DNA of 48,113 nucleotides, from assembly GCA_003223245.1 (NCBI GenBank), contig QHYI01000128.1:1-48113 (forward strand). Direction: 5' to 3'. The position numbers and the translations under genes were made by a program. Shown piece after piece: positions 1-48,113 of the stretch. The stretch's first letter is position 1; each line of letters begins with the position of its first letter. Below the pieces are notes generated by a model. It saw only the letters and a list, made by a program, of their open reading frames with translations, did no database searches and was not told the origin of the DNA. This stretch comes from Acidobacteriota bacterium. Lineage in GTDB: Bacteria; Acidobacteriota; Terriglobia; Acidiferrales; UBA7541.

Positions 1-116
1 TGCTTCGAAAGCACCTTGGTGATCGCGGCCGTCAACGTCGTCTTGCCATGATCGATGTGCCCGATCGTCCCGATGTTCACGTGCGGCTTGCTGCGCTCGA
101 ATTTCTCCTTGGCCAT
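1..116 (-). CDS. tuf: Elongation factor Tu, N-terminal fragment
   Basis: EF-Tu is the GTPase that delivers aminoacyl-tRNA to the ribosome. Only the first 38 codons lie in the window; the gene runs off the left edge. The visible N-terminus carries the P-loop GHIDHGKT, which is diagnostic for EF-Tu, preceded by a typical [20 protein letters not shown] start. The ATG is at 116, 51 nt downstream of the fusA stop, so it is the fourth gene of the rpsL-rpsG-fusA-tuf operon. Nothing else is seen in the fusA-tuf gap. Confidence 0.95.
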
Positions 117-167
117 TGCGTCCTCTGCTCCTCAGTGAAAGTCCTGCAAAACCTATTTCCCCAAAAA

Positions 168-2474
<2,307 letters not shown>

Positions 2475-2505
2475 GATTCCACCAACTCCTTGTCCTTAAT
2501 CTTTC

Positions 2506-2976
2506 TTACCAGCGGTAATGGGCGAAGGCCTTGTTGGCTTCCGCCATACGGTGCACATCTTCCTTTTTCTTGATGGCCCCACCGCGCGCATTGGCCGCGT
2601 CGATCAGCTCGTCGGCCAACTTGTCCACCATCGTCTTGCCTGCGCGCTCCCGCGAATACTGCAGCAGCCAGCGAATGGCCAGCGACTGCCTGCGAAACGG
2701 ATTCACTTCCACCGGGACCTGATAGTTTGCGCCGCCCACGCGCCGCGTCTTCACTTCCAGCACCGGTTTCACGTTCTCGACAGCCTTCTTGAAAACCTTC
2801 AATGCGTCGTCGCTGGTCTTCTTCGCCACCTGGTCCATCGCGCCGTAAAACACGCGTTGCGCCGTGTTCTTCTTTCCGTCCCACATCATCGAGCAGATGA
2901 ACTTCTCCACCAGGTCATTGCCGTAGACCGGGTCGGTCGCCTGGACTCTCCGCGAAACTAATCCTTTGCGTGGCAT
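2506..2976 (-). CDS. rpsG: 30S ribosomal protein S7
   Basis: S7 is a primary 16S rRNA-binding protein of the small-subunit head and contacts tRNA in the E site. The 156-residue product begins [10 protein letters not shown] and contains the conserved [11 protein letters not shown] and [20 protein letters not shown] segments; length and ending (AHYRW) are normal for the family. It lies 78 nt after rpsL and 31 nt before fusA in the str operon. In E. coli S7 represses this operon through the rpsL-rpsG spacer; whether that happens here cannot be told from the sequence. Confidence 0.97.
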
Positions 2977-3054
2977 TGCTCGCTATCGCTCCTTCAACCT
3001 AAAAGCCAACCGTTTCGGCCGCTCCTAGAAGATCTGACGATCCTCCTCGGACCG

Positions 3055-3441
3055 TCACTTCGCCTGTGCCGCTTTCGGCCGCTTCGCGCCGTACTTCGAC
3101 CGGCCTTGCTTGCGATTCTCGACGCCCGCAGCGTCGAGCGTACCGCGCACGATGTGGTAGCGCACACCCGGCAAATCCTTCACACGGCCGCCGCGCACCA
3201 GCACAATCGAGTGTTCCTGCAAGTTGTGCCCGATGCCCGGAATATATGTCGTCACTTCCACCGCGTTCGTCAAGCGCACACGCGCCACTTTGCGCAGTGC
3301 GGAGTTTGGTTTCTTCGGTGTTTGGGTGTACACGCGGATGCACACGCCGCGCTTCTCCGGGCAGCCCGCCAACGCGGGCGACTTCGTCTTGCTGATGACC
3401 GCTTCGCGGCCCATGCGTACCAGTTGCGAAAACGTCGGCAC
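3055..3441 (-). CDS. rpsL: 30S ribosomal protein S12
   Basis: S12 forms part of the decoding centre and controls translational accuracy. The 128-residue product has the hallmark [11 protein letters not shown] loop and the [13 protein letters not shown] loop. Lys43 and Lys88, the two positions where streptomycin-resistance changes occur, are both the wild-type lysine, so nothing suggests a resistance allele. It is the first gene of the str operon. A consensus promoter lies about 360 nt upstream (3802-3830), giving a long untranslated leader. Confidence 0.97.
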
Positions 3442-3499
3442 AGTGTTCCCTCTTTTTTCGGCTACACAGCGGCCAAACTCTCACGCGCAAAACTTCGCA

Positions 3500-3535
3500 G
3501 CTCTCGCGAGGCGGGCAGATAAACTGCGCGAGAGC
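3500..3535 (-). promoter_or_regulatory. Stem-loop in the rpsL leader
   Basis: Perfect 9-bp inverted repeat (3500-3508 with 3527-3535, GCTCTCGCG/CGCGAGAGC) with an 18-nt loop, 59 nt upstream of the rpsL ATG within the predicted leader RNA. A second weaker hairpin (CCAAGAG...CTCTTGG) lies around 3603-3627. There is no U-run, so it is not a plain terminator. A role in leader-mediated control of the str operon is inference. Confidence 0.45.
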
Positions 3536-3801
3536 ATGCCCTTCTGCAGAAAGGTCTATTGCGAATCCGGAGAACAACCAGCAAGAAACTCCGTACGCAC
3601 TCCAAGAGGTAGAGCGATTCTCTTGGTATCAGTTCGGAGAGGCTTACTCGGCTTTGCGGGGCTGGCGCCCCATTCCGGCCGCTCTTCTGTCCCATTCCGT
3701 CTTGCTTGTTCCAGGACCGAAGATAATACCCTTCCAACTCACGGCTCCAAAACTTCCGGAGCCGCCCCACTCAGGTTCGGAACATCCCTGACAAATAGTG
3801 A

Positions 3802-3830
3802 AGTATAAGGAAGACCGCGTGCTCTGTCAA
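3802..3830 (-). promoter_or_regulatory. Sigma70 promoter of the str operon
   Basis: Read on the minus strand: TTGACA (3825-3830), a 17-nt spacer, then TATACT (3802-3807). That is a perfect -35, a 5/6 -10 and optimal spacing. Predicted transcription starts near 3795, leaving a leader of about 350 nt before rpsL. The remainder of 3831-3954 holds no gene. Confidence 0.85.
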
Positions 3831-3954
3831 TTGCGTTTTTTGCGCTCCTGTGGGGAAACCCCGTTACAATTTTCCGGTTACGCCCGGGCCCTAGAACGCA
3901 AAAGCGTGCTCGGTATCCTATGTTGCTGATTAATCAACGGTTAGAGCTTACCCC

Positions 3955-5358
3955 CTATTTTATTTGGGGAGGCCGGGCCATGGCGTGCCGCGGGATTGCC
4001 AGTCTCCCTCCCTGAACCACGGTGTACCCGTCGCGGACCACCAGATCCACCTTGACCAAATCGTCCAAATTCTCGTCCGGCCGGCCGTCCACCACCAGCA
4101 CATCGGCGAGCTTTCCAGGCTCGAGCGTTCCCAAACGATCATCCATATCCAGTATCTCGGAATTTGTCTTGGTCGCCGCCACCAGCCCCTCGGGGACGGT
4201 CCATCCGGCCGCCACGAAATTCTTGAGCTCCCGAAGGTACGGTCCGGGCAGGTAGCGATACCAGTGAAGGATCAAGTCCGTCCCCACACCGCATTTGATT
4301 CCTGCTCTTTTCAATTTCCTCAGCATCTCCATGTTGGCTTCATTCGAAAATGTAAAGCGCCGCGAGGTCGAGCCAAAGTATCCGCCCCACTCTTCAAAAA
4401 TAATTTGATACGGAATCAGCGTCGGGTCGGCAGCCACGCCTTTCTTCGCCATCAGCTCTATTGTTTCGTCCGTTCTCGGCAAGGGATGCTCGATGGTGTC
4501 CGCTCCGGCCTCCACCGCACGCTGGATGTAAAACGTTTCCGAATCCACGGTCACCTTCAATCCGAGTTCGTGCGCTTCCTGCACCGCCGCTTTGACTTCT
4601 TCGACAGAGAAATGACTTCCCAGCTTGATGACGTCCGCGCCTTTGTGGAATTGTTCGCGCACCGCCTGCCGCCAATCGTCCGGTCCGGAAGCGATCCGCG
4701 TCGCGCCCATCCATTTGATCCATTCATCGGGAGTGTTTTCCGTCGAGTGCCCCCCTTCGCCGGTGATGAATTGTCCCGCCGGAAAAACTCGCGGACCGGC
4801 GAGACGATTTTCGCGCACCCACTCTTTCAATCGAAAAGTCACGTCGCCTTGGGAACCCACGTCGCGCACGCTGGTGATGCCGCTCTCTATGAAGTAGCGG
4901 AGCTTTTCCACCGCACGCAGCGTCGCGTCAGCTTCACTCGGTTCATGCAGCACATCGCCTTCCGTCAACGGATACGTTAAGTGCGTGTGCAAGTCGATGA
5001 GGCCCGGAAGAATTGTTTTGCCGGCGGCGTCTACGACTTCGGCGTTCTTCGGCCACTCCGTCGATGAGGCCGCGAGAACTTTCAAAATCTTGTTGCGCTC
5101 GATGACCAGCGTGCCTTCCTGCGCGGGTGCTCCTGTTCCGTCAAAAATTCTTCCGCCGCGCAAAACCAGAACGCGATCCGGCCCCATTGGTCCGGGCTTC
5201 ACTGGAATGCGCCGCGGGTCGTCGCTGACGGGCGTCGACGGGCTTAAGAATTTTCTTCGGTCCTGTGCCTTCTCCTGACCGGCCAGGCACATGCAGCAAC
5301 TCAACATCAGGATCGGCAACGCTGCGCTTTTCAGTTTCACGGTCACATTCCGGTTCAT
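3955..5358 (-). CDS. Secreted amidohydrolase-family protein
   Basis: 467 residues with an N-terminal export signal (residues 1-27, hydrophobic then CCMCLAGQ; possibly lipid-modified). It then has the amidohydrolase fold of the imidazolonepropionase/Xaa-Pro dipeptidase-like group. Metal-site residues visible: His124 and His126 in GLIDLHTH, Lys245 in ADVIKLGS, His291 in DTIEHP, and Asp361 in GVGTD. The position that usually carries the next metal-binding His (HAHG in relatives) reads VDSETF (272-274), so one ligand appears substituted. Substrate cannot be assigned; peptidase or amidase activity on a cyclic or blocked amide is the family expectation. It stands alone, divergent from the LysM gene. 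Confidence 0.85.
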   Translation of the reverse strand: MNRNVTVKLKSAALPILMLSCCMCLAGQEKAQDRRKFLSPSTPVSDDPRRIPVKPGPMGPDRVLVLRGGRIFDGTGAPAQEGTLVIERNKILKVLAASSTEWPKNAEVVDAAGKTILPGLIDLHTHLTYPLTEGDVLHEPSEADATLRAVEKLRYFIESGITSVRDVGSQGDVTFRLKEWVRENRLAGPRVFPAGQFITGEGGHSTENTPDEWIKWMGATRIASGPDDWRQAVREQFHKGADVIKLGSHFSVEEVKAAVQEAHELGLKVTVDSETFYIQRAVEAGADTIEHPLPRTDETIELMAKKGVAADPTLIPYQIIFEEWGGYFGSTSRRFTFSNEANMEMLRKLKRAGIKCGVGTDLILHWYRYLPGPYLRELKNFVAAGWTVPEGLVAATKTNSEILDMDDRLGTLEPGKLADVLVVDGRPDENLDDLVKVDLVVRDGYTVVQGGRLAIPRHAMARPPQIK

Positions 5359-5705
5359 GGGTCATGCCCCTTAGGCGCGCTTCATATCACAACTCGCAAC
5401 GGCTCGTCGTCAAAAAGTAATCCCCCATCGCCCCGCCCCGAATTCGAAAATCCGGTGAACAACCGCTCGTTAATTAGCGCGTTTCCCCTATCCCATTCGG
5501 GTTACTGCGCTCACCGCAGCCGGCCTCTCGCCGCCATGCCAAAATGCCAAAAAGTTATTGTTTCCTGGAACGGCCTTTTTAGGTATACTATCGCTAGGCG
5601 TTGTCCCCCGTCCTCGGTCGGTTTTGAATGGCAAGCCCTGATCGTGACGCCCTAGCCCGGGTCAGTCGCTTGACTGCCGTTGAGTCCCCTTTCGGCTTTG
5701 TGCGG
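5359..5705. other. Divergent intergenic region with a candidate promoter
   Basis: This 347-nt stretch separates the divergent amidohydrolase and LysM genes. A TATACT hexamer at 5584-5589 on the plus strand could be the -10 of the LysM gene; the -35 (TTTCCT, 17 nt upstream) is poor. No other gene or repeat is apparent. Confidence 0.35.
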
Positions 5706-6794
5706 ATGTGTGTCCCTTTTGCCCTGATTTTTTCCTTCGTCTTTGCGGGCGCTACTCAATCTCATGCACAACCTCAACAAGTCCAAGATCAGGTTCAGGC
5801 TCAAGATCAAGTTCAAGCTCAGCAAGACCAAACCATCGCTGATGCAGCTCGTGTGGAACGCGCCCGCAAACAAAATCCGCAACAGAAATGCAAGCACGTT
5901 TACACAGCTGAAGACCTGAAGCGCGAGCACATCCTTACGCCGGAAGATCGCGCCGAGTTAGAAGCGCGGAAGAATCCGCAGCCGGCATCGACACCGAGTT
6001 CACCGAGTCTGCCAGGCGCCGTTGACGGCTCAGCCGTCGCAAAAGACGCCAATGCCGCATCGCCATCCGGGAATTCCGCCGACGTTTCGCTCGGCGACGT
6101 CGCTCGCCGTCTGCGGAAACAAAAAGAATCGCAACAACTTCAACGTTCCGTCGAATTTCCTTTTCCATTTGCAATCGCGCCCGTGCTCGCTTCGCCCAAG
6201 CCCCCGACCCAGCCCTTAGTTCCCTTTGTAACCGTGGACCCTCCCGCGGTAGTTCCGCCTGCCCCGCGAGTAGTCGTTCCGTTGCGGCCGTTCGTTAAGC
6301 GGTCCCCCTTCGAACGGCCGCTCGGTTTGCCAGCGCCGCCAACGGTGGCTTCACGGCGCGCGCTCAGTGAAGCACCGCTTGCGCTTCCTGTGCTGCCGGC
6401 ACCACCTCCGCCGCGGGTCGCCCCCGCACCGAAAATTTCTGGCAGGCTCACCCTGGTCACCGTCAAACCTGGTGATTCGCTTTGGAAGTTCGCCGCCTCT
6501 CGCCTCGGCGATGGTCGCCGCTGGCAAAAACTGCTCGCGCTTAATCCCGGCGTCCGCAATCCCGACCTGCTCGAGGTCGGTTCGCAAATTGTCGTGCCCG
6601 CTTCTCTTGCTCAGACGCCCGCCCCGACGAAGTACACGGTTCGCCACGGCGACACGCTCTGGACCATCGGGCAATCGCAACTCGGTCATGGCACAGCCTG
6701 GTCTTGCATTTTGTACGCGAATCCCGAGCTACACGACGCCGACCTCATCCGCGAAGGTCAAGTGCTTTTGCTCCCCTCCTCCTGCTTGCGCTGA
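5706..6794 (+). CDS. Secreted protein with two LysM domains
   Basis: 362 residues from the ATG at 5706, chosen because it opens a good signal peptide (MCVPFALIFSFVFAGATQSHAQ); the upstream in-frame ATG at 5628 would put 26 unrelated residues before it. After the signal comes a Gln/Val-rich low-complexity stretch encoded by a short tandem DNA repeat (about 5778-5830). A long proline-rich linker follows, then two C-terminal LysM domains (VTVKPGDSLWKFA and YTVRHGDTLWTIG). LysM binds N-acetylglucosamine polymers, so the protein probably sits on peptidoglycan in the periplasm. No catalytic domain is visible; it may be a scaffold or structural wall-binding protein. Confidence 0.85.
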   Translation: MCVPFALIFSFVFAGATQSHAQPQQVQDQVQAQDQVQAQQDQTIADAARVERARKQNPQQKCKHVYTAEDLKREHILTPEDRAELEARKNPQPASTPSSPSLPGAVDGSAVAKDANAASPSGNSADVSLGDVARRLRKQKESQQLQRSVEFPFPFAIAPVLASPKPPTQPLVPFVTVDPPAVVPPAPRVVVPLRPFVKRSPFERPLGLPAPPTVASRRALSEAPLALPVLPAPPPPRVAPAPKISGRLTLVTVKPGDSLWKFAASRLGDGRRWQKLLALNPGVRNPDLLEVGSQIVVPASLAQTPAPTKYTVRHGDTLWTIGQSQLGHGTAWSCILYANPELHDADLIREGQVLLLPSSCLR

Positions 6795-7293
6795 GCGCTA
6801 CTAAAAAGACGATCCTGGGTGTATCGAACGAGCCTCGTTTGTTCGCCCCTGCGCAACAATCGAGTCCGGCCTCCGGTCCTTTCCCCGCTCTCGCATGGCG
6901 ACGCGAGATTCTCGAATCTTCAAAGGAGAGATCAGCCGGAAGTTGGGAAAGGGGCGTGGCCTTCGCCACATCTTCCGTATTCAATAGGTACCTTCAAATT
7001 TTTGGAGTGATCTACCGGGGCTGCCTCGCTCGGTCGAGCCCACTTTTCATAAGTAGCTGATTCAAGGCCTTTTCTTTAAGGCAGTTTCTCTTTTTCTCTG
7101 GCATTATGATTGCCCTCGCCCGAGGGGGGGGCGTGTCGACTCGGGGGGATAGGGCCCTGCTGCAACCATTTAGTTCCCAGGAATACCGTGCTTGTTCCGG
7201 CGGTGCTGTTCTCCCAGCAAACCACGGAATCGGTTTCAGAGAGCGCTCACTTTCATTCTGATTGAGTTTTTGACTCCAGGAGGAACAGCACTT
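6795..7293. other. Intergenic leader region of the TonB receptor gene
   Basis: 499 nt without a convincing gene. It contains a TATGAT hexamer (7105-7110) without a clear -35, and a short GC hairpin directly after it (CCCTC at 7113-7117 with GAGGG at 7122-7126, followed by a run of G). These may be the promoter and leader of the downstream receptor gene. Confidence 0.3.
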
Positions 7294-10200
7294 ATGAGAG
7301 CGGTCGTAACCAGGTTGTCGCTTCGCAACGCGTGCGTCTGCACTTTCCTGTCGGCTCTTCTTTTCTGCGTCTTGGTTATTCCCGCCGTGGCGCAATCCAC
7401 AGCCAGTCTGAACGGTGTGGTTACTGACGCTACCGGCGCCGCGGTTCCCAATGCCAAGGTCACGGTAACCAATAAGGCCACTGGAGTTTCTTCCACTTCG
7501 CAGACCGACAGCGCTGGGGCCTATCTCTTCCCCTCGCTCCCGATTGGCGTCTACAACATCGGAGTCACGGCCTCGGGTTTCCAAAAGGCCGTGGTCACCG
7601 ACCTTGATCTCCCCGTGGCCACCTCCGTTACTCGCAATGTCCAGCTCAAAATTGGCGAGGCTTCCGCAACTGTCGAGATCACCGCCGACGCCGTGATCCT
7701 TGACACCACCACGAACAGCATGGGGCAAGTCATTAACGATAAGTACGTGCAAGACGTTCCCCTGAACGGTCGCCACTTTACGGACCTCAGTCTGCTGACT
7801 CCCGGTACCATCACGCCGCCCGCCAACGGCTTCCTTTCCTTTCCGCTGCGTGGTCAGGGCTCTTTTGGCGTCAACACCGCGGGGCAGCGCGAAGACACCA
7901 CGAATTGGCTGGTCAACGGCATCAACATGAACGATCCGGTGCAGAACCAGATCACCTTCCAGCCGCCGATTGACACCCTGTCGGAATTCAAGATTGACAA
8001 CTCCGCTTTCCCCGCCGAGTACGGGCGAAACTCCGGCTCCATCGTCAACATGGCCACGCGTTCCGGCACGAACACTCATCATGGCGAAGCTTTTGAGTTC
8101 ATTCGCAACAACGATCTCGACGCCCGAAACTTTTTCAACATCGTGCCGAAGCCACAGGCCCCCTTCAAGCGCAACGAATTCGGCGCCGCTTTTGGCGGCC
8201 CCATCAAGAAAAATAAAGCTTTCTTCTTTTTTGCCTACGAAGGTTTGCGGCAGCACCAGAGCTTGACGGTCACCAGCACGGTCCCCAGCCAGAACCAAAT
8301 AGCGACGGTTACCGCGCCCGCCGTGGCCAGCCTGATAAAACTTCTCCCTGCCGCCAATTTCCATCAAGCTAAGGATGTATCTGCTGCCCAGGCAGACTGG
8401 ACCGGTTTCACCGGGGGCACTGTTGCCAATGTGAACCTCAACCAAGGTTCTGCTGATTTTGATTTCGACTTGCGCCAACAGGATCGCATTCACGGCTACT
8501 ATGCGGTGCAGAAGGATCTTCGCCAGGAACCCACGGCGGGCGGGGCTATTGGCGCTAATGTCCCCGGGTTCGGTGACACGCGCGAAGGTTTCCGGCATTT
8601 GGGCACGTTGAGCGAGGACCACACCTTCGGCGCGACTCTTGCCAATACCCTTCGTCTTGGCTTTAACCGCATCCACCTGACATTCCTTCCGAATGGTTTT
8701 CTGGACCCGACGAAATTCAATATCGGCATGCCGGCAGGCTCTCCCGTTGCCAGCGGCTTGCCCTTTATCAACGTCGCCGGCGCTTTGGGCTTTGGTGGCC
8801 CAACGGGCGAACCGCAAGGCCGCGGCGACACCACCGGCGTCTTGAATGACACTCTGAGCTGGCTCAAGGGCCGGCACACCTTTGCTTTTGGCGGAGAAAT
8901 TCGGCGCGCTTACAACAACAACATTGCGGAAAACATTGGAAGCTTTACCTACACGACCATGGCGAACTTCTTGGCGGACAAAGGCAACCTGTTCACCGAC
9001 CAGCTTGGCTCGGGCAACGACAAGATTCTGCAGCCTGCCTATGACGCCTTTGCCCAGGACAGCTTCAAATGGAAACCCAACTTCACCATTAACGTCGGGC
9101 TTCGCTATGGCTGGAATTCCACGCCGTCGGAGGCGGCGGGCCGCTTCACAAATTTCGACGCCGCTACCGGCACGCTGGTTTCGGCCGCCCAGCCCTATCA
9201 CACGAATAACAAAAAGTTCCAACCGCGAGTGGGCTTTGCCTGGGATCCTTTCAAGACCGGCAAAACTTCCATCCGCGCCGCTTATGCCATCATGACTCAG
9301 GCGCCGACCACCAACATCGTCACTGGCCTCAGTTCAAATCCGCTGTTCGCTCTGCCGGTATCTCTTGGCTCTTCAACGAATGCAATAACCTTGGAGAATC
9401 CGTTCCCCGCAGGTACCGGCGTCAGTCTGGGCCCCTTCGCGATTAATCCGAGTTTCGACAACGCCTACTCCCAGGACTGGAACCTGACGATTGAGCGGCA
9501 GCTCAGCTCCACCCTTGGCGTGGAAGTGGCTTACGTGGGCGTTAAGGGCACGCACCTGCAAATTTTGCGAAACATTAACCAGCCCTTCGTTACGAACGGC
9601 TTCTACGGCACGACTCGCCCCTTCCCCACGCTTCCCGCGACCAGCCCGGTGTTTCCCTCGCAATGTGCAACGGCATCAGGCTGCCCTCTTGGCAATCTCA
9701 GCGGCGGCGGCCAGGTAAATAGCGTAGGAAATTCCAACTACAATTCCGTCTGGGCCACGGTCAACAAACACTTCTCCCATGGTCTGCAATTCCAAAGTTC
9801 CTATACCTTCTCCAAGTCCCTGGACTACAATTCACTCTCGACGGGCGAGTCCCTCTTGCTCCAGAATGCTTACAACCCACGCGGCGATTATGGACTTTCG
9901 GAGTATGACGTCCGCCACCGTTTCGTTCTGAGCGGCTTCTACGAGCTGCCTTTCAAGGCGAACCGCCTCGTTTCCGGCTGGCAGTTCGGAGTCACTCAGC
10001 AAGCCCAGACAGGAAGTCCTCTGACACCAACTTTGGCCATCGGCCCCGGGCCAGGCATTTCTTTGACCGTGCGTCCGGACGCGCTCGAGCGCGTGACCGG
10101 TACGGGAAGCCCATCACAGTACTTCAGCAACGCAGTGGTGTGTCAGCCATTCAACGGAATACCCCAGGGGGGTGCACCGGCAATTCCTGACTGTGCTGCT

Positions 10201-10575
10201 ACCCCGAATGCTGCCTTCGCGAGCCCCTGTACTTTCAGCGACGTCCCCTTAAGTACGAACCCAAGCTCCCAAAATTTTAACGTCTACCCCGCAATTCCGG
10301 GCACTTGTCACCCAGGCAGTCTTGGCCGCGATGCGATTACCGGCCCGGGCTTCCTGAACACCGACTTCTCCGTCACCAAGAACACCAAGGTTACCGAAAG
10401 ACTCAATCTCCAGTTCCGGGCGGAGGTGTTCGATTTGTTAAACCACCCGAACATGGGCAACCCGGTTCTCACGGCGACCAGCGGCTCCTTTGGCAAGATT
10501 CAGAGCACACGCTTTCCAACGGGCGATTTCGGCTCCTCGCGCCAGATGCAGTTCGCTCTGAAGCTGATCTTCTGA
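7294..10575 (+). CDS. TonB-dependent outer-membrane receptor, Oar-like
   Basis: 1093 residues. The ATG at 7294 is chosen because AGGAGG (7278-7283) lies 10 nt upstream and a signal peptide follows (ending near PAVAQS). Order of domains: carboxypeptidase-regulatory/CnaB-like domain (about 30-115, ASLNGVVTDATGAAVPNAKV), plug domain (about 130-250, PLNGRHFTDLSLLTPG), then a long beta-barrel ending in Phe (FALKLIF), the usual outer-membrane assembly signal. This architecture is greatly expanded in Acidobacteria and related to Myxococcus Oar. The likely role is TonB-driven uptake of a large substrate such as an oligosaccharide or peptide; the substrate cannot be inferred. No SusD, TonB or glycoside hydrolase gene is adjacent. 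Confidence 0.93.
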   Translation: MRAVVTRLSLRNACVCTFLSALLFCVLVIPAVAQSTASLNGVVTDATGAAVPNAKVTVTNKATGVSSTSQTDSAGAYLFPSLPIGVYNIGVTASGFQKAVVTDLDLPVATSVTRNVQLKIGEASATVEITADAVILDTTTNSMGQVINDKYVQDVPLNGRHFTDLSLLTPGTITPPANGFLSFPLRGQGSFGVNTAGQREDTTNWLVNGINMNDPVQNQITFQPPIDTLSEFKIDNSAFPAEYGRNSGSIVNMATRSGTNTHHGEAFEFIRNNDLDARNFFNIVPKPQAPFKRNEFGAAFGGPIKKNKAFFFFAYEGLRQHQSLTVTSTVPSQNQIATVTAPAVASLIKLLPAANFHQAKDVSAAQADWTGFTGGTVANVNLNQGSADFDFDLRQQDRIHGYYAVQKDLRQEPTAGGAIGANVPGFGDTREGFRHLGTLSEDHTFGATLANTLRLGFNRIHLTFLPNGFLDPTKFNIGMPAGSPVASGLPFINVAGALGFGGPTGEPQGRGDTTGVLNDTLSWLKGRHTFAFGGEIRRAYNNNIAENIGSFTYTTMANFLADKGNLFTDQLGSGNDKILQPAYDAFAQDSFKWKPNFTINVGLRYGWNSTPSEAAGRFTNFDAATGTLVSAAQPYHTNNKKFQPRVGFAWDPFKTGKTSIRAAYAIMTQAPTTNIVTGLSSNPLFALPVSLGSSTNAITLENPFPAGTGVSLGPFAINPSFDNAYSQDWNLTIERQLSSTLGVEVAYVGVKGTHLQILRNINQPFVTNGFYGTTRPFPTLPATSPVFPSQCATASGCPLGNLSGGGQVNSVGNSNYNSVWATVNKHFSHGLQFQSSYTFSKSLDYNSLSTGESLLLQNAYNPRGDYGLSEYDVRHRFVLSGFYELPFKANRLVSGWQFGVTQQAQTGSPLTPTLAIGPGPGISLTVRPDALERVTGTGSPSQYFSNAVVCQPFNGIPQGGAPAIPDCAATPNAAFASPCTFSDVPLSTNPSSQNFNVYPAIPGTCHPGSLGRDAITGPGFLNTDFSVTKNTKVTERLNLQFRAEVFDLLNHPNMGNPVLTATSGSFGKIQSTRFPTGDFGSSRQMQFALKLIF

Positions 10576-10605
10576 GCGTTAGCATCCGCAATCTGCAAGG
10601 CGATC

Positions 10606-10637
10606 GAGGGCGGGCTTCGGCCCCTGCCTTCTGTTTT
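10606..10637 (+). terminator. Candidate terminator between convergent genes
   Basis: GGGC-TTCG-GCCC stem (10612-10623) with a UUCG tetraloop. The stem can be extended by GC pairs with a small bulge and is followed by TTCTGTTTT. It sits about 30 nt after the TonB receptor stop, before the convergent MFS gene. Confidence 0.5.
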
Positions 10638-10688
10638 GGAGTTGCGGATTCTCTTTCGGATTCCCAAGCGCCGATCGGAGAGTCGCTC

Positions 10689-11963
10689 TTAAGGTGTGGC
10701 AGGCTTCGCTGGATGCATTTTCACCGGACCCAAATCCGGCAGAAACGCCGTCAGGATGCCAATCGCCGGCAGGTACGCGCAGACATGGTAGACAAAATCG
10801 ATGCTGGTCATATCGGCGAGCTTGCCGAGAATCGCTGCGCCGACTCCGCCCATTCCAAACGCGAAGCCAAAAAATAACCCCGACACCGCGCCGATTCTCC
10901 CCGGCATCAGCTCCTGCGCGTAAACCAGAATTGCGGAAAACGCGGACGCGAGAATCAGTCCGATGACCACGCTCAAAATGCTGGTCCACAAGAGATTTGA
11001 GTAAGGCAGAATCAACGTGAACGGCAGTACGCCAAGAATCGACCACCAGATGACCAGTTTGCGGCCCACGCGATCGCCCACCGGCCCGCCGATAAACGTT
11101 CCCGCCGCCACCGCCCCCAGAAACAGGAACAGATGCAACTGCGCGTTCTGGATCGTGAGCTGAAATTTGTTCATCAAGTAGAACGTGTAGTAGCTCATGA
11201 TGCTTGCGAGGTAGAAGAATTTGGAAAACATCAGTGCTACGAGAATCGCGAGGCTCCAGCCGATTTGCCGATTGGACAACGCCGCATGCGCATGCATCGG
11301 GCCCAGCGAAGCAAGATGCTCCGGATCGACAATCACGGGTCTAGTCTGAAGTCGCCTGTTCTTGCGGAACCACGCGCCGATGTTCACGAGCAGCACAATC
11401 GCCAGCAGCGCCAGGAATGAAAACCAGGCGATGTGCGCCTGTCCCTTGATAAAGATAAACGCCAGCAGCGGACCGATGGCCGAGCCCGCGTTTCCGCCCA
11501 CTTGAAACAGCGATTGCGCCATGCCGTGCTGCCCGCCGGAAGCCATGCGCGCCACGCGCGAAGACTCGGGATGGAATACCGCCGAGCCGATGCCCACAAA
11601 TGCAGCAGCGCCAAGAATCGTCAAATACGTGGGCGCCATGGCAAATGCCAGCAAGCCCACCATCGTGATGCCCATGCCCACCGCGAGCGAGTACGGCTGC
11701 GGCCGTCGATCCGTGTACAGACCAACCACCGGCTGCAGCAACGAGGCGGTCAGCTGCAACGTGAGCGCAATCCGCCCGACTTGCCCGTAATTCAGATGGA
11801 AGCTGGCTTTCAGCAATGGATAAATCGCGGGGATCAGTGATTGCACCGTGTCATTCAATAAGTGGCAAAAGCTGATGGAAAAAAGAATCGGAAAGACGGC
11901 TTTCGCTGCGGCTTCCGCTCGCGCCTCTGCTTGCACAGCGTCCAGATTGGTGCCGCTGGCCAT
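10689..11963 (-). CDS. fsr: MFS transporter, fosmidomycin-resistance (FSR) type
   Basis: 424-residue, 12-helix major facilitator. The FSR-family signature is clear: SISFCHLLNDTVQSLIPAIYP near the N-terminus, FHPESSRVARMASGG and QVGGNAGSAIGPLLAF in the N-half, and GGPVGDRVGRK in the loop at the start of the C-half. E. coli Fsr exports fosmidomycin; most homologues have unknown natural substrates, so a drug or metabolite efflux role is inference. It lies 51 nt after the class IV aminotransferase gene on the same strand, so they may be cotranscribed. Confidence 0.85.
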   Translation of the reverse strand: MASGTNLDAVQAEARAEAAAKAVFPILFSISFCHLLNDTVQSLIPAIYPLLKASFHLNYGQVGRIALTLQLTASLLQPVVGLYTDRRPQPYSLAVGMGITMVGLLAFAMAPTYLTILGAAAFVGIGSAVFHPESSRVARMASGGQHGMAQSLFQVGGNAGSAIGPLLAFIFIKGQAHIAWFSFLALLAIVLLVNIGAWFRKNRRLQTRPVIVDPEHLASLGPMHAHAALSNRQIGWSLAILVALMFSKFFYLASIMSYYTFYLMNKFQLTIQNAQLHLFLFLGAVAAGTFIGGPVGDRVGRKLVIWWSILGVLPFTLILPYSNLLWTSILSVVIGLILASAFSAILVYAQELMPGRIGAVSGLFFGFAFGMGGVGAAILGKLADMTSIDFVYHVCAYLPAIGILTAFLPDLGPVKMHPAKPATP

Positions 11964-12014
11964 TTAAGCCTGTAGCTCCCGAAACATTTTTGCGCGATTT
12001 GAGAGCATGCGTTT

Positions 12015-12884
12015 CTATCTGGCAGCAGAGGCGAGGCGGCGGGTGACGTACTCGGAAACGTGGGCGTCGAAAAGTTCGATCAGCCGATGACACACCGGAC
12101 CGGGCGCTGGAATGCGGTGCCCGGCAATCTCTCCCACGCTGATCAAATTCCGGTTGGTCGAAGTAATGAAAACTTCCTCGGCGGAAAACAGGTCCTCGGG
12201 ACGCAAAGTCTGTTCGACGATGGGCAGGCCCGCTCCCGGCGCAATCTCCAGCAGGATGCCGCGGGTGATGCCCTCGAGGCAACCGGAACTGAGCGGCGGC
12301 GTAAGGATTTTTCCCGTTTTCACTGCGAAAATATTTGCCGACGTGCATTCCGCCACTTCGCCGCGCTCGTTCAGCATCACCGCTTCGTCGAAGCCTTCTT
12401 TGTTGGCCTCGGCAATCGACCACACATTGTTCAGCCAGGAAATGGTTTTCACGCCCGCGAGCGGAGAAGCAGCGTGCCGGCCGTGCGCGCGCAGCCCCAG
12501 GCGGACGACTTCGCGGTAGCCAGGCAGGCCGGCGCTGTAAATGATGAGATCGACCGGCGGGCGGTGCTCGTTGCTTTGCCAGTATCCCACCGAATTGTGG
12601 ACCAGGTAGATCCGTGCGCAGCCTTCCACGACTTTGTTGGCGCGAATCACCTCATGGAGATGCACGCTGATTTTTGCCGCCGTGTACAACATCGGCAGGC
12701 GAATGATTCCCGCGTCTTTTTCCAGCCGGCGGTAGTGGCGCTCGTAGGCAAACGCCTCGCCGCGCGTAATGCGCACAGTGGTGAAGATGCCCCAGCCGCA
12801 AATCAGCCCCACCTGGCCCGGAGAAAGCCGAACTTTCTCGATGGGAAGAAGGCTCTCGTTGTGGAAGACGTACCGGTGAATCAC
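12015..12884 (-). CDS. Class IV PLP-dependent aminotransferase
   Basis: 289 residues of the fold-type IV family that includes branched-chain aminotransferase (IlvE), D-amino acid aminotransferase and aminodeoxychorismate lyase (PabC). Lys146 in GVKTISWLNN is the expected Schiff-base lysine; the ECTSANIF segment and SSGCLEGITR are the other family motifs. Its length is typical, but substrate-determining residues do not allow a confident choice between IlvE-like and PabC-like activity. The start is a GTG at 12884 with GAGG 7 nt upstream. It is followed by the MFS gene. Confidence 0.85.
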   Translation of the reverse strand: MIHRYVFHNESLLPIEKVRLSPGQVGLICGWGIFTTVRITRGEAFAYERHYRRLEKDAGIIRLPMLYTAAKISVHLHEVIRANKVVEGCARIYLVHNSVGYWQSNEHRPPVDLIIYSAGLPGYREVVRLGLRAHGRHAASPLAGVKTISWLNNVWSIAEANKEGFDEAVMLNERGEVAECTSANIFAVKTGKILTPPLSSGCLEGITRGILLEIAPGAGLPIVEQTLRPEDLFSAEEVFITSTNRNLISVGEIAGHRIPAPGPVCHRLIELFDAHVSEYVTRRLASAAR

Positions 12885-13067
12885 GCTCGCGCCTCAATCT
12901 CGGGGACGAATAAATATTGTAACCGAACTTTCAGTCGGCAGGTGGACCGGAGGTGGGAACCTACGCCTTGCAATTTGAACGGCTTTCTCATGTCAGGGCG
13001 CAGCTTTATCCGCAGCGCAGTCGAAGGAACGTTGCGTCGTCCTGTCAGTTCAAATCGAGCGCTGTAG

Positions 13068-13087
13068 CTCAGGCCTTCAGGCCTGAG
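13068..13087. repeat. Perfect 8-bp palindrome, REP-like or terminator
   Basis: CTCAGGCC-TTCA-GGCCTGAG is a perfect 8-bp stem with a 4-nt loop. It sits in the 295-nt gap (12885-13179) between the aminotransferase and VWFA genes, 93 nt from the VWFA stop. No T-run follows. It could be a dispersed palindromic repeat or a processing/termination hairpin. No gene is seen in the gap. Confidence 0.5.
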
Positions 13088-13179
13088 GAATCGTGGCTGG
13101 ACCTAAACAGAGGCGCCGTCACCACGAACACAGCGTGGATCTTGTCGCCAATGCCCCTGCCGTGCCCGTCTTTTACAAA

Positions 13180-14298
13180 TCAGGGCTTCGAGGTCCCTTG
13201 TGGTGCTCCTTGTGACGTCCCCGAGCCGGGGTCGGAGGGCGTGTTTGTGCTCGGGTTCGCGCGCGCATAGTATCCACGCCGCGCCCGCACTTGATAACCC
13301 TTGTGATCTGGCACTTCGACGCGGATCTTGTGATAGCGCCCGTCGAGCACGTAGTTCACCGGTTGATAGGCAATCGAATACTGGTTGCGCAGCTCGTCGC
13401 CGATGTCCTGGAAAGATTGGTCGAGATCGTCCACGTGATAGGGGAAGAATGCGCGCCCACCGGTTTCTTCCGCAACGTCTTGCAAAATCTTGTCTCCCTC
13501 AGTGAGATGATATTTGCGGTCGGCGGTTTTTTCCGGGTTGGTTTCTTCCAGAGAGACCCATTGCGTGCTGGTGCTGATGGTGTAAATCACCACGCTGGTG
13601 CGCTGCGCGAGCTCGATGGCTTCGGCGCGCGTGTGCGTGGACAGATTGTCCTCGCCGTCGCTGATAAGAATCATCACCCGGCGAACCACATCGGGCTGGT
13701 CCCCAGGAGGCCGCGGCGGATGGTTCAACTGTTTCGCACAAGCTTCGTAGATGGCGTCGTAAATCGCGGTGCCGCCGCCCGCACGCGTGCTCATGATCTG
13801 GTCGCGCAATGCCCCGGTATCGCTGGTGAACGGCTGGATAATTTGCGGTTCATCATCGAAAGTCATGACGAACGCTTCGTCTTTATTGCGACGCAACACG
13901 CTGAAGAGAAAATTCACGGAAGCGTCCTGTTCAAATTTAATGCGGTCGCGAATGCTGTTGGAAGTGTCGAGCAACATGCCGATGCGCAGCGGCAGATCCG
14001 TCTGCTTGCTGAAATAGCGAATTTCCTGCGGCTTGCCATCGTCTAAGACCTTGAAGTCCTTCTCGTCCAAATCCGGCACCAATTTATTGCGGCGGTTTAG
14101 GACGGTGAAGAGGACGTCGACGAGGTTGACTTCGCGTTTGAAGGTTTGACCGCTTTGCTCGGGCGCTTGCTGGTTGGGAGGCTGCGCGGGGGCCGGCGCT
14201 TGTTGCTGCTTCGCATTGGCGGGAGGCTGCTGCGCCCGGGCGGGAAGCAAAAGCGCGGCCGTCAAAAGAGCCGTCAGGAAAACGTTTCGCCGATACAT
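13180..14298 (-). CDS. VWFA-related secreted protein (Acidobacterial type)
   Basis: 372 residues: signal peptide (1-22, ending ARAQ), a Gln/Pro/Ala-rich linker (23-50), then a conserved segment VNLVDVLFTVLNRRNKLVPDL..DFKVLDDGKPQ and a von Willebrand A domain. The MIDAS motif is intact: DTSNS (Asp111, Ser113, Ser115). The C-terminal part NQYSIAYQPVN..DGRYHKIRVEV is characteristic of the acidobacterial VWFA-related family. It is likely a periplasmic or surface protein that binds a divalent metal and a partner protein; the function is not established. It lies 11 nt beyond the rluD stop on the same strand, so it probably follows rluD in one transcript. Two paralogues occur near 21-22 kb. Confidence 0.9.
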   Translation of the reverse strand: MYRRNVFLTALLTAALLLPARAQQPPANAKQQQAPAPAQPPNQQAPEQSGQTFKREVNLVDVLFTVLNRRNKLVPDLDEKDFKVLDDGKPQEIRYFSKQTDLPLRIGMLLDTSNSIRDRIKFEQDASVNFLFSVLRRNKDEAFVMTFDDEPQIIQPFTSDTGALRDQIMSTRAGGGTAIYDAIYEACAKQLNHPPRPPGDQPDVVRRVMILISDGEDNLSTHTRAEAIELAQRTSVVIYTISTSTQWVSLEETNPEKTADRKYHLTEGDKILQDVAEETGGRAFFPYHVDDLDQSFQDIGDELRNQYSIAYQPVNYVLDGRYHKIRVEVPDHKGYQVRARRGYYARANPSTNTPSDPGSGTSQGAPQGTSKP

Positions 14299-14309
14299 GG
14301 ATGGAAGAA

Positions 14310-15338
14310 TTATAGGTATGCTGCGAGCGCAGCGTCAATTCGGCTTTGCGGCTCGCCGGCAGCGACGCAAAGCTGCTTCAAGAAATCGCGGAGTTCCCCC
14401 GGCAAATGCGCACGAACTTCGGTCCACGCGCCGGTTCGCGGCTGGGGAAAGCCGATCCTCGCGGCGTGCAAAAAATTGCGCGGCAACTTGGGGAGTGTCT
14501 GGTTGCCGATTCGCAATTGCGCCGTTGCGCCGTAGAGCGTGTCGCCGACCACGGGATGCTTCAGCGCGGAGAAGTGCACGCGGATTTGATGGGTCCGCCC
14601 GGTATGGAGTTGGACTTCGACGAGCGTGGTGTTGGCGATGTGGGTGAGCGCGCGCCAGTCCGTGCGGGCTTCACGCGGATTGGCGATGGCCGCTCCGCGT
14701 CCCGATTTTCGAGGAGTGACCATGCGCGTGCGGTGGATGGGATCGCGCCCGATGGCCAGCACGATGCTGCCGGTCTTTTCTTTCAGAATGCCTTGCACTA
14801 GAGCGAGATAAGTTTTTTTCACGGCACGCTTCTGGAAGGCTTCTCCAAGCCTGGCGTGCGCGGGGTCGTTTTTGGCGACCAAGATCACGCCGGAAGTTTC
14901 TTTGTCGAGGCGGTGCACGATTCCCGGCCGGAGCGGATCGCCGCCTTTGGAAAGTTGTAGCCCGCGCCCAAGCAGCGCGTTCACCAGCGTGCCCGAGATG
15001 TTTCCAGCGCCGGCGTGGACGGTCATCCCCGCGGGCTTGTTAATGGCAATCACATCTTCATCTTCGTAAAGGACTTCGAGGGGGATGGCTTCGGGTTTCG
15101 CGAAGATGGCCGGGCGCTCGGAAATTTCGACGGTGATTTTTTCGCTGCCGCGAAGATGGAGCCCACCCTTTTTTGCCGCTTTGCCGCCCAGGAACACACG
15201 CCCAGAGTCAATCAACTCTTGCACGCGCGTGCGGCTTAGTTCGGGGCATTGCGCAGCAATAAAGCGGTCGAGACGCTTACCAGCGTCCGAGGAAGAGGCA
15301 ACGAGTTCACGATGGACGACGGACGAAAGGAGAGGCAC
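14310..15338 (-). CDS. rluD: RluA-family 23S rRNA pseudouridine synthase (RluD-like)
   Basis: 342 residues: N-terminal S4 RNA-binding domain (about 20-80, GKRLDRFIA..SRTRVQELIDSGRVFLGG) followed by the RluA catalytic domain. The catalytic Asp is Asp145 in VHRLDKETSG, and the LHTGRTHQIRVH motif is present. RluD of E. coli makes pseudouridines 1911, 1915 and 1917 in helix 69 of 23S rRNA; the S4 plus catalytic arrangement fits, but RluC cannot be excluded. The start is a GTG at 15338. A TATAAT lies exactly 7 nt upstream (15346-15351), so the mRNA may be leaderless. Confidence 0.88.
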   Translation of the reverse strand: MPLLSSVVHRELVASSSDAGKRLDRFIAAQCPELSRTRVQELIDSGRVFLGGKAAKKGGLHLRGSEKITVEISERPAIFAKPEAIPLEVLYEDEDVIAINKPAGMTVHAGAGNISGTLVNALLGRGLQLSKGGDPLRPGIVHRLDKETSGVILVAKNDPAHARLGEAFQKRAVKKTYLALVQGILKEKTGSIVLAIGRDPIHRTRMVTPRKSGRGAAIANPREARTDWRALTHIANTTLVEVQLHTGRTHQIRVHFSALKHPVVGDTLYGATAQLRIGNQTLPKLPRNFLHAARIGFPQPRTGAWTEVRAHLPGELRDFLKQLCVAAGEPQSRIDAALAAYL

Positions 15339-15345
15339 AGGCCTG

Positions 15346-15351
15346 ATTATA
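15346..15351 (-). promoter_or_regulatory. Candidate leaderless -10 element of rluD
   Basis: TATAAT on the minus strand, with 7 nt between it and the GTG start codon. This spacing would put the transcription start at the start codon. No consensus -35 is seen and there is no Shine-Dalgarno. The rest of the 230-nt gap 15339-15568 shows nothing further. Confidence 0.45.
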
Positions 15352-15568
15352 AGCGATCCGGAATGGAGGAACGCGCTCCCTCAAGACGCCTAGACTACTT
15401 CCAGTGTTCGCCCACTGCCACAGCAATCGATTAGGCCACGACCATCAGCGCCGTCTCTCCAAGCTCTACGCAGGGGAAGAGAAAAAGAGCAAAACCTCAT
15501 GGCGGCGAAGAAAAGCGGCAGCAAGGCTGCCGCACTCCACAGGAATCTTGGCCGGATTTTTGCGCGAC

Positions 15569-16270
15569 TTAATAGGAATCGGAGAGCTCGCAAGGGGCAG
15601 TCTGACCCGGGGTTGCTTGGCATTTCGCCAGGAACTTGCGAGCCTTATTGCGGGTGGAGCGCCTTGCGTTTTTCCCCTGGCGTTTCACGAAAGAGAGCAC
15701 GGCGCGCTGGTCCTGAAGCAAGGGGAAAAATTCATCGAGCGCGTGGATGGCGTGGCCGATGGCTACGTTGCGGCATTCGGGAGTTGCGTAGCGAGCCTTC
15801 TCGACCGCGAGAATGGTCTTGGCGATTCGATCGGCAAGATAAGGTTTCGCTCGGGCAATCGATGCCGCGCCGCGAATCGTGTTGGTCGCATCCATCAGGT
15901 TCTTGCCGGAAATTGGGACAAGATAAGAATCGAGAATCGCATCCAGCTTTTTCTGATGGTCCGCTGCAGCCAGATGGCCCAGCGTAAGCATGGCATTCCA
16001 CCGCAGAATGCTGTTTTTGTCGCGCAGCAGGCGCACGAAGAAATCAAAGTGCGGGTAGAGCCCTGCCGGGGAGTTTTCGCTCACGATGCGCAGCAGTCTG
16101 CTGGCGGCAAAACGGACGCGGGGAGTTGCGGAACCGAGCGCGTCCATGGCAGCGAGAACCAGTTCCGAATCGCCTGCAACTTGTCTGGCGAAACCGAGAA
16201 GATCAGGAGCGCGTACGCTCAAAGCCTCCGCAATGACGGAGGAATCGGCAACTTCTACCAGTGCTGGCAT
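15569..16270 (-). CDS. HEAT-repeat protein
   Basis: 233 residues from the ATG at 16270, preceded by AGAGGT 7 nt upstream; an upstream in-frame GTG at 16315 adds 15 residues that do not look conserved. The protein is built of alpha-helical pairs typical of HEAT/ARM repeats (for example RVRFAASRLLRIVSEN, SILRWNAMLTLGHLAAADH, NTIRGAASIARAKP). The tail is basic (KRQGKNARRSTRNKARKFLAKC). It has no signal peptide, so it is probably cytoplasmic. HEAT proteins are protein- or nucleic-acid-binding scaffolds; some relatives are AlkD-like glycosylases, but no catalytic residues can be identified here. Confidence 0.7.
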   Translation of the reverse strand: MPALVEVADSSVIAEALSVRAPDLLGFARQVAGDSELVLAAMDALGSATPRVRFAASRLLRIVSENSPAGLYPHFDFFVRLLRDKNSILRWNAMLTLGHLAAADHQKKLDAILDSYLVPISGKNLMDATNTIRGAASIARAKPYLADRIAKTILAVEKARYATPECRNVAIGHAIHALDEFFPLLQDQRAVLSFVKRQGKNARRSTRNKARKFLAKCQATPGQTAPCELSDSY

Positions 16271-16414
16271 AAAGCACCTCTGGGTGCAGTATGGGCCAAG
16301 GGCCACGCGGGTCAAGGATGGGCGTCACAGCTGCTGGGCTCAAATGAACAAAATCGGTGTTTAGCAAGACAGGTCGATACGGGCCGAGCGTGGGCGTTCC
16401 GCACGGATAGCTGC

Positions 16415-16443
16415 TTGTCCGTACCGAAGAATTCTCTTATTCT
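16415..16443 (+). promoter_or_regulatory. Candidate promoter of tRNA-Glu
   Basis: TTGTCC (16415-16420), 17-nt spacer, TATTCT (16438-16443), ending 27 nt before the tRNA. Each hexamer matches consensus at 4 of 6 positions. Confidence 0.4.
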
Positions 16444-16470
16444 AGGTAGGATATTCACCTCGCAAAGCGT

Positions 16471-16545
16471 GGCGCTATGGTGCAACGGTTAGCACGCGGC
16501 CCTTTCAAGGCCGAAATACGGGTTCGATTCCCGTTAGCGCTACCA
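16471..16545 (+). tRNA. tRNA-Glu (UUC)
   Basis: 75 nt with a complete cloverleaf: acceptor GGCGCTA/TAGCGCT (one G-U pair), D stem GTGC/GCAC, anticodon stem CGGCC/GGCCG with loop CTTTCAA (anticodon TTC), T stem ACGGG/CCCGT with loop TTCGATT, discriminator A and an encoded CCA. Its last 17 bases plus the next base are repeated at 19164-19181, marking it as the integration site of the island that follows. Confidence 0.97.
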
Positions 16546-16546
16546 A
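16529..16546 (+). repeat. att-like direct repeat, copy in tRNA-Glu
   Basis: TCCCGTTAGCGCTACCAA covers the 3' side of the T stem, the acceptor strand, CCA and one more base. It is identical to 19164-19181. Confidence 0.8.
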
Positions 16547-16648
16547 AACCCCAAAAAACCACTGAGGATGAAAATCCCCGTGCCTCAGTACGTGAATGCG
16601 ATGAACGCCTTTGATGCGCGCCAATGCGACAAGCGTGACGCCGCCTCT

Positions 16649-16888
16649 TCAGGCGGATTTAGCGGAACTTTGGCTGCCGAAGCCGCAAAAGTCCAAATAG
16701 CTCCAGTAGCAGGCCGGGCATCCGCACTTCCGGCCATCGCAATGCGTGTCGCATGTTGGCTTGCACGTGCAAGGGTGGCGCTGATACCCATCAAAGTAGT
16801 GGCCCTTGAACGCCTTGTACCGCCTCATCCCCTCGGGAGACGGCCGCGCGCACGGAAAAAGGCCATTGGGGTCGATGTCACTCAGCAT
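16649..16888 (-). CDS. Small Cys-rich hypothetical protein
   Basis: 79 residues from the ATG at 16888 (GGAGAG about 10 nt upstream). It contains nine cysteines (13, 40, 42, 46, 50, 55, 57, 60, 68), seven of them packed into residues 40-60 in CXC/CXXXC spacing with two histidines (38, 49). This density suggests metal binding, for example a metallothionein-like or zinc-cluster fold, but no family is recognised. The frame is open further upstream into the decayed gene at 17018-17309, so part of the signal may come from that. It lies in the tRNA-Glu island, nearest the tRNA. Confidence 0.4.
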   Translation of the reverse strand: MLSDIDPNGLFPCARPSPEGMRRYKAFKGHYFDGYQRHPCTCKPTCDTHCDGRKCGCPACYWSYLDFCGFGSQSSAKSA

Positions 16889-17017
16889 GGAATTGCTCTC
16901 CGAACTCCCGTAGGCGGGTTTGTTTGCTGGGTGGTAACACGTAACACCCCTCGGTTTACGAGTCAATTCAGGTAAACACCCCATGTAAACACCCCAAAGG
17001 CTTGAACCAGCATGCCT

Positions 17018-17309
17018 ACCGTAGAACTCCACCTTCCCATCAACCACTTCCGCCACGTAGCCGCCCTCGCTAAAGGAACTGCATCACCTTCTTGCCGGAT
17101 CGTGTCGTTTGCGCCCAGCGGGATTTGGTCTGCGGGTTCTGTTCCAGCCCCCGAATCTCGTTGCACTCGAACTCGAAATCCACTTTCCGAAGGCCACGTT
17201 TGGGAGTGCGTCGAACAGCGTAACTCGCAGACCCTAGCTCGACGGTCTTGGCGTTCTGGAACGGGCGCCTGCCGCCAGACTTCGGTGAGTACTTCTTTAA
17301 AGGAGACCT
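17018..17309 (-). pseudogene. Frameshifted small hypothetical gene in the island
   Basis: Reading two frames together gives a coherent basic protein segment of about 85 residues, including RRTPKRGLRKVDFEFE, EIRGLEQNPQTKSRWAQ and SGKKVMQFL, then SEGGYVAEVVDGKVEFYG. The join needs a one-base shift near 17071-17074, where the first frame reaches TAG. The first frame has no ATG, GTG or TTG between the stop of the upstream HD gene and the conserved part, so the start also looks lost. It follows the HD gene directly. No function can be assigned; I read it as a decayed gene. Confidence 0.55.
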
Positions 17310-17942
17310 TCATCCAGCGCCCGAGACTCTTGCCAGTTCATCGACTACGCCCTTGAGTTCTTTGACGATCCGCCAGTTCGGGCATCTGGCCTCATAAATC
17401 TTGAGCAGTTCGTCGAAATACCAAAGCTGTTCTTTGCGCCCTCGCTTGAACCACTTCCAGACCTCCGCTCCGATCTCTTTGTAGTCCTCAAGGATGGCAC
17501 GGGCGTTGTACAACTTGTCTGCGGCCGACACTAGCAGGGTGCCTTCTGACTCGGGTTCCTCGCGCAGCCTCTTGATGTACGAAGCCTTCCTCTGTTCCCA
17601 TCGCCCCTTTCTGTTGCTGTCCGCTTCAAAGCTGTCGGTGCAGCCCTTCACGATGTCGGCGACTTCCTTCCCGAACTTGGCTTCAATATCGTGCAGCCGA
17701 GGCATCCCGCCTGCGTCCTCCACGGCGTCGTGCAAAAGAGCCGCGATGACCATGTCTTCCGTCACGGCAAAAGGAACGTGTCCGGTTTCTCCCGTTACCA
17801 GCGAAGCGACACCCAGCAGATGAGCCATGTAGGGCACTTGCGTCCCTTTGCGCGGGCCGGTGTGTATCTGGCGTGCGTAATCGACAGCTTCCGTGAAACG
17901 AGGCGTGAGCGTAAGTGCTTCATGCTTTTCCTTGGTTTCCAT
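17310..17942 (-). CDS. HD-domain hydrolase, RelA/SpoT-like
   Basis: 210 residues from the ATG at 17942; a longer in-frame start at 18032 overlaps the preceding gene and adds non-conserved sequence. The N-half has YARQIHTGPRKGTQVPYMAHLLGVA followed by the HD motif LLHDAVEDAGG, and then AADKLYNARAILEDYK. This is the order of the ppGpp-hydrolase (Mesh1/SpoT) HD domain: RxxH, HDxxED, D..KLxN. No synthetase or TGS/ACT domain is present, so it resembles a stand-alone small alarmone or nucleotide hydrolase. TAGAAT lies 7 nt before the ATG (17950-17955) and no Shine-Dalgarno is seen, so it may be leaderless. It is island cargo. Confidence 0.8.
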   Translation of the reverse strand: METKEKHEALTLTPRFTEAVDYARQIHTGPRKGTQVPYMAHLLGVASLVTGETGHVPFAVTEDMVIAALLHDAVEDAGGMPRLHDIEAKFGKEVADIVKGCTDSFEADSNRKGRWEQRKASYIKRLREEPESEGTLLVSAADKLYNARAILEDYKEIGAEVWKWFKRGRKEQLWYFDELLKIYEARCPNWRIVKELKGVVDELARVSGAG

Positions 17943-17949
17943 GAACCTG

Positions 17950-17955
17950 ATTCTA
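17950..17955 (-). promoter_or_regulatory. Candidate leaderless -10 element of the HD gene
   Basis: TAGAAT on the minus strand, 7 nt before the ATG, the same spacing as at rluD (TATAAT). Another TAGAAT occurs 9 nt before the ATG of the island gene at 19013 (19023-19028). No -35 is obvious. Confidence 0.35.
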
Positions 17956-17989
17956 CCTACAGCGGATGCGGCGAGCGAACGCAGTTCGT

Positions 17990-18655
17990 TCAGACCACAA
18001 CGCAGCACGGGTTGCCCTTCATCGCCTCCCATCCTTCATGCACAATCAAGGGCAACAGAGACAGCGCGGTGACCGGGTCGGCGCAACCTACCTTCCAAAT
18101 CGCATTGACGGCAAGGCCGGCCAGAGCAATCAAGGCCAGATAACCGCAGACCGCAGATTCGGCAGCGTCGGCCCTCAATGCTGCGCTGTTGGTGGTCACC
18201 GAGAGCCGCCGTTTTTGTCTTGCGAGCCAAGGCATGACCACGGCGGCGAGAATCAGCAGGGCTATCCCAACAGCACTGCACCGGGGTTCGATGTGCCCGA
18301 GCAGGGACAGGACCGAAGCTAAAACCACAAATACCGCGAGGACGAAGAGCAAAGCTGCTGCGATTTTAGCTGCTCGTTCCTCAGCGTGCACGTCGTGAGA
18401 TGTAACGCGGAAACGGCGGAGCACCACTACCGCCGAGATCAGTTCGACTGCGCTGTCGCCTCCGAAACCGAGTAGAGCCGCACTGCGAGCCGTCCATGCA
18501 GCAGCCAACGACACCGCCGCCTCTACAGTCATCCAGACGAGCGTGAACGCCTGAATCCGAATCACACGGCCTGCGGTTTCTGCCGACAGAGAAGTGGCCA
18601 CGGGCATGCTATCCGTCTTTGGTGGTGTGGTTGCCATCAAATCGCTCGAGCGCAT
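17990..18655 (-). CDS. CDF-like cation transporter, membrane domain only
   Basis: 221 residues with about six hydrophobic helices. TM2 carries GFGGDSAVELIS and TM5 carries RADAAESAVCGYLAL, the two places where cation diffusion facilitators hold their metal-site Asp residues; here each site reads D...E where most family members have D...D or H...D. The usual C-terminal cytoplasmic dimerisation domain is absent; the chain ends soon after the last helix (GNPCCVVV). A metal or other cation is the likely substrate. Two starts are possible, 18655 and 18637, and neither has a clear Shine-Dalgarno. It overlaps the preceding gene by 47 nt, which suggests translational coupling. Confidence 0.7.
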   Translation of the reverse strand: MRSSDLMATTPPKTDSMPVATSLSAETAGRVIRIQAFTLVWMTVEAAVSLAAAWTARSAALLGFGGDSAVELISAVVVLRRFRVTSHDVHAEERAAKIAAALLFVLAVFVVLASVLSLLGHIEPRCSAVGIALLILAAVVMPWLARQKRRLSVTTNSAALRADAAESAVCGYLALIALAGLAVNAIWKVGCADPVTALSLLPLIVHEGWEAMKGNPCCVVV

Positions 18656-19013
18656 GGTCCCATTGCAAGGGAAGCTGGGAACCCTTGACGGTCCAGCGAA
18701 TGAACTTCGTCTTGTCCATGTGCGGGGCGAGGGCGGTCATGATGCGGAGATGGGGTGGATGCTGGACGAAGGCTCGCAGCGCCTCTCCATTCTTCCATGC
18801 AGAGAGCGTCCAGAATCGCTTCGAGAGCGGCCGGGCAAGAAGCGCGTAGCCGAGCAAGCCCCGCGCTGACGCCAACTGTTTCATGACCTGCGCCGTATAA
18901 AAGAAAAAGGGGAAGACCCTCCAATAGCTCTTCAACGGGAGATAGGAGAGCAGCGCGGCGAAATCGCCATTGGGGTCAGGAGCACCGAAGGTTCGCCACG
19001 GGATTGCGGGCAT
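18609..19013 (-). CDS. Small protein, DUF3291/monooxygenase-like fold
   Basis: 134 residues. The pattern LLSYLPLKSYWRVFPFFFYTAQVMKQL..ARGLLGYALLARPLSKRFWTLSAWKNGEALRAFV followed by HPPHLRIMTAL resembles the dimeric alpha/beta-barrel proteins annotated as DUF3291 or antibiotic-biosynthesis-monooxygenase-like (the RFWTLSxW strand is typical). Whether it is an enzyme is unknown; no cofactor motif is seen. It is first in the island's minus-strand gene run. GAGG lies 4 nt before the ATG and TAGAAT lies 9 nt before it. Confidence 0.65.
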   Translation of the reverse strand: MPAIPWRTFGAPDPNGDFAALLSYLPLKSYWRVFPFFFYTAQVMKQLASARGLLGYALLARPLSKRFWTLSAWKNGEALRAFVQHPPHLRIMTALAPHMDKTKFIRWTVKGSQLPLQWDHALERFDGNHTTKDG

Positions 19014-19163
19014 GATCCTCAGATTCTAGCGCAACGTCTGACCGGGTAGGCCTCGGGATCGTTTCAACCTGCATCGGGCTCGGTACCGGAACTGCTGCCC
19101 AACTGTTGCAACTGTTGCCCAAAAGCCCCGTTTTTATTGATGTTCTTGGAGGTAGGTCGCTAA

Positions 19164-19181
19164 TCCCGTTAGCGCTACCAA
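19164..19181 (+). repeat. att-like direct repeat, distal copy
   Basis: Exact 18-bp copy of the tRNA-Glu 3' end in the 322-nt non-coding stretch 19014-19335. Flanking bases differ from those at the tRNA, so this is a bounded repeat and not a second tRNA gene. Confidence 0.8.
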
Positions 19182-19335
19182 GTTCGACCGCTTATTTTTA
19201 CATTTAGCAGCTACATCTAGTCGGCCTTCTTGCCTCTACAGGGAGAAGCGGGTTCTTTACGATCCGACTGTAATGGCTGTGGTAATCTAAATATCTGGTG
19301 ACTAGCGATTCCAGCCCGGGAAGGCGATACCGATC

Positions 19336-19761
19336 GTGAAGCTGAAACGATGCGTTCATCGCGCTTGGGCGCGGATAGTGTTGGCGCGCAACGTAGCGGC
19401 CGCTGTGGTGCTGGTAGGGGTTTTGTTTGGCGTTCCTTCCCTGTGGGCCCACCACGGGCTGGCGCAGTTTGACACCAAGCATCCCCTGAAGCTTGAAGGG
19501 ACGGTTACTCGTTTCGAGTGGATCAACCCACATGCCTACATTTATGCGGACGTTCGAGACGAGAAAGGCAAGCTCACCAACTGGAAGTTCGAGTTAGGGA
19601 GTCTCGGGATGCTGACGCGGTTCGGTGGGTGGTCGCGCGATACCCTGAAGCGCGGCGACCAGATCATGGTTGACGGTTTTCCAGCCAAAGACGGCTCGCC
19701 CTATATGTCGTTGATTACGGTGCAGCTTTCCAACGGCAAAGTACTCTCGGCGGCTCCGTAG
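19336..19761 (+). CDS. DUF6152-family periplasmic protein
   Basis: 141 residues with an N-terminal export signal ending LWAHHG, then the family body: LAQFDTKHPLKLEGTVTRFEWINPHAYIYADV, NWKFELGS and GDQIMVDGFPAKDGSPYM. This matches the DUF6152 family, an OB-fold-like small periplasmic protein of unknown function. The two His after the signal (AHHG) are conserved in the family. Its stop is 2 nt before the next gene's ATG, so they form a tight operon with the DUF6644 membrane protein. It is the first chromosomal gene beyond the island's distal repeat. Confidence 0.8.
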   Translation: MKLKRCVHRAWARIVLARNVAAAVVLVGVLFGVPSLWAHHGLAQFDTKHPLKLEGTVTRFEWINPHAYIYADVRDEKGKLTNWKFELGSLGMLTRFGGWSRDTLKRGDQIMVDGFPAKDGSPYMSLITVQLSNGKVLSAAP

Positions 19762-19763
19762 GC

Positions 19764-20255
19764 ATGCCCGGCCTGCTGGCATTCTGCAAGTGGTTGGAGC
19801 AGACTGCGGTGGGAGCCGCGATCCGCGAATCGCTATGGCTGTTCCCGGCGATTGAGACTATGCATCTGCTGGGAATGGCGGCGCTCGTAGGGACAGTGGG
19901 CGTATTGGATTTGCGCTTATTGGGCTGGCTGATGCGACGGGAGCGCGTCACGGAGCTGGCGAGCCGCCTGCTTCCCTGGGCTTGGGCGGGATTCGCCCTT
20001 CAGGTGATTACGGGAGGGCTGTTGTTTTCCTCAGAAGCCGTCAAGGTGTACGGCAACCCCGCGTTTCGCTTGAAGATGTTGCTGATTTTTTTGGCTGGGG
20101 TGCACGCGCTGGTTTTTCATTGGATCGTCAATCGAGATGTGGGCAGCTGGGATGACCGCGCGGTCTTGCCTGTCAAAGCGAGAGTCTCCGGGTTGGTTTC
20201 GATCCTGATATGGGTGGGCATCGTCGCGGCGGGACGTTTTATCGGATTTGTGTAA
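19764..20255 (+). CDS. DUF6644-family membrane protein
   Basis: 163 residues, four to five hydrophobic helices, with conserved His in the helices (ETMHLLGMAALVGTV and LAGVHALVFHWIVN). This layout fits the DUF6644 family. The paired membrane His residues resemble heme ligands of cytochrome b-type proteins, but heme binding is only a suggestion. It is translationally coupled to the DUF6152 gene, 2 nt away. That pairing, a periplasmic protein plus a polytopic membrane partner, points to a shared envelope function. Confidence 0.75.
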   Translation: MPGLLAFCKWLEQTAVGAAIRESLWLFPAIETMHLLGMAALVGTVGVLDLRLLGWLMRRERVTELASRLLPWAWAGFALQVITGGLLFSSEAVKVYGNPAFRLKMLLIFLAGVHALVFHWIVNRDVGSWDDRAVLPVKARVSGLVSILIWVGIVAAGRFIGFV

Positions 20256-20389
20256 GCGCAGTCTGGACGGGACTCGCTAAGCTTCCGCGCCGTTTACTTT
20301 TGCCCAAAGACAGCAAATACAAATGTAGCGGCCAATGTTAGGGGACTCATCGGCCGCGACTTTGCATCATCCCCAGACTCCAGAGCGGC

Positions 20390-21370
20390 TCAGCCTTTGG
20401 GAGCGTAGTAGCCCCTGCGGGCCAGCACTTTCCAGTCTTTGTCGGTTGTTTCCACTTTGATTTTGCGGAAAGTGCCATCGCGCGCCGAGTTCGTCGGGTA
20501 GTATCCGATGGTGTACTCACTCCGTAATTCTTCTGAGATTTGATCGAAGGCCTCTTGAAGATGCTTCTCGGAGGACACTTCGATGACGCGGCCTCCGGTC
20601 TGGTCGGCGATTTTGTGCGCGATGTCCGGGCGCCAGCCTTGGCCCGGATCGTGCACCAGCAAGAAGTGTACGACCGTATTGGTGCGCTGGGCGGCTTCGA
20701 TGGCTTCGTCGACAGTGACCTTGCTGCCAAAATCTTCCGCGTCGGTGATAATCACCAGAGCTTTGCGGCCCGCTTCAGTGGCCAATTTTTCCCCGCAAGC
20801 CACCCAAATCGCGTCGTACATGTGCGTTCCGTTGGGGCCGGAAGGCAAGGTGCCGGGCGTCACCATGGGTCCGGCAGCGTTGATCTGCGCGCGGTAAATG
20901 GCGCGGTGAAGCTGGGCTCGATCTTCGGTAAAGTCGGAAAGCAGGTCCACGTCGAGATCAAACGAGAGAACCATAGCTTCGTCACCTTTACGAAGGACTT
21001 GGTTCAAGAAACGGGAGGCGGCATCCTGCTCCGCGGGCAGGCGATCCTGTTCACTGCCGCTGGTATCAATGAGAAGCCCTAGCGTAATCGGAAGAGTTTT
21101 TTCCGCTGAAAAGAAGGCGATTTTCTGCTCCTGGTTGTTCTCGAAAACGCGGAAGTCTTCCTTCTTGAGATCCGGCACGTTGTGTTTTTTCTTATCCCGA
21201 ACGGTGGCAAAAATATTGACCAAGCCGACCTCGGTCTTGATGGTCGACGTTTGTTGATCGCTCTGCTGTGCGGGCTGTTGCGCCGGCTCTTGCGCCCACA
21301 CCGGTGCCGCCAGCGCCCAGACAACCAATGCTGCTGTGCGGCGCGTCACAATCTTCTTTATCGAACGCAT
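20390..21370 (-). CDS. VWFA-related secreted protein (Acidobacterial type)
   Basis: 326 residues from the ATG at 21370 (AGGAAAG 6 nt upstream); a longer frame to 21466 is less likely. It has a signal peptide ending APVWAQ, a short Gln-rich linker, the family lead-in VGLVNIFATVRDKKKHNVPDLKKEDFRVFENN, then a VWA domain with an intact MIDAS, DTSGS (Asp102, Ser104, Ser106). It ends in the family's terminal motif SEYTIGYYPTN..DGTFRKIKVE..VLARRGYYAPKG. It is divergent from the VWFA gene at 21517; the 146-nt spacer probably holds both promoters. Confidence 0.9.
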   Translation of the reverse strand: MRSIKKIVTRRTAALVVWALAAPVWAQEPAQQPAQQSDQQTSTIKTEVGLVNIFATVRDKKKHNVPDLKKEDFRVFENNQEQKIAFFSAEKTLPITLGLLIDTSGSEQDRLPAEQDAASRFLNQVLRKGDEAMVLSFDLDVDLLSDFTEDRAQLHRAIYRAQINAAGPMVTPGTLPSGPNGTHMYDAIWVACGEKLATEAGRKALVIITDAEDFGSKVTVDEAIEAAQRTNTVVHFLLVHDPGQGWRPDIAHKIADQTGGRVIEVSSEKHLQEAFDQISEELRSEYTIGYYPTNSARDGTFRKIKVETTDKDWKVLARRGYYAPKG

Positions 21371-21516
21371 GTATACTTTCCTGGTTACAAGATGCCCGCC
21401 AAAAGCGCCACGCGGGTCCTCGCCGCCCAATAGGATGCCGCTGAGCGCCTCGTGGGATGTGCGCAACTGAATCTGACCGAGCGGATAAATTCAATACGAA
21501 GTTTGGCCTGAGGACC

Positions 21517-22635
21517 ATGAAAAGTCTACGAAAAAGCGTTCTCTTGTCCGTGGTTCTCTTGGTGGTAACAACCTTCTTTTCTCTAGGGGCGCGCACCCGA
21601 CAATTGCCCGCGCCGCCCCGCGAGCCCCAACAAGGCACGGCGGCCCCTGCACAGCCCCAGACTCCCACGCCTGTGGCTCAGCAGCAGCAGCCGCCCACGA
21701 TTCGCGTTCCGGTTACCCAGGTCATCGTGCCGGTGACGGTGAAAGACCGTTCCGGCAACCTCGTACCGGACTTAAACAAAGGGGACTTTCGCATTTTCGA
21801 AGACAACGTGGAACAAAAAATCGCCTATTTCAGCGCGGATCCCGTTCCGCTTTCGTTGGTCTTGCTCATCGACAACGACCTGAAACGCAGTGACGCGCGC
21901 GAGGTGATGCAGAGCCTTGATGCCATGGTCGCCGGCTTAAGCGCCAGCGATGAAGTTTATGTTTGCCGCTTCGATCAATATTTCCATGAAGGAAGAGGGT
22001 TCACCAGCGACCAGGACAAGCTGCTGACTCAACTCAAGCGCACGCGGCTGGACCAAGAGCCCTCCGCCGGACCTTCCAGCTCGACCATCACCGATAGTCC
22101 CAGTATCAACGGCCATTCGGCCACGAGCGACGCTCCCAGAACGCCCGAAACCACGATGATTATCAAAACGCAATCCACGAAGGCGCTCGACGATGCTGTC
22201 TATGCTGCCGCCCAGTTGCTCAAGGACCGCGACCCGGAGCGGCGCCGCCGGAAAATCATTTTGCTTGTCTCCGACGGCATGAACAACCCAAAAGTCAACA
22301 CCAACAAATACGACACCGTCATCAAAGAACTGCTCCGGTATGATATTGCGGTGTATGGCGTGGGAGTGGGGAGCGCCGTTATCAACCGCAGATTCGAACG
22401 GCTCGCCAAATATGCGCACGATTCGGGCGGAGATGTCTATTACGGACTGAAGCGGGAGGACATCGAAGAGTTTTACTCGCGCGTTACCGAAGAAGCGCGC
22501 AACCAGTACACCCTGGCGTACACGCCGACCGGCACAGACCGCAGCGCTGATTATCATTCCATCGAAGTGCGAGTGAAGCGGCCGGGGCTGACCATCCTTA
22601 CGCGCGGAGGGTATTACACGGGCTTGGCGCGCTAA
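21517..22635 (+). CDS. VWFA-related secreted protein with altered MIDAS
   Basis: 372 residues from the ATG at 21517 (GAGG close upstream), with a signal-like hydrophobic N-terminus, a Pro/Gln linker, and the family segment IVPVTVKDRSGNLVPDLNKGDFRIFEDN. The VWA domain follows, but the MIDAS position reads DNDLK (119-123) instead of DxSxS, so both metal-coordinating serines are missing. The remainder (KIILLVSDGMNNPK, NQYTLAYTPTG, GLTILTRGGYY) is conserved. It is probably a secreted or periplasmic paralogue that binds its partner without the usual metal. It is divergent from the 20390-21370 paralogue. Confidence 0.85.
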   Translation: MKSLRKSVLLSVVLLVVTTFFSLGARTRQLPAPPREPQQGTAAPAQPQTPTPVAQQQQPPTIRVPVTQVIVPVTVKDRSGNLVPDLNKGDFRIFEDNVEQKIAYFSADPVPLSLVLLIDNDLKRSDAREVMQSLDAMVAGLSASDEVYVCRFDQYFHEGRGFTSDQDKLLTQLKRTRLDQEPSAGPSSSTITDSPSINGHSATSDAPRTPETTMIIKTQSTKALDDAVYAAAQLLKDRDPERRRRKIILLVSDGMNNPKVNTNKYDTVIKELLRYDIAVYGVGVGSAVINRRFERLAKYAHDSGGDVYYGLKREDIEEFYSRVTEEARNQYTLAYTPTGTDRSADYHSIEVRVKRPGLTILTRGGYYTGLAR

Positions 22636-22663
22636 TTCAGGTCCGATTTGGCTGGCCAGCGGC

Positions 22664-22696
22664 GCGCCACCCCCTGTGTCTTCGGCGAGGTGGCGC
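22664..22696 (+). terminator. Inverted repeat after the VWFA gene
   Basis: GCGCCACC (22664-22671) and GGTGGCGC (22689-22696) form a perfect 8-bp stem with a 17-nt loop, 28 nt after the stop. There is no T-run, so termination or mRNA 3' protection is tentative. Confidence 0.35.
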
Positions 22697-22849
22697 AACT
22701 GCCCGTACTGTTGGGCTCTCTGGCGCGCCCTTTCGACAGGGTAGAGACCTCCCGACAATTCGCCTGCCGGCATCAAGGCTTTCTCCCAAGTCTCCTTTTG
22801 AAAGGTGCATGCTCCCCCCCCGGGCAGCCAAGGGAAGGAAGAACGGTTG

Positions 22850-23182
22850 ATGCCCGACAAGCCGAGTGACGTCGTGCAGGGCACGCTAGACATGCTCATC
22901 TTGAAAACGTTGCCGCTGGAACCCAGGCACGGATTCGGGATTTCCGCCCGCATCGAACAAAGGAGCAAGGGTGTTTTCCGCCTCAATGCGGGGTCGCTGT
23001 TTCTCGCGATTCAGCGATTACACACGGATGGGCTCATCAAGGGCGAATGGAAGCCCACGGAGAACAACCGGCGGGCGAAAGACTACTCTTTGAACGAGAA
23101 GGGAGGAAAGCGGCTCGATACTGAAACGCGAGAGTGGGGCCGGCAAGTGGCGGCCAGCGCCAGAATTTTGGAGGCATCGTAG
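22850..23182 (+). CDS. PadR-family transcriptional regulator
   Basis: 110 residues from the ATG at 22850; AAGGAAG lies about 10 nt upstream and the next in-frame upstream start lacks support. PadR N-terminal winged helix: DVVQGTLDMLILKTLPLEPRHGFGISARI, then LNAGSLFLAIQRLHTDGLIKGEWKP and RAKDYSLNEKGGKRLD. Length and layout match the short acidobacterial PadR proteins, which are usually encoded beside MacB/FtsX-type ABC permeases. No such permease is adjacent here, so the target is unknown. Confidence 0.88.
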   Translation: MPDKPSDVVQGTLDMLILKTLPLEPRHGFGISARIEQRSKGVFRLNAGSLFLAIQRLHTDGLIKGEWKPTENNRRAKDYSLNEKGGKRLDTETREWGRQVAASARILEAS

Positions 23183-23283
23183 GGAGCATACATTGAAACG
23201 AAAATGAACGGCAGCGAAGATCAAAGACTTCATTACGACACGAGCATTTCGTTCCAAACTGTTTCTCATGCCAGTGGCTTCCT

Positions 23284-26262
23284 TCACGCGCTCAACTCTT
23301 CTTCGTGGGCGGGACAAATGGGTTTGTAGGCGCAGCTGCGGCAAACCGACGGCGAAGGCCGCGGAGGAAAGTGTCCCGCGCGAATATCTGCGGCGGCGTC
23401 CTGCACGATCGACTGCGCTTCCTCGAGCTGTTTCGAATCGCGCGTGGTCACCTGGATTTGATTGTTCTGCAAGTAGTGGAAGACGAGCCGCACCGGATTC
23501 CATTCAAAAATCTCTTTCGCGGCGAGGGCGTAGAGGCTCAGCTGCAGATCTTTTTTCGCGAGCGATTCCTTTTTGGGACGGCCCGTTTTGTAATCCACGA
23601 TCTCCACGTCCTTGCGGCCAAGGGAATTCACCTGGTCCATGCGGCCGGTGATGATGACGTTGTTGTCGAGAGGCAATTCGAAGCGCTTCTCTTGCTCGCA
23701 AATCTGCGGAGGCGCAGCCATCACCGCGGTATGAAACGCGCGCAACTGCTCGATGCCATCTTTCTTGTACTCCTCTTCCTGGTATTCATCTTCGAAGCCG
23801 ACCGACCGCCATTCCATTTCAAAAATGCTCTGGACTTCGTCAAACGGAAGCTTGTTGCCTTTGCGCAATTCAACGAGAAATCGCTTGATGGTGTTGTGTA
23901 TGATGCTGCCGAAGCTCAGGGACGCCCGCGGTCCTTCTTTCAGCGCCCACAGATAGCCGAACAAATACTGCTGCGGGCAGGTGCGATAGCCGTTCACGGC
24001 CGAAGGGCTGAGCGCCAGAGGCTCTGGACGCGCGGGGTGAAATGTTTCCGCCCAATCGGCAATCCGCGAAAAGATTTTTGCCGGCTCCGAAGAAACCGGA
24101 AAAAGTTCTCCGCTTTCTGATCCCGAGCCGGCTTTAGCCGCGGCATTTTCACGGACCACGGGAAGCTTCGGCATCATTTGCCGCACATCGCGGCGCTGCA
24201 AGGTGGAATCCATCAAAATGTCTTCGATGAACACCGGCACTTTGCCCCTTTTTTCCGTGAGCGTGGTCAGCGTCAGCCGCTCTTGCGCGCGTGTCAGGGC
24301 CACATAAAAAAGCCGCCGCTCTTCTTGAATATGGAATTGCTCGGCCGGCTCGCCTTCCTTCATCAGCCTTGCGGGAAATTCGAACACGCGCGGCCTTTCG
24401 GTCGCGGGAAATTTCTTGTTGTTCACGCGCAGAACAAACACGTGAGGAAATTCCAGCCCCTTCGCCGCATGCACAGTCATCAGCCGCACGGCATCGGCTG
24501 GCGCGTCGTCTTCGAGAGCCACGACTCCGCCCGCTTGTTCGAAATAGTCCAGATATTCGAGAAACTCCGGCAGGCTGCGCGTGTCGCTTTTGGGCTCCCA
24601 CTCTTTCACAAACTGGGCGAGACGCGCCACGTATTTGTAATCTTGCCCGCTTGCGCGTTTCAGCACTTCCAGCCATTCGAGCAAATCTGCCAGGATTTCC
24701 CGCGCGGTGTGCCGCTTTATGATTTTGCGCTGCAGCGAGAGGAACCCCAACAACTCCGCTAATTGTGCTTTCGATCCGTCGAACGGCAGCTCAGATTGCG
24801 GCGCTTGCAAGGCGTGGTACAGCGCGGTACCGCGCTTTTTGGCCGCGCGTTCCGCCAGGCGCAACAGGTCTTTCGCTTGCAAGTTCCACGCGGGTGCGGA
24901 AAGCACGCGCGCACACGAAATATCATCGAACGGCCGAGCGATCGTTCGCAGATAGGCCAGCACGTCTTTCACAAGGGGATGGTCCAAGATGGAAAGCCGG
25001 CTAATGACAAAAGGAATCTTGCGCGCCACAAGTTCGCGCGCCAGTTCGTCCCGGTGGGCGTGCTGGCGGTACAAAACGACGAAGTCCATCCAGCGGCGGC
25101 CCGTGCTATGCATGCGCTGCACTTCGTTCGCTACCCAGCGCGCTTCTTCTTCTTCGTTGGCAAGCTCGACGATGCGAATCTTCTCGCCTTCGGGACGCTT
25201 GGCGCTCAGGAATTTCTTGGGAAAATCCGCGCTCACGGTGTTCTGCCCGATGACCTGCGTGGCCACGCGCAAAATGTTCGGCGTCGAGCGGTAATTCTCT
25301 GTCAGGCTGACGCGAAATTGTCCGGAGTCGCCGCCCGCCTGCCATCCCGCAAATTTCTGTAGAAAGAGCTGGAAGCTCGCGAACGAAGCGCCGCGAAAAC
25401 GGTAAATCGCCTGATCGTTGTCACCGACGGCAAAAATATTTCGAGATTCGCCCGCCAGCAGCTCCAGCAGACGAAGTTGCGCGATATTCGTGTCTTGAAA
25501 TTCGTCCACGAGGATGTAGTGGAAGCGCTGCCGAAGCGATTCCCGCCGCGTCGCGTCCTTTTCGAGCAGCGCCACTGCCTCAGTAATCAACGATCCGAAC
25601 GAAACGCGCTTCTTTTCTCGTAGCAGCTCTTCACTAGCGCGATAGGCACGCGCAATTTCCTGTTCGCGAGCGACCATTTCTTCGCGCTCGGCAAGTGTGT
25701 CGGAGTCCAGCATGCCGCGCTCGGATTCGAGTTCCCTCGCAAGCAGGTCGGCGTATTGCTGATAATCTCCGGCGGAAACCAGCTCGTCCTGGCAGCGGGA
25801 GAAAAACTCCACGAAATCGTTTAGGAATTGCCCGGGCTCGGCCAGGCGCCGGTACTGGTCGAGCTGCAGACGGGCCAAGTTCCGGCGCAGGAGGATCCAA
25901 TGGTCCACCGTATCCAGAACCATGCGCTCCGGGTCAGTGTCCTTCAGAAGCGTTTCGCAGAAGGAGTGAAACGTTGCGACCGTCACCGCTTTCCCGCGTT
26001 CGCCCGTGGCTTTCACCACGCGCGCTTTCATTTCGCCGGCGGCTTTTTTCGTGAAGGTCAGCGCCAGGATGTTTTCGCCGGAAACCTCCGGATTCGAACA
26101 CAGCAGTTGGCGGATGCGCTCGGTGATGACGCGCGTTTTTCCCGTGCCCGCGCCTGCGATCACCAGCAGCGGTCCTTCGCCGTGCAGGATCGCACGACGC
26201 TGTGCTTGGTTCAGTTTTAGGCCGCTCTCTTCGTGCGGCTCCATTTCGAAAAGGGTCTCCAT
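23284..26262 (-). CDS. UvrD/AddA-type helicase fused to an Fe-S PD-(D/E)XK nuclease
   Basis: 992 residues. Superfamily 1A helicase at the N-terminus: Walker A GAGTGKT (37-43), LTFTKKAAGEM, LVDEFQDTN, GDNDQAIYRFRGA and the C-terminal TVHAAKGLEFPHVFVLRV motif. A RecB-type nuclease forms the C-terminus: GRMDQ (Asp876) and VDYKTGR (Asp890, Lys892). Cys762 (RTCPQQY) together with Cys974, Cys977 and Cys983 (CRSCAYKPIC) has the spacing of the AddB/Cas4 iron-sulfur staple. It likely processes double-strand DNA ends for recombination or repair. No AddB partner is adjacent. The ATG at 26262 gives a standard helicase N-terminus. Confidence 0.9.
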   Translation of the reverse strand: METLFEMEPHEESGLKLNQAQRRAILHGEGPLLVIAGAGTGKTRVITERIRQLLCSNPEVSGENILALTFTKKAAGEMKARVVKATGERGKAVTVATFHSFCETLLKDTDPERMVLDTVDHWILLRRNLARLQLDQYRRLAEPGQFLNDFVEFFSRCQDELVSAGDYQQYADLLARELESERGMLDSDTLAEREEMVAREQEIARAYRASEELLREKKRVSFGSLITEAVALLEKDATRRESLRQRFHYILVDEFQDTNIAQLRLLELLAGESRNIFAVGDNDQAIYRFRGASFASFQLFLQKFAGWQAGGDSGQFRVSLTENYRSTPNILRVATQVIGQNTVSADFPKKFLSAKRPEGEKIRIVELANEEEEARWVANEVQRMHSTGRRWMDFVVLYRQHAHRDELARELVARKIPFVISRLSILDHPLVKDVLAYLRTIARPFDDISCARVLSAPAWNLQAKDLLRLAERAAKKRGTALYHALQAPQSELPFDGSKAQLAELLGFLSLQRKIIKRHTAREILADLLEWLEVLKRASGQDYKYVARLAQFVKEWEPKSDTRSLPEFLEYLDYFEQAGGVVALEDDAPADAVRLMTVHAAKGLEFPHVFVLRVNNKKFPATERPRVFEFPARLMKEGEPAEQFHIQEERRLFYVALTRAQERLTLTTLTEKRGKVPVFIEDILMDSTLQRRDVRQMMPKLPVVRENAAAKAGSGSESGELFPVSSEPAKIFSRIADWAETFHPARPEPLALSPSAVNGYRTCPQQYLFGYLWALKEGPRASLSFGSIIHNTIKRFLVELRKGNKLPFDEVQSIFEMEWRSVGFEDEYQEEEYKKDGIEQLRAFHTAVMAAPPQICEQEKRFELPLDNNVIITGRMDQVNSLGRKDVEIVDYKTGRPKKESLAKKDLQLSLYALAAKEIFEWNPVRLVFHYLQNNQIQVTTRDSKQLEEAQSIVQDAAADIRAGHFPPRPSPSVCRSCAYKPICPAHEEELSA

Positions 26263-26350
26263 GGATTAAAAAGGGTAGCCGAATTCGAGCAGAACCGGAA
26301 ACTAAGAGGGATTCGTTTGTGGATAAGCTCGTTTTTCGAAGATTCAGCGC

Positions 26351-26971
26351 TCAACGCTGCGATTTGCGCCCGGCCGCGACGTCGGCGTTCGATTGCGTTG
26401 CAGAAAACAGCGTGGCGCGCTGCGAGACCTCTCCCGACGCTACCTTGGCGTTGATCTCAGCCGATTTACCCCGCGGAACACTTAGCGATTCCCACTTGCC
26501 GGTGGCCTTCGCAGTGAGATGTTTCGCCAGAAACACGATTTGGCCCACATGGTGGGCATAATGAGCGATCTGGCGGTGGATCGCCTGCATCACGGAGTGT
26601 GGCTCTGTTCGAATCGTCACCCTACGACCCAAGTCCGCGTCCGTGAGCGGCTGCAGCGCGTCGAAGACGTATTTCCAGCCCCGCTCCCACAATTCCAAAA
26701 GCGCGGCGCGCGTCGTTGGCGGGTCTTCAAATTCCGTGTCGCGGTTGCGATCCGGCTTCTCGCCATCGGTGGTCAGAAAATCCGTCCAGCGCGAACGCAT
26801 GTTCCCGGCCATATGTTTTACGATAAGGGCGATGGAGTTCGATTCTGCGTCAAGCTTGGTGAACAGGCCTTCATCGGGACACTGCGCCATAGCCCGTTCG
26901 CCGAGCTTCTTGTAATAATGGAATAGACCGATAGAATCTCCTACATAAGAAGTTGAGAATTGGTGTGGCAT
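26351..26971 (-). CDS. DinB-superfamily protein, DUF1572 type
   Basis: 206 residues. It begins FSTSYVGDSIGLFHYYKKLGERAMAQCPDE and has the DUF1572 pattern SIALIVKHMAGNMRSRWTDFLTTDGEKP with the later motif HRQIAHYAHHVGQIVFLAKHL. The His residues in these two helices form the metal triad of the DinB four-helix bundle (YfiT/bacillithiol-transferase superfamily). The specific reaction is unknown; relatives are thiol-dependent S-transferases. The start at 26971 gives the usual length. It is divergent from a second DinB gene at 27230. Confidence 0.82.
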   Translation of the reverse strand: MPHQFSTSYVGDSIGLFHYYKKLGERAMAQCPDEGLFTKLDAESNSIALIVKHMAGNMRSRWTDFLTTDGEKPDRNRDTEFEDPPTTRAALLELWERGWKYVFDALQPLTDADLGRRVTIRTEPHSVMQAIHRQIAHYAHHVGQIVFLAKHLTAKATGKWESLSVPRGKSAEINAKVASGEVSQRATLFSATQSNADVAAGRKSQR

Positions 26972-27159
26972 ATCGCCATTTTGTTCCTTGTGAAGGCGCT
27001 GTCAACTCAAACTCAAAGTTCGCGGCCATGACAATTTGGAGTTTTGAAGGTAACCAAGGACCGCGGCCGAGCAACAAACTGCGGTAGGGGAAGGGGGGAA
27101 CTCGGGCGATTTCGTAAGGCTAGCAAAGCTAGCAAAAAAGAGACCACCAAAAAAGAGTC

Positions 27160-27189
27160 TTGACGGTTCGCTTTTTATTCGCCTATGAT
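27160..27189 (+). promoter_or_regulatory. Sigma70-type promoter of the DinB gene
   Basis: TTGACG (27160-27165), 18-nt spacer, TATGAT (27184-27189). Each hexamer matches consensus at 5 of 6 positions. The predicted start is about 34 nt upstream of the ATG. Confidence 0.7.
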
Positions 27190-27229
27190 ACCTGCCCTCG
27201 AAGCACCCGTCGACAGGAGGCATACACAA

Positions 27230-27757
27230 ATGACCATTGGACAATCGATGCTCGCGGAATTTGATCAGGAAATGCAAGGCACCCGCAAAGTGCTGGAACG
27301 CTGTCCGGACGAAAAGTGGCATTGGAAACCGCATGACAAATCCGGCACGCTAGGCTGGCTCGCCAGCCACGTCGCTACCATGGTGGAGTGGCTGCCGACG
27401 ACCATTCAGAGCGAAGAGCTCGACTACGCGCCCGTTGGTGGTCCCAGCTGGCAACCTCCAAAGATCGACAACCGCAAGGAACTGCTTGCTGTGTTCGACA
27501 AGAATGTCGCAGCTGCACGCACCGCTCTCTCCAGCGTCAGCGACGCGGAAATGCTGAAGAATTGGAGGCTGCTTGCGGGTGGCCAGGAGATTTTCGCCAT
27601 GCCGCGCGTTGCCGCGATTCGCGGGATGATCTTGAACCATCACATCCATCATCGCGCGCAGCTCACCGTGTACCTGCGCTTGATTAATGTCGCCGTCCCC
27701 GGCCTCTACGGCCCGAGCGCCGACGAAATGCAGCCCAACACCGCGGCCGCAAATTAA
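27230..27757 (+). CDS. DinB-family protein
   Basis: 175 residues from the ATG at 27230, with AGGAGG (27215-27220) 9 nt upstream and a good promoter at 27160-27189. The DinB four-helix bundle shows in SMLAEFDQEMQGTRKVLERCPDEKWHWKPHDKSGTLGWLASHVATM and in NHHIHHRAQLTVYLRL near the C-terminus, which supply the predicted three-His metal site. It is probably a thiol-dependent transferase or hydrolase of unknown substrate. It faces away from the DUF1572 gene, so two related folds share one intergenic region. Confidence 0.87.
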   Translation: MTIGQSMLAEFDQEMQGTRKVLERCPDEKWHWKPHDKSGTLGWLASHVATMVEWLPTTIQSEELDYAPVGGPSWQPPKIDNRKELLAVFDKNVAAARTALSSVSDAEMLKNWRLLAGGQEIFAMPRVAAIRGMILNHHIHHRAQLTVYLRLINVAVPGLYGPSADEMQPNTAAAN

Positions 27758-27855
27758 TGCAGGCTGAAAGGCAGTTTTCCTTAGGCCCGTTCGGCAGGTT
27801 ACCCTGGCGTGAAAGAATAAACTGAAGCGCGCGACCTGAGGAGTCCGCCCTAGGA

Positions 27856-27879
27856 CTGGGCGCAGTAGGCTGCGCCCAG
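27856..27879 (+). terminator. Strong hairpin after the DinB gene
   Basis: CTGGGCGCAG-TAGG-CTGCGCCCAG, a perfect 10-bp stem with a 4-nt loop, about 100 nt after the DinB stop. A T-run follows 7 nt later (27887-27891). It probably ends the DinB transcript before the thiolase gene. The rest of 27758-28018 shows only a TATACT hexamer at 27972-27977, a possible thiolase -10 without a -35. Confidence 0.6.
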
Positions 27880-28018
27880 CAAGCCGTTTTTGAGAGACTC
27901 GGAGCCGCTAGTTTTTTTCTGCTCGCTTGCCGGCGCGGCCCGAGCCTCCAGTAGCTTCCGCCGCAACGCGCTATACTAGGGCGTCGCCCCTTTATAGTTT
28001 GACCTTCGGAGGTAAGCG

Positions 28019-29209
28019 ATGAATACCGAGACTCCCGTCATTCTTTCCGCAGTTCGCACGCCTATTGGAAAATTCCAGGGCGGCCTTGCGGGCTTCTCCG
28101 CTCCGGAGCTCGGCGCAAAAGTTGTTGCCGAAGCCATTCGCCGCGCCGGCCTTGAGGTCAAGCAGGTCGACGAAGTCATCATGGGCAATGTCGTGCAGGC
28201 CGGACTTGGCCAGAATCCCGCGCGCCAGGCCGCCCTGAGAGCCGGCTGCGAGCCGCGTGTAGCGGCCATGACCATCAACAAAGTTTGCGGCTCCAGCCTA
28301 AAAGCGGTCGCGCTCGCCGCGCAAGCCGTTCAGCTGGGTGAATCGGAAATCGTCGTCGCCGGTGGCATGGAATCCATGTCCAACTGCCCGTATCTTTTGC
28401 CGCAGGCGCGTACCGGCTATCGCCTCGGCGATGCCAAGATCGTGGATTCGATGATTCACGACGGCTTGTGGGACGCTTATGAAGATTTTCACATGGGCAT
28501 GACCGGCGAGCTGGTCGCCGAAAAATACGGAATCACACGCGAGGAGCAGGACCGGTTTGCGGTCGCCAGCCATCAGAAGGCCGTTCGTGCGCGCAAATCC
28601 TGCTTCTTCGAAGCGCAGATTCTGCCCATCGAAGTGCCGCAGAAGAAAGGCGATCCTGTCATCATCAAATATGACGAATCCCCGCGCGAAGACACTGCTC
28701 TCGAGGCGCTCGCGAAGTTAAAACCTGCGTTCAAGAAAGACGGCACCGTGACGGCTGGAAATGCGCCCGGCACCAATGACGGCGCGGCGTCTTTGGTTGT
28801 CACCAGCGAGCGCAACGCTGCGCGCCTTGGGAAGCAGCCGATCGCTCGGATCGTCGCGCAGGCGGTCAGCGGCGTTGAGCCCAAATGGGTGATGATGGCG
28901 CCGGTAGATGCCGTCGAAAAGCTGCTCGCGAAAACCGGCTGGGACCGCGACAAAGATGTCGATCTCTACGAGTTAAACGAAGCTTTCGCCGTGGCGGCGA
29001 TTGCCGTCACGCGCCAGCTCAAGCTCAATCCCGAGAAAGTGAACGTGAACGGCGGTGCGGTCGCGCTGGGTCATCCCATCGGCGCGAGCGGCGCGCGCAT
29101 CCTGGTTACGCTGCTCTACGAATTGCAGCGCCGCAACCTGAGACGGGGCGTCGCCGCCCTCTGCCTTGGTGGCGGAAACGCGGTGGCTCTAGCCGTCGAA
29201 CGTTTCTGA
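28019..29209 (+). CDS. Acetyl-CoA C-acetyltransferase (thiolase)
   Basis: 396 residues of the thiolase family: the nucleophile is Cys90 in [12 protein letters not shown], the His motif is [11 protein letters not shown], and the second Cys lies in [11 protein letters not shown]. It condenses two acetyl-CoA to acetoacetyl-CoA or cleaves 3-ketoacyl-CoA; length and sequence fit the biosynthetic AtoB/PhaA group better than the FadA group, but this is not certain. GGAGGT lies 6 nt before the ATG. No hydroxyacyl-CoA dehydrogenase or PHA genes are adjacent. Confidence 0.92.
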
Positions 29210-29251
29210 ACTTCACCCCGCCCTCGCTCTTGGTGCTCCGTTCGCGATTGC

Positions 29252-29279
29252 GGCATCGGGGGCATCGGGGGGCATCGGG
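29252..29279 (+). repeat. Short tandem repeat
   Basis: Three imperfect copies of GGCATCGGG, differing only in the number of Gs between them, in the spacer between the thiolase and the oxidoreductase gene. Confidence 0.7.
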
Positions 29280-29350
29280 CACTACCCCTTGCAGCCCAAA
29301 TCCTAGTAGCATTCTCAGGAAACCTACGAATCGAAGCAGGGGGGAACACA

Positions 29351-30661
29351 ATGTCAAAAGAAGCAAACCAGCAATCGAACTCCACCGACAAACTCGACCG
29401 CCGCAAATTCATTGGCGTAGCCGCCGCCACGACCGGCCTGATGTTCATTAAGCCGGAACTGGTTCGCGGCACGGACGCGAACTCCGCGGTTCGCGTCGGC
29501 TTGCTCGGCTGCGGCGGGCGGGGCACGGAAGACGCTACAAATCTGGTCGACACCGGCGGCGCGCGCGTTGTGGCGCTTGCGGATCTGTTTCAGGACCAGC
29601 TCGACGCTGCTCACGCCAACTTTGACAAACTCCAACAAGCCAAAGGCTACAGCGCGATTGACAGCTCGCAACTCTTCGTCGGCCCGAACGCATTTCACGA
29701 AATTGCCGTTTCCAAGGGAGTCGACGCTATTGTCATTGCCACACCTCCTTATTTTCATCCGCAGCACCTCGAAGCGGTCGTTGCTGCCGGCAAGCACGTG
29801 TATCTTGAAAAGCCCGTAGCCGTCGACGTGCCCGGCGCGAAAAAAGTCATCGAGATTGGCAAGCGCGCTGAAGGCAAGCTCAGCCTCGACGTCGGCTTCC
29901 AAATCCGGGACTGCCCGCCGTTCGTGGAAATGGTGCGCCGCATTCACGCCGGCGCGCTTGGCAAAATTGCTTGCGGCGACGCCTATTACCTTAGCGGATA
30001 CATCGATCGCCCGCCTTGGCCAAACGCTTCGCCCGCCGAGCGGCGGCTCCGTAACTGGGTTTACGACCGCGTGCTCTCCGGCGACATCATCGTTGAGCAA
30101 AACATTCACGTCATCGACATTTGCAACTGGGTTCTTCAGGCGCATCCACTAAAGGCGGCCGCAACCGGCAGCCGCCTCGGCCGTCCGGCAAACGACGGCG
30201 ACTGCTATGGAAACTACAACGCGGTCTTTCACTATCCCGATGGAGTCGATGTCACTTTCAGCTCGACACAGTTCGCGAAAGGCTGGTGGGACGTCTCCGA
30301 ACGCTTCTTCGGAACCAAAGGGACCTCGCTATCTCCCTATCGCGGGCCACTCGGGATTTGGGGCGATGACCCTTGGCAGTGGGAAGCGTCAGCGGCGAAG
30401 GACTCCAGCGACCAAGGATTTTCCGTCACTGGAAAATTCACTTCCAATCTCGAGCTCGCCGATCCCGAGAAAAAGAAGGCTTTTGTTGCCAGCATCACCA
30501 GCGGCAATTTCCATAATCAAGCCGCCAAAGGCGCGGAATCCGCGCTTTCTTGCATGCTGGCGCGTTCCGCGGCTTACACCGGGCGCGAGCTCACATGGGA
30601 CGAGTTGATGAAGTCCACAGAGGTGTTAGACCCGAAGATTGACTTGCACAAGTTGATTTAA
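29351..30661 (+). CDS. Tat-exported Gfo/Idh/MocA-family oxidoreductase
   Basis: 436 residues with a twin-arginine signal (LDRRKFIGVAAATTGLMF, about residues 15-32). The NAD(P)-binding Rossmann fold follows (VRVGLLGCGGRGTEDA), then the EKP motif (VYLEKPVAVD) and the C-terminal Gfo/Idh/MocA domain (DIIVEQNIHVIDICNWVL). Such proteins usually oxidise or reduce sugars and their derivatives with tightly bound NAD(P); the Tat signal implies the protein is exported with its cofactor already bound. The substrate is unknown. A G-rich Shine-Dalgarno precedes the ATG at 29351. Confidence 0.9.
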   Translation: MSKEANQQSNSTDKLDRRKFIGVAAATTGLMFIKPELVRGTDANSAVRVGLLGCGGRGTEDATNLVDTGGARVVALADLFQDQLDAAHANFDKLQQAKGYSAIDSSQLFVGPNAFHEIAVSKGVDAIVIATPPYFHPQHLEAVVAAGKHVYLEKPVAVDVPGAKKVIEIGKRAEGKLSLDVGFQIRDCPPFVEMVRRIHAGALGKIACGDAYYLSGYIDRPPWPNASPAERRLRNWVYDRVLSGDIIVEQNIHVIDICNWVLQAHPLKAAATGSRLGRPANDGDCYGNYNAVFHYPDGVDVTFSSTQFAKGWWDVSERFFGTKGTSLSPYRGPLGIWGDDPWQWEASAAKDSSDQGFSVTGKFTSNLELADPEKKKAFVASITSGNFHNQAAKGAESALSCMLARSAAYTGRELTWDELMKSTEVLDPKIDLHKLI

Positions 30662-30747
30662 TTTTCGAACCCCGTGGTTTGGAAGCGAATTGCAGATCGG
30701 GTAAGTTCGGAACGGACACGAAGACCAATCCGAATAACTGGCAAGGC

Positions 30748-31137
30748 TTATTGATGCGGCTTGCTTTTCACGTAAGCTTTGGGAATTTCCTTGGCATAGA
30801 TCAGCCGTAGCGTCACGCTTTTTGTCTGCCCGGAATGCACGGTGATGTTTTTCTCCCACTCGGAAAAGACGCCTCTCGCAGATGCGCGCATATCGTAATT
30901 GTCGGCACGCAGCTTGGTAATCGTGAAATGGCCGTGTGCGTCCGCGTGCACGGCATGCGGAGCGTTTCCCCCGGAGGATTGATAACTGACAGCTGCGCGC
31001 GGAACAGGTTTGTCATCAGGACCAAGCACTACCCCGGTCACCGTTGCTGTTCCCCTTTTCTGCGGACCGGCGGCCACGCTGCGAACATTTACTAGGACAA
31101 GCAAGAAGATCGCCAGAATCAAAACGATGCGTCTCAT
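30748..31137 (-). CDS. Secreted carboxypeptidase-regulatory-like protein
   Basis: 129 residues from the ATG at 31137, with a signal peptide (MRRIVLILAIFLLVLVNVRSVAAG) followed by a single transthyretin-like fold: TVTGVVLGPDDKPVPRAAVSYQSSGGNAPHAV, AHGHFTITKLRADNYDMRASA. The longer frame upstream to 31353 is not preferred because the signal peptide starts here and a purine-rich GAGGCGGA site precedes it. It is probably a periplasmic or surface protein. A perfect 20-bp palindrome lies 15 nt upstream of the ATG. Confidence 0.8.
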   Translation of the reverse strand: MRRIVLILAIFLLVLVNVRSVAAGPQKRGTATVTGVVLGPDDKPVPRAAVSYQSSGGNAPHAVHADAHGHFTITKLRADNYDMRASARGVFSEWEKNITVHSGQTKSVTLRLIYAKEIPKAYVKSKPHQ

Positions 31138-31152
31138 TTTTTCCGCCTCGGC

Positions 31153-31172
31153 AGCGCTCCCATGGGAGCGCT
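31153..31172. promoter_or_regulatory. Perfect 20-bp palindrome upstream of the secreted protein gene
   Basis: AGCGCTCCCATGGGAGCGCT reads the same on both strands and lies 15 nt before the ATG at 31137, just upstream of the ribosome-binding region. It could be a dimeric repressor operator, or in RNA a hairpin that restricts ribosome access. Confidence 0.5.
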
Positions 31173-31435
31173 TTGAAAGGATTGGGCCGTGAGGGCTGAC
31201 CTTTTCGTTCCTTCCCTTCAAGGGTAAACCGCTCCGCGCCAGACGCTGCCGTATGAGCCAAAAATGTGCTTCCCCATAACCTGCCAGTTGGGACAGGTCG
31301 TTCGGCGCCATGAGTTCAAGGTGTCCCTCCCCTCCCGTGCCCTGGATTTTCACGCAGGACTCAGAGCTGGTTTGATGTTGGGGAGGGGGATTCTGTGAAA
31401 TACTTCCGTGTTCACTTTTTTATCCAGGAGATTCG

Positions 31436-31699
31436 ATGCCACGCTACCTCACGCAGCACACGCTTGCTTGCCTCACCCGGCAGGGTGCCGAAGCGCTCGC
31501 ACAGCGCATGCAAGCAGGCGGGACGGCGCGAGCCGAACGCGTGCTGGTCAATTTGCTCGAAGGAACAATGTTCGTGGAGTTTCGCGCGGATTCGCGCGAA
31601 GCGCTCGAGGGCTGGCTCAAGGCAGAAGGCATGCACTTCGATTTCCTCGTGCGCATTGAATGGGAGATGCGCGACGCCCGGCTACAGCAAGCCGAGTAA
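31436..31699 (+). CDS. Small conserved-looking hypothetical protein
   Basis: 87 residues from an ATG preceded by AGGAG 6 nt upstream. It reads as a compact alpha/beta protein: helix (LACLTRQGAEALAQRMQAG), strand (ERVLVNLLEGTMFVEF), helix (SREALEGWLKAEG), strand (DFLVRIEWEM). The layout recalls the small ferredoxin-like proteins grouped as DUF4242, but the match is not strong enough to name. It has no signal peptide or Cys. It is not obviously linked to its neighbours. Confidence 0.65.
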   Translation: MPRYLTQHTLACLTRQGAEALAQRMQAGGTARAERVLVNLLEGTMFVEFRADSREALEGWLKAEGMHFDFLVRIEWEMRDARLQQAE

Positions 31700-32059
31700 C
31701 TTTCGGTTTTGTCCGGATGGCATTCTTCCGCTTCCAAAGCGGCGACGCGCTTCAGAGAGAGCCGATCCTGCGCCGGCCGGTGGGCAATGTTTTTGTGATG
31801 GCGCGAATTCGACCATGCGCGGTTGAAGGAGAAAAGCACGCCACTCCTCCGGAAAGTCAAAGGGATAGAGGGAAAGAAAAGAATGTTGCCGAATTCCAGC
31901 TGTTCGCAACAGCAACGGCCCGGCTAATGCGTTAGCCTCTGGATCCGCCGGAAGAAAAGAAATGAGGCGCGTGAATCCGCGAACGTTTTCTGCGCTAGCT
32001 GATCTTTGGAATGGGTGAATGATTCCTCGGGGCCGGAAAGAGCTGTTCCTGGAGGAGCC
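31700..32059. other. Intergenic stretch
   Basis: 360 nt. Open frames on either strand here lack a ribosome-binding site and protein-like composition. No repeat or RNA gene was recognised. Confidence 0.5.
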
Positions 32060-32359
32060 ATGTTTGATCCCTATTGGTGCAAAGCGTGGTTCCTTCAAGC
32101 TGATCTTAATAAATGGATGTTGGCGCCGTCCCGAAGGTTTCGCGCGGAACAGGAGTCCGAAGCGTGGCATGACCGCAGCTGGCACGGTAAGCAAACCGAA
32201 TCGCGCGCTTCTTCCCGTGCAGAAAGGCTGTCTACGGGATCAGCATGCCTGAAATTGACCGGAATCGCCCAGGTCGCGTCCCAAGAACGGTCACCCCAGT
32301 TTTTCGTCTCCGATAAGCCTTCTCCACTTAGTTCTTTGTTTTCTGTAACTTGGCTTTAG
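32060..32359 (+). CDS. Possible small hypothetical protein
   Basis: 99 residues from an ATG with a strong GGAGGAG site 4 nt upstream. The N-half (MFDPYWCKAWFLQADLNKWM, then SRRFRAEQESEAWHDRSWHG) looks protein-like, while the C-half is Ser-rich and weakly compositional. No family is recognised. The next gene, an ECF sigma factor, begins 40 nt later, so they may be cotranscribed. The call rests on the Shine-Dalgarno and could be wrong. Confidence 0.3.
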   Translation: MFDPYWCKAWFLQADLNKWMLAPSRRFRAEQESEAWHDRSWHGKQTESRASSRAERLSTGSACLKLTGIAQVASQERSPQFFVSDKPSPLSSLFSVTWL

Positions 32360-32399
32360 GCATTCCTTGGCGATTGGCCTGCCCTGGGTTCCTCATGTT

Positions 32400-33074
32400 A
32401 TGGCCACAGCATCTGCGAGTTTTGAAAGCATGACCCGTCCTGGGCTGCTTCTGCTGGCGCAGAGAGGCGACCGGGAATCACTGGCCAGGCTGATCCTGCC
32501 CTATGCGGCCGGTTTGTATCGCGCGGCTCTGCGGTTGACCCGGAATCCTGCGGACGCGGAAGACGCACGTCAAGAAGCTTTTCTCAAGGTCATTCGCAGG
32601 CTCGAGCAATTTGCGGGCAGAACGACGCGAGACGAAAAACAGGACAATTTGCACGCCTGGGTTTCGCGCATTGGCACCAACGCCTCCATTGACATCATCC
32701 GCAAACGGCGCGGTGGGAAGCTGTTTTCTTTGGAAGAGCCGACCGGGACTAACGAAGAGACGTTCGGAAGCCACATCGCGGCTCGCCACGAAAACCCCGA
32801 AGAGCGCTACGCGCGGACGGAAATGCGCAAGCGCATGGCGGACTCAATTCGGCAGCTGGCTCCGGAGCTGCGGCACGTATGCCTGCTGCGCGATGTTTTA
32901 GAGTACTCCACGCAAGAAGTCGCACAGCGCCTGGGAGTATCCTCACTGACTGTGCGGCTGCGTCTGTTTCGTGCGCGCCGCCGGCTCCGTGAAAAACTCA
33001 ACCCTGGCCACAAGTCTCCTGCTCCCTTGCTCCGGAAAAACCTGAACGCTTATCAAGCAATAGCACTGAGATAG
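32400..33074 (+). CDS. ECF RNA polymerase sigma factor
   Basis: 224 residues from the ATG at 32400; 32430 is an equally possible start and neither has a good Shine-Dalgarno. Region 2: LYRAALRLTRNPADAEDARQEAFLKVIRRLEQF..NLHAWVSRIGTNASIDIIRKRR. Region 4: ELRHVCLLRDVLEYSTQEVAQRLGVSSLTVRLRLFRARRRLREKL. This is the two-domain extracytoplasmic-function type that directs transcription of a stress or envelope regulon. No anti-sigma or zinc-binding regulator gene follows; the next gene is a PilZ protein. Confidence 0.88.
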   Translation: MATASASFESMTRPGLLLLAQRGDRESLARLILPYAAGLYRAALRLTRNPADAEDARQEAFLKVIRRLEQFAGRTTRDEKQDNLHAWVSRIGTNASIDIIRKRRGGKLFSLEEPTGTNEETFGSHIAARHENPEERYARTEMRKRMADSIRQLAPELRHVCLLRDVLEYSTQEVAQRLGVSSLTVRLRLFRARRRLREKLNPGHKSPAPLLRKNLNAYQAIALR

Positions 33075-33131
33075 ATACTTTGCGCTGAATTCGATTTACG
33101 GGCGTAGAATCATCCCATCTCTCGGCCCGGG

Positions 33132-33488
33132 ATGGATATGGAACAGGATCGGCGGCGCACACCCCGTTATCCGTTCAACGCCTCCATCGAAATGCGCGAA
33201 GGCACGTCGCAAGACAAACGGACCGCGCGCGTGACCGGACTCAGCCTGAACGGATGCTACGTGAGCACGGAGAGTCCCTATCCGGAGGGCACTTCGCTCA
33301 CCGTGAAAGTCTTCACGGAGACGGAATTCTACGAAGGCCAAGCAACGGTAATTTATATCCAGGAAAAATTGGGTATCGGACTGATGTTCACCGAGACGCG
33401 GCCCTATTATCTGATGGTGCTGCGGAAATGGCTACTGTCCGCAATGATGGCACAGAAAGGGGCAAGTAAGGTCCCAAAGGGAGAGTAG
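33132..33488 (+). CDS. PilZ-domain protein
   Basis: 118 residues consisting of one PilZ domain: RRRTPRYPF supplies the RxxxR cyclic-di-GMP motif, and GLSLNGCYV is in the place of the (D/N)xSxxG motif, reading LSLNG. The second motif therefore keeps Ser and Gly but has Leu where Asp/Asn is usual, so c-di-GMP binding may be weakened. The start at 33132 (or the ATG at 33138) gives normal length. It lies 57 nt after the ECF sigma gene on the same strand. Confidence 0.82.
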   Translation: MDMEQDRRRTPRYPFNASIEMREGTSQDKRTARVTGLSLNGCYVSTESPYPEGTSLTVKVFTETEFYEGQATVIYIQEKLGIGLMFTETRPYYLMVLRKWLLSAMMAQKGASKVPKGE

Positions 33489-33560
33489 CTCTTTCCTCGC
33501 GCCACTCCAAAGAAAACTTCAGTCAAGCAAGGCGTTGCTAAAAGCGGCAGCCTGATCGAG

Positions 33561-34100
33561 CTAGTGCCGGAGCCTGTCGGTAACGAGTTCCGGGTGCAGG
33601 CGCCGAAAACTTTCCGCAACGTGGCAGTTCCAACAGACGGGCCAGTGAGTGGCCAGCGTTTGCTCGAGATTTTCAAGCGGGACTTCGTTCCACTGAAGGG
33701 TCTTCCTGTGTTCATCGACGAGGGCGGGCGGATGATCATGCCAGTGGATTTCGCCAAACGGCTTGTGGCAGTAGACACACTTCTTTCCTTCATACCAGCG
33801 ATTGACAAGGATGGAGACCAAGCAGTCCTTCGGCGATTGTTCAATTTGTGGCAAACATTCCTGGCCGCAGCCAGCCATTTCCGGCCAGCGGGTGCATTCG
33901 CTCAATTGAAGATGCGGTTTTCCTGCCAGTGATGCGATAGCAGCCTTTCCCGCAGCAACCCGTACGCCGGCAGGCTGCTGATTTTCGGGACAGGTGAGGA
34001 TGTGATTGCCGCGAAGGTTGCCGTAAATGCCCAGCGAACGTATTAGCTCAAAAATGACGACCACGAGGGCTGCCGCGAGAACCAACAGGGCATATGCCAT
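33561..34100 (-). CDS. Membrane-anchored protein with two CXXCH motifs
   Basis: 179 residues: an N-terminal transmembrane helix (residues 2-20) and then a soluble domain with nine Cys (37, 69, 78, 82, 93, 108, 111, 156, 159). Two segments read CXXCH: CVYCH (108-112) and CWNCH (156-160), with a His-rich stretch between them (IHWHDH). CXXCH is the covalent heme c motif, so a small di-heme cytochrome is possible; equally, the four Cys could form a zinc ribbon and the remaining Cys disulfides. The family is not recognised. It lies between two PilZ-type genes. Confidence 0.65.
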   Translation of the reverse strand: MAYALLVLAAALVVVIFELIRSLGIYGNLRGNHILTCPENQQPAGVRVAAGKAAIASLAGKPHLQLSECTRWPEMAGCGQECLPQIEQSPKDCLVSILVNRWYEGKKCVYCHKPFGEIHWHDHPPALVDEHRKTLQWNEVPLENLEQTLATHWPVCWNCHVAESFRRLHPELVTDRLRH

Positions 34101-34343
34101 AACCTTCTCCCTTCCTGCCTAGAGTTCCCGGTTGTCCGTGCTTCGTTCGATGGGCCGAGGAAGCGCGGTGAATTCCGAGACCCCTCCCAAGGAAACACGT
34201 TTACCTCCGCCAGAGCACAAGGCGCGGTGACGGGCATCACCCGTGCACGTGACGGCGGTCTTTCCTCCCTTCGGAAACCTTTAAGCGCTATGTTTTTGCG
34301 AACTTAAGGAACAGCTTTACGGGAACAAAAGGAAAGAAATGGC

Positions 34344-34742
34344 TTACTTTTGCGCTCCGAGCTTTGTTGCGGTACGCGCCTCGGGACTCTTGGGAGACCA
34401 GTCTTCGGGAGGAAAGGCTACGCGCCAGAAATTCGGGCTTGGCTTGGAAAATTCCACACCTACTTCGGCCCTTCCGTTACGCACGGGACCTAGGAATGCC
34501 ACATGACATTCCTGTTCCACACCGGTCTTGGTGTGCTTCACGTGGATTACCGCACCGCTGATTACTCGCGCATTGAGCAAGATCAGGGCGCCATGCGCGT
34601 TGACGGCGAGAGTCTCGGTCATTTCCTCGAAATCCTTGCCTTGGGCATCCTTGCCGCGAACCCGGATGCCGACTTGCATGAGCACGCGCTGGCTGCGGCG
34701 TCGTGCTCCAATATTGGTGCTGGTTGTAGAAACCCGGGACAT
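34344..34742 (-). CDS. PilZ-like domain protein
   Basis: 132 residues. The N-terminus has ARRRSQRVLMQVGIRVRG, resembling the RxxxR motif, followed by EMTETLAVNAHGALILL in place of the second PilZ motif (NAHG instead of DxSxxG) and a typical closing strand NGRAEVGVEF. It is probably a degenerate PilZ domain that may not bind c-di-GMP. The C-terminal tail is Lys/Thr/Ser-rich. It is a single gene, upstream of the membrane CXXCH gene on the same strand. Confidence 0.7.
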   Translation of the reverse strand: MSRVSTTSTNIGARRRSQRVLMQVGIRVRGKDAQGKDFEEMTETLAVNAHGALILLNARVISGAVIHVKHTKTGVEQECHVAFLGPVRNGRAEVGVEFSKPSPNFWRVAFPPEDWSPKSPEARTATKLGAQK

Positions 34743-34834
34743 GTGGACCCTCGCTTTAATTAACTATACGCGCTCGAACGGAACTGTCGAGGGGCATCCC
34801 GAAGGCGGTTTTCAAAGAGGATACGACTCTTTAA

Positions 34835-36175
34835 CTAGCCGCGCTCTTCCATGGGGACGTAATGGCGTGTGTCGTGGCCGAGGTAAATCTGGCGTGGACG
34901 CGCAATTTTCTGCTCGGGGTCCACAAGCATCTCCTCCCATTGCGCAATCCAGCCCGAGGTGCGCGGAATCGCAAACAGCACCGGAAACATGGTCATCGGG
35001 AAGCCCATCGATTGGTAAATGAGCCCCGTGTAGAAGTCCACGTTAGGATAGAGCTTGCGTTTGATGAAGTATTCATCTTCCAATGCGATGCGTTCGCATT
35101 CCAAGGCGATTTCGAGCAGCGGATTCTTCCCCATCAGGTCGAATACCTGGTACGCGATGTGCTTGATGATGCGCGCGCGGGGATCGTAATTCTTGTACAC
35201 GCGATGGCCGAAACCCATCAGTTTCGTTTCACCGGCTTTCACGCGCTTGATGAACGCGGGTACGTTTTGAACTGAACCAATCTCCATGAGCATGCGGAGA
35301 ACTTCTTCATTGGCGCCGCCATGAAGCGGTCCGTAAAGCGCGGCGATAGCGGCAGCGGTCGCGGAGTAGGGATCGACGTGCGAGCTGCCTACACTGCGTA
35401 TCGTATTCGCCGAGCAGTTCTGTTCATGGTCGGCGTGGAGAATGAAGAGAATATCTAGAGCGCGCTCGAGCGTGGGATTCGGCCGGTACTTGGCTTCCGA
35501 AGTGCGGAAGAGCATGTTCAGGAAATTTCCGGGATAGCTCAGATCGTTGTCGGGATAGACATAGGGCATGCCTAACGTGTGCCGGTAAGCGAACGCTGCG
35601 ATCGTGGGCATTTTGCCAATCAGACGATAGGTCTGCTTCTTTCGCGATTCAGGACTGAAGATGTCTTTCGCGTCGTGATAGAAAGTCGAGAGGGCGGCAA
35701 TCGTGGAAATCATCATGCCCATCGGGTGGGCGTCGTAGTGGAATCCGTCGAGAAACTTCTTGATGCTTTCGTGAATGAACGTGTGATGCGTAACGTGATA
35801 CGTCCAATCCTTCAGCTGCGCGGACGTGGGTAACTCGCCGTTTAGAAGCAGATAAGCCGTTTCCAGGTAGGTGCTCTTCTCGGCGAGATCCTCGATAGGA
35901 TAGCCGCGATAACGCAAAATACCTACATCGCCGTCGATGTACGTCACTCGGCTGATGCAGGAAGCCGTGTTGTTGAACGCCGGATCATAACTCATCAACC
36001 CAAATTCTTTCGGATCGACCTTAACCTGCCGCAGGTCGGAAGCGCGGATGGTCCCGTGGGTGATGGGGATTTCGTAGGATTTTCCGGTCCGATTGTCAGT
36101 GATGGTGAGCGTTTCACGGGCCGTGGCGGTGCCGTCAGGTTTTCTCGCCTGTGTCGCAGAGAGTGGAGAGCTCAT
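34835..36175 (-). CDS. gltA: Citrate synthase
   Basis: 446 residues of the type II (hexameric, GltA-like) citrate synthase, which condenses acetyl-CoA and oxaloacetate as the entry step of the TCA cycle. Active-site motifs: GPLHGGANEEVL (His), GFGHRVYKNYDPRA (His) and NVDFYTG (Asp). An N-terminal beta domain typical of the bacterial type II enzyme precedes them. AAGGA lies 7 nt before the ATG. It is transcribed alone, with the pirin gene divergent. Confidence 0.97.
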   Translation of the reverse strand: MSSPLSATQARKPDGTATARETLTITDNRTGKSYEIPITHGTIRASDLRQVKVDPKEFGLMSYDPAFNNTASCISRVTYIDGDVGILRYRGYPIEDLAEKSTYLETAYLLLNGELPTSAQLKDWTYHVTHHTFIHESIKKFLDGFHYDAHPMGMMISTIAALSTFYHDAKDIFSPESRKKQTYRLIGKMPTIAAFAYRHTLGMPYVYPDNDLSYPGNFLNMLFRTSEAKYRPNPTLERALDILFILHADHEQNCSANTIRSVGSSHVDPYSATAAAIAALYGPLHGGANEEVLRMLMEIGSVQNVPAFIKRVKAGETKLMGFGHRVYKNYDPRARIIKHIAYQVFDLMGKNPLLEIALECERIALEDEYFIKRKLYPNVDFYTGLIYQSMGFPMTMFPVLFAIPRTSGWIAQWEEMLVDPEQKIARPRQIYLGHDTRHYVPMEERG

Positions 36176-36344
36176 TCCAAAGTCCTTAGGGGCAGCGGAG
36201 CGATTACCATATCTTTGTCCTTACCACTTTACACCCAAAGCGCGCGCAGCGGAAACGCGACCGCTAGCAGGTGTGCAAGGTTCGTAGATTCGAGAAGGTG
36301 AGAGTGTCGAGGAGGGGAGGCGGGGGCACCCGACAGTATGCCTT

Positions 36345-36373
36345 TTGACAATAGTTGTGATAACGAGTATTAT
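36345..36373 (+). promoter_or_regulatory. Sigma70 promoter of the pirin gene
   Basis: TTGACA (36345-36350), 17-nt spacer, TATTAT (36368-36373). It has a perfect -35, a 5/6 -10 and optimal spacing, 26 nt before the ATG. Confidence 0.82.
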
Positions 36374-36399
36374 CTTGCGAAACGCCCAGGAGGGCCACC

Positions 36400-37098
36400 A
36401 TGATCCAGATTCTTAAGAGCGACGAACGCGGCCACGCCAACCACGGCTGGCTGGACACCCATTACACCTTTTCTTTCGCCGATTACTACGATCCGAAGCA
36501 TGTGCATTTCCGCACGCTACGGGTGATGAACGATGACCGCATCGCTGGTGGAGGCGGCTTCCCCATGCACCCGCATCGCGACATGGAAATCGTGACCTAC
36601 GTACTGGAAGGCGCGCTGGAGCATCGCGACAGCATGGGCCATGGCTCAGTGATTAAGCCGGGCGACATCCAGTACATGAGCGCGGGCACGGGGGTGACAC
36701 ATAGTGAATTCAACGCGTCAGAAACCGAGCCGGTGCATCTCTACCAGATCTGGATGTTTCCCGATAAGCAGGGAATGAAGCCGACCTATGGGCAGAAGAA
36801 CTTCAGTGAAGCGGACAAGCGTGGCAAGCTGCGACTGCTGGTTTCTCCGGATGGGCGCGAGGGCTCGGTCGAGATCCGCCAGGACAATAACCTCTACGCC
36901 ACCGTGTTGGCCAAGGGTGAGAAAGTCACGCATGGGTTGAAGGCAGAACGCCACGCCTATGTGCAAGTAGCGCGTGGCAGCGTCATGCTGAACGGCACAA
37001 GGTTGCTCGAAGGCGATGGCGCAGCCCTCTCCCAAGAGAAGATCGTGCAACTTACGGGCGAAAAGGATGCGGAAGTCCTGCTGTTCGACCTGGCCTAA
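36400..37098 (+). CDS. Pirin-family protein (quercetinase type)
   Basis: 232 residues forming a bicupin. The N-terminal cupin has the complete pirin metal site: His57, His59, His101 and Glu103 (MHPHRDMEIVTYVLEG and GTGVTHSEFN). YhhW of E. coli, of the same length, has quercetin 2,3-dioxygenase activity; the physiological substrate is not established. AGGAGG lies 6 nt before the ATG, with a near-consensus promoter upstream and a clear terminator downstream, so this is a strongly expressed single-gene unit. Confidence 0.93.
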   Translation: MIQILKSDERGHANHGWLDTHYTFSFADYYDPKHVHFRTLRVMNDDRIAGGGGFPMHPHRDMEIVTYVLEGALEHRDSMGHGSVIKPGDIQYMSAGTGVTHSEFNASETEPVHLYQIWMFPDKQGMKPTYGQKNFSEADKRGKLRLLVSPDGREGSVEIRQDNNLYATVLAKGEKVTHGLKAERHAYVQVARGSVMLNGTRLLEGDGAALSQEKIVQLTGEKDAEVLLFDLA

Positions 37099-37119
37099 TC
37101 AGACGCAAGGGTAAAGGGC

Positions 37120-37159
37120 GCGCGCGGAGAAGGAAGGCGTTCCCGCGCGCTCGGTTTTT
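37120..37159 (+). terminator. Rho-independent terminator of the pirin gene
   Basis: GCGCGCGG (37120-37127) pairs with CCGCGCGC (37143-37150), followed by TCGGTTTTT (37151-37159), 21 nt after the pirin stop and just before the convergent serC stop. Confidence 0.8.
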
Positions 37160-37170
37160 ATTTGACAAAT

Positions 37171-38292
37171 TCAGCCGCGGGTGCGCTGAAATTCGCGCAT
37201 AAAGCTGGTGAGGGCTTCGACAGCTTCGATGGTTACGGCATTGTAAAGCGAGATGCGCATGCCGCCGACAGAACGATGTCCCCGTGTCCCAGCGAGACCT
37301 GCGGCGGTGGCTTCTTTGGCGAATTGCTTTTCAACGGCCTCATCTTCCCCAGCGGTGCGAAAGACCACGTTCATCTTGGAGCGAGAATCCTTGTCGACGG
37401 GGCAACGGTAAAAGCCGCCGCTGGCTTCGATGGTGTCGTAAAGCAGTTTGGCCTTGGCTTCGTTGCGCTTCTGAATTGCGGCGAGTCCGCCAAGCGACTC
37501 GATCCATTCAAGAACTAGGCCCATGACGTAAACCGCGAAGGTCGGCGGCGTGTGATAAAGCGACCTGTCTTTAATGTGCGTGCGGTACTGAAGAATGGTT
37601 GGGATATTCGTGTCGGCGCGTTCGGCGAGATCCTTGCGGACGATCACCACAGTAACACCTGAGGGGCCGAGATTCTTCTGCGCGCCGGCAAAGATGAGGC
37701 CGAATTTCTTCACTTCGATCGTGCGCGAAGCAATGTCGGAAGACATATCCGCAACCAATGGGGCATCGCCGGTTTCAGGGATGGTGCTCCATTGCGTCCC
37801 TTCGATGGTGTTGTTAGTGCAAAGGTAGGCGTAGGAAGCGTCCGGCGAGAATTTGTATTCCTCGGGGCGCGGCAGGCGAGCGAACTTCTCCGATTCGGTC
37901 GATGCGGCAATGTTGTGCGGAAAACCCTTTTTCAATTCACCGATGGCTTTTGACGTCCAGGCGCCGGTGTGCAGCACATCCACCGGTTTCCCGGGCAAGC
38001 AAAGGTTCATGGGCACCATGGCGAACTGCAGGCTGCCTCCCCCCTGGACGAAAATCACCGCGTAGTCCTCGGGGACGGCGAGCAGGCTGCGTAGTTTCTG
38101 TTCGGCAGTCGCATTGATGCTCGCGTATTCCGGCGACCGGTGGCTCATCTCCATAACGGACGTTCCGCTACCATGCCAGTCGAGGAGTTCTTCCCGGATG
38201 CGCTCCAGGACGGGCAGCGGCAGGGCGGCCGGGCCGGCGTTGAAGTTGAAAATGCGTTTGGTGGTTGGTGCGGAAGCAGTAGTCGAACTCAT
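37171..38292 (-). CDS. serC: Phosphoserine aminotransferase
   Basis: 373 residues of the class V aminotransferase SerC, which converts 3-phosphohydroxypyruvate and glutamate to phosphoserine (serine and pyridoxal phosphate biosynthesis). It starts FNFNAGPAALPLPVLE and has the PLP-lysine motif LIFAGAQKNLGPSGV (Lys in AQKN), SVMEMSHRSPEY and the closing GHRSVGGMRISLYNA. The ATG at 38292 has AGGATC upstream; a TTG start at 38310 is less likely. A 39-codon ORF on the same strand lies 136 nt upstream. Confidence 0.96.
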   Translation of the reverse strand: MSSTTASAPTTKRIFNFNAGPAALPLPVLERIREELLDWHGSGTSVMEMSHRSPEYASINATAEQKLRSLLAVPEDYAVIFVQGGGSLQFAMVPMNLCLPGKPVDVLHTGAWTSKAIGELKKGFPHNIAASTESEKFARLPRPEEYKFSPDASYAYLCTNNTIEGTQWSTIPETGDAPLVADMSSDIASRTIEVKKFGLIFAGAQKNLGPSGVTVVIVRKDLAERADTNIPTILQYRTHIKDRSLYHTPPTFAVYVMGLVLEWIESLGGLAAIQKRNEAKAKLLYDTIEASGGFYRCPVDKDSRSKMNVVFRTAGEDEAVEKQFAKEATAAGLAGTRGHRSVGGMRISLYNAVTIEAVEALTSFMREFQRTRG

Positions 38293-38428
38293 GATCCTAA
38301 ATCCTCTCAAGCTAGTGGTCGCGGCGAGCGGGCGAGGTGCGCTGCGTTCGTAGCTCCTCAGAATAACAGAACAGCGAACGATGGTGAGCAGTTCGATTTC
38401 ACAGGAAACCGCATGGGAAGTGGTCCCG

Positions 38429-38548
38429 CTATTTTGCCGGACGCGGCGAGGGGGTTACCGGCCGCTTTGCCTGATTCTTGGTCTTGAGAAGTTCCACACC
38501 GCGCGTGGTGCGCTTGCCGACGTTTTGATTGACGAAATTCTGCTTCAT
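38429..38548 (-). CDS. Possible 39-residue basic protein upstream of serC
   Basis: ATG at 38548 with GGAAGG about 9 nt upstream, TAG stop at 38429. The product is very basic, opening MKQNFVNQNVGKRTTRG, with Lys/Arg and Pro in the C-half and no hydrophobic stretch. Codons keep the GC-rich third positions typical of neighbouring genes. It is on the same strand as serC and could be in its leader. It could be a real small protein, a leader peptide or chance; no family is recognised. The remaining 38549-38845 shows nothing else. Confidence 0.45.
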   Translation of the reverse strand: MKQNFVNQNVGKRTTRGVELLKTKNQAKRPVTPSPRPAK

Positions 38549-38845
38549 TTTTGTATACCTTCCAGAATCAAGTTGTCTTAGAACCTTTTTCGTTTAGGGC
38601 GGCAGTCGTTCGGAAAAAAGATGCGGTCGAGAGACAGCGGGCCGCCGCCGTTGGCGGCTATGGCCAAGCAAGCCATTGCACTTCCACATCGCTAGGCACA
38701 TGTCCAGCGCGATTCCAGCAGATTGCTGTGGAGGAATCGCATCCCTTGCTGAGCTTGCCCTGCTCTTGGATGTTCGCAAGCGACTCTTGGAGCGGTTGCC
38801 TCGCGCGTTGGGTGTGCGAGTGCGCCTGTGCGATGATGGTGTCGG

Positions 38846-39502
38846 ATGAACGTAGAACAATACAAGGCAGAGGGAGAGTTCATTGACAGCGGCGATGCAA
38901 ACGTGCAGGAGTTTGCTCAGACCGTGACGGCGGGCGCGAATGACGACCTGTCGCGCGCGGTGAAGCTCTACTATGCGGTGCGCGACGGAATTCTCTACGA
39001 TCCCTACTATGGCGGAGATGATCGGCGCTACTTCCGGGCCAGCGATTGCCTGCGCGCGAAACGGGGATTCTGCATTCCGAAAGCGGCACTGCTTGCCGCG
39101 GGGGCGCGGCACCTGGGCATCCCCGCGCGAGTAGCCTTTGCGGACGTGCGCAACCATCTTTCCACAAAGAAGCTGCTGGAGTTGATGGGCGGAGACATTT
39201 TCATCTGGCACAGCAACACGGAGCTGTATCTGAAGGGCCGCTGGGTGAAAGCGACTCCAGCGTTCAACCTCAGCCTATGCCGGCGGTTTGGCGTGCATCC
39301 GCTGGAGTTCGATGGAAGGCATGATTCGCTGTTTCATGAGTTCGATCAGGCAGGACGGAAGCATATGGAGTATGTGCGGGATCGCGGACATTACGCGGAC
39401 GTTCCCTACAAGATGATTCTGGCGGACTTCCATAGGAGCTACCCGCGATGGATGGCCTTGGTGAGCGAGGGAAAGCGCGGCGAGTTTGCGACAGAAGCGT
39501 AA
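38846..39502 (+). CDS. Transglutaminase-like protein
   Basis: 218 residues of the transglutaminase-like/papain-fold superfamily: AVRDGILYDPYY..RASDCLRAKRGFCIPKAALLAAGARHLGIPARVAFADV. The catalytic Cys lies in GFCIPKA, the His in IWHSNTELYLKGRWVKATPAFN. The third residue of the triad (Asp in most relatives) reads Asn in PAFN. Bacterial members are usually cysteine proteases or amidases. It has no signal peptide. The substrate is unknown. Confidence 0.82.
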   Translation: MNVEQYKAEGEFIDSGDANVQEFAQTVTAGANDDLSRAVKLYYAVRDGILYDPYYGGDDRRYFRASDCLRAKRGFCIPKAALLAAGARHLGIPARVAFADVRNHLSTKKLLELMGGDIFIWHSNTELYLKGRWVKATPAFNLSLCRRFGVHPLEFDGRHDSLFHEFDQAGRKHMEYVRDRGHYADVPYKMILADFHRSYPRWMALVSEGKRGEFATEA

Positions 39503-39531
39503 GAAACGAGAAATCCACACAATGTCATATC

Positions 39532-42135
39532 TCACGCCTTTTGGGCTAGGGCGAATTCGACGCGGTGGCGCATGGGATCGATGCGGTCGGCGCGGACACG
39601 TACGCGATCGCCGAGGTGCCACTCCAACGTTCGCGGTTTAGCCCCGCGCCCGGAGCGCGACTCTTTCGTTGAATGCCTATCCTCTCCGAGGCGAAGCGCG
39701 GCAGAAGCACTGCGACGGGATGCAGCAGCGGTCGCGCCGCTCTTTGCGCCCATGAGCGCGACGATAGCGTGGTCGCGCTCACGATAGACGCAGTGAGCAT
39801 TCGCGGCTTCTTCCAGCGCGCTGATGGGCAACAGTCCCTCCACGAAAACCTCAAAAAGTTCGACGAAGCAGCCGAACTTCTGCACCGAGACGATCAGCCC
39901 GTCGTATTCTTCTCCAAGATGCTCCTCCATGAACTGCGCGGTCTTCCAATCCATCAGTTCGCGCTCGGCCGCATCGGCGCGGCGCTCGGCCTCGGAAGCT
40001 TCAGAAGCAATGTCTTCGAGACTTCCGTGAGAATACAGGGCGGCTTCGCTTCCGCGAGATGGGACGATTTGAGTTTTTGAAGAGAGCGTCGCCTCTAACG
40101 GATGCGCGAGAGCCCACTTCAGAATGCGGTGGACGATGAGGTCTGGATAGCGCCGAATGGGCGAAGTGAAGTGCGTGTACTCGTTGAAGCCAAGTGCGAA
40201 ATGGCCGAGCGAATCCGCTGCGTAACGGGCCTGCTTGAGCGAACGCAACAGCAGATAAGACAAAATTCGTTCTTCAGGCTTCCCCGCGATTTTGCGGATG
40301 AGGCGCTGATAATGCTGCGGCGTGACGCGCAGTTCTCCGCCGGGGAGCGCGACGCGCATGGCGCGCTCGCGGCCGTGGCCGTAGGAATCGGGCCGGCCGG
40401 CCTTTGCGGGGGCAGGAACGCGCCCGTGGCGGACGGTAATTTCGCGCTGGTGCAAATCTTCGACCCCGAGGGAATAGCCGAAAGCGCGCGCCAACTCTTC
40501 GAACTCCAGAACTTTCCGCGCATCGGGCTTTTCGTGAACACGATGCAAGGATTCGATACCACGTTTGAGAAGATAGCTCGCGACGGCGCGGTTGGCCGCG
40601 AGCATGAATTCTTCAATCAGGCGATGCGCGATGTTGCGCTCGCTGCGCGTGATGTTGATCATGCGTTGCTGTTCGTCAAATTCGATGACCGGCTCGGGCA
40701 AATCGAAATCGATAGAGCCATGCTCGTTGCGTCGAGCATGGAGCAGGAGCGCCAGCTCTTTCATGTCGCGGAAATGCTGCGCGAGCCTGGAGTAACGCGC
40801 GTTCATTTCCGTGTCGCCTTCGAGAACTTTGTTCACGTTGGTGTACGTCATGCGCTCGCCCGAGCGAATGACGCCGGAAGTCATGCGCGAAGATTTCATG
40901 AGGCCGGCCGCATCGAATTCCATGAGCACGCTCATCACCAGGCGGTCTTCGCGAGGCTTCAGCGAACACACGCCGCTGGAAAGCGCTTCGGGCAGCATGG
41001 GCACGGCGCGGTCCGGAAAATAAACCGAAGTGCCGCGCAAGCACGCTTCCTGATCGAGGGCGCTGCCTGTGCGCACGTAATGCGCGACATCGGCGATGTG
41101 CACTTGGAGATGCCAGTGGCCGTTCGAACGGCGCTCGACGTAAACCGCGTCGTCGAAGTCGCGGGCCGTTTCGCCGTCGATCGTTACGATGGGCAAGTGG
41201 CGAAAATCTTCGCGACCGGCGCGCTCGGTTTCGCTGACCGGCTTGGCGCGCTGCTCCGCTTCTTGCAGGACTTCGCTCGAGAAAGAATGCGGCAGGTGAT
41301 GTTTGCGAATGATGATCTCGGTGTCGACGCCCAGTTCGCCGGGACGGCCCAGAATTTCGATGACCCGCCCGGTGGGCGCGGCGCCACCTCGCGGGTAGCG
41401 GGTCAGCTCGGCGTTGACGACGGCGCCATCGAGTTCTGACAACCGCGGGATGCGCCTCCCGCGAAGGCTGCGCTCGTCGATTCCGCTGAATCCCAACTTC
41501 TTGGCGAGCCCTAACGTCAACTCTTGGCCTGGCGGAATTTCTATTTCGTGCACACGCGTGTCGTAAGGCAGCACAACATTTCCGCGTGGGCCATAGCGAA
41601 ACAAACCGACGATCGTGGGATGCGCACGGTCCAGGATGCGAAGGATACGACTCTCGGCGCGCTGCGCGCCCGCGACGCCCCCGCGCCGTTGAATCTTCAC
41701 CAAGACGTGGTCGCCGTGCATGGCGTCTTGGACGGCGTCGCGCGGGATGTACACGTCGCCGTCAAGCTCCGGGATGGGAGTATCGGGCACGACGAAGCCA
41801 TAGCCATCGGGGTGCAGGACCAACCGACCCTTGAGCTCATCGCGATTAGCGAGCCCGGGCGGGGCTAGCTGGCGAGGTCGAGAGTTAGCGCCTCCTGGAG
41901 GCTGCCGGGTGCTAATTCCACGGTCGGCCTTGCGCCCAAACAAGCGGTAGCGCCGACCCGCCAACTCCTCGATGACGCGTCGCTTCTTCAATTTGGCCAG
42001 CATTTTGAACAATGGTCGAGTGTCAGATTTCTTCAGCCCCAGGCTCTTGGCAATTTCCTCGACGGAGGCTGGCTCCCACCTAAGTTGCAGAAAATGCAAC
42101 AGGTTACCAACGCTTAAGCTGGAAGTACTAGGCAT
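39532..42135 (-). CDS. rnr: Ribonuclease R
   Basis: 867 residues from the ATG at 42135 (GGAAGG 10 nt upstream; the in-frame ATG at 42153 lacks a site). Order of domains: winged helix (about 1-70, LLHFLQLRWEPASVEEIAKSLGLKKSDTRP), two cold-shock/OB domains (LVLHPDGYGFVVPD), the RNB catalytic domain with VTIDGETARDFDDAVYV (its Asp residues bind Mg2+), and a C-terminal S1 domain (EYDGLIVSVQKFGCFVELFEVFVEGLLP) with a basic tail. RNase R is a processive 3'-5' exoribonuclease that degrades structured RNA, including mRNA and rRNA. It lies alone with a terminator upstream. Confidence 0.95.
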   Translation of the reverse strand: MPSTSSLSVGNLLHFLQLRWEPASVEEIAKSLGLKKSDTRPLFKMLAKLKKRRVIEELAGRRYRLFGRKADRGISTRQPPGGANSRPRQLAPPGLANRDELKGRLVLHPDGYGFVVPDTPIPELDGDVYIPRDAVQDAMHGDHVLVKIQRRGGVAGAQRAESRILRILDRAHPTIVGLFRYGPRGNVVLPYDTRVHEIEIPPGQELTLGLAKKLGFSGIDERSLRGRRIPRLSELDGAVVNAELTRYPRGGAAPTGRVIEILGRPGELGVDTEIIIRKHHLPHSFSSEVLQEAEQRAKPVSETERAGREDFRHLPIVTIDGETARDFDDAVYVERRSNGHWHLQVHIADVAHYVRTGSALDQEACLRGTSVYFPDRAVPMLPEALSSGVCSLKPREDRLVMSVLMEFDAAGLMKSSRMTSGVIRSGERMTYTNVNKVLEGDTEMNARYSRLAQHFRDMKELALLLHARRNEHGSIDFDLPEPVIEFDEQQRMINITRSERNIAHRLIEEFMLAANRAVASYLLKRGIESLHRVHEKPDARKVLEFEELARAFGYSLGVEDLHQREITVRHGRVPAPAKAGRPDSYGHGRERAMRVALPGGELRVTPQHYQRLIRKIAGKPEERILSYLLLRSLKQARYAADSLGHFALGFNEYTHFTSPIRRYPDLIVHRILKWALAHPLEATLSSKTQIVPSRGSEAALYSHGSLEDIASEASEAERRADAAERELMDWKTAQFMEEHLGEEYDGLIVSVQKFGCFVELFEVFVEGLLPISALEEAANAHCVYRERDHAIVALMGAKSGATAAASRRSASAALRLGEDRHSTKESRSGRGAKPRTLEWHLGDRVRVRADRIDPMRHRVEFALAQKA

Positions 42136-42297
42136 GGGTTGCGCGCCTTCCATTAAGGCGCGAGCTTTCGACCGGGCATTGTAGATACTTTTTCGGCCCG
42201 ACCGGAACTTTTTTCCGCCATCGGGGATTATATCAGTAGGCCAACACACGACCAGCTGGTCGCCCTCCGTCAGACTAGCTGGATTCCCCGAGAGGGG

Positions 42298-42335
42298 AAA
42301 AAAGGAGGCGGGAAGACCTGGCCCGCCTCCTTTTT
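42298..42335. terminator. Bidirectional terminator between the PuuD-like gene and rnr
   Basis: GGAGGCGGG (42304-42312) and CCCGCCTCC (42322-42330) form a perfect 9-bp stem with a 9-nt loop, followed by TTTTT and preceded by AAAAAA on the plus strand, so it works in both directions. On the minus strand it lies 133 nt after the PuuD-like stop and insulates rnr. The rest of 42136-42462 shows no convincing gene. Confidence 0.85.
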
Positions 42336-42462
42336 CACTTTTGATGCCGAATTACCGCTTCCGGCTGACGCCAGGATGCAATGTGCTGATTCCGACCAAA
42401 TCTCTTCTGGAAACCCGGATAGTTTTCTCGGGCATCATGGCAAGATGGCGTTTCCGCGGAAT

Positions 42463-43245
42463 TCATCGCGGCACGGTGCTCAAGAACGGGTAGTGGCTGG
42501 CGGCCGCCATGAAAAAGAGCATAGGAAATGAAAGCCAGAACGACGTGCGCGCAGTCAAATAATTCCAGCGCATCAGGCGCTCGGTTTCCGGAGGCATCGG
42601 CGTTCCTTGCTCGGCGCTCGCGCGGGTCCAGGCAATCAGCCGCTTTTGCACGCGCCATACCACGCCCCAGGTGTTGAGCAACATGATCAAGCCGATTCCG
42701 CCGCCGATACTGATAGCCAAGTGCGGATTCGAGACCGTCGCTCCGCCATTCAACGCGAGAATCAGCCAGGAGGCCACGATCACCACGATGGCGACTCCTA
42801 TGGTGCGAAACCACGGGCTATCCAGAATTCCCTTGGCGGGCAGTTGCAGTGCGTAGATCAACGCGTAAGCCGCAATCCACACCAGAAACCACCAGCCGAA
42901 CCATTCGCCAACGAGCGAAGGGCTTCCGGCATTTTTCGCGTCCGTGCCGAGATGAATTGCGTAGTAGCGCAGGCCCACGAGCACTGTGATCAGCGCTGAC
43001 CAGCGGAACCAGCTCATCGCTCCAGGCATCAGCTCGGGATAAAACTTGATGCGCAGCTCAGGATCGCACTGCTTCATCGCGGGCGTGAGCACCAAATTGA
43101 AGAAGTACAGCAAGCCAATCCAAATGATGCCGAAAATAATGTGCAGCCAGCGAAGGACGATCATTTCGTTCGCCTGGGCGCCCGCAAGAAAAGAAAAGCG
43201 CGGCTGCCACTGAGGAAAAACGAGCCAAAAACAGTAGGCAAGCAT
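42463..43245 (-). CDS. PuuD-like membrane protein
   Basis: 260 residues from the ATG at 43245 (GAGG 7 nt upstream); an in-frame start at 43332 adds 29 residues. Seven to eight hydrophobic helices; LRWLHIIFGIIWIGLLYFFN and RWNYLTARTSFWLSFPMLFFMAAASHYPFL match the membrane domain of the PuuD/urate hydroxylase family (COG3748-like). The cytochrome c domain found at the C-terminus of PuuD is absent, and no purine-degradation genes are near, so a role in urate oxidation is doubtful. Conserved membrane His residues suggest heme or electron transfer. Its upstream region holds a CRP/FNR-type site. Confidence 0.75.
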   Translation of the reverse strand: MLAYCFWLVFPQWQPRFSFLAGAQANEMIVLRWLHIIFGIIWIGLLYFFNLVLTPAMKQCDPELRIKFYPELMPGAMSWFRWSALITVLVGLRYYAIHLGTDAKNAGSPSLVGEWFGWWFLVWIAAYALIYALQLPAKGILDSPWFRTIGVAIVVIVASWLILALNGGATVSNPHLAISIGGGIGLIMLLNTWGVVWRVQKRLIAWTRASAEQGTPMPPETERLMRWNYLTARTSFWLSFPMLFFMAAASHYPFLSTVPR

Positions 43246-43412
43246 GAGATACCTCAGAGTTGCCGTAAAATGCCTTGCGGGAACACGATAGCGGATTTTG
43301 CCGGCAAAGGCCACCAAGAGAGGGTGAAACAAGCGGTGGTTTCACCAAGTCCCCTGGCTCCTGGAGTGAGTGGGCCGAGTCACGAGCTTTGGGTATGCCA
43401 AGCCACACGACG

Positions 43413-43428
43413 TGTGATGGCGGTCACA
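43413..43428. promoter_or_regulatory. CRP/FNR-family binding site
   Basis: TGTGATGGCGGTCACA is TGTGA-N6-TCACA, a perfect match to the CRP consensus half-sites. It lies 229 nt before the ATG of the CoA-transferase gene and 167 nt before that of the divergent PuuD-like gene, inside a 412-nt non-coding gap (43246-43657), so either may be the target. Oxygen-sensing (FNR-like) and cAMP-type regulators share this site, so the regulator cannot be named. Confidence 0.7.
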
Positions 43429-43657
43429 TTTCCCGGTGCGACCAGTCACCTCCTTTCCGAGGCGCCTAAAGGCATACTCAGCATGGAAGTCTGGAGACGA
43501 CTCCTATGCGGTCCCAGGTCCCGGCTTCTCGGATCAAGGAAGACTTCGGAGAGCCCGCCATCCCCTTTCCCGAGAGTTCTTCACGCGCTGTTCGCCGCGC
43601 GGCGAGTTGTGCGGCGCAATTTCACGGAAGCAAAAACCCCTTCGAGAAAGGCTAGTT

Positions 43658-44986
43658 ATGTCCTGGCAAAGCGAATATGCAAAAAAGAAGCAAACCGCGG
43701 AGCAGGCTCTGCAGTCGGTACGGTCGTGGATGCGGGTGTACATTCAACCCGGCTGCGCCGAGCCGGAGACCTTGGTGGAAGCGCTGTTGAAGCGCGCGCC
43801 TTTTGTTCACAATGTTGAAGTAGTTCACCTGCTTACGCTTGGCAACGCCGATTACGTCAAGCCCGAGATGGAAAGTCACTTCCGTCACAACGCCATTTTC
43901 ATTGGCGGAAATGTGCGCGGAGCCGTCAACGACGGCCGGGCCGATTACACCCCGGTGTACCTCAGTGAAGTCGAACAACTTTTTGAAACCGGCGCCATGC
44001 CCCTGGACGTTGCGCTAATTCAAGTTTCTCCGCCCGATCCGCATGGCTTTTGCAGTTTCGGCGTTGGCGTGGACACCACACTGACCGCTGCGAAATGCGC
44101 CAAATACGTGGTCGCGCAAGTGAACGATCAGATGCCCCGAACCTATGGCGACAGCTTCATCCACGTGAGCAAGATTCATTCTTTCGTGGAATCTTCCCGC
44201 CCCCTCTGCGAATTGCCGAAGCCGGAAATCACGGAAATGCATGTCGCCATCGCAAAAAACGTTGCCGGACTTATCGATGACGGCGCGGTGATTCAGACCG
44301 GCATCGGCGGCATCCCCGACGCAGTCCTTCCTTTTCTGATGGACCGCAAAGATCTAGGCGTACACACGGAATTGGTCTCCGACAGCGTGATTCCGCTAAT
44401 CGAGGCCGGCGTGATTACCGGCAACCGCAAAAACTTTAAGCCACGCAAAATCATTCTGGGGTTTGTCCTTGGGTCGAAGGAACTGTTCGATTTCGTGGAC
44501 AACAATCCCATCTTCGAGTTTCATCCCAATTACTACACGAACGATCCCGCATTTATCGCGCGCAATAACAACATGGTAGCCATCAACTCCGCCCTGCAGA
44601 TCGATTTAACGGGACAAGTGTGCTCCGATTCCATCGGGACATACTTTTACAGCGGCATTGGCGGACAGGTGGACTTTCTGCGCGGGGCATCCCGCTCTAG
44701 CGGCGGCAAGCCCATTATTGCGCTGCCCTCGACGGCCAAGGGCCGTACCGTCTCGCGGATTGCTCCCATGCTATCGCCCGGGGCCGGGGTGGTCACTCCG
44801 CGAGGCCTTACCCGCTATGTGGTCACCGAGTATGGAGTGGCATATTTATTTGGAAAATCCATCCGCGAGCGCGCCAAGGCGCTCATCGCGATCGCCCATC
44901 CGAAGTTTCGGGAAGAACTGTATGAGTATTGCGAGCAGACCAAATGGTTGAGGCAGCAGGACGTGCCAGTGTTGGCAGAGAGGTGA
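43658..44986 (+). CDS. Acetyl-CoA hydrolase/transferase family (4-hydroxybutyrate-type CoA-transferase)
   Basis: 442 residues from the ATG at 43658 (AAAGG 7 nt upstream; upstream in-frame codons look non-coding). Family segments: VYIQPGCAEPETLVEALLKRAP, FIGGNVRGAVNDGRADYTPVYLSEVEQLF, VIQTGIGGIPDAVLPFL, and VHTELVSDSVIPLIEAGVITG, where the Glu of HTE is the likely nucleophile. It ends TEYGVAYLFGKSIRERAKALI. Such enzymes move CoA between acyl-CoA and acetate or another acid. The next gene starts 3 nt after the stop and is a 2-oxoacid:ferredoxin oxidoreductase locus, suggesting joint conversion of 2-oxoacids via acyl-CoA. A CRP/FNR-type site lies upstream. Confidence 0.9.
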   Translation: MSWQSEYAKKKQTAEQALQSVRSWMRVYIQPGCAEPETLVEALLKRAPFVHNVEVVHLLTLGNADYVKPEMESHFRHNAIFIGGNVRGAVNDGRADYTPVYLSEVEQLFETGAMPLDVALIQVSPPDPHGFCSFGVGVDTTLTAAKCAKYVVAQVNDQMPRTYGDSFIHVSKIHSFVESSRPLCELPKPEITEMHVAIAKNVAGLIDDGAVIQTGIGGIPDAVLPFLMDRKDLGVHTELVSDSVIPLIEAGVITGNRKNFKPRKIILGFVLGSKELFDFVDNNPIFEFHPNYYTNDPAFIARNNNMVAINSALQIDLTGQVCSDSIGTYFYSGIGGQVDFLRGASRSSGGKPIIALPSTAKGRTVSRIAPMLSPGAGVVTPRGLTRYVVTEYGVAYLFGKSIRERAKALIAIAHPKFREELYEYCEQTKWLRQQDVPVLAER

Positions 44987-44989
44987 GGC

Positions 44990-45645
44990 GTGGCCAGCCA
45001 GCCGAGAGGAAATGTGACCATCCGCGTGGAAGAGTGTAAAGGGTTGCGGTCTTTGCGTGGAATCGTGTCCGCCTGAATGTCTGGAATTGGCGCCCGAATT
45101 GAGCAGCTGTGGCGTGCATCCTGCGCATTACCTGGGAACCGGGTGCACGGGTTGCGGGATTTGTTTTTACTGCTGTCCCGAGCCTGGAGCCAAATCCGAA
45201 CTGAAACACCAAACGCATTACTGCCCAGGCTGCGGCCACGGCGTGGTGCACAAACTGATTGCGGAAGCTATCGAGGATTTGGAGCTCCAGGACAAGACCA
45301 TCCTGGTCAGTCCCGTGGGCTGCTCCGTCTTCGCCCACTATTACTTTGACGTCGGTAACGTTCAGGTCGCCCATGGCCGCGCGCCTGCGGCCGCCACGGG
45401 CATTAAGCGGGCCTGTCCCGACAAAATCGTAATTTCTTACCAAGGCGATGGCGACCTGGCGGCTATCGGTACAGCAGAAATCGTGCATGCCGCGAATCGC
45501 GGCGAGAAAATCACGGTCTTCTTCGTGAACAACGCCATTTATGGAATGACCGGCGGCCAGATGGCGCCGACGACGCTTGTCGGCCAGAAAACCACAACGT
45601 CCTCCTTGGGGCCGCCGGCCCTCCAACGAAGGTCGCCCCGTACGC
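44990..45645 (+). pseudogene. Frameshifted ferredoxin plus TPP beta N-half of a 2-oxoacid:ferredoxin oxidoreductase
   Basis: The GTG start at 44990 lies 3 nt after the CoA-transferase stop with AGAGGTGAGG just before it. Its frame reads ECK and then goes out of phase, reaching TGA near 45074; skipping the A at 45038 restores [15 protein letters not shown], a 4Fe-4S cluster, and then [16 protein letters not shown], a second one. The ferredoxin then runs directly into [19 protein letters not shown], the start of the TPP-binding beta subunit, with [11 protein letters not shown] as its TPP motif. The alpha subunit normally encoded between is missing. A second one-base frameshift at about 45597-45610 separates this half from the rest of beta. 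It could be a decayed gene or assembly errors. The open stretch from the shift runs to 45776. Confidence 0.8.
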
Positions 45646-46563
45646 ATGGCCGAACTTCTTTCTACCCTCGACGCGCCCGCTTACATCGAGCGCGTGGCCC
45701 TCTCCGACAACAAAAACATCATGAAAGCGCGCCGCGCGATTCGCAAAGCCCTGGAGATCCAACGGGAGGGTATTGATTTCTCGTTCGTCGAAATTCTCTC
45801 GCCCTGCCCCACCATCTGGGGCATGGATCCCATGCCGGCGCGCAAATGGATCGCGGAGCAAATGATTCCCGTTTTTCCGCTGCAGGTTTTTCGTGACCAC
45901 AACCCTGAAGTCACTGCGGAAACGGCTCCGCTACAGCGGTCCGTGGAAGAAGTCGTGGGGCTCCCGACGGAGAAGGCCGGCGAACCCACAGAAAAAACGA
46001 ATTACAAGCATGACTTCCACCGCTTGACGCTGAAGATTGCCGGTTTTGGCGGGCAGGGCGTTCTGCTTCTGGGACAATTGCTCGCTGAAGCAGGCATGCG
46101 CGAAGGCTTGGAGGTTAGCTGGCTGCCCTCGTATGGCCCGGAAATGCGCTCGGGCAGCACGCACTGTCACGTTTGTCTTTCCAGAGAGCGCATCGGCTCG
46201 CCCTTGATTTCGCATCCTGACGTTTTAATTGCCATGAACGAGATTTCTCTGCGCAAATTTGCCGCTGCGGCCCCGTCCAGCGGCCTGATTCTCTACAACG
46301 GCACCGACGTTCCGCCCGATCTCGGTCCTTTGCCTTGCGAAAAGATTTGTGTCCCAGCGTCCGAAATTGCCGACAAACTGGGCTGCGCGATAGTCGCCAA
46401 CATGGTTTTGCTCGGCGGATTTTTGGAAAACGCTGGTTGCCTGGAACCCTCGACGGCCTTAGCGGTTCTTCAGACAAAGACGCGCAAAATCGCTTTGTTG
46501 GAAGCAAATCGGAAAGCTCTCGAGGAAGGACGGAAGTTTGTTTCAACGGAGTGGGCAGTTTGA
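45577..46563 (+). CDS. 2-oxoacid:ferredoxin oxidoreductase, beta C-half fused to gamma
   Basis: 328 residues continuing the gene after the second frameshift. The first in-frame TTG at 45577 is unlikely to be a true start; [26 protein letters not shown] onward is the C-half of the TPP-beta subunit ([29 protein letters not shown]). A short linker follows, then the gamma domain [48 protein letters not shown] to the end. Beta and gamma are therefore on one polypeptide, as in fused enzymes. These enzymes oxidatively decarboxylate a 2-oxoacid to acyl-CoA with ferredoxin reduction. Without alpha and with the frameshifts, activity is doubtful. Confidence 0.75.
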
Positions 46564-46643
46564 AAAGCTTCGTGAAGTATTCCTTGAACCAGGCAGCCCG
46601 CCTGGCCGAAGCCCCTTCCGCGAGAGTTGCCAGTGGAAGAATT

Positions 46644-46730
46644 TGGTGCCCGAGAGAGGACTCGAACCTCCACGACCTTGCGATCACTAGCTCCTGAAGC
46701 TAGCGCGTCTGCCAGTTCCGCCACTCGGGC
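46644..46730 (-). tRNA. tRNA-Leu (CAG)
   Basis: 87 nt on the minus strand: acceptor GCCCGAG/CTCGGGC, D arm with GTGGCGGAACTGGCAGAC, anticodon stem CTAGC/GCTAG with loop TTCAGGA (anticodon CAG), a long variable arm (TGATCGCAAGGTCGT) as expected for tRNA-Leu, T loop GGTTCGAGTCC, discriminator A and encoded CCA. A copy of its 5' half lies at 47930-47972. Confidence 0.96.
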
Positions 46731-46732
46731 AC
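46690..46732 (-). repeat. att-like repeat, copy in tRNA-Leu
   Basis: Covers the tRNA-Leu 5' half, from 2 nt upstream of the tRNA to the anticodon loop. It differs from 47930-47972 at one base (46701 T versus 47941 C), which falls in the anticodon stem. Confidence 0.8.
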
Positions 46733-46782
46733 TGAAGAATCTATGAGTTACAGACTTGGTGGGCTTTTGTCCCTTCCTGTGG

Positions 46783-47217
46783 CTAATTTGCGGAATTTTC
46801 TGGAGCCACATTCGCCGCCGCGTTCCTCCGGTTCTCCAGCTTCTCCGCCGCGTCCACTAAGTCCTCCTCGCTACCAATTATCGTAGCGGTCGAATACGGA
46901 ACGTGTAGCGTGACTGGAGATTTGTATAGCCGTCTTCTCAGAAACTCCTGCTGTAATCATATTACGAATTGCGGAACGACGGAAGTCGTGCAGCAGAATC
47001 GGGACCTTGGCAGCTTTGGTCATCTTTGACCAAGTGCCCCTGAAGTCCCTAACCGGACTACCATCCTCCCAAGTGAATAACGAATCGTCTGGCTTCTTAC
47101 CCCTCACACATGGTATCAAACGCTGAGCCGGCATCTCCAGCAACTTTCGAAGTTGTCCACAGTTCCCATACCAGTGTTCAGTTTTCGCCATCTTCACGCA
47201 TCTTTCTTGCAGCCAAA
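46783..47217 (-). pseudogene. Truncated, frameshifted tyrosine recombinase (integrase)
   Basis: The retained C-terminal catalytic part reads RKLLEMPAQRLIPC, KKPDDSLFTWEDGSPVRDF, then LHDFRRSAIRNMITAG (HxxR box) and SSHATRSVFDRYD (His and the catalytic Tyr). The first Arg and the whole N-terminal core-binding and arm-binding domains are missing. After RYD the frame hits TAG at 46871-46873; removing one A near 46881-46883 restores SEEDLVDAAEKLENRR, a normal integrase tail ending at 46783. Full-length relatives are about 350-400 residues, so about two thirds is lost and the enzyme must be inactive. Confidence 0.8.
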
Positions 47218-47347
47218 ATCTGTTCGCGGTATTTCTCCCGCACTTCGGCAATCACAGCAGAGAGTTCTTCGAACGATGGCATTTGCCCTGATTGAATCAG
47301 GCGTGTGCCTCCGCTTCCAACTCGGGTGGTGTGATTTTCTTTTTCAT
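47178..47347 (-). pseudogene. Frameshifted small gene next to the integrase
   Basis: ATG at 47347 gives MKKKITPPELEAEAHA and then TGA. One base is missing there; restoring the frame continues into RLIQSGQMPSFEELSAV and EVREKYREQILAARK to the TGA at 47178, about 57 residues, charged and helical. The 3' end overlaps the start of the integrase remnant. A short alternative ATG at 47282 gives a 34-residue ORF. No function is known; the position suggests an accessory gene of the element. Confidence 0.5.
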
Positions 47348-47362
47348 TGTCGCTCCATTTGG

Positions 47363-47638
47363 TTAATTCACTATTGGGACGTTGGCCGCAGCATCCACGG
47401 TTTGCTTTGCCCGAAGTTCACTCGGCTTGTCGAACACCTGGTCTTCGCCCAAAACTTCTCGCAAAGCAAAGACTGTGGGCGCAAATTGCTCGATGTAGCC
47501 ATACGGCCCGGCTAGCAACATCAGCAGGTTCAATAAGTGGAACACAGACAAATCGCTGAGCTGCTGGTCGGTGAAGTTCCAACTCCTGGTGAGACGTTCG
47601 ACAATTTCCTTGCGAACTGCGGTGCGATTGGTTTCCAT
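47363..47638 (-). CDS. Small hypothetical protein of the tRNA-Leu element
   Basis: 91 residues from the ATG at 47638, with AAAGGA upstream; a longer frame to 47704 is possible. The sequence is helical and reads as a genuine protein (METNRTAVRKEIVERLTRSW, then LSDLSVFHLLNLLMLLAGPYGYIEQF). It has a hydrophobic helix in the middle but no signal peptide. It ends 16 nt before the next small gene, which suggests that the two and the integrase formed one operon. No family is recognised. Confidence 0.55.
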   Translation of the reverse strand: METNRTAVRKEIVERLTRSWNFTDQQLSDLSVFHLLNLLMLLAGPYGYIEQFAPTVFALREVLGEDQVFDKPSELRAKQTVDAAANVPIVN

Positions 47639-47929
47639 GAGGTTTCCTTTCGGCGTATCTACCGGGTTTCGGTAATCGCACCGCTCTCCCCATTGCGGGG
47701 CCACGGTTGCGGCGTCCTTGTAGGACGGCTCTTGATACTGGAGCGATTATAACCTTTCGCGCTTTCGCTTCCAACGATTGCCTCGGTGTGAAACGGAATT
47801 CTGCCCCAATTCCTGTGACCAATTCGAGGCTAATTTGCTCAAAATTTGCGCCAAAGAGCACCAAGACTAAATCGTTGATTTTTCAGGGAATGTGTTGATG
47901 GCAAACAACTTGCAAGAATGCTAGGTTTT

Positions 47930-47972
47930 GCTCCTGAAGCCAGCGCGTCTGCCAGTTCCGCCACTCGGGCAC
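47930..47972 (-). repeat. att-like repeat, distal tRNA-Leu half
   Basis: 43-bp partial tRNA-Leu sequence lacking everything 3' of the anticodon loop, so it cannot be a functional tRNA. The flanking 47639-47929 and 47973-48113 show no gene. Confidence 0.8.
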
Positions 47973-48113
47973 GCGCGCTAGAAAGTTGCTTCCGAAAGGA
48001 GCCAACCACTTGCGAAGCATTTTCAATTCTTGCCCGCGGGGTTCTGCTTTGTCAACGCGAGCCGAATTGTCGGGCGCACGACATTAAAGTCAGGCCCGCA
48101 CCCGTCTGGCGTC

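Follow-up and report, generated by a model that had tools for sequence, protein, structure and literature searches.

Features of the tRNA-Leu(CAG) locus

The DNA analysed (hereafter the window) is the whole 48,113-nt contig QHYI01000128.1 of the Acidobacteriota bacterium assembly GCA_003223245.1 (genome G000 in our comparisons). An intact tRNA-Leu(CAG) gene was called by ARAGORN on the minus strand at 46644-46730, and part of it is found a second time further upstream: 46690-46732 and 47930-47972 form a 43-bp direct repeat, 42/43 identical, with a spacing of 1240 bp. The ARAGORN call places this repeat, therefore, at tRNA nt -2 to 41, so that the 43-bp, one-mismatch repeat within the tRNA 5' half that was described in the first-pass annotation was reproduced. 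The copy at 46690-46732 (minus strand) was supplied by the element, so that the intact gene consists of an element-derived 5' half and a chromosomal 3' half, while the copy at 47930-47972 (minus strand), beyond which the native upstream sequence continues, is the displaced original. The sole mismatch falls at nt 30, in the anticodon stem, where the gene has A and the displaced copy G; it is formally correct that the G could still pair as G-U, but this says nothing about a working tRNA, because the displaced copy belongs to no tRNA. The window tRNA gene itself is conserved, being matched with 100% identity over 86-91 bp at seven loci in six congeneric genomes.

The body of the element remnant (46733-47929, no strand assigned) is unmatched in the empty-site loci of genomes G018, G012 and G008, and all the element genes in it lie on the minus strand, oriented toward the tRNA. 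The first of these is what is left of a tyrosine integrase (46785-47116, minus strand, approximate limits), recognized from Pfam and from its relatives, with the tail traced by eye. Only the C-terminal part is present, aligning to residues 100-181 of a 229-aa relative; the frame is broken near the end, and the Pfam Phage_integrase score is 21.7 bits, under the cut-off of 27.1. The recombinase that the first-pass annotation called dying is thus present between the copies as a decayed C-terminal fragment only, and with a dead integrase the remnant has no means of being active. Integrases at the equivalent position are open in the relatives G024:C80, G031, G131 and G453.

Two small genes had also been proposed. 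One of them, a 91-aa ORF at 47363-47638 (minus strand), is indeed open, and is 81% identical to its counterpart in genome G030. The other, given as a 57-residue gene, is not open in the window, where homology reveals a frame-broken relative (47178-47347, minus strand, limits by eye) of a 56-aa ORF that is open in G030. For the 91-aa protein, neither Pfam nor PHROGs gave a match, a search of viral contigs gave no relative, and an AlphaFold model (two sequences) was of moderate quality (pLDDT 71.4) and helical. Overlapping its start codon, at 47630-47743 (minus strand), is an RNA resembling the SAM-I/IV riboswitch (RF01725), scoring 33.2 bits against the Rfam gathering cut-off of 41.1; similar RNAs in G030, where the 91-aa gene is also found, score 37.1 and 36.0, likewise below the cut-off. 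RNAs just below this cut-off thus occur at 47630-47743 (minus) in the window, and at 3186-3299 (plus) and 2876-2748 (minus) in locus L056; the window RNA and the one at 3186-3299 each precede homologous 91-aa genes. In addition, a C-terminal trace of the window's 91-aa gene lies downstream of a displaced half on G024:C33.

The conservation of the 91-aa gene together with its RNA in G030 could be read to mean that the window holds a functional minimal unit, with gene and riboswitch as cargo, rather than debris. This has a slim chance of being correct. The N-terminal part of the integrase is missing and the 57-aa gene has lost its open frame; the similarity between the window and G030 stops at about 47122, where the integrase fragment begins, which looks like an internal deletion; and relatives of the 91-aa protein occur in only 2 of 60 other genomes, with no tRNA gene found at the fetched locus of either. 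Moreover, no intact 1.24-kb unit was found at other tRNA genes in these 60 genomes. The first-pass description of a very small element of about three genes applies to the window remnant, but not to those relatives of which both ends lie on a single contig, which measure 3.4 to 44.6 kb.

Empty and occupied sites in related genomes

An empty site matching on both flanks was found in the congeneric genome G018. The sequence from 47973 onward in the window adjoins the tRNA 5' end in G018, in G012 (on two contigs) and in G008, and more weakly in G011; in G018 there is also a match to the gene on the opposite side. The single tRNA joined directly to the sequence after 47972, which the first-pass annotation had predicted for uninterrupted relatives, was therefore found, with both flanks in G018 and on the upstream side in G012 and G008. 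Furthermore, the same tRNA gene holds a different, 3.4-kb element in G024, inserted with the same geometry, where the displaced half (41 bp, 100% identical) is again followed by upstream sequence of the native type.

We considered whether the half copy could have arisen without integration, as a chance duplication or a pseudogene, for instance by template switching. The broken state of the integrase would fit, as would a half copy in G017 (nt 13-45, 91%) that lies about 0.2 kb before tRNA-Leu with no space for genes between. However, the empty site in G018 matches on both flanks, Leu and Asp tRNAs whose integrases are still in place show almost the same boundary, and three integrase-tRNA junctions have their displaced half further upstream on that contig and strand, at 8.7, 15.1 and 44.6 kb. 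The empty sites and the same arrangement at other tRNA genes therefore rule out chance, and we regard the whole alternative as very improbable. The G017 half copy is a mild form of a partial repeat lacking the intervening genes, one of two findings that the first-pass annotation had held to speak against an integrated element. The other, the genes lacking a tRNA repeat, occurs in a similarly mild form in G030, whose 91/57-aa pair comes with no integrase match and is preceded only by a 12-bp trace of a tRNA-Leu half. Both are read as further stages of decay.

As a separate observation, locus L076 of G018 contains two 5'-half copies on the plus strand (19277-19330, 89%, and 18097-18134, 82%), which are inverted with respect to, and on the far side of, a tRNA-Leu(CAA) gene at 19603-19517 (minus).

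Related integrases at tRNA 5' halves

Intact related integrases at tRNA 5' halves, for which the first-pass annotation had recommended a search, do exist. Nine related integrases were found just upstream of a tRNA gene (Leu, Asp or Sec) for which a matching displaced half could be identified; all the genomes compared are drafts, and the half is on the same contig in four of the nine (L084, L087, L105, L163), and was paired by sequence with a half on another contig in the remaining five (L059, L082, L100, L065, L168). Displaced halves were not found by genome search for L123 and L085, nor in the fetched loci of L090, L110, L122 and L159.

The source genome contains a second such element, at tRNA-Leu(UAG) on contig C74, where the tRNA gene begins 7 nt after the integrase stop; contig C80 holds a matching displaced half (nt 1-39, 100%). 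At the tRNA-Leu(UAG) of G024, a 5'-type integrase is likewise present, and its half lies on another contig, preceded by a second integrase end. On G024:C33 (L057, 9211-9536), the C-terminus of an integrase directly precedes a 5' half, which suggests a tandem of two 5'-type elements. The tRNA-Asp of G031 follows a 5'-type integrase and has a displaced half 8.7 kb away in addition to an older copy. At tRNA-Leu(CAA), 5'-type integrases have their halves 44.6 kb off in G453, 15.1 kb off in G131 and on another contig in G452. The displaced half of tRNA-Leu(UAG) in G045 (other contig, 98%) ends at nt 37, and that of the selenocysteine tRNA in G138 (other contig, 100%) covers nt 1-42. A 5.8-kb interval was also present at tRNA-Leu(UAG) in G017, and no integrase match was found inside it.

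Of 15 5'-type rows, 13 have the integrase stop 7-30 nt before the tRNA and one has it 66 nt before; in the remaining row, L065, the integrase ORF, whose N-terminus looks decayed, runs through the tRNA. Whole integrase ORFs adjoin the tRNA in L067, L070, L173 and L174. Concerning cargo, ten ORFs were searched in each of two elements: the 15.1-kb element of G131 encodes an integrase, a primase-like ATPase, a large terminase and a head protease, a gene set that resembles those of phage satellites, and the 44.6-kb element of G453 encodes, besides its integrase, a type I restriction system, protein kinases and a Mom-family protein.

Some of the rebuilt tRNAs appear to be the only ones of their kind. 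The tRNA-Leu(UAG) on C74 is the only such gene found in the source genome, and in G031 no other full-length gene nearly identical to its tRNA-Asp was found. Asp codons and CUA need these tRNAs.

The repeat boundary and the probable crossover

Of ten pairs of tRNA and displaced half, six are identical from nt 1 up to nt 39 exactly, and one up to nt 40. As for the remaining pairs, that of G017 differs at nt 1 and matches to nt 39, that of the window differs at nt 30 and then matches to nt 41, and the older copy of G031 is degraded. The anticodon occupies nt 35-37, and nt 39 is the final base of the anticodon loop. In five relatives of opposite geometry, the repeats begin at nt 29-33 and extend through the tRNA 3' end. 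Because the 5'-type and the 3'-type repeats overlap in the anticodon loop, the loop would be the crossover region shared by both; judging from where the repeats end in the relatives, the exact crossover is probably within nt 33-39, which in the window correspond to 46692-46698 (minus strand).

These data lead us to interpret the locus as what is left of an integrative element that entered tRNA-Leu(CAG) when its tyrosine integrase recombined the 7 bp of the anticodon loop, a reading to which we assign a probability of about 0.93. The empty sites, the other occupant in G024 and the geometry of the relatives all support the main first-pass claim, an element remnant with the tRNA 5' half in its attachment site. 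The element's attP would have contained a copy of the tRNA 5' half beside the 3' end of the integrase gene; integration would therefore have rebuilt an intact tRNA by joining the 5' half of the element to the 3' half of the chromosome, and would have left the original 5' half and the native TTGACA promoter beyond the opposite end of the element.

Promoters and possible transcription of the rebuilt tRNA

Two promoter-like sites were found at the locus, against a mean of 0.7 (sd 1.0) in shuffled sequences. One of them (TTGACA-18-AAGAAT, 48026-48055, minus strand) is upstream of the displaced half, has similar counterparts in the empty sites and would be the native tRNA promoter; the other (TTGGAA-17-TATAAT, 47746-47774, minus strand) directly precedes the riboswitch-like RNA and the 91-aa gene. 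Scored with a position weight matrix of promoter hexamer frequencies, five of six empty tRNA-Leu(CAG) loci have a promoter-like TTGACA-17-CANAAT site that ends 52-60 nt upstream of the tRNA (at most 2 of 200 shuffles scoring as well), and the sixth has no such signal (16 of 200). Upstream of the displaced halves of the window and of G024, the native promoter signal is retained (1 of 200 shuffles each), whereas the 17 element-side regions all stayed short of the level of 10 of 200 shuffles. At other tRNAs, seven more halves, displaced or tandem, scored no better than the element sides (16-114 of 200), so the promoter contrast concerns tRNA-Leu(CAG) only. At L100 (G452), the element carries an upstream region resembling the native one (52/60 identical, 0 of 500 shuffles).

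The first-pass annotation had supposed that the element brought in the promoter region of the tRNA. This is not supported in the window, where none could be recognized on the element side and the native TTGACA promoter is still next to the displaced half. Between the two promoters and the tRNA, a search of the same strand gave no terminator-like site. The rebuilt tRNA may be transcribed by read-through, which in intact relatives would come from the integrase transcript; for the window, the TATAAT promoter at 47746, the native promoter at 48026 or both would be the source.

Polarity across the integrase family

Contigs were scanned with an alignment of the integrases, retaining the best 80 of 498 confirmed stretches, and a phylum search of 396 genomes added nine further loci, for a total of 89. 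Among these (80 being the best of 498, in a sample biased toward relatives of a 5'-type query), a tRNA lies close to the integrase stop at 63 loci, of which 13 show the 5' geometry and 50 the 3' geometry. Three rows were added by hand (L059 and L065, 5' type; L066, 3' type), giving a tree of 66 rows. Before the trees were built, L166 was dropped because its coordinates overlap the L091 record, L162 as a presumed duplicate (it belongs to the uncounted 'tRNA upstream' group) and L156 as ambiguous, and L098, L121, L143 and L169 were excluded, their tRNA being 189-979 nt away.

In the 66-row tree the polarity label changes six times, at least five of the changes being forced by well-supported branches, and a single change suffices in 0% of 200 bootstrap trees. 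Four changes are found when the nine 5'-type rows with a displaced half are set against all 51 3'-type rows, and two with the repeat-verified rows alone (nine 5'-type, five 3'-type); these comparisons count changes without direction.

The predominance of 3'-half insertion, which accounts for 50 of the 63 tRNA-adjacent loci surveyed, and the tRNA-Asp fragments of both kinds in G000 and G024 could be taken to suggest that the window holds a classical 3'-half element, rearranged or inverted, whose 5'-half geometry is secondary. Such an element would, however, have left 3'-half repeats, whereas the identity blocks of the 5' type span nt 1-39 only and lie beside the integrase. This origin seems to us just as improbable as a duplication without integration; both are rejected, together with the functional minimal unit discussed above, and integration by way of the 5' half is retained.

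A doubled motif, often GGGCACA at a spacing of 10-12, was detected at the 5% level in the integrase 3' end in 13 of 17 5'-type and 26 of 45 3'-type cases, and in 0 of 7 native tRNA upstream regions used as controls; the window remnant has no significant motif of this kind (132 of 300 shuffles). A comparable doubled motif has been described in the attP of helper-embedded satellites (PMC10111431), and the motifs found here are candidate arm-type sites of the integrase. The two geometries differ in how far the motif lies from the anticodon centre (median 113 vs 133 bp, p = 0.001) but not in how far it lies from the tRNA edge (77 vs 84, p = 0.23), which argues against a fixed arm-to-crossover spacing.

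Discussion

Integration into the 5' half of a tRNA gene is not new, because it is already shown by islands in the Islander database and by archaeal pTN3-like elements. Islander lists 159 of 3,919 islands with 5' fragments and 3,760 with 3' fragments (PMC4383910), and archaeal pTN3-like integrases are stated to use the tRNA 5' half, the tRNA being expressed from the integrase promoter, a situation said in the archaeal review to be seldom met in bacteria (PMC5495485, PMC8371274). The geometry called unusual in the first-pass annotation is thus rare, but already described.

The 5' islands of Islander share with the present case a tRNA gene, an upstream 5' fragment and a tyrosine integrase, and anticodon-centred crossovers were recognized for them (PMC4383910). 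As in that class of 5' tDNA fragments, the fragment in the window lies upstream of the intact tRNA and both have the same orientation. In contrast, the window unit, 1.24 kb from start to start, is below the 2-200 kb filter of Islander, which is a filter of the database and not a biological trait, and its integrase is dead; the available text of PMC4383910 contains no analysis of lineage or polarity for the 5' class. With pTN3 there are in common the 5' half of tRNA-Leu, including the anticodon, as attB, a 41-bp shared segment in which the anticodon is included, and the parting of the tRNA from its own promoter (PMC5495485, PMC8371274). However, pTN3 is archaeal and its integration disrupts the integrase gene, whereas the relatives described here are in bacterial hosts and have whole ORFs next to the tRNA, as in L067, L070, L173 and L174. 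Myxococcus phage Mx8 also has its attP within the 3' part of the integrase gene (PMC4383910, PMC4701971), but it exchanges the integrase C-terminus on integration, and here only the L065 ORF crosses the tRNA. Phages with tRNA-dependent lysogeny (PMC10865867) similarly make host tRNA function dependent on the element after integration; they bring a whole tRNA gene, while here a half tRNA is rebuilt in place.

A further comparison is provided by the 3'-half members of the family itself (L097, L120, L146, L154, L161). These share the integrase family, the anticodon-loop core and a tRNA 14-27 nt from the integrase stop, and three of the five have the doubled motif at the 5% level, but they supply the opposite tRNA half and their integrase faces the tRNA 3' end. 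It is conceivable, at slightly less than even odds in our judgement, that one integrase family reversed its polarity at tRNA genes several times, with the anticodon-loop crossover and the type of doubled arm site in its 3' end unchanged and the tRNA half carried in attP swapped. The host tRNA would thereby become the last gene of the integrase transcript, host translation would depend on transcription of the element, and the native promoter would be aimed into the element. The rebuilt tRNA is sometimes the only one found for its codon, as for tRNA-Asp in G031 and tRNA-Leu(UAG) in G000.

In the usual account of integration into tRNA genes, the element restores the 3' end and the host promoter stays put. 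In the 5' geometry, the tRNA gene immediately follows the integrase gene and is parted from the promoter that was its own; this raises the question of how a needed tRNA is transcribed when the integrase gene ends 7-30 nt before it. Since both arrangements occur in one family, with the crossover and the arm-type motif in common, flips of polarity can be studied with close relatives as controls. What is new is the occurrence in this Acidobacteriota lineage, the apparent repeated reversal and the tRNA genes 7-30 nt behind the integrase. In the titles and abstract openings of papers retrieved on this geometry and on Acidobacteria islands, repeated polarity reversal within one bacterial integrase family, with crossover and arm-type motif kept, was not found described; Williams 2002 and Magrini 1999 may contain part of it. 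What the window holds is unremarkable debris left by a rare mode of integration, and the interest lies in the family behind it.

Some further arrangements were noted among the loci surveyed. Partial matches to tRNA-Asp, comprising both 5' halves and 3' halves, are scattered over contigs C88, C219, C66 and C166 of G000 and C52, C142, C112, C152, C28 and C154 of G024, as if the tRNA-Asp gene of these genomes had been entered from both sides. At L100, the tRNA-Leu(CAA) gene (11165-11254) has a 5'-type integrase on one side and a 31-bp 3'-end fragment (14903-14933, 94%) 3.6 kb beyond the other side. A short contig of the source genome (L042, G000:C18) contains a tRNA-Asn-like 3' half (about 2915-2987, by eye) and a tRNA-Leu 5' half (4008-4036), about 1 kb apart, with no full tRNA. 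Finally, a third arrangement is seen in L083, L086 and L162, where a tRNA-Leu(CAA) lies about 630-730 nt upstream of the integrase match, on the same strand.
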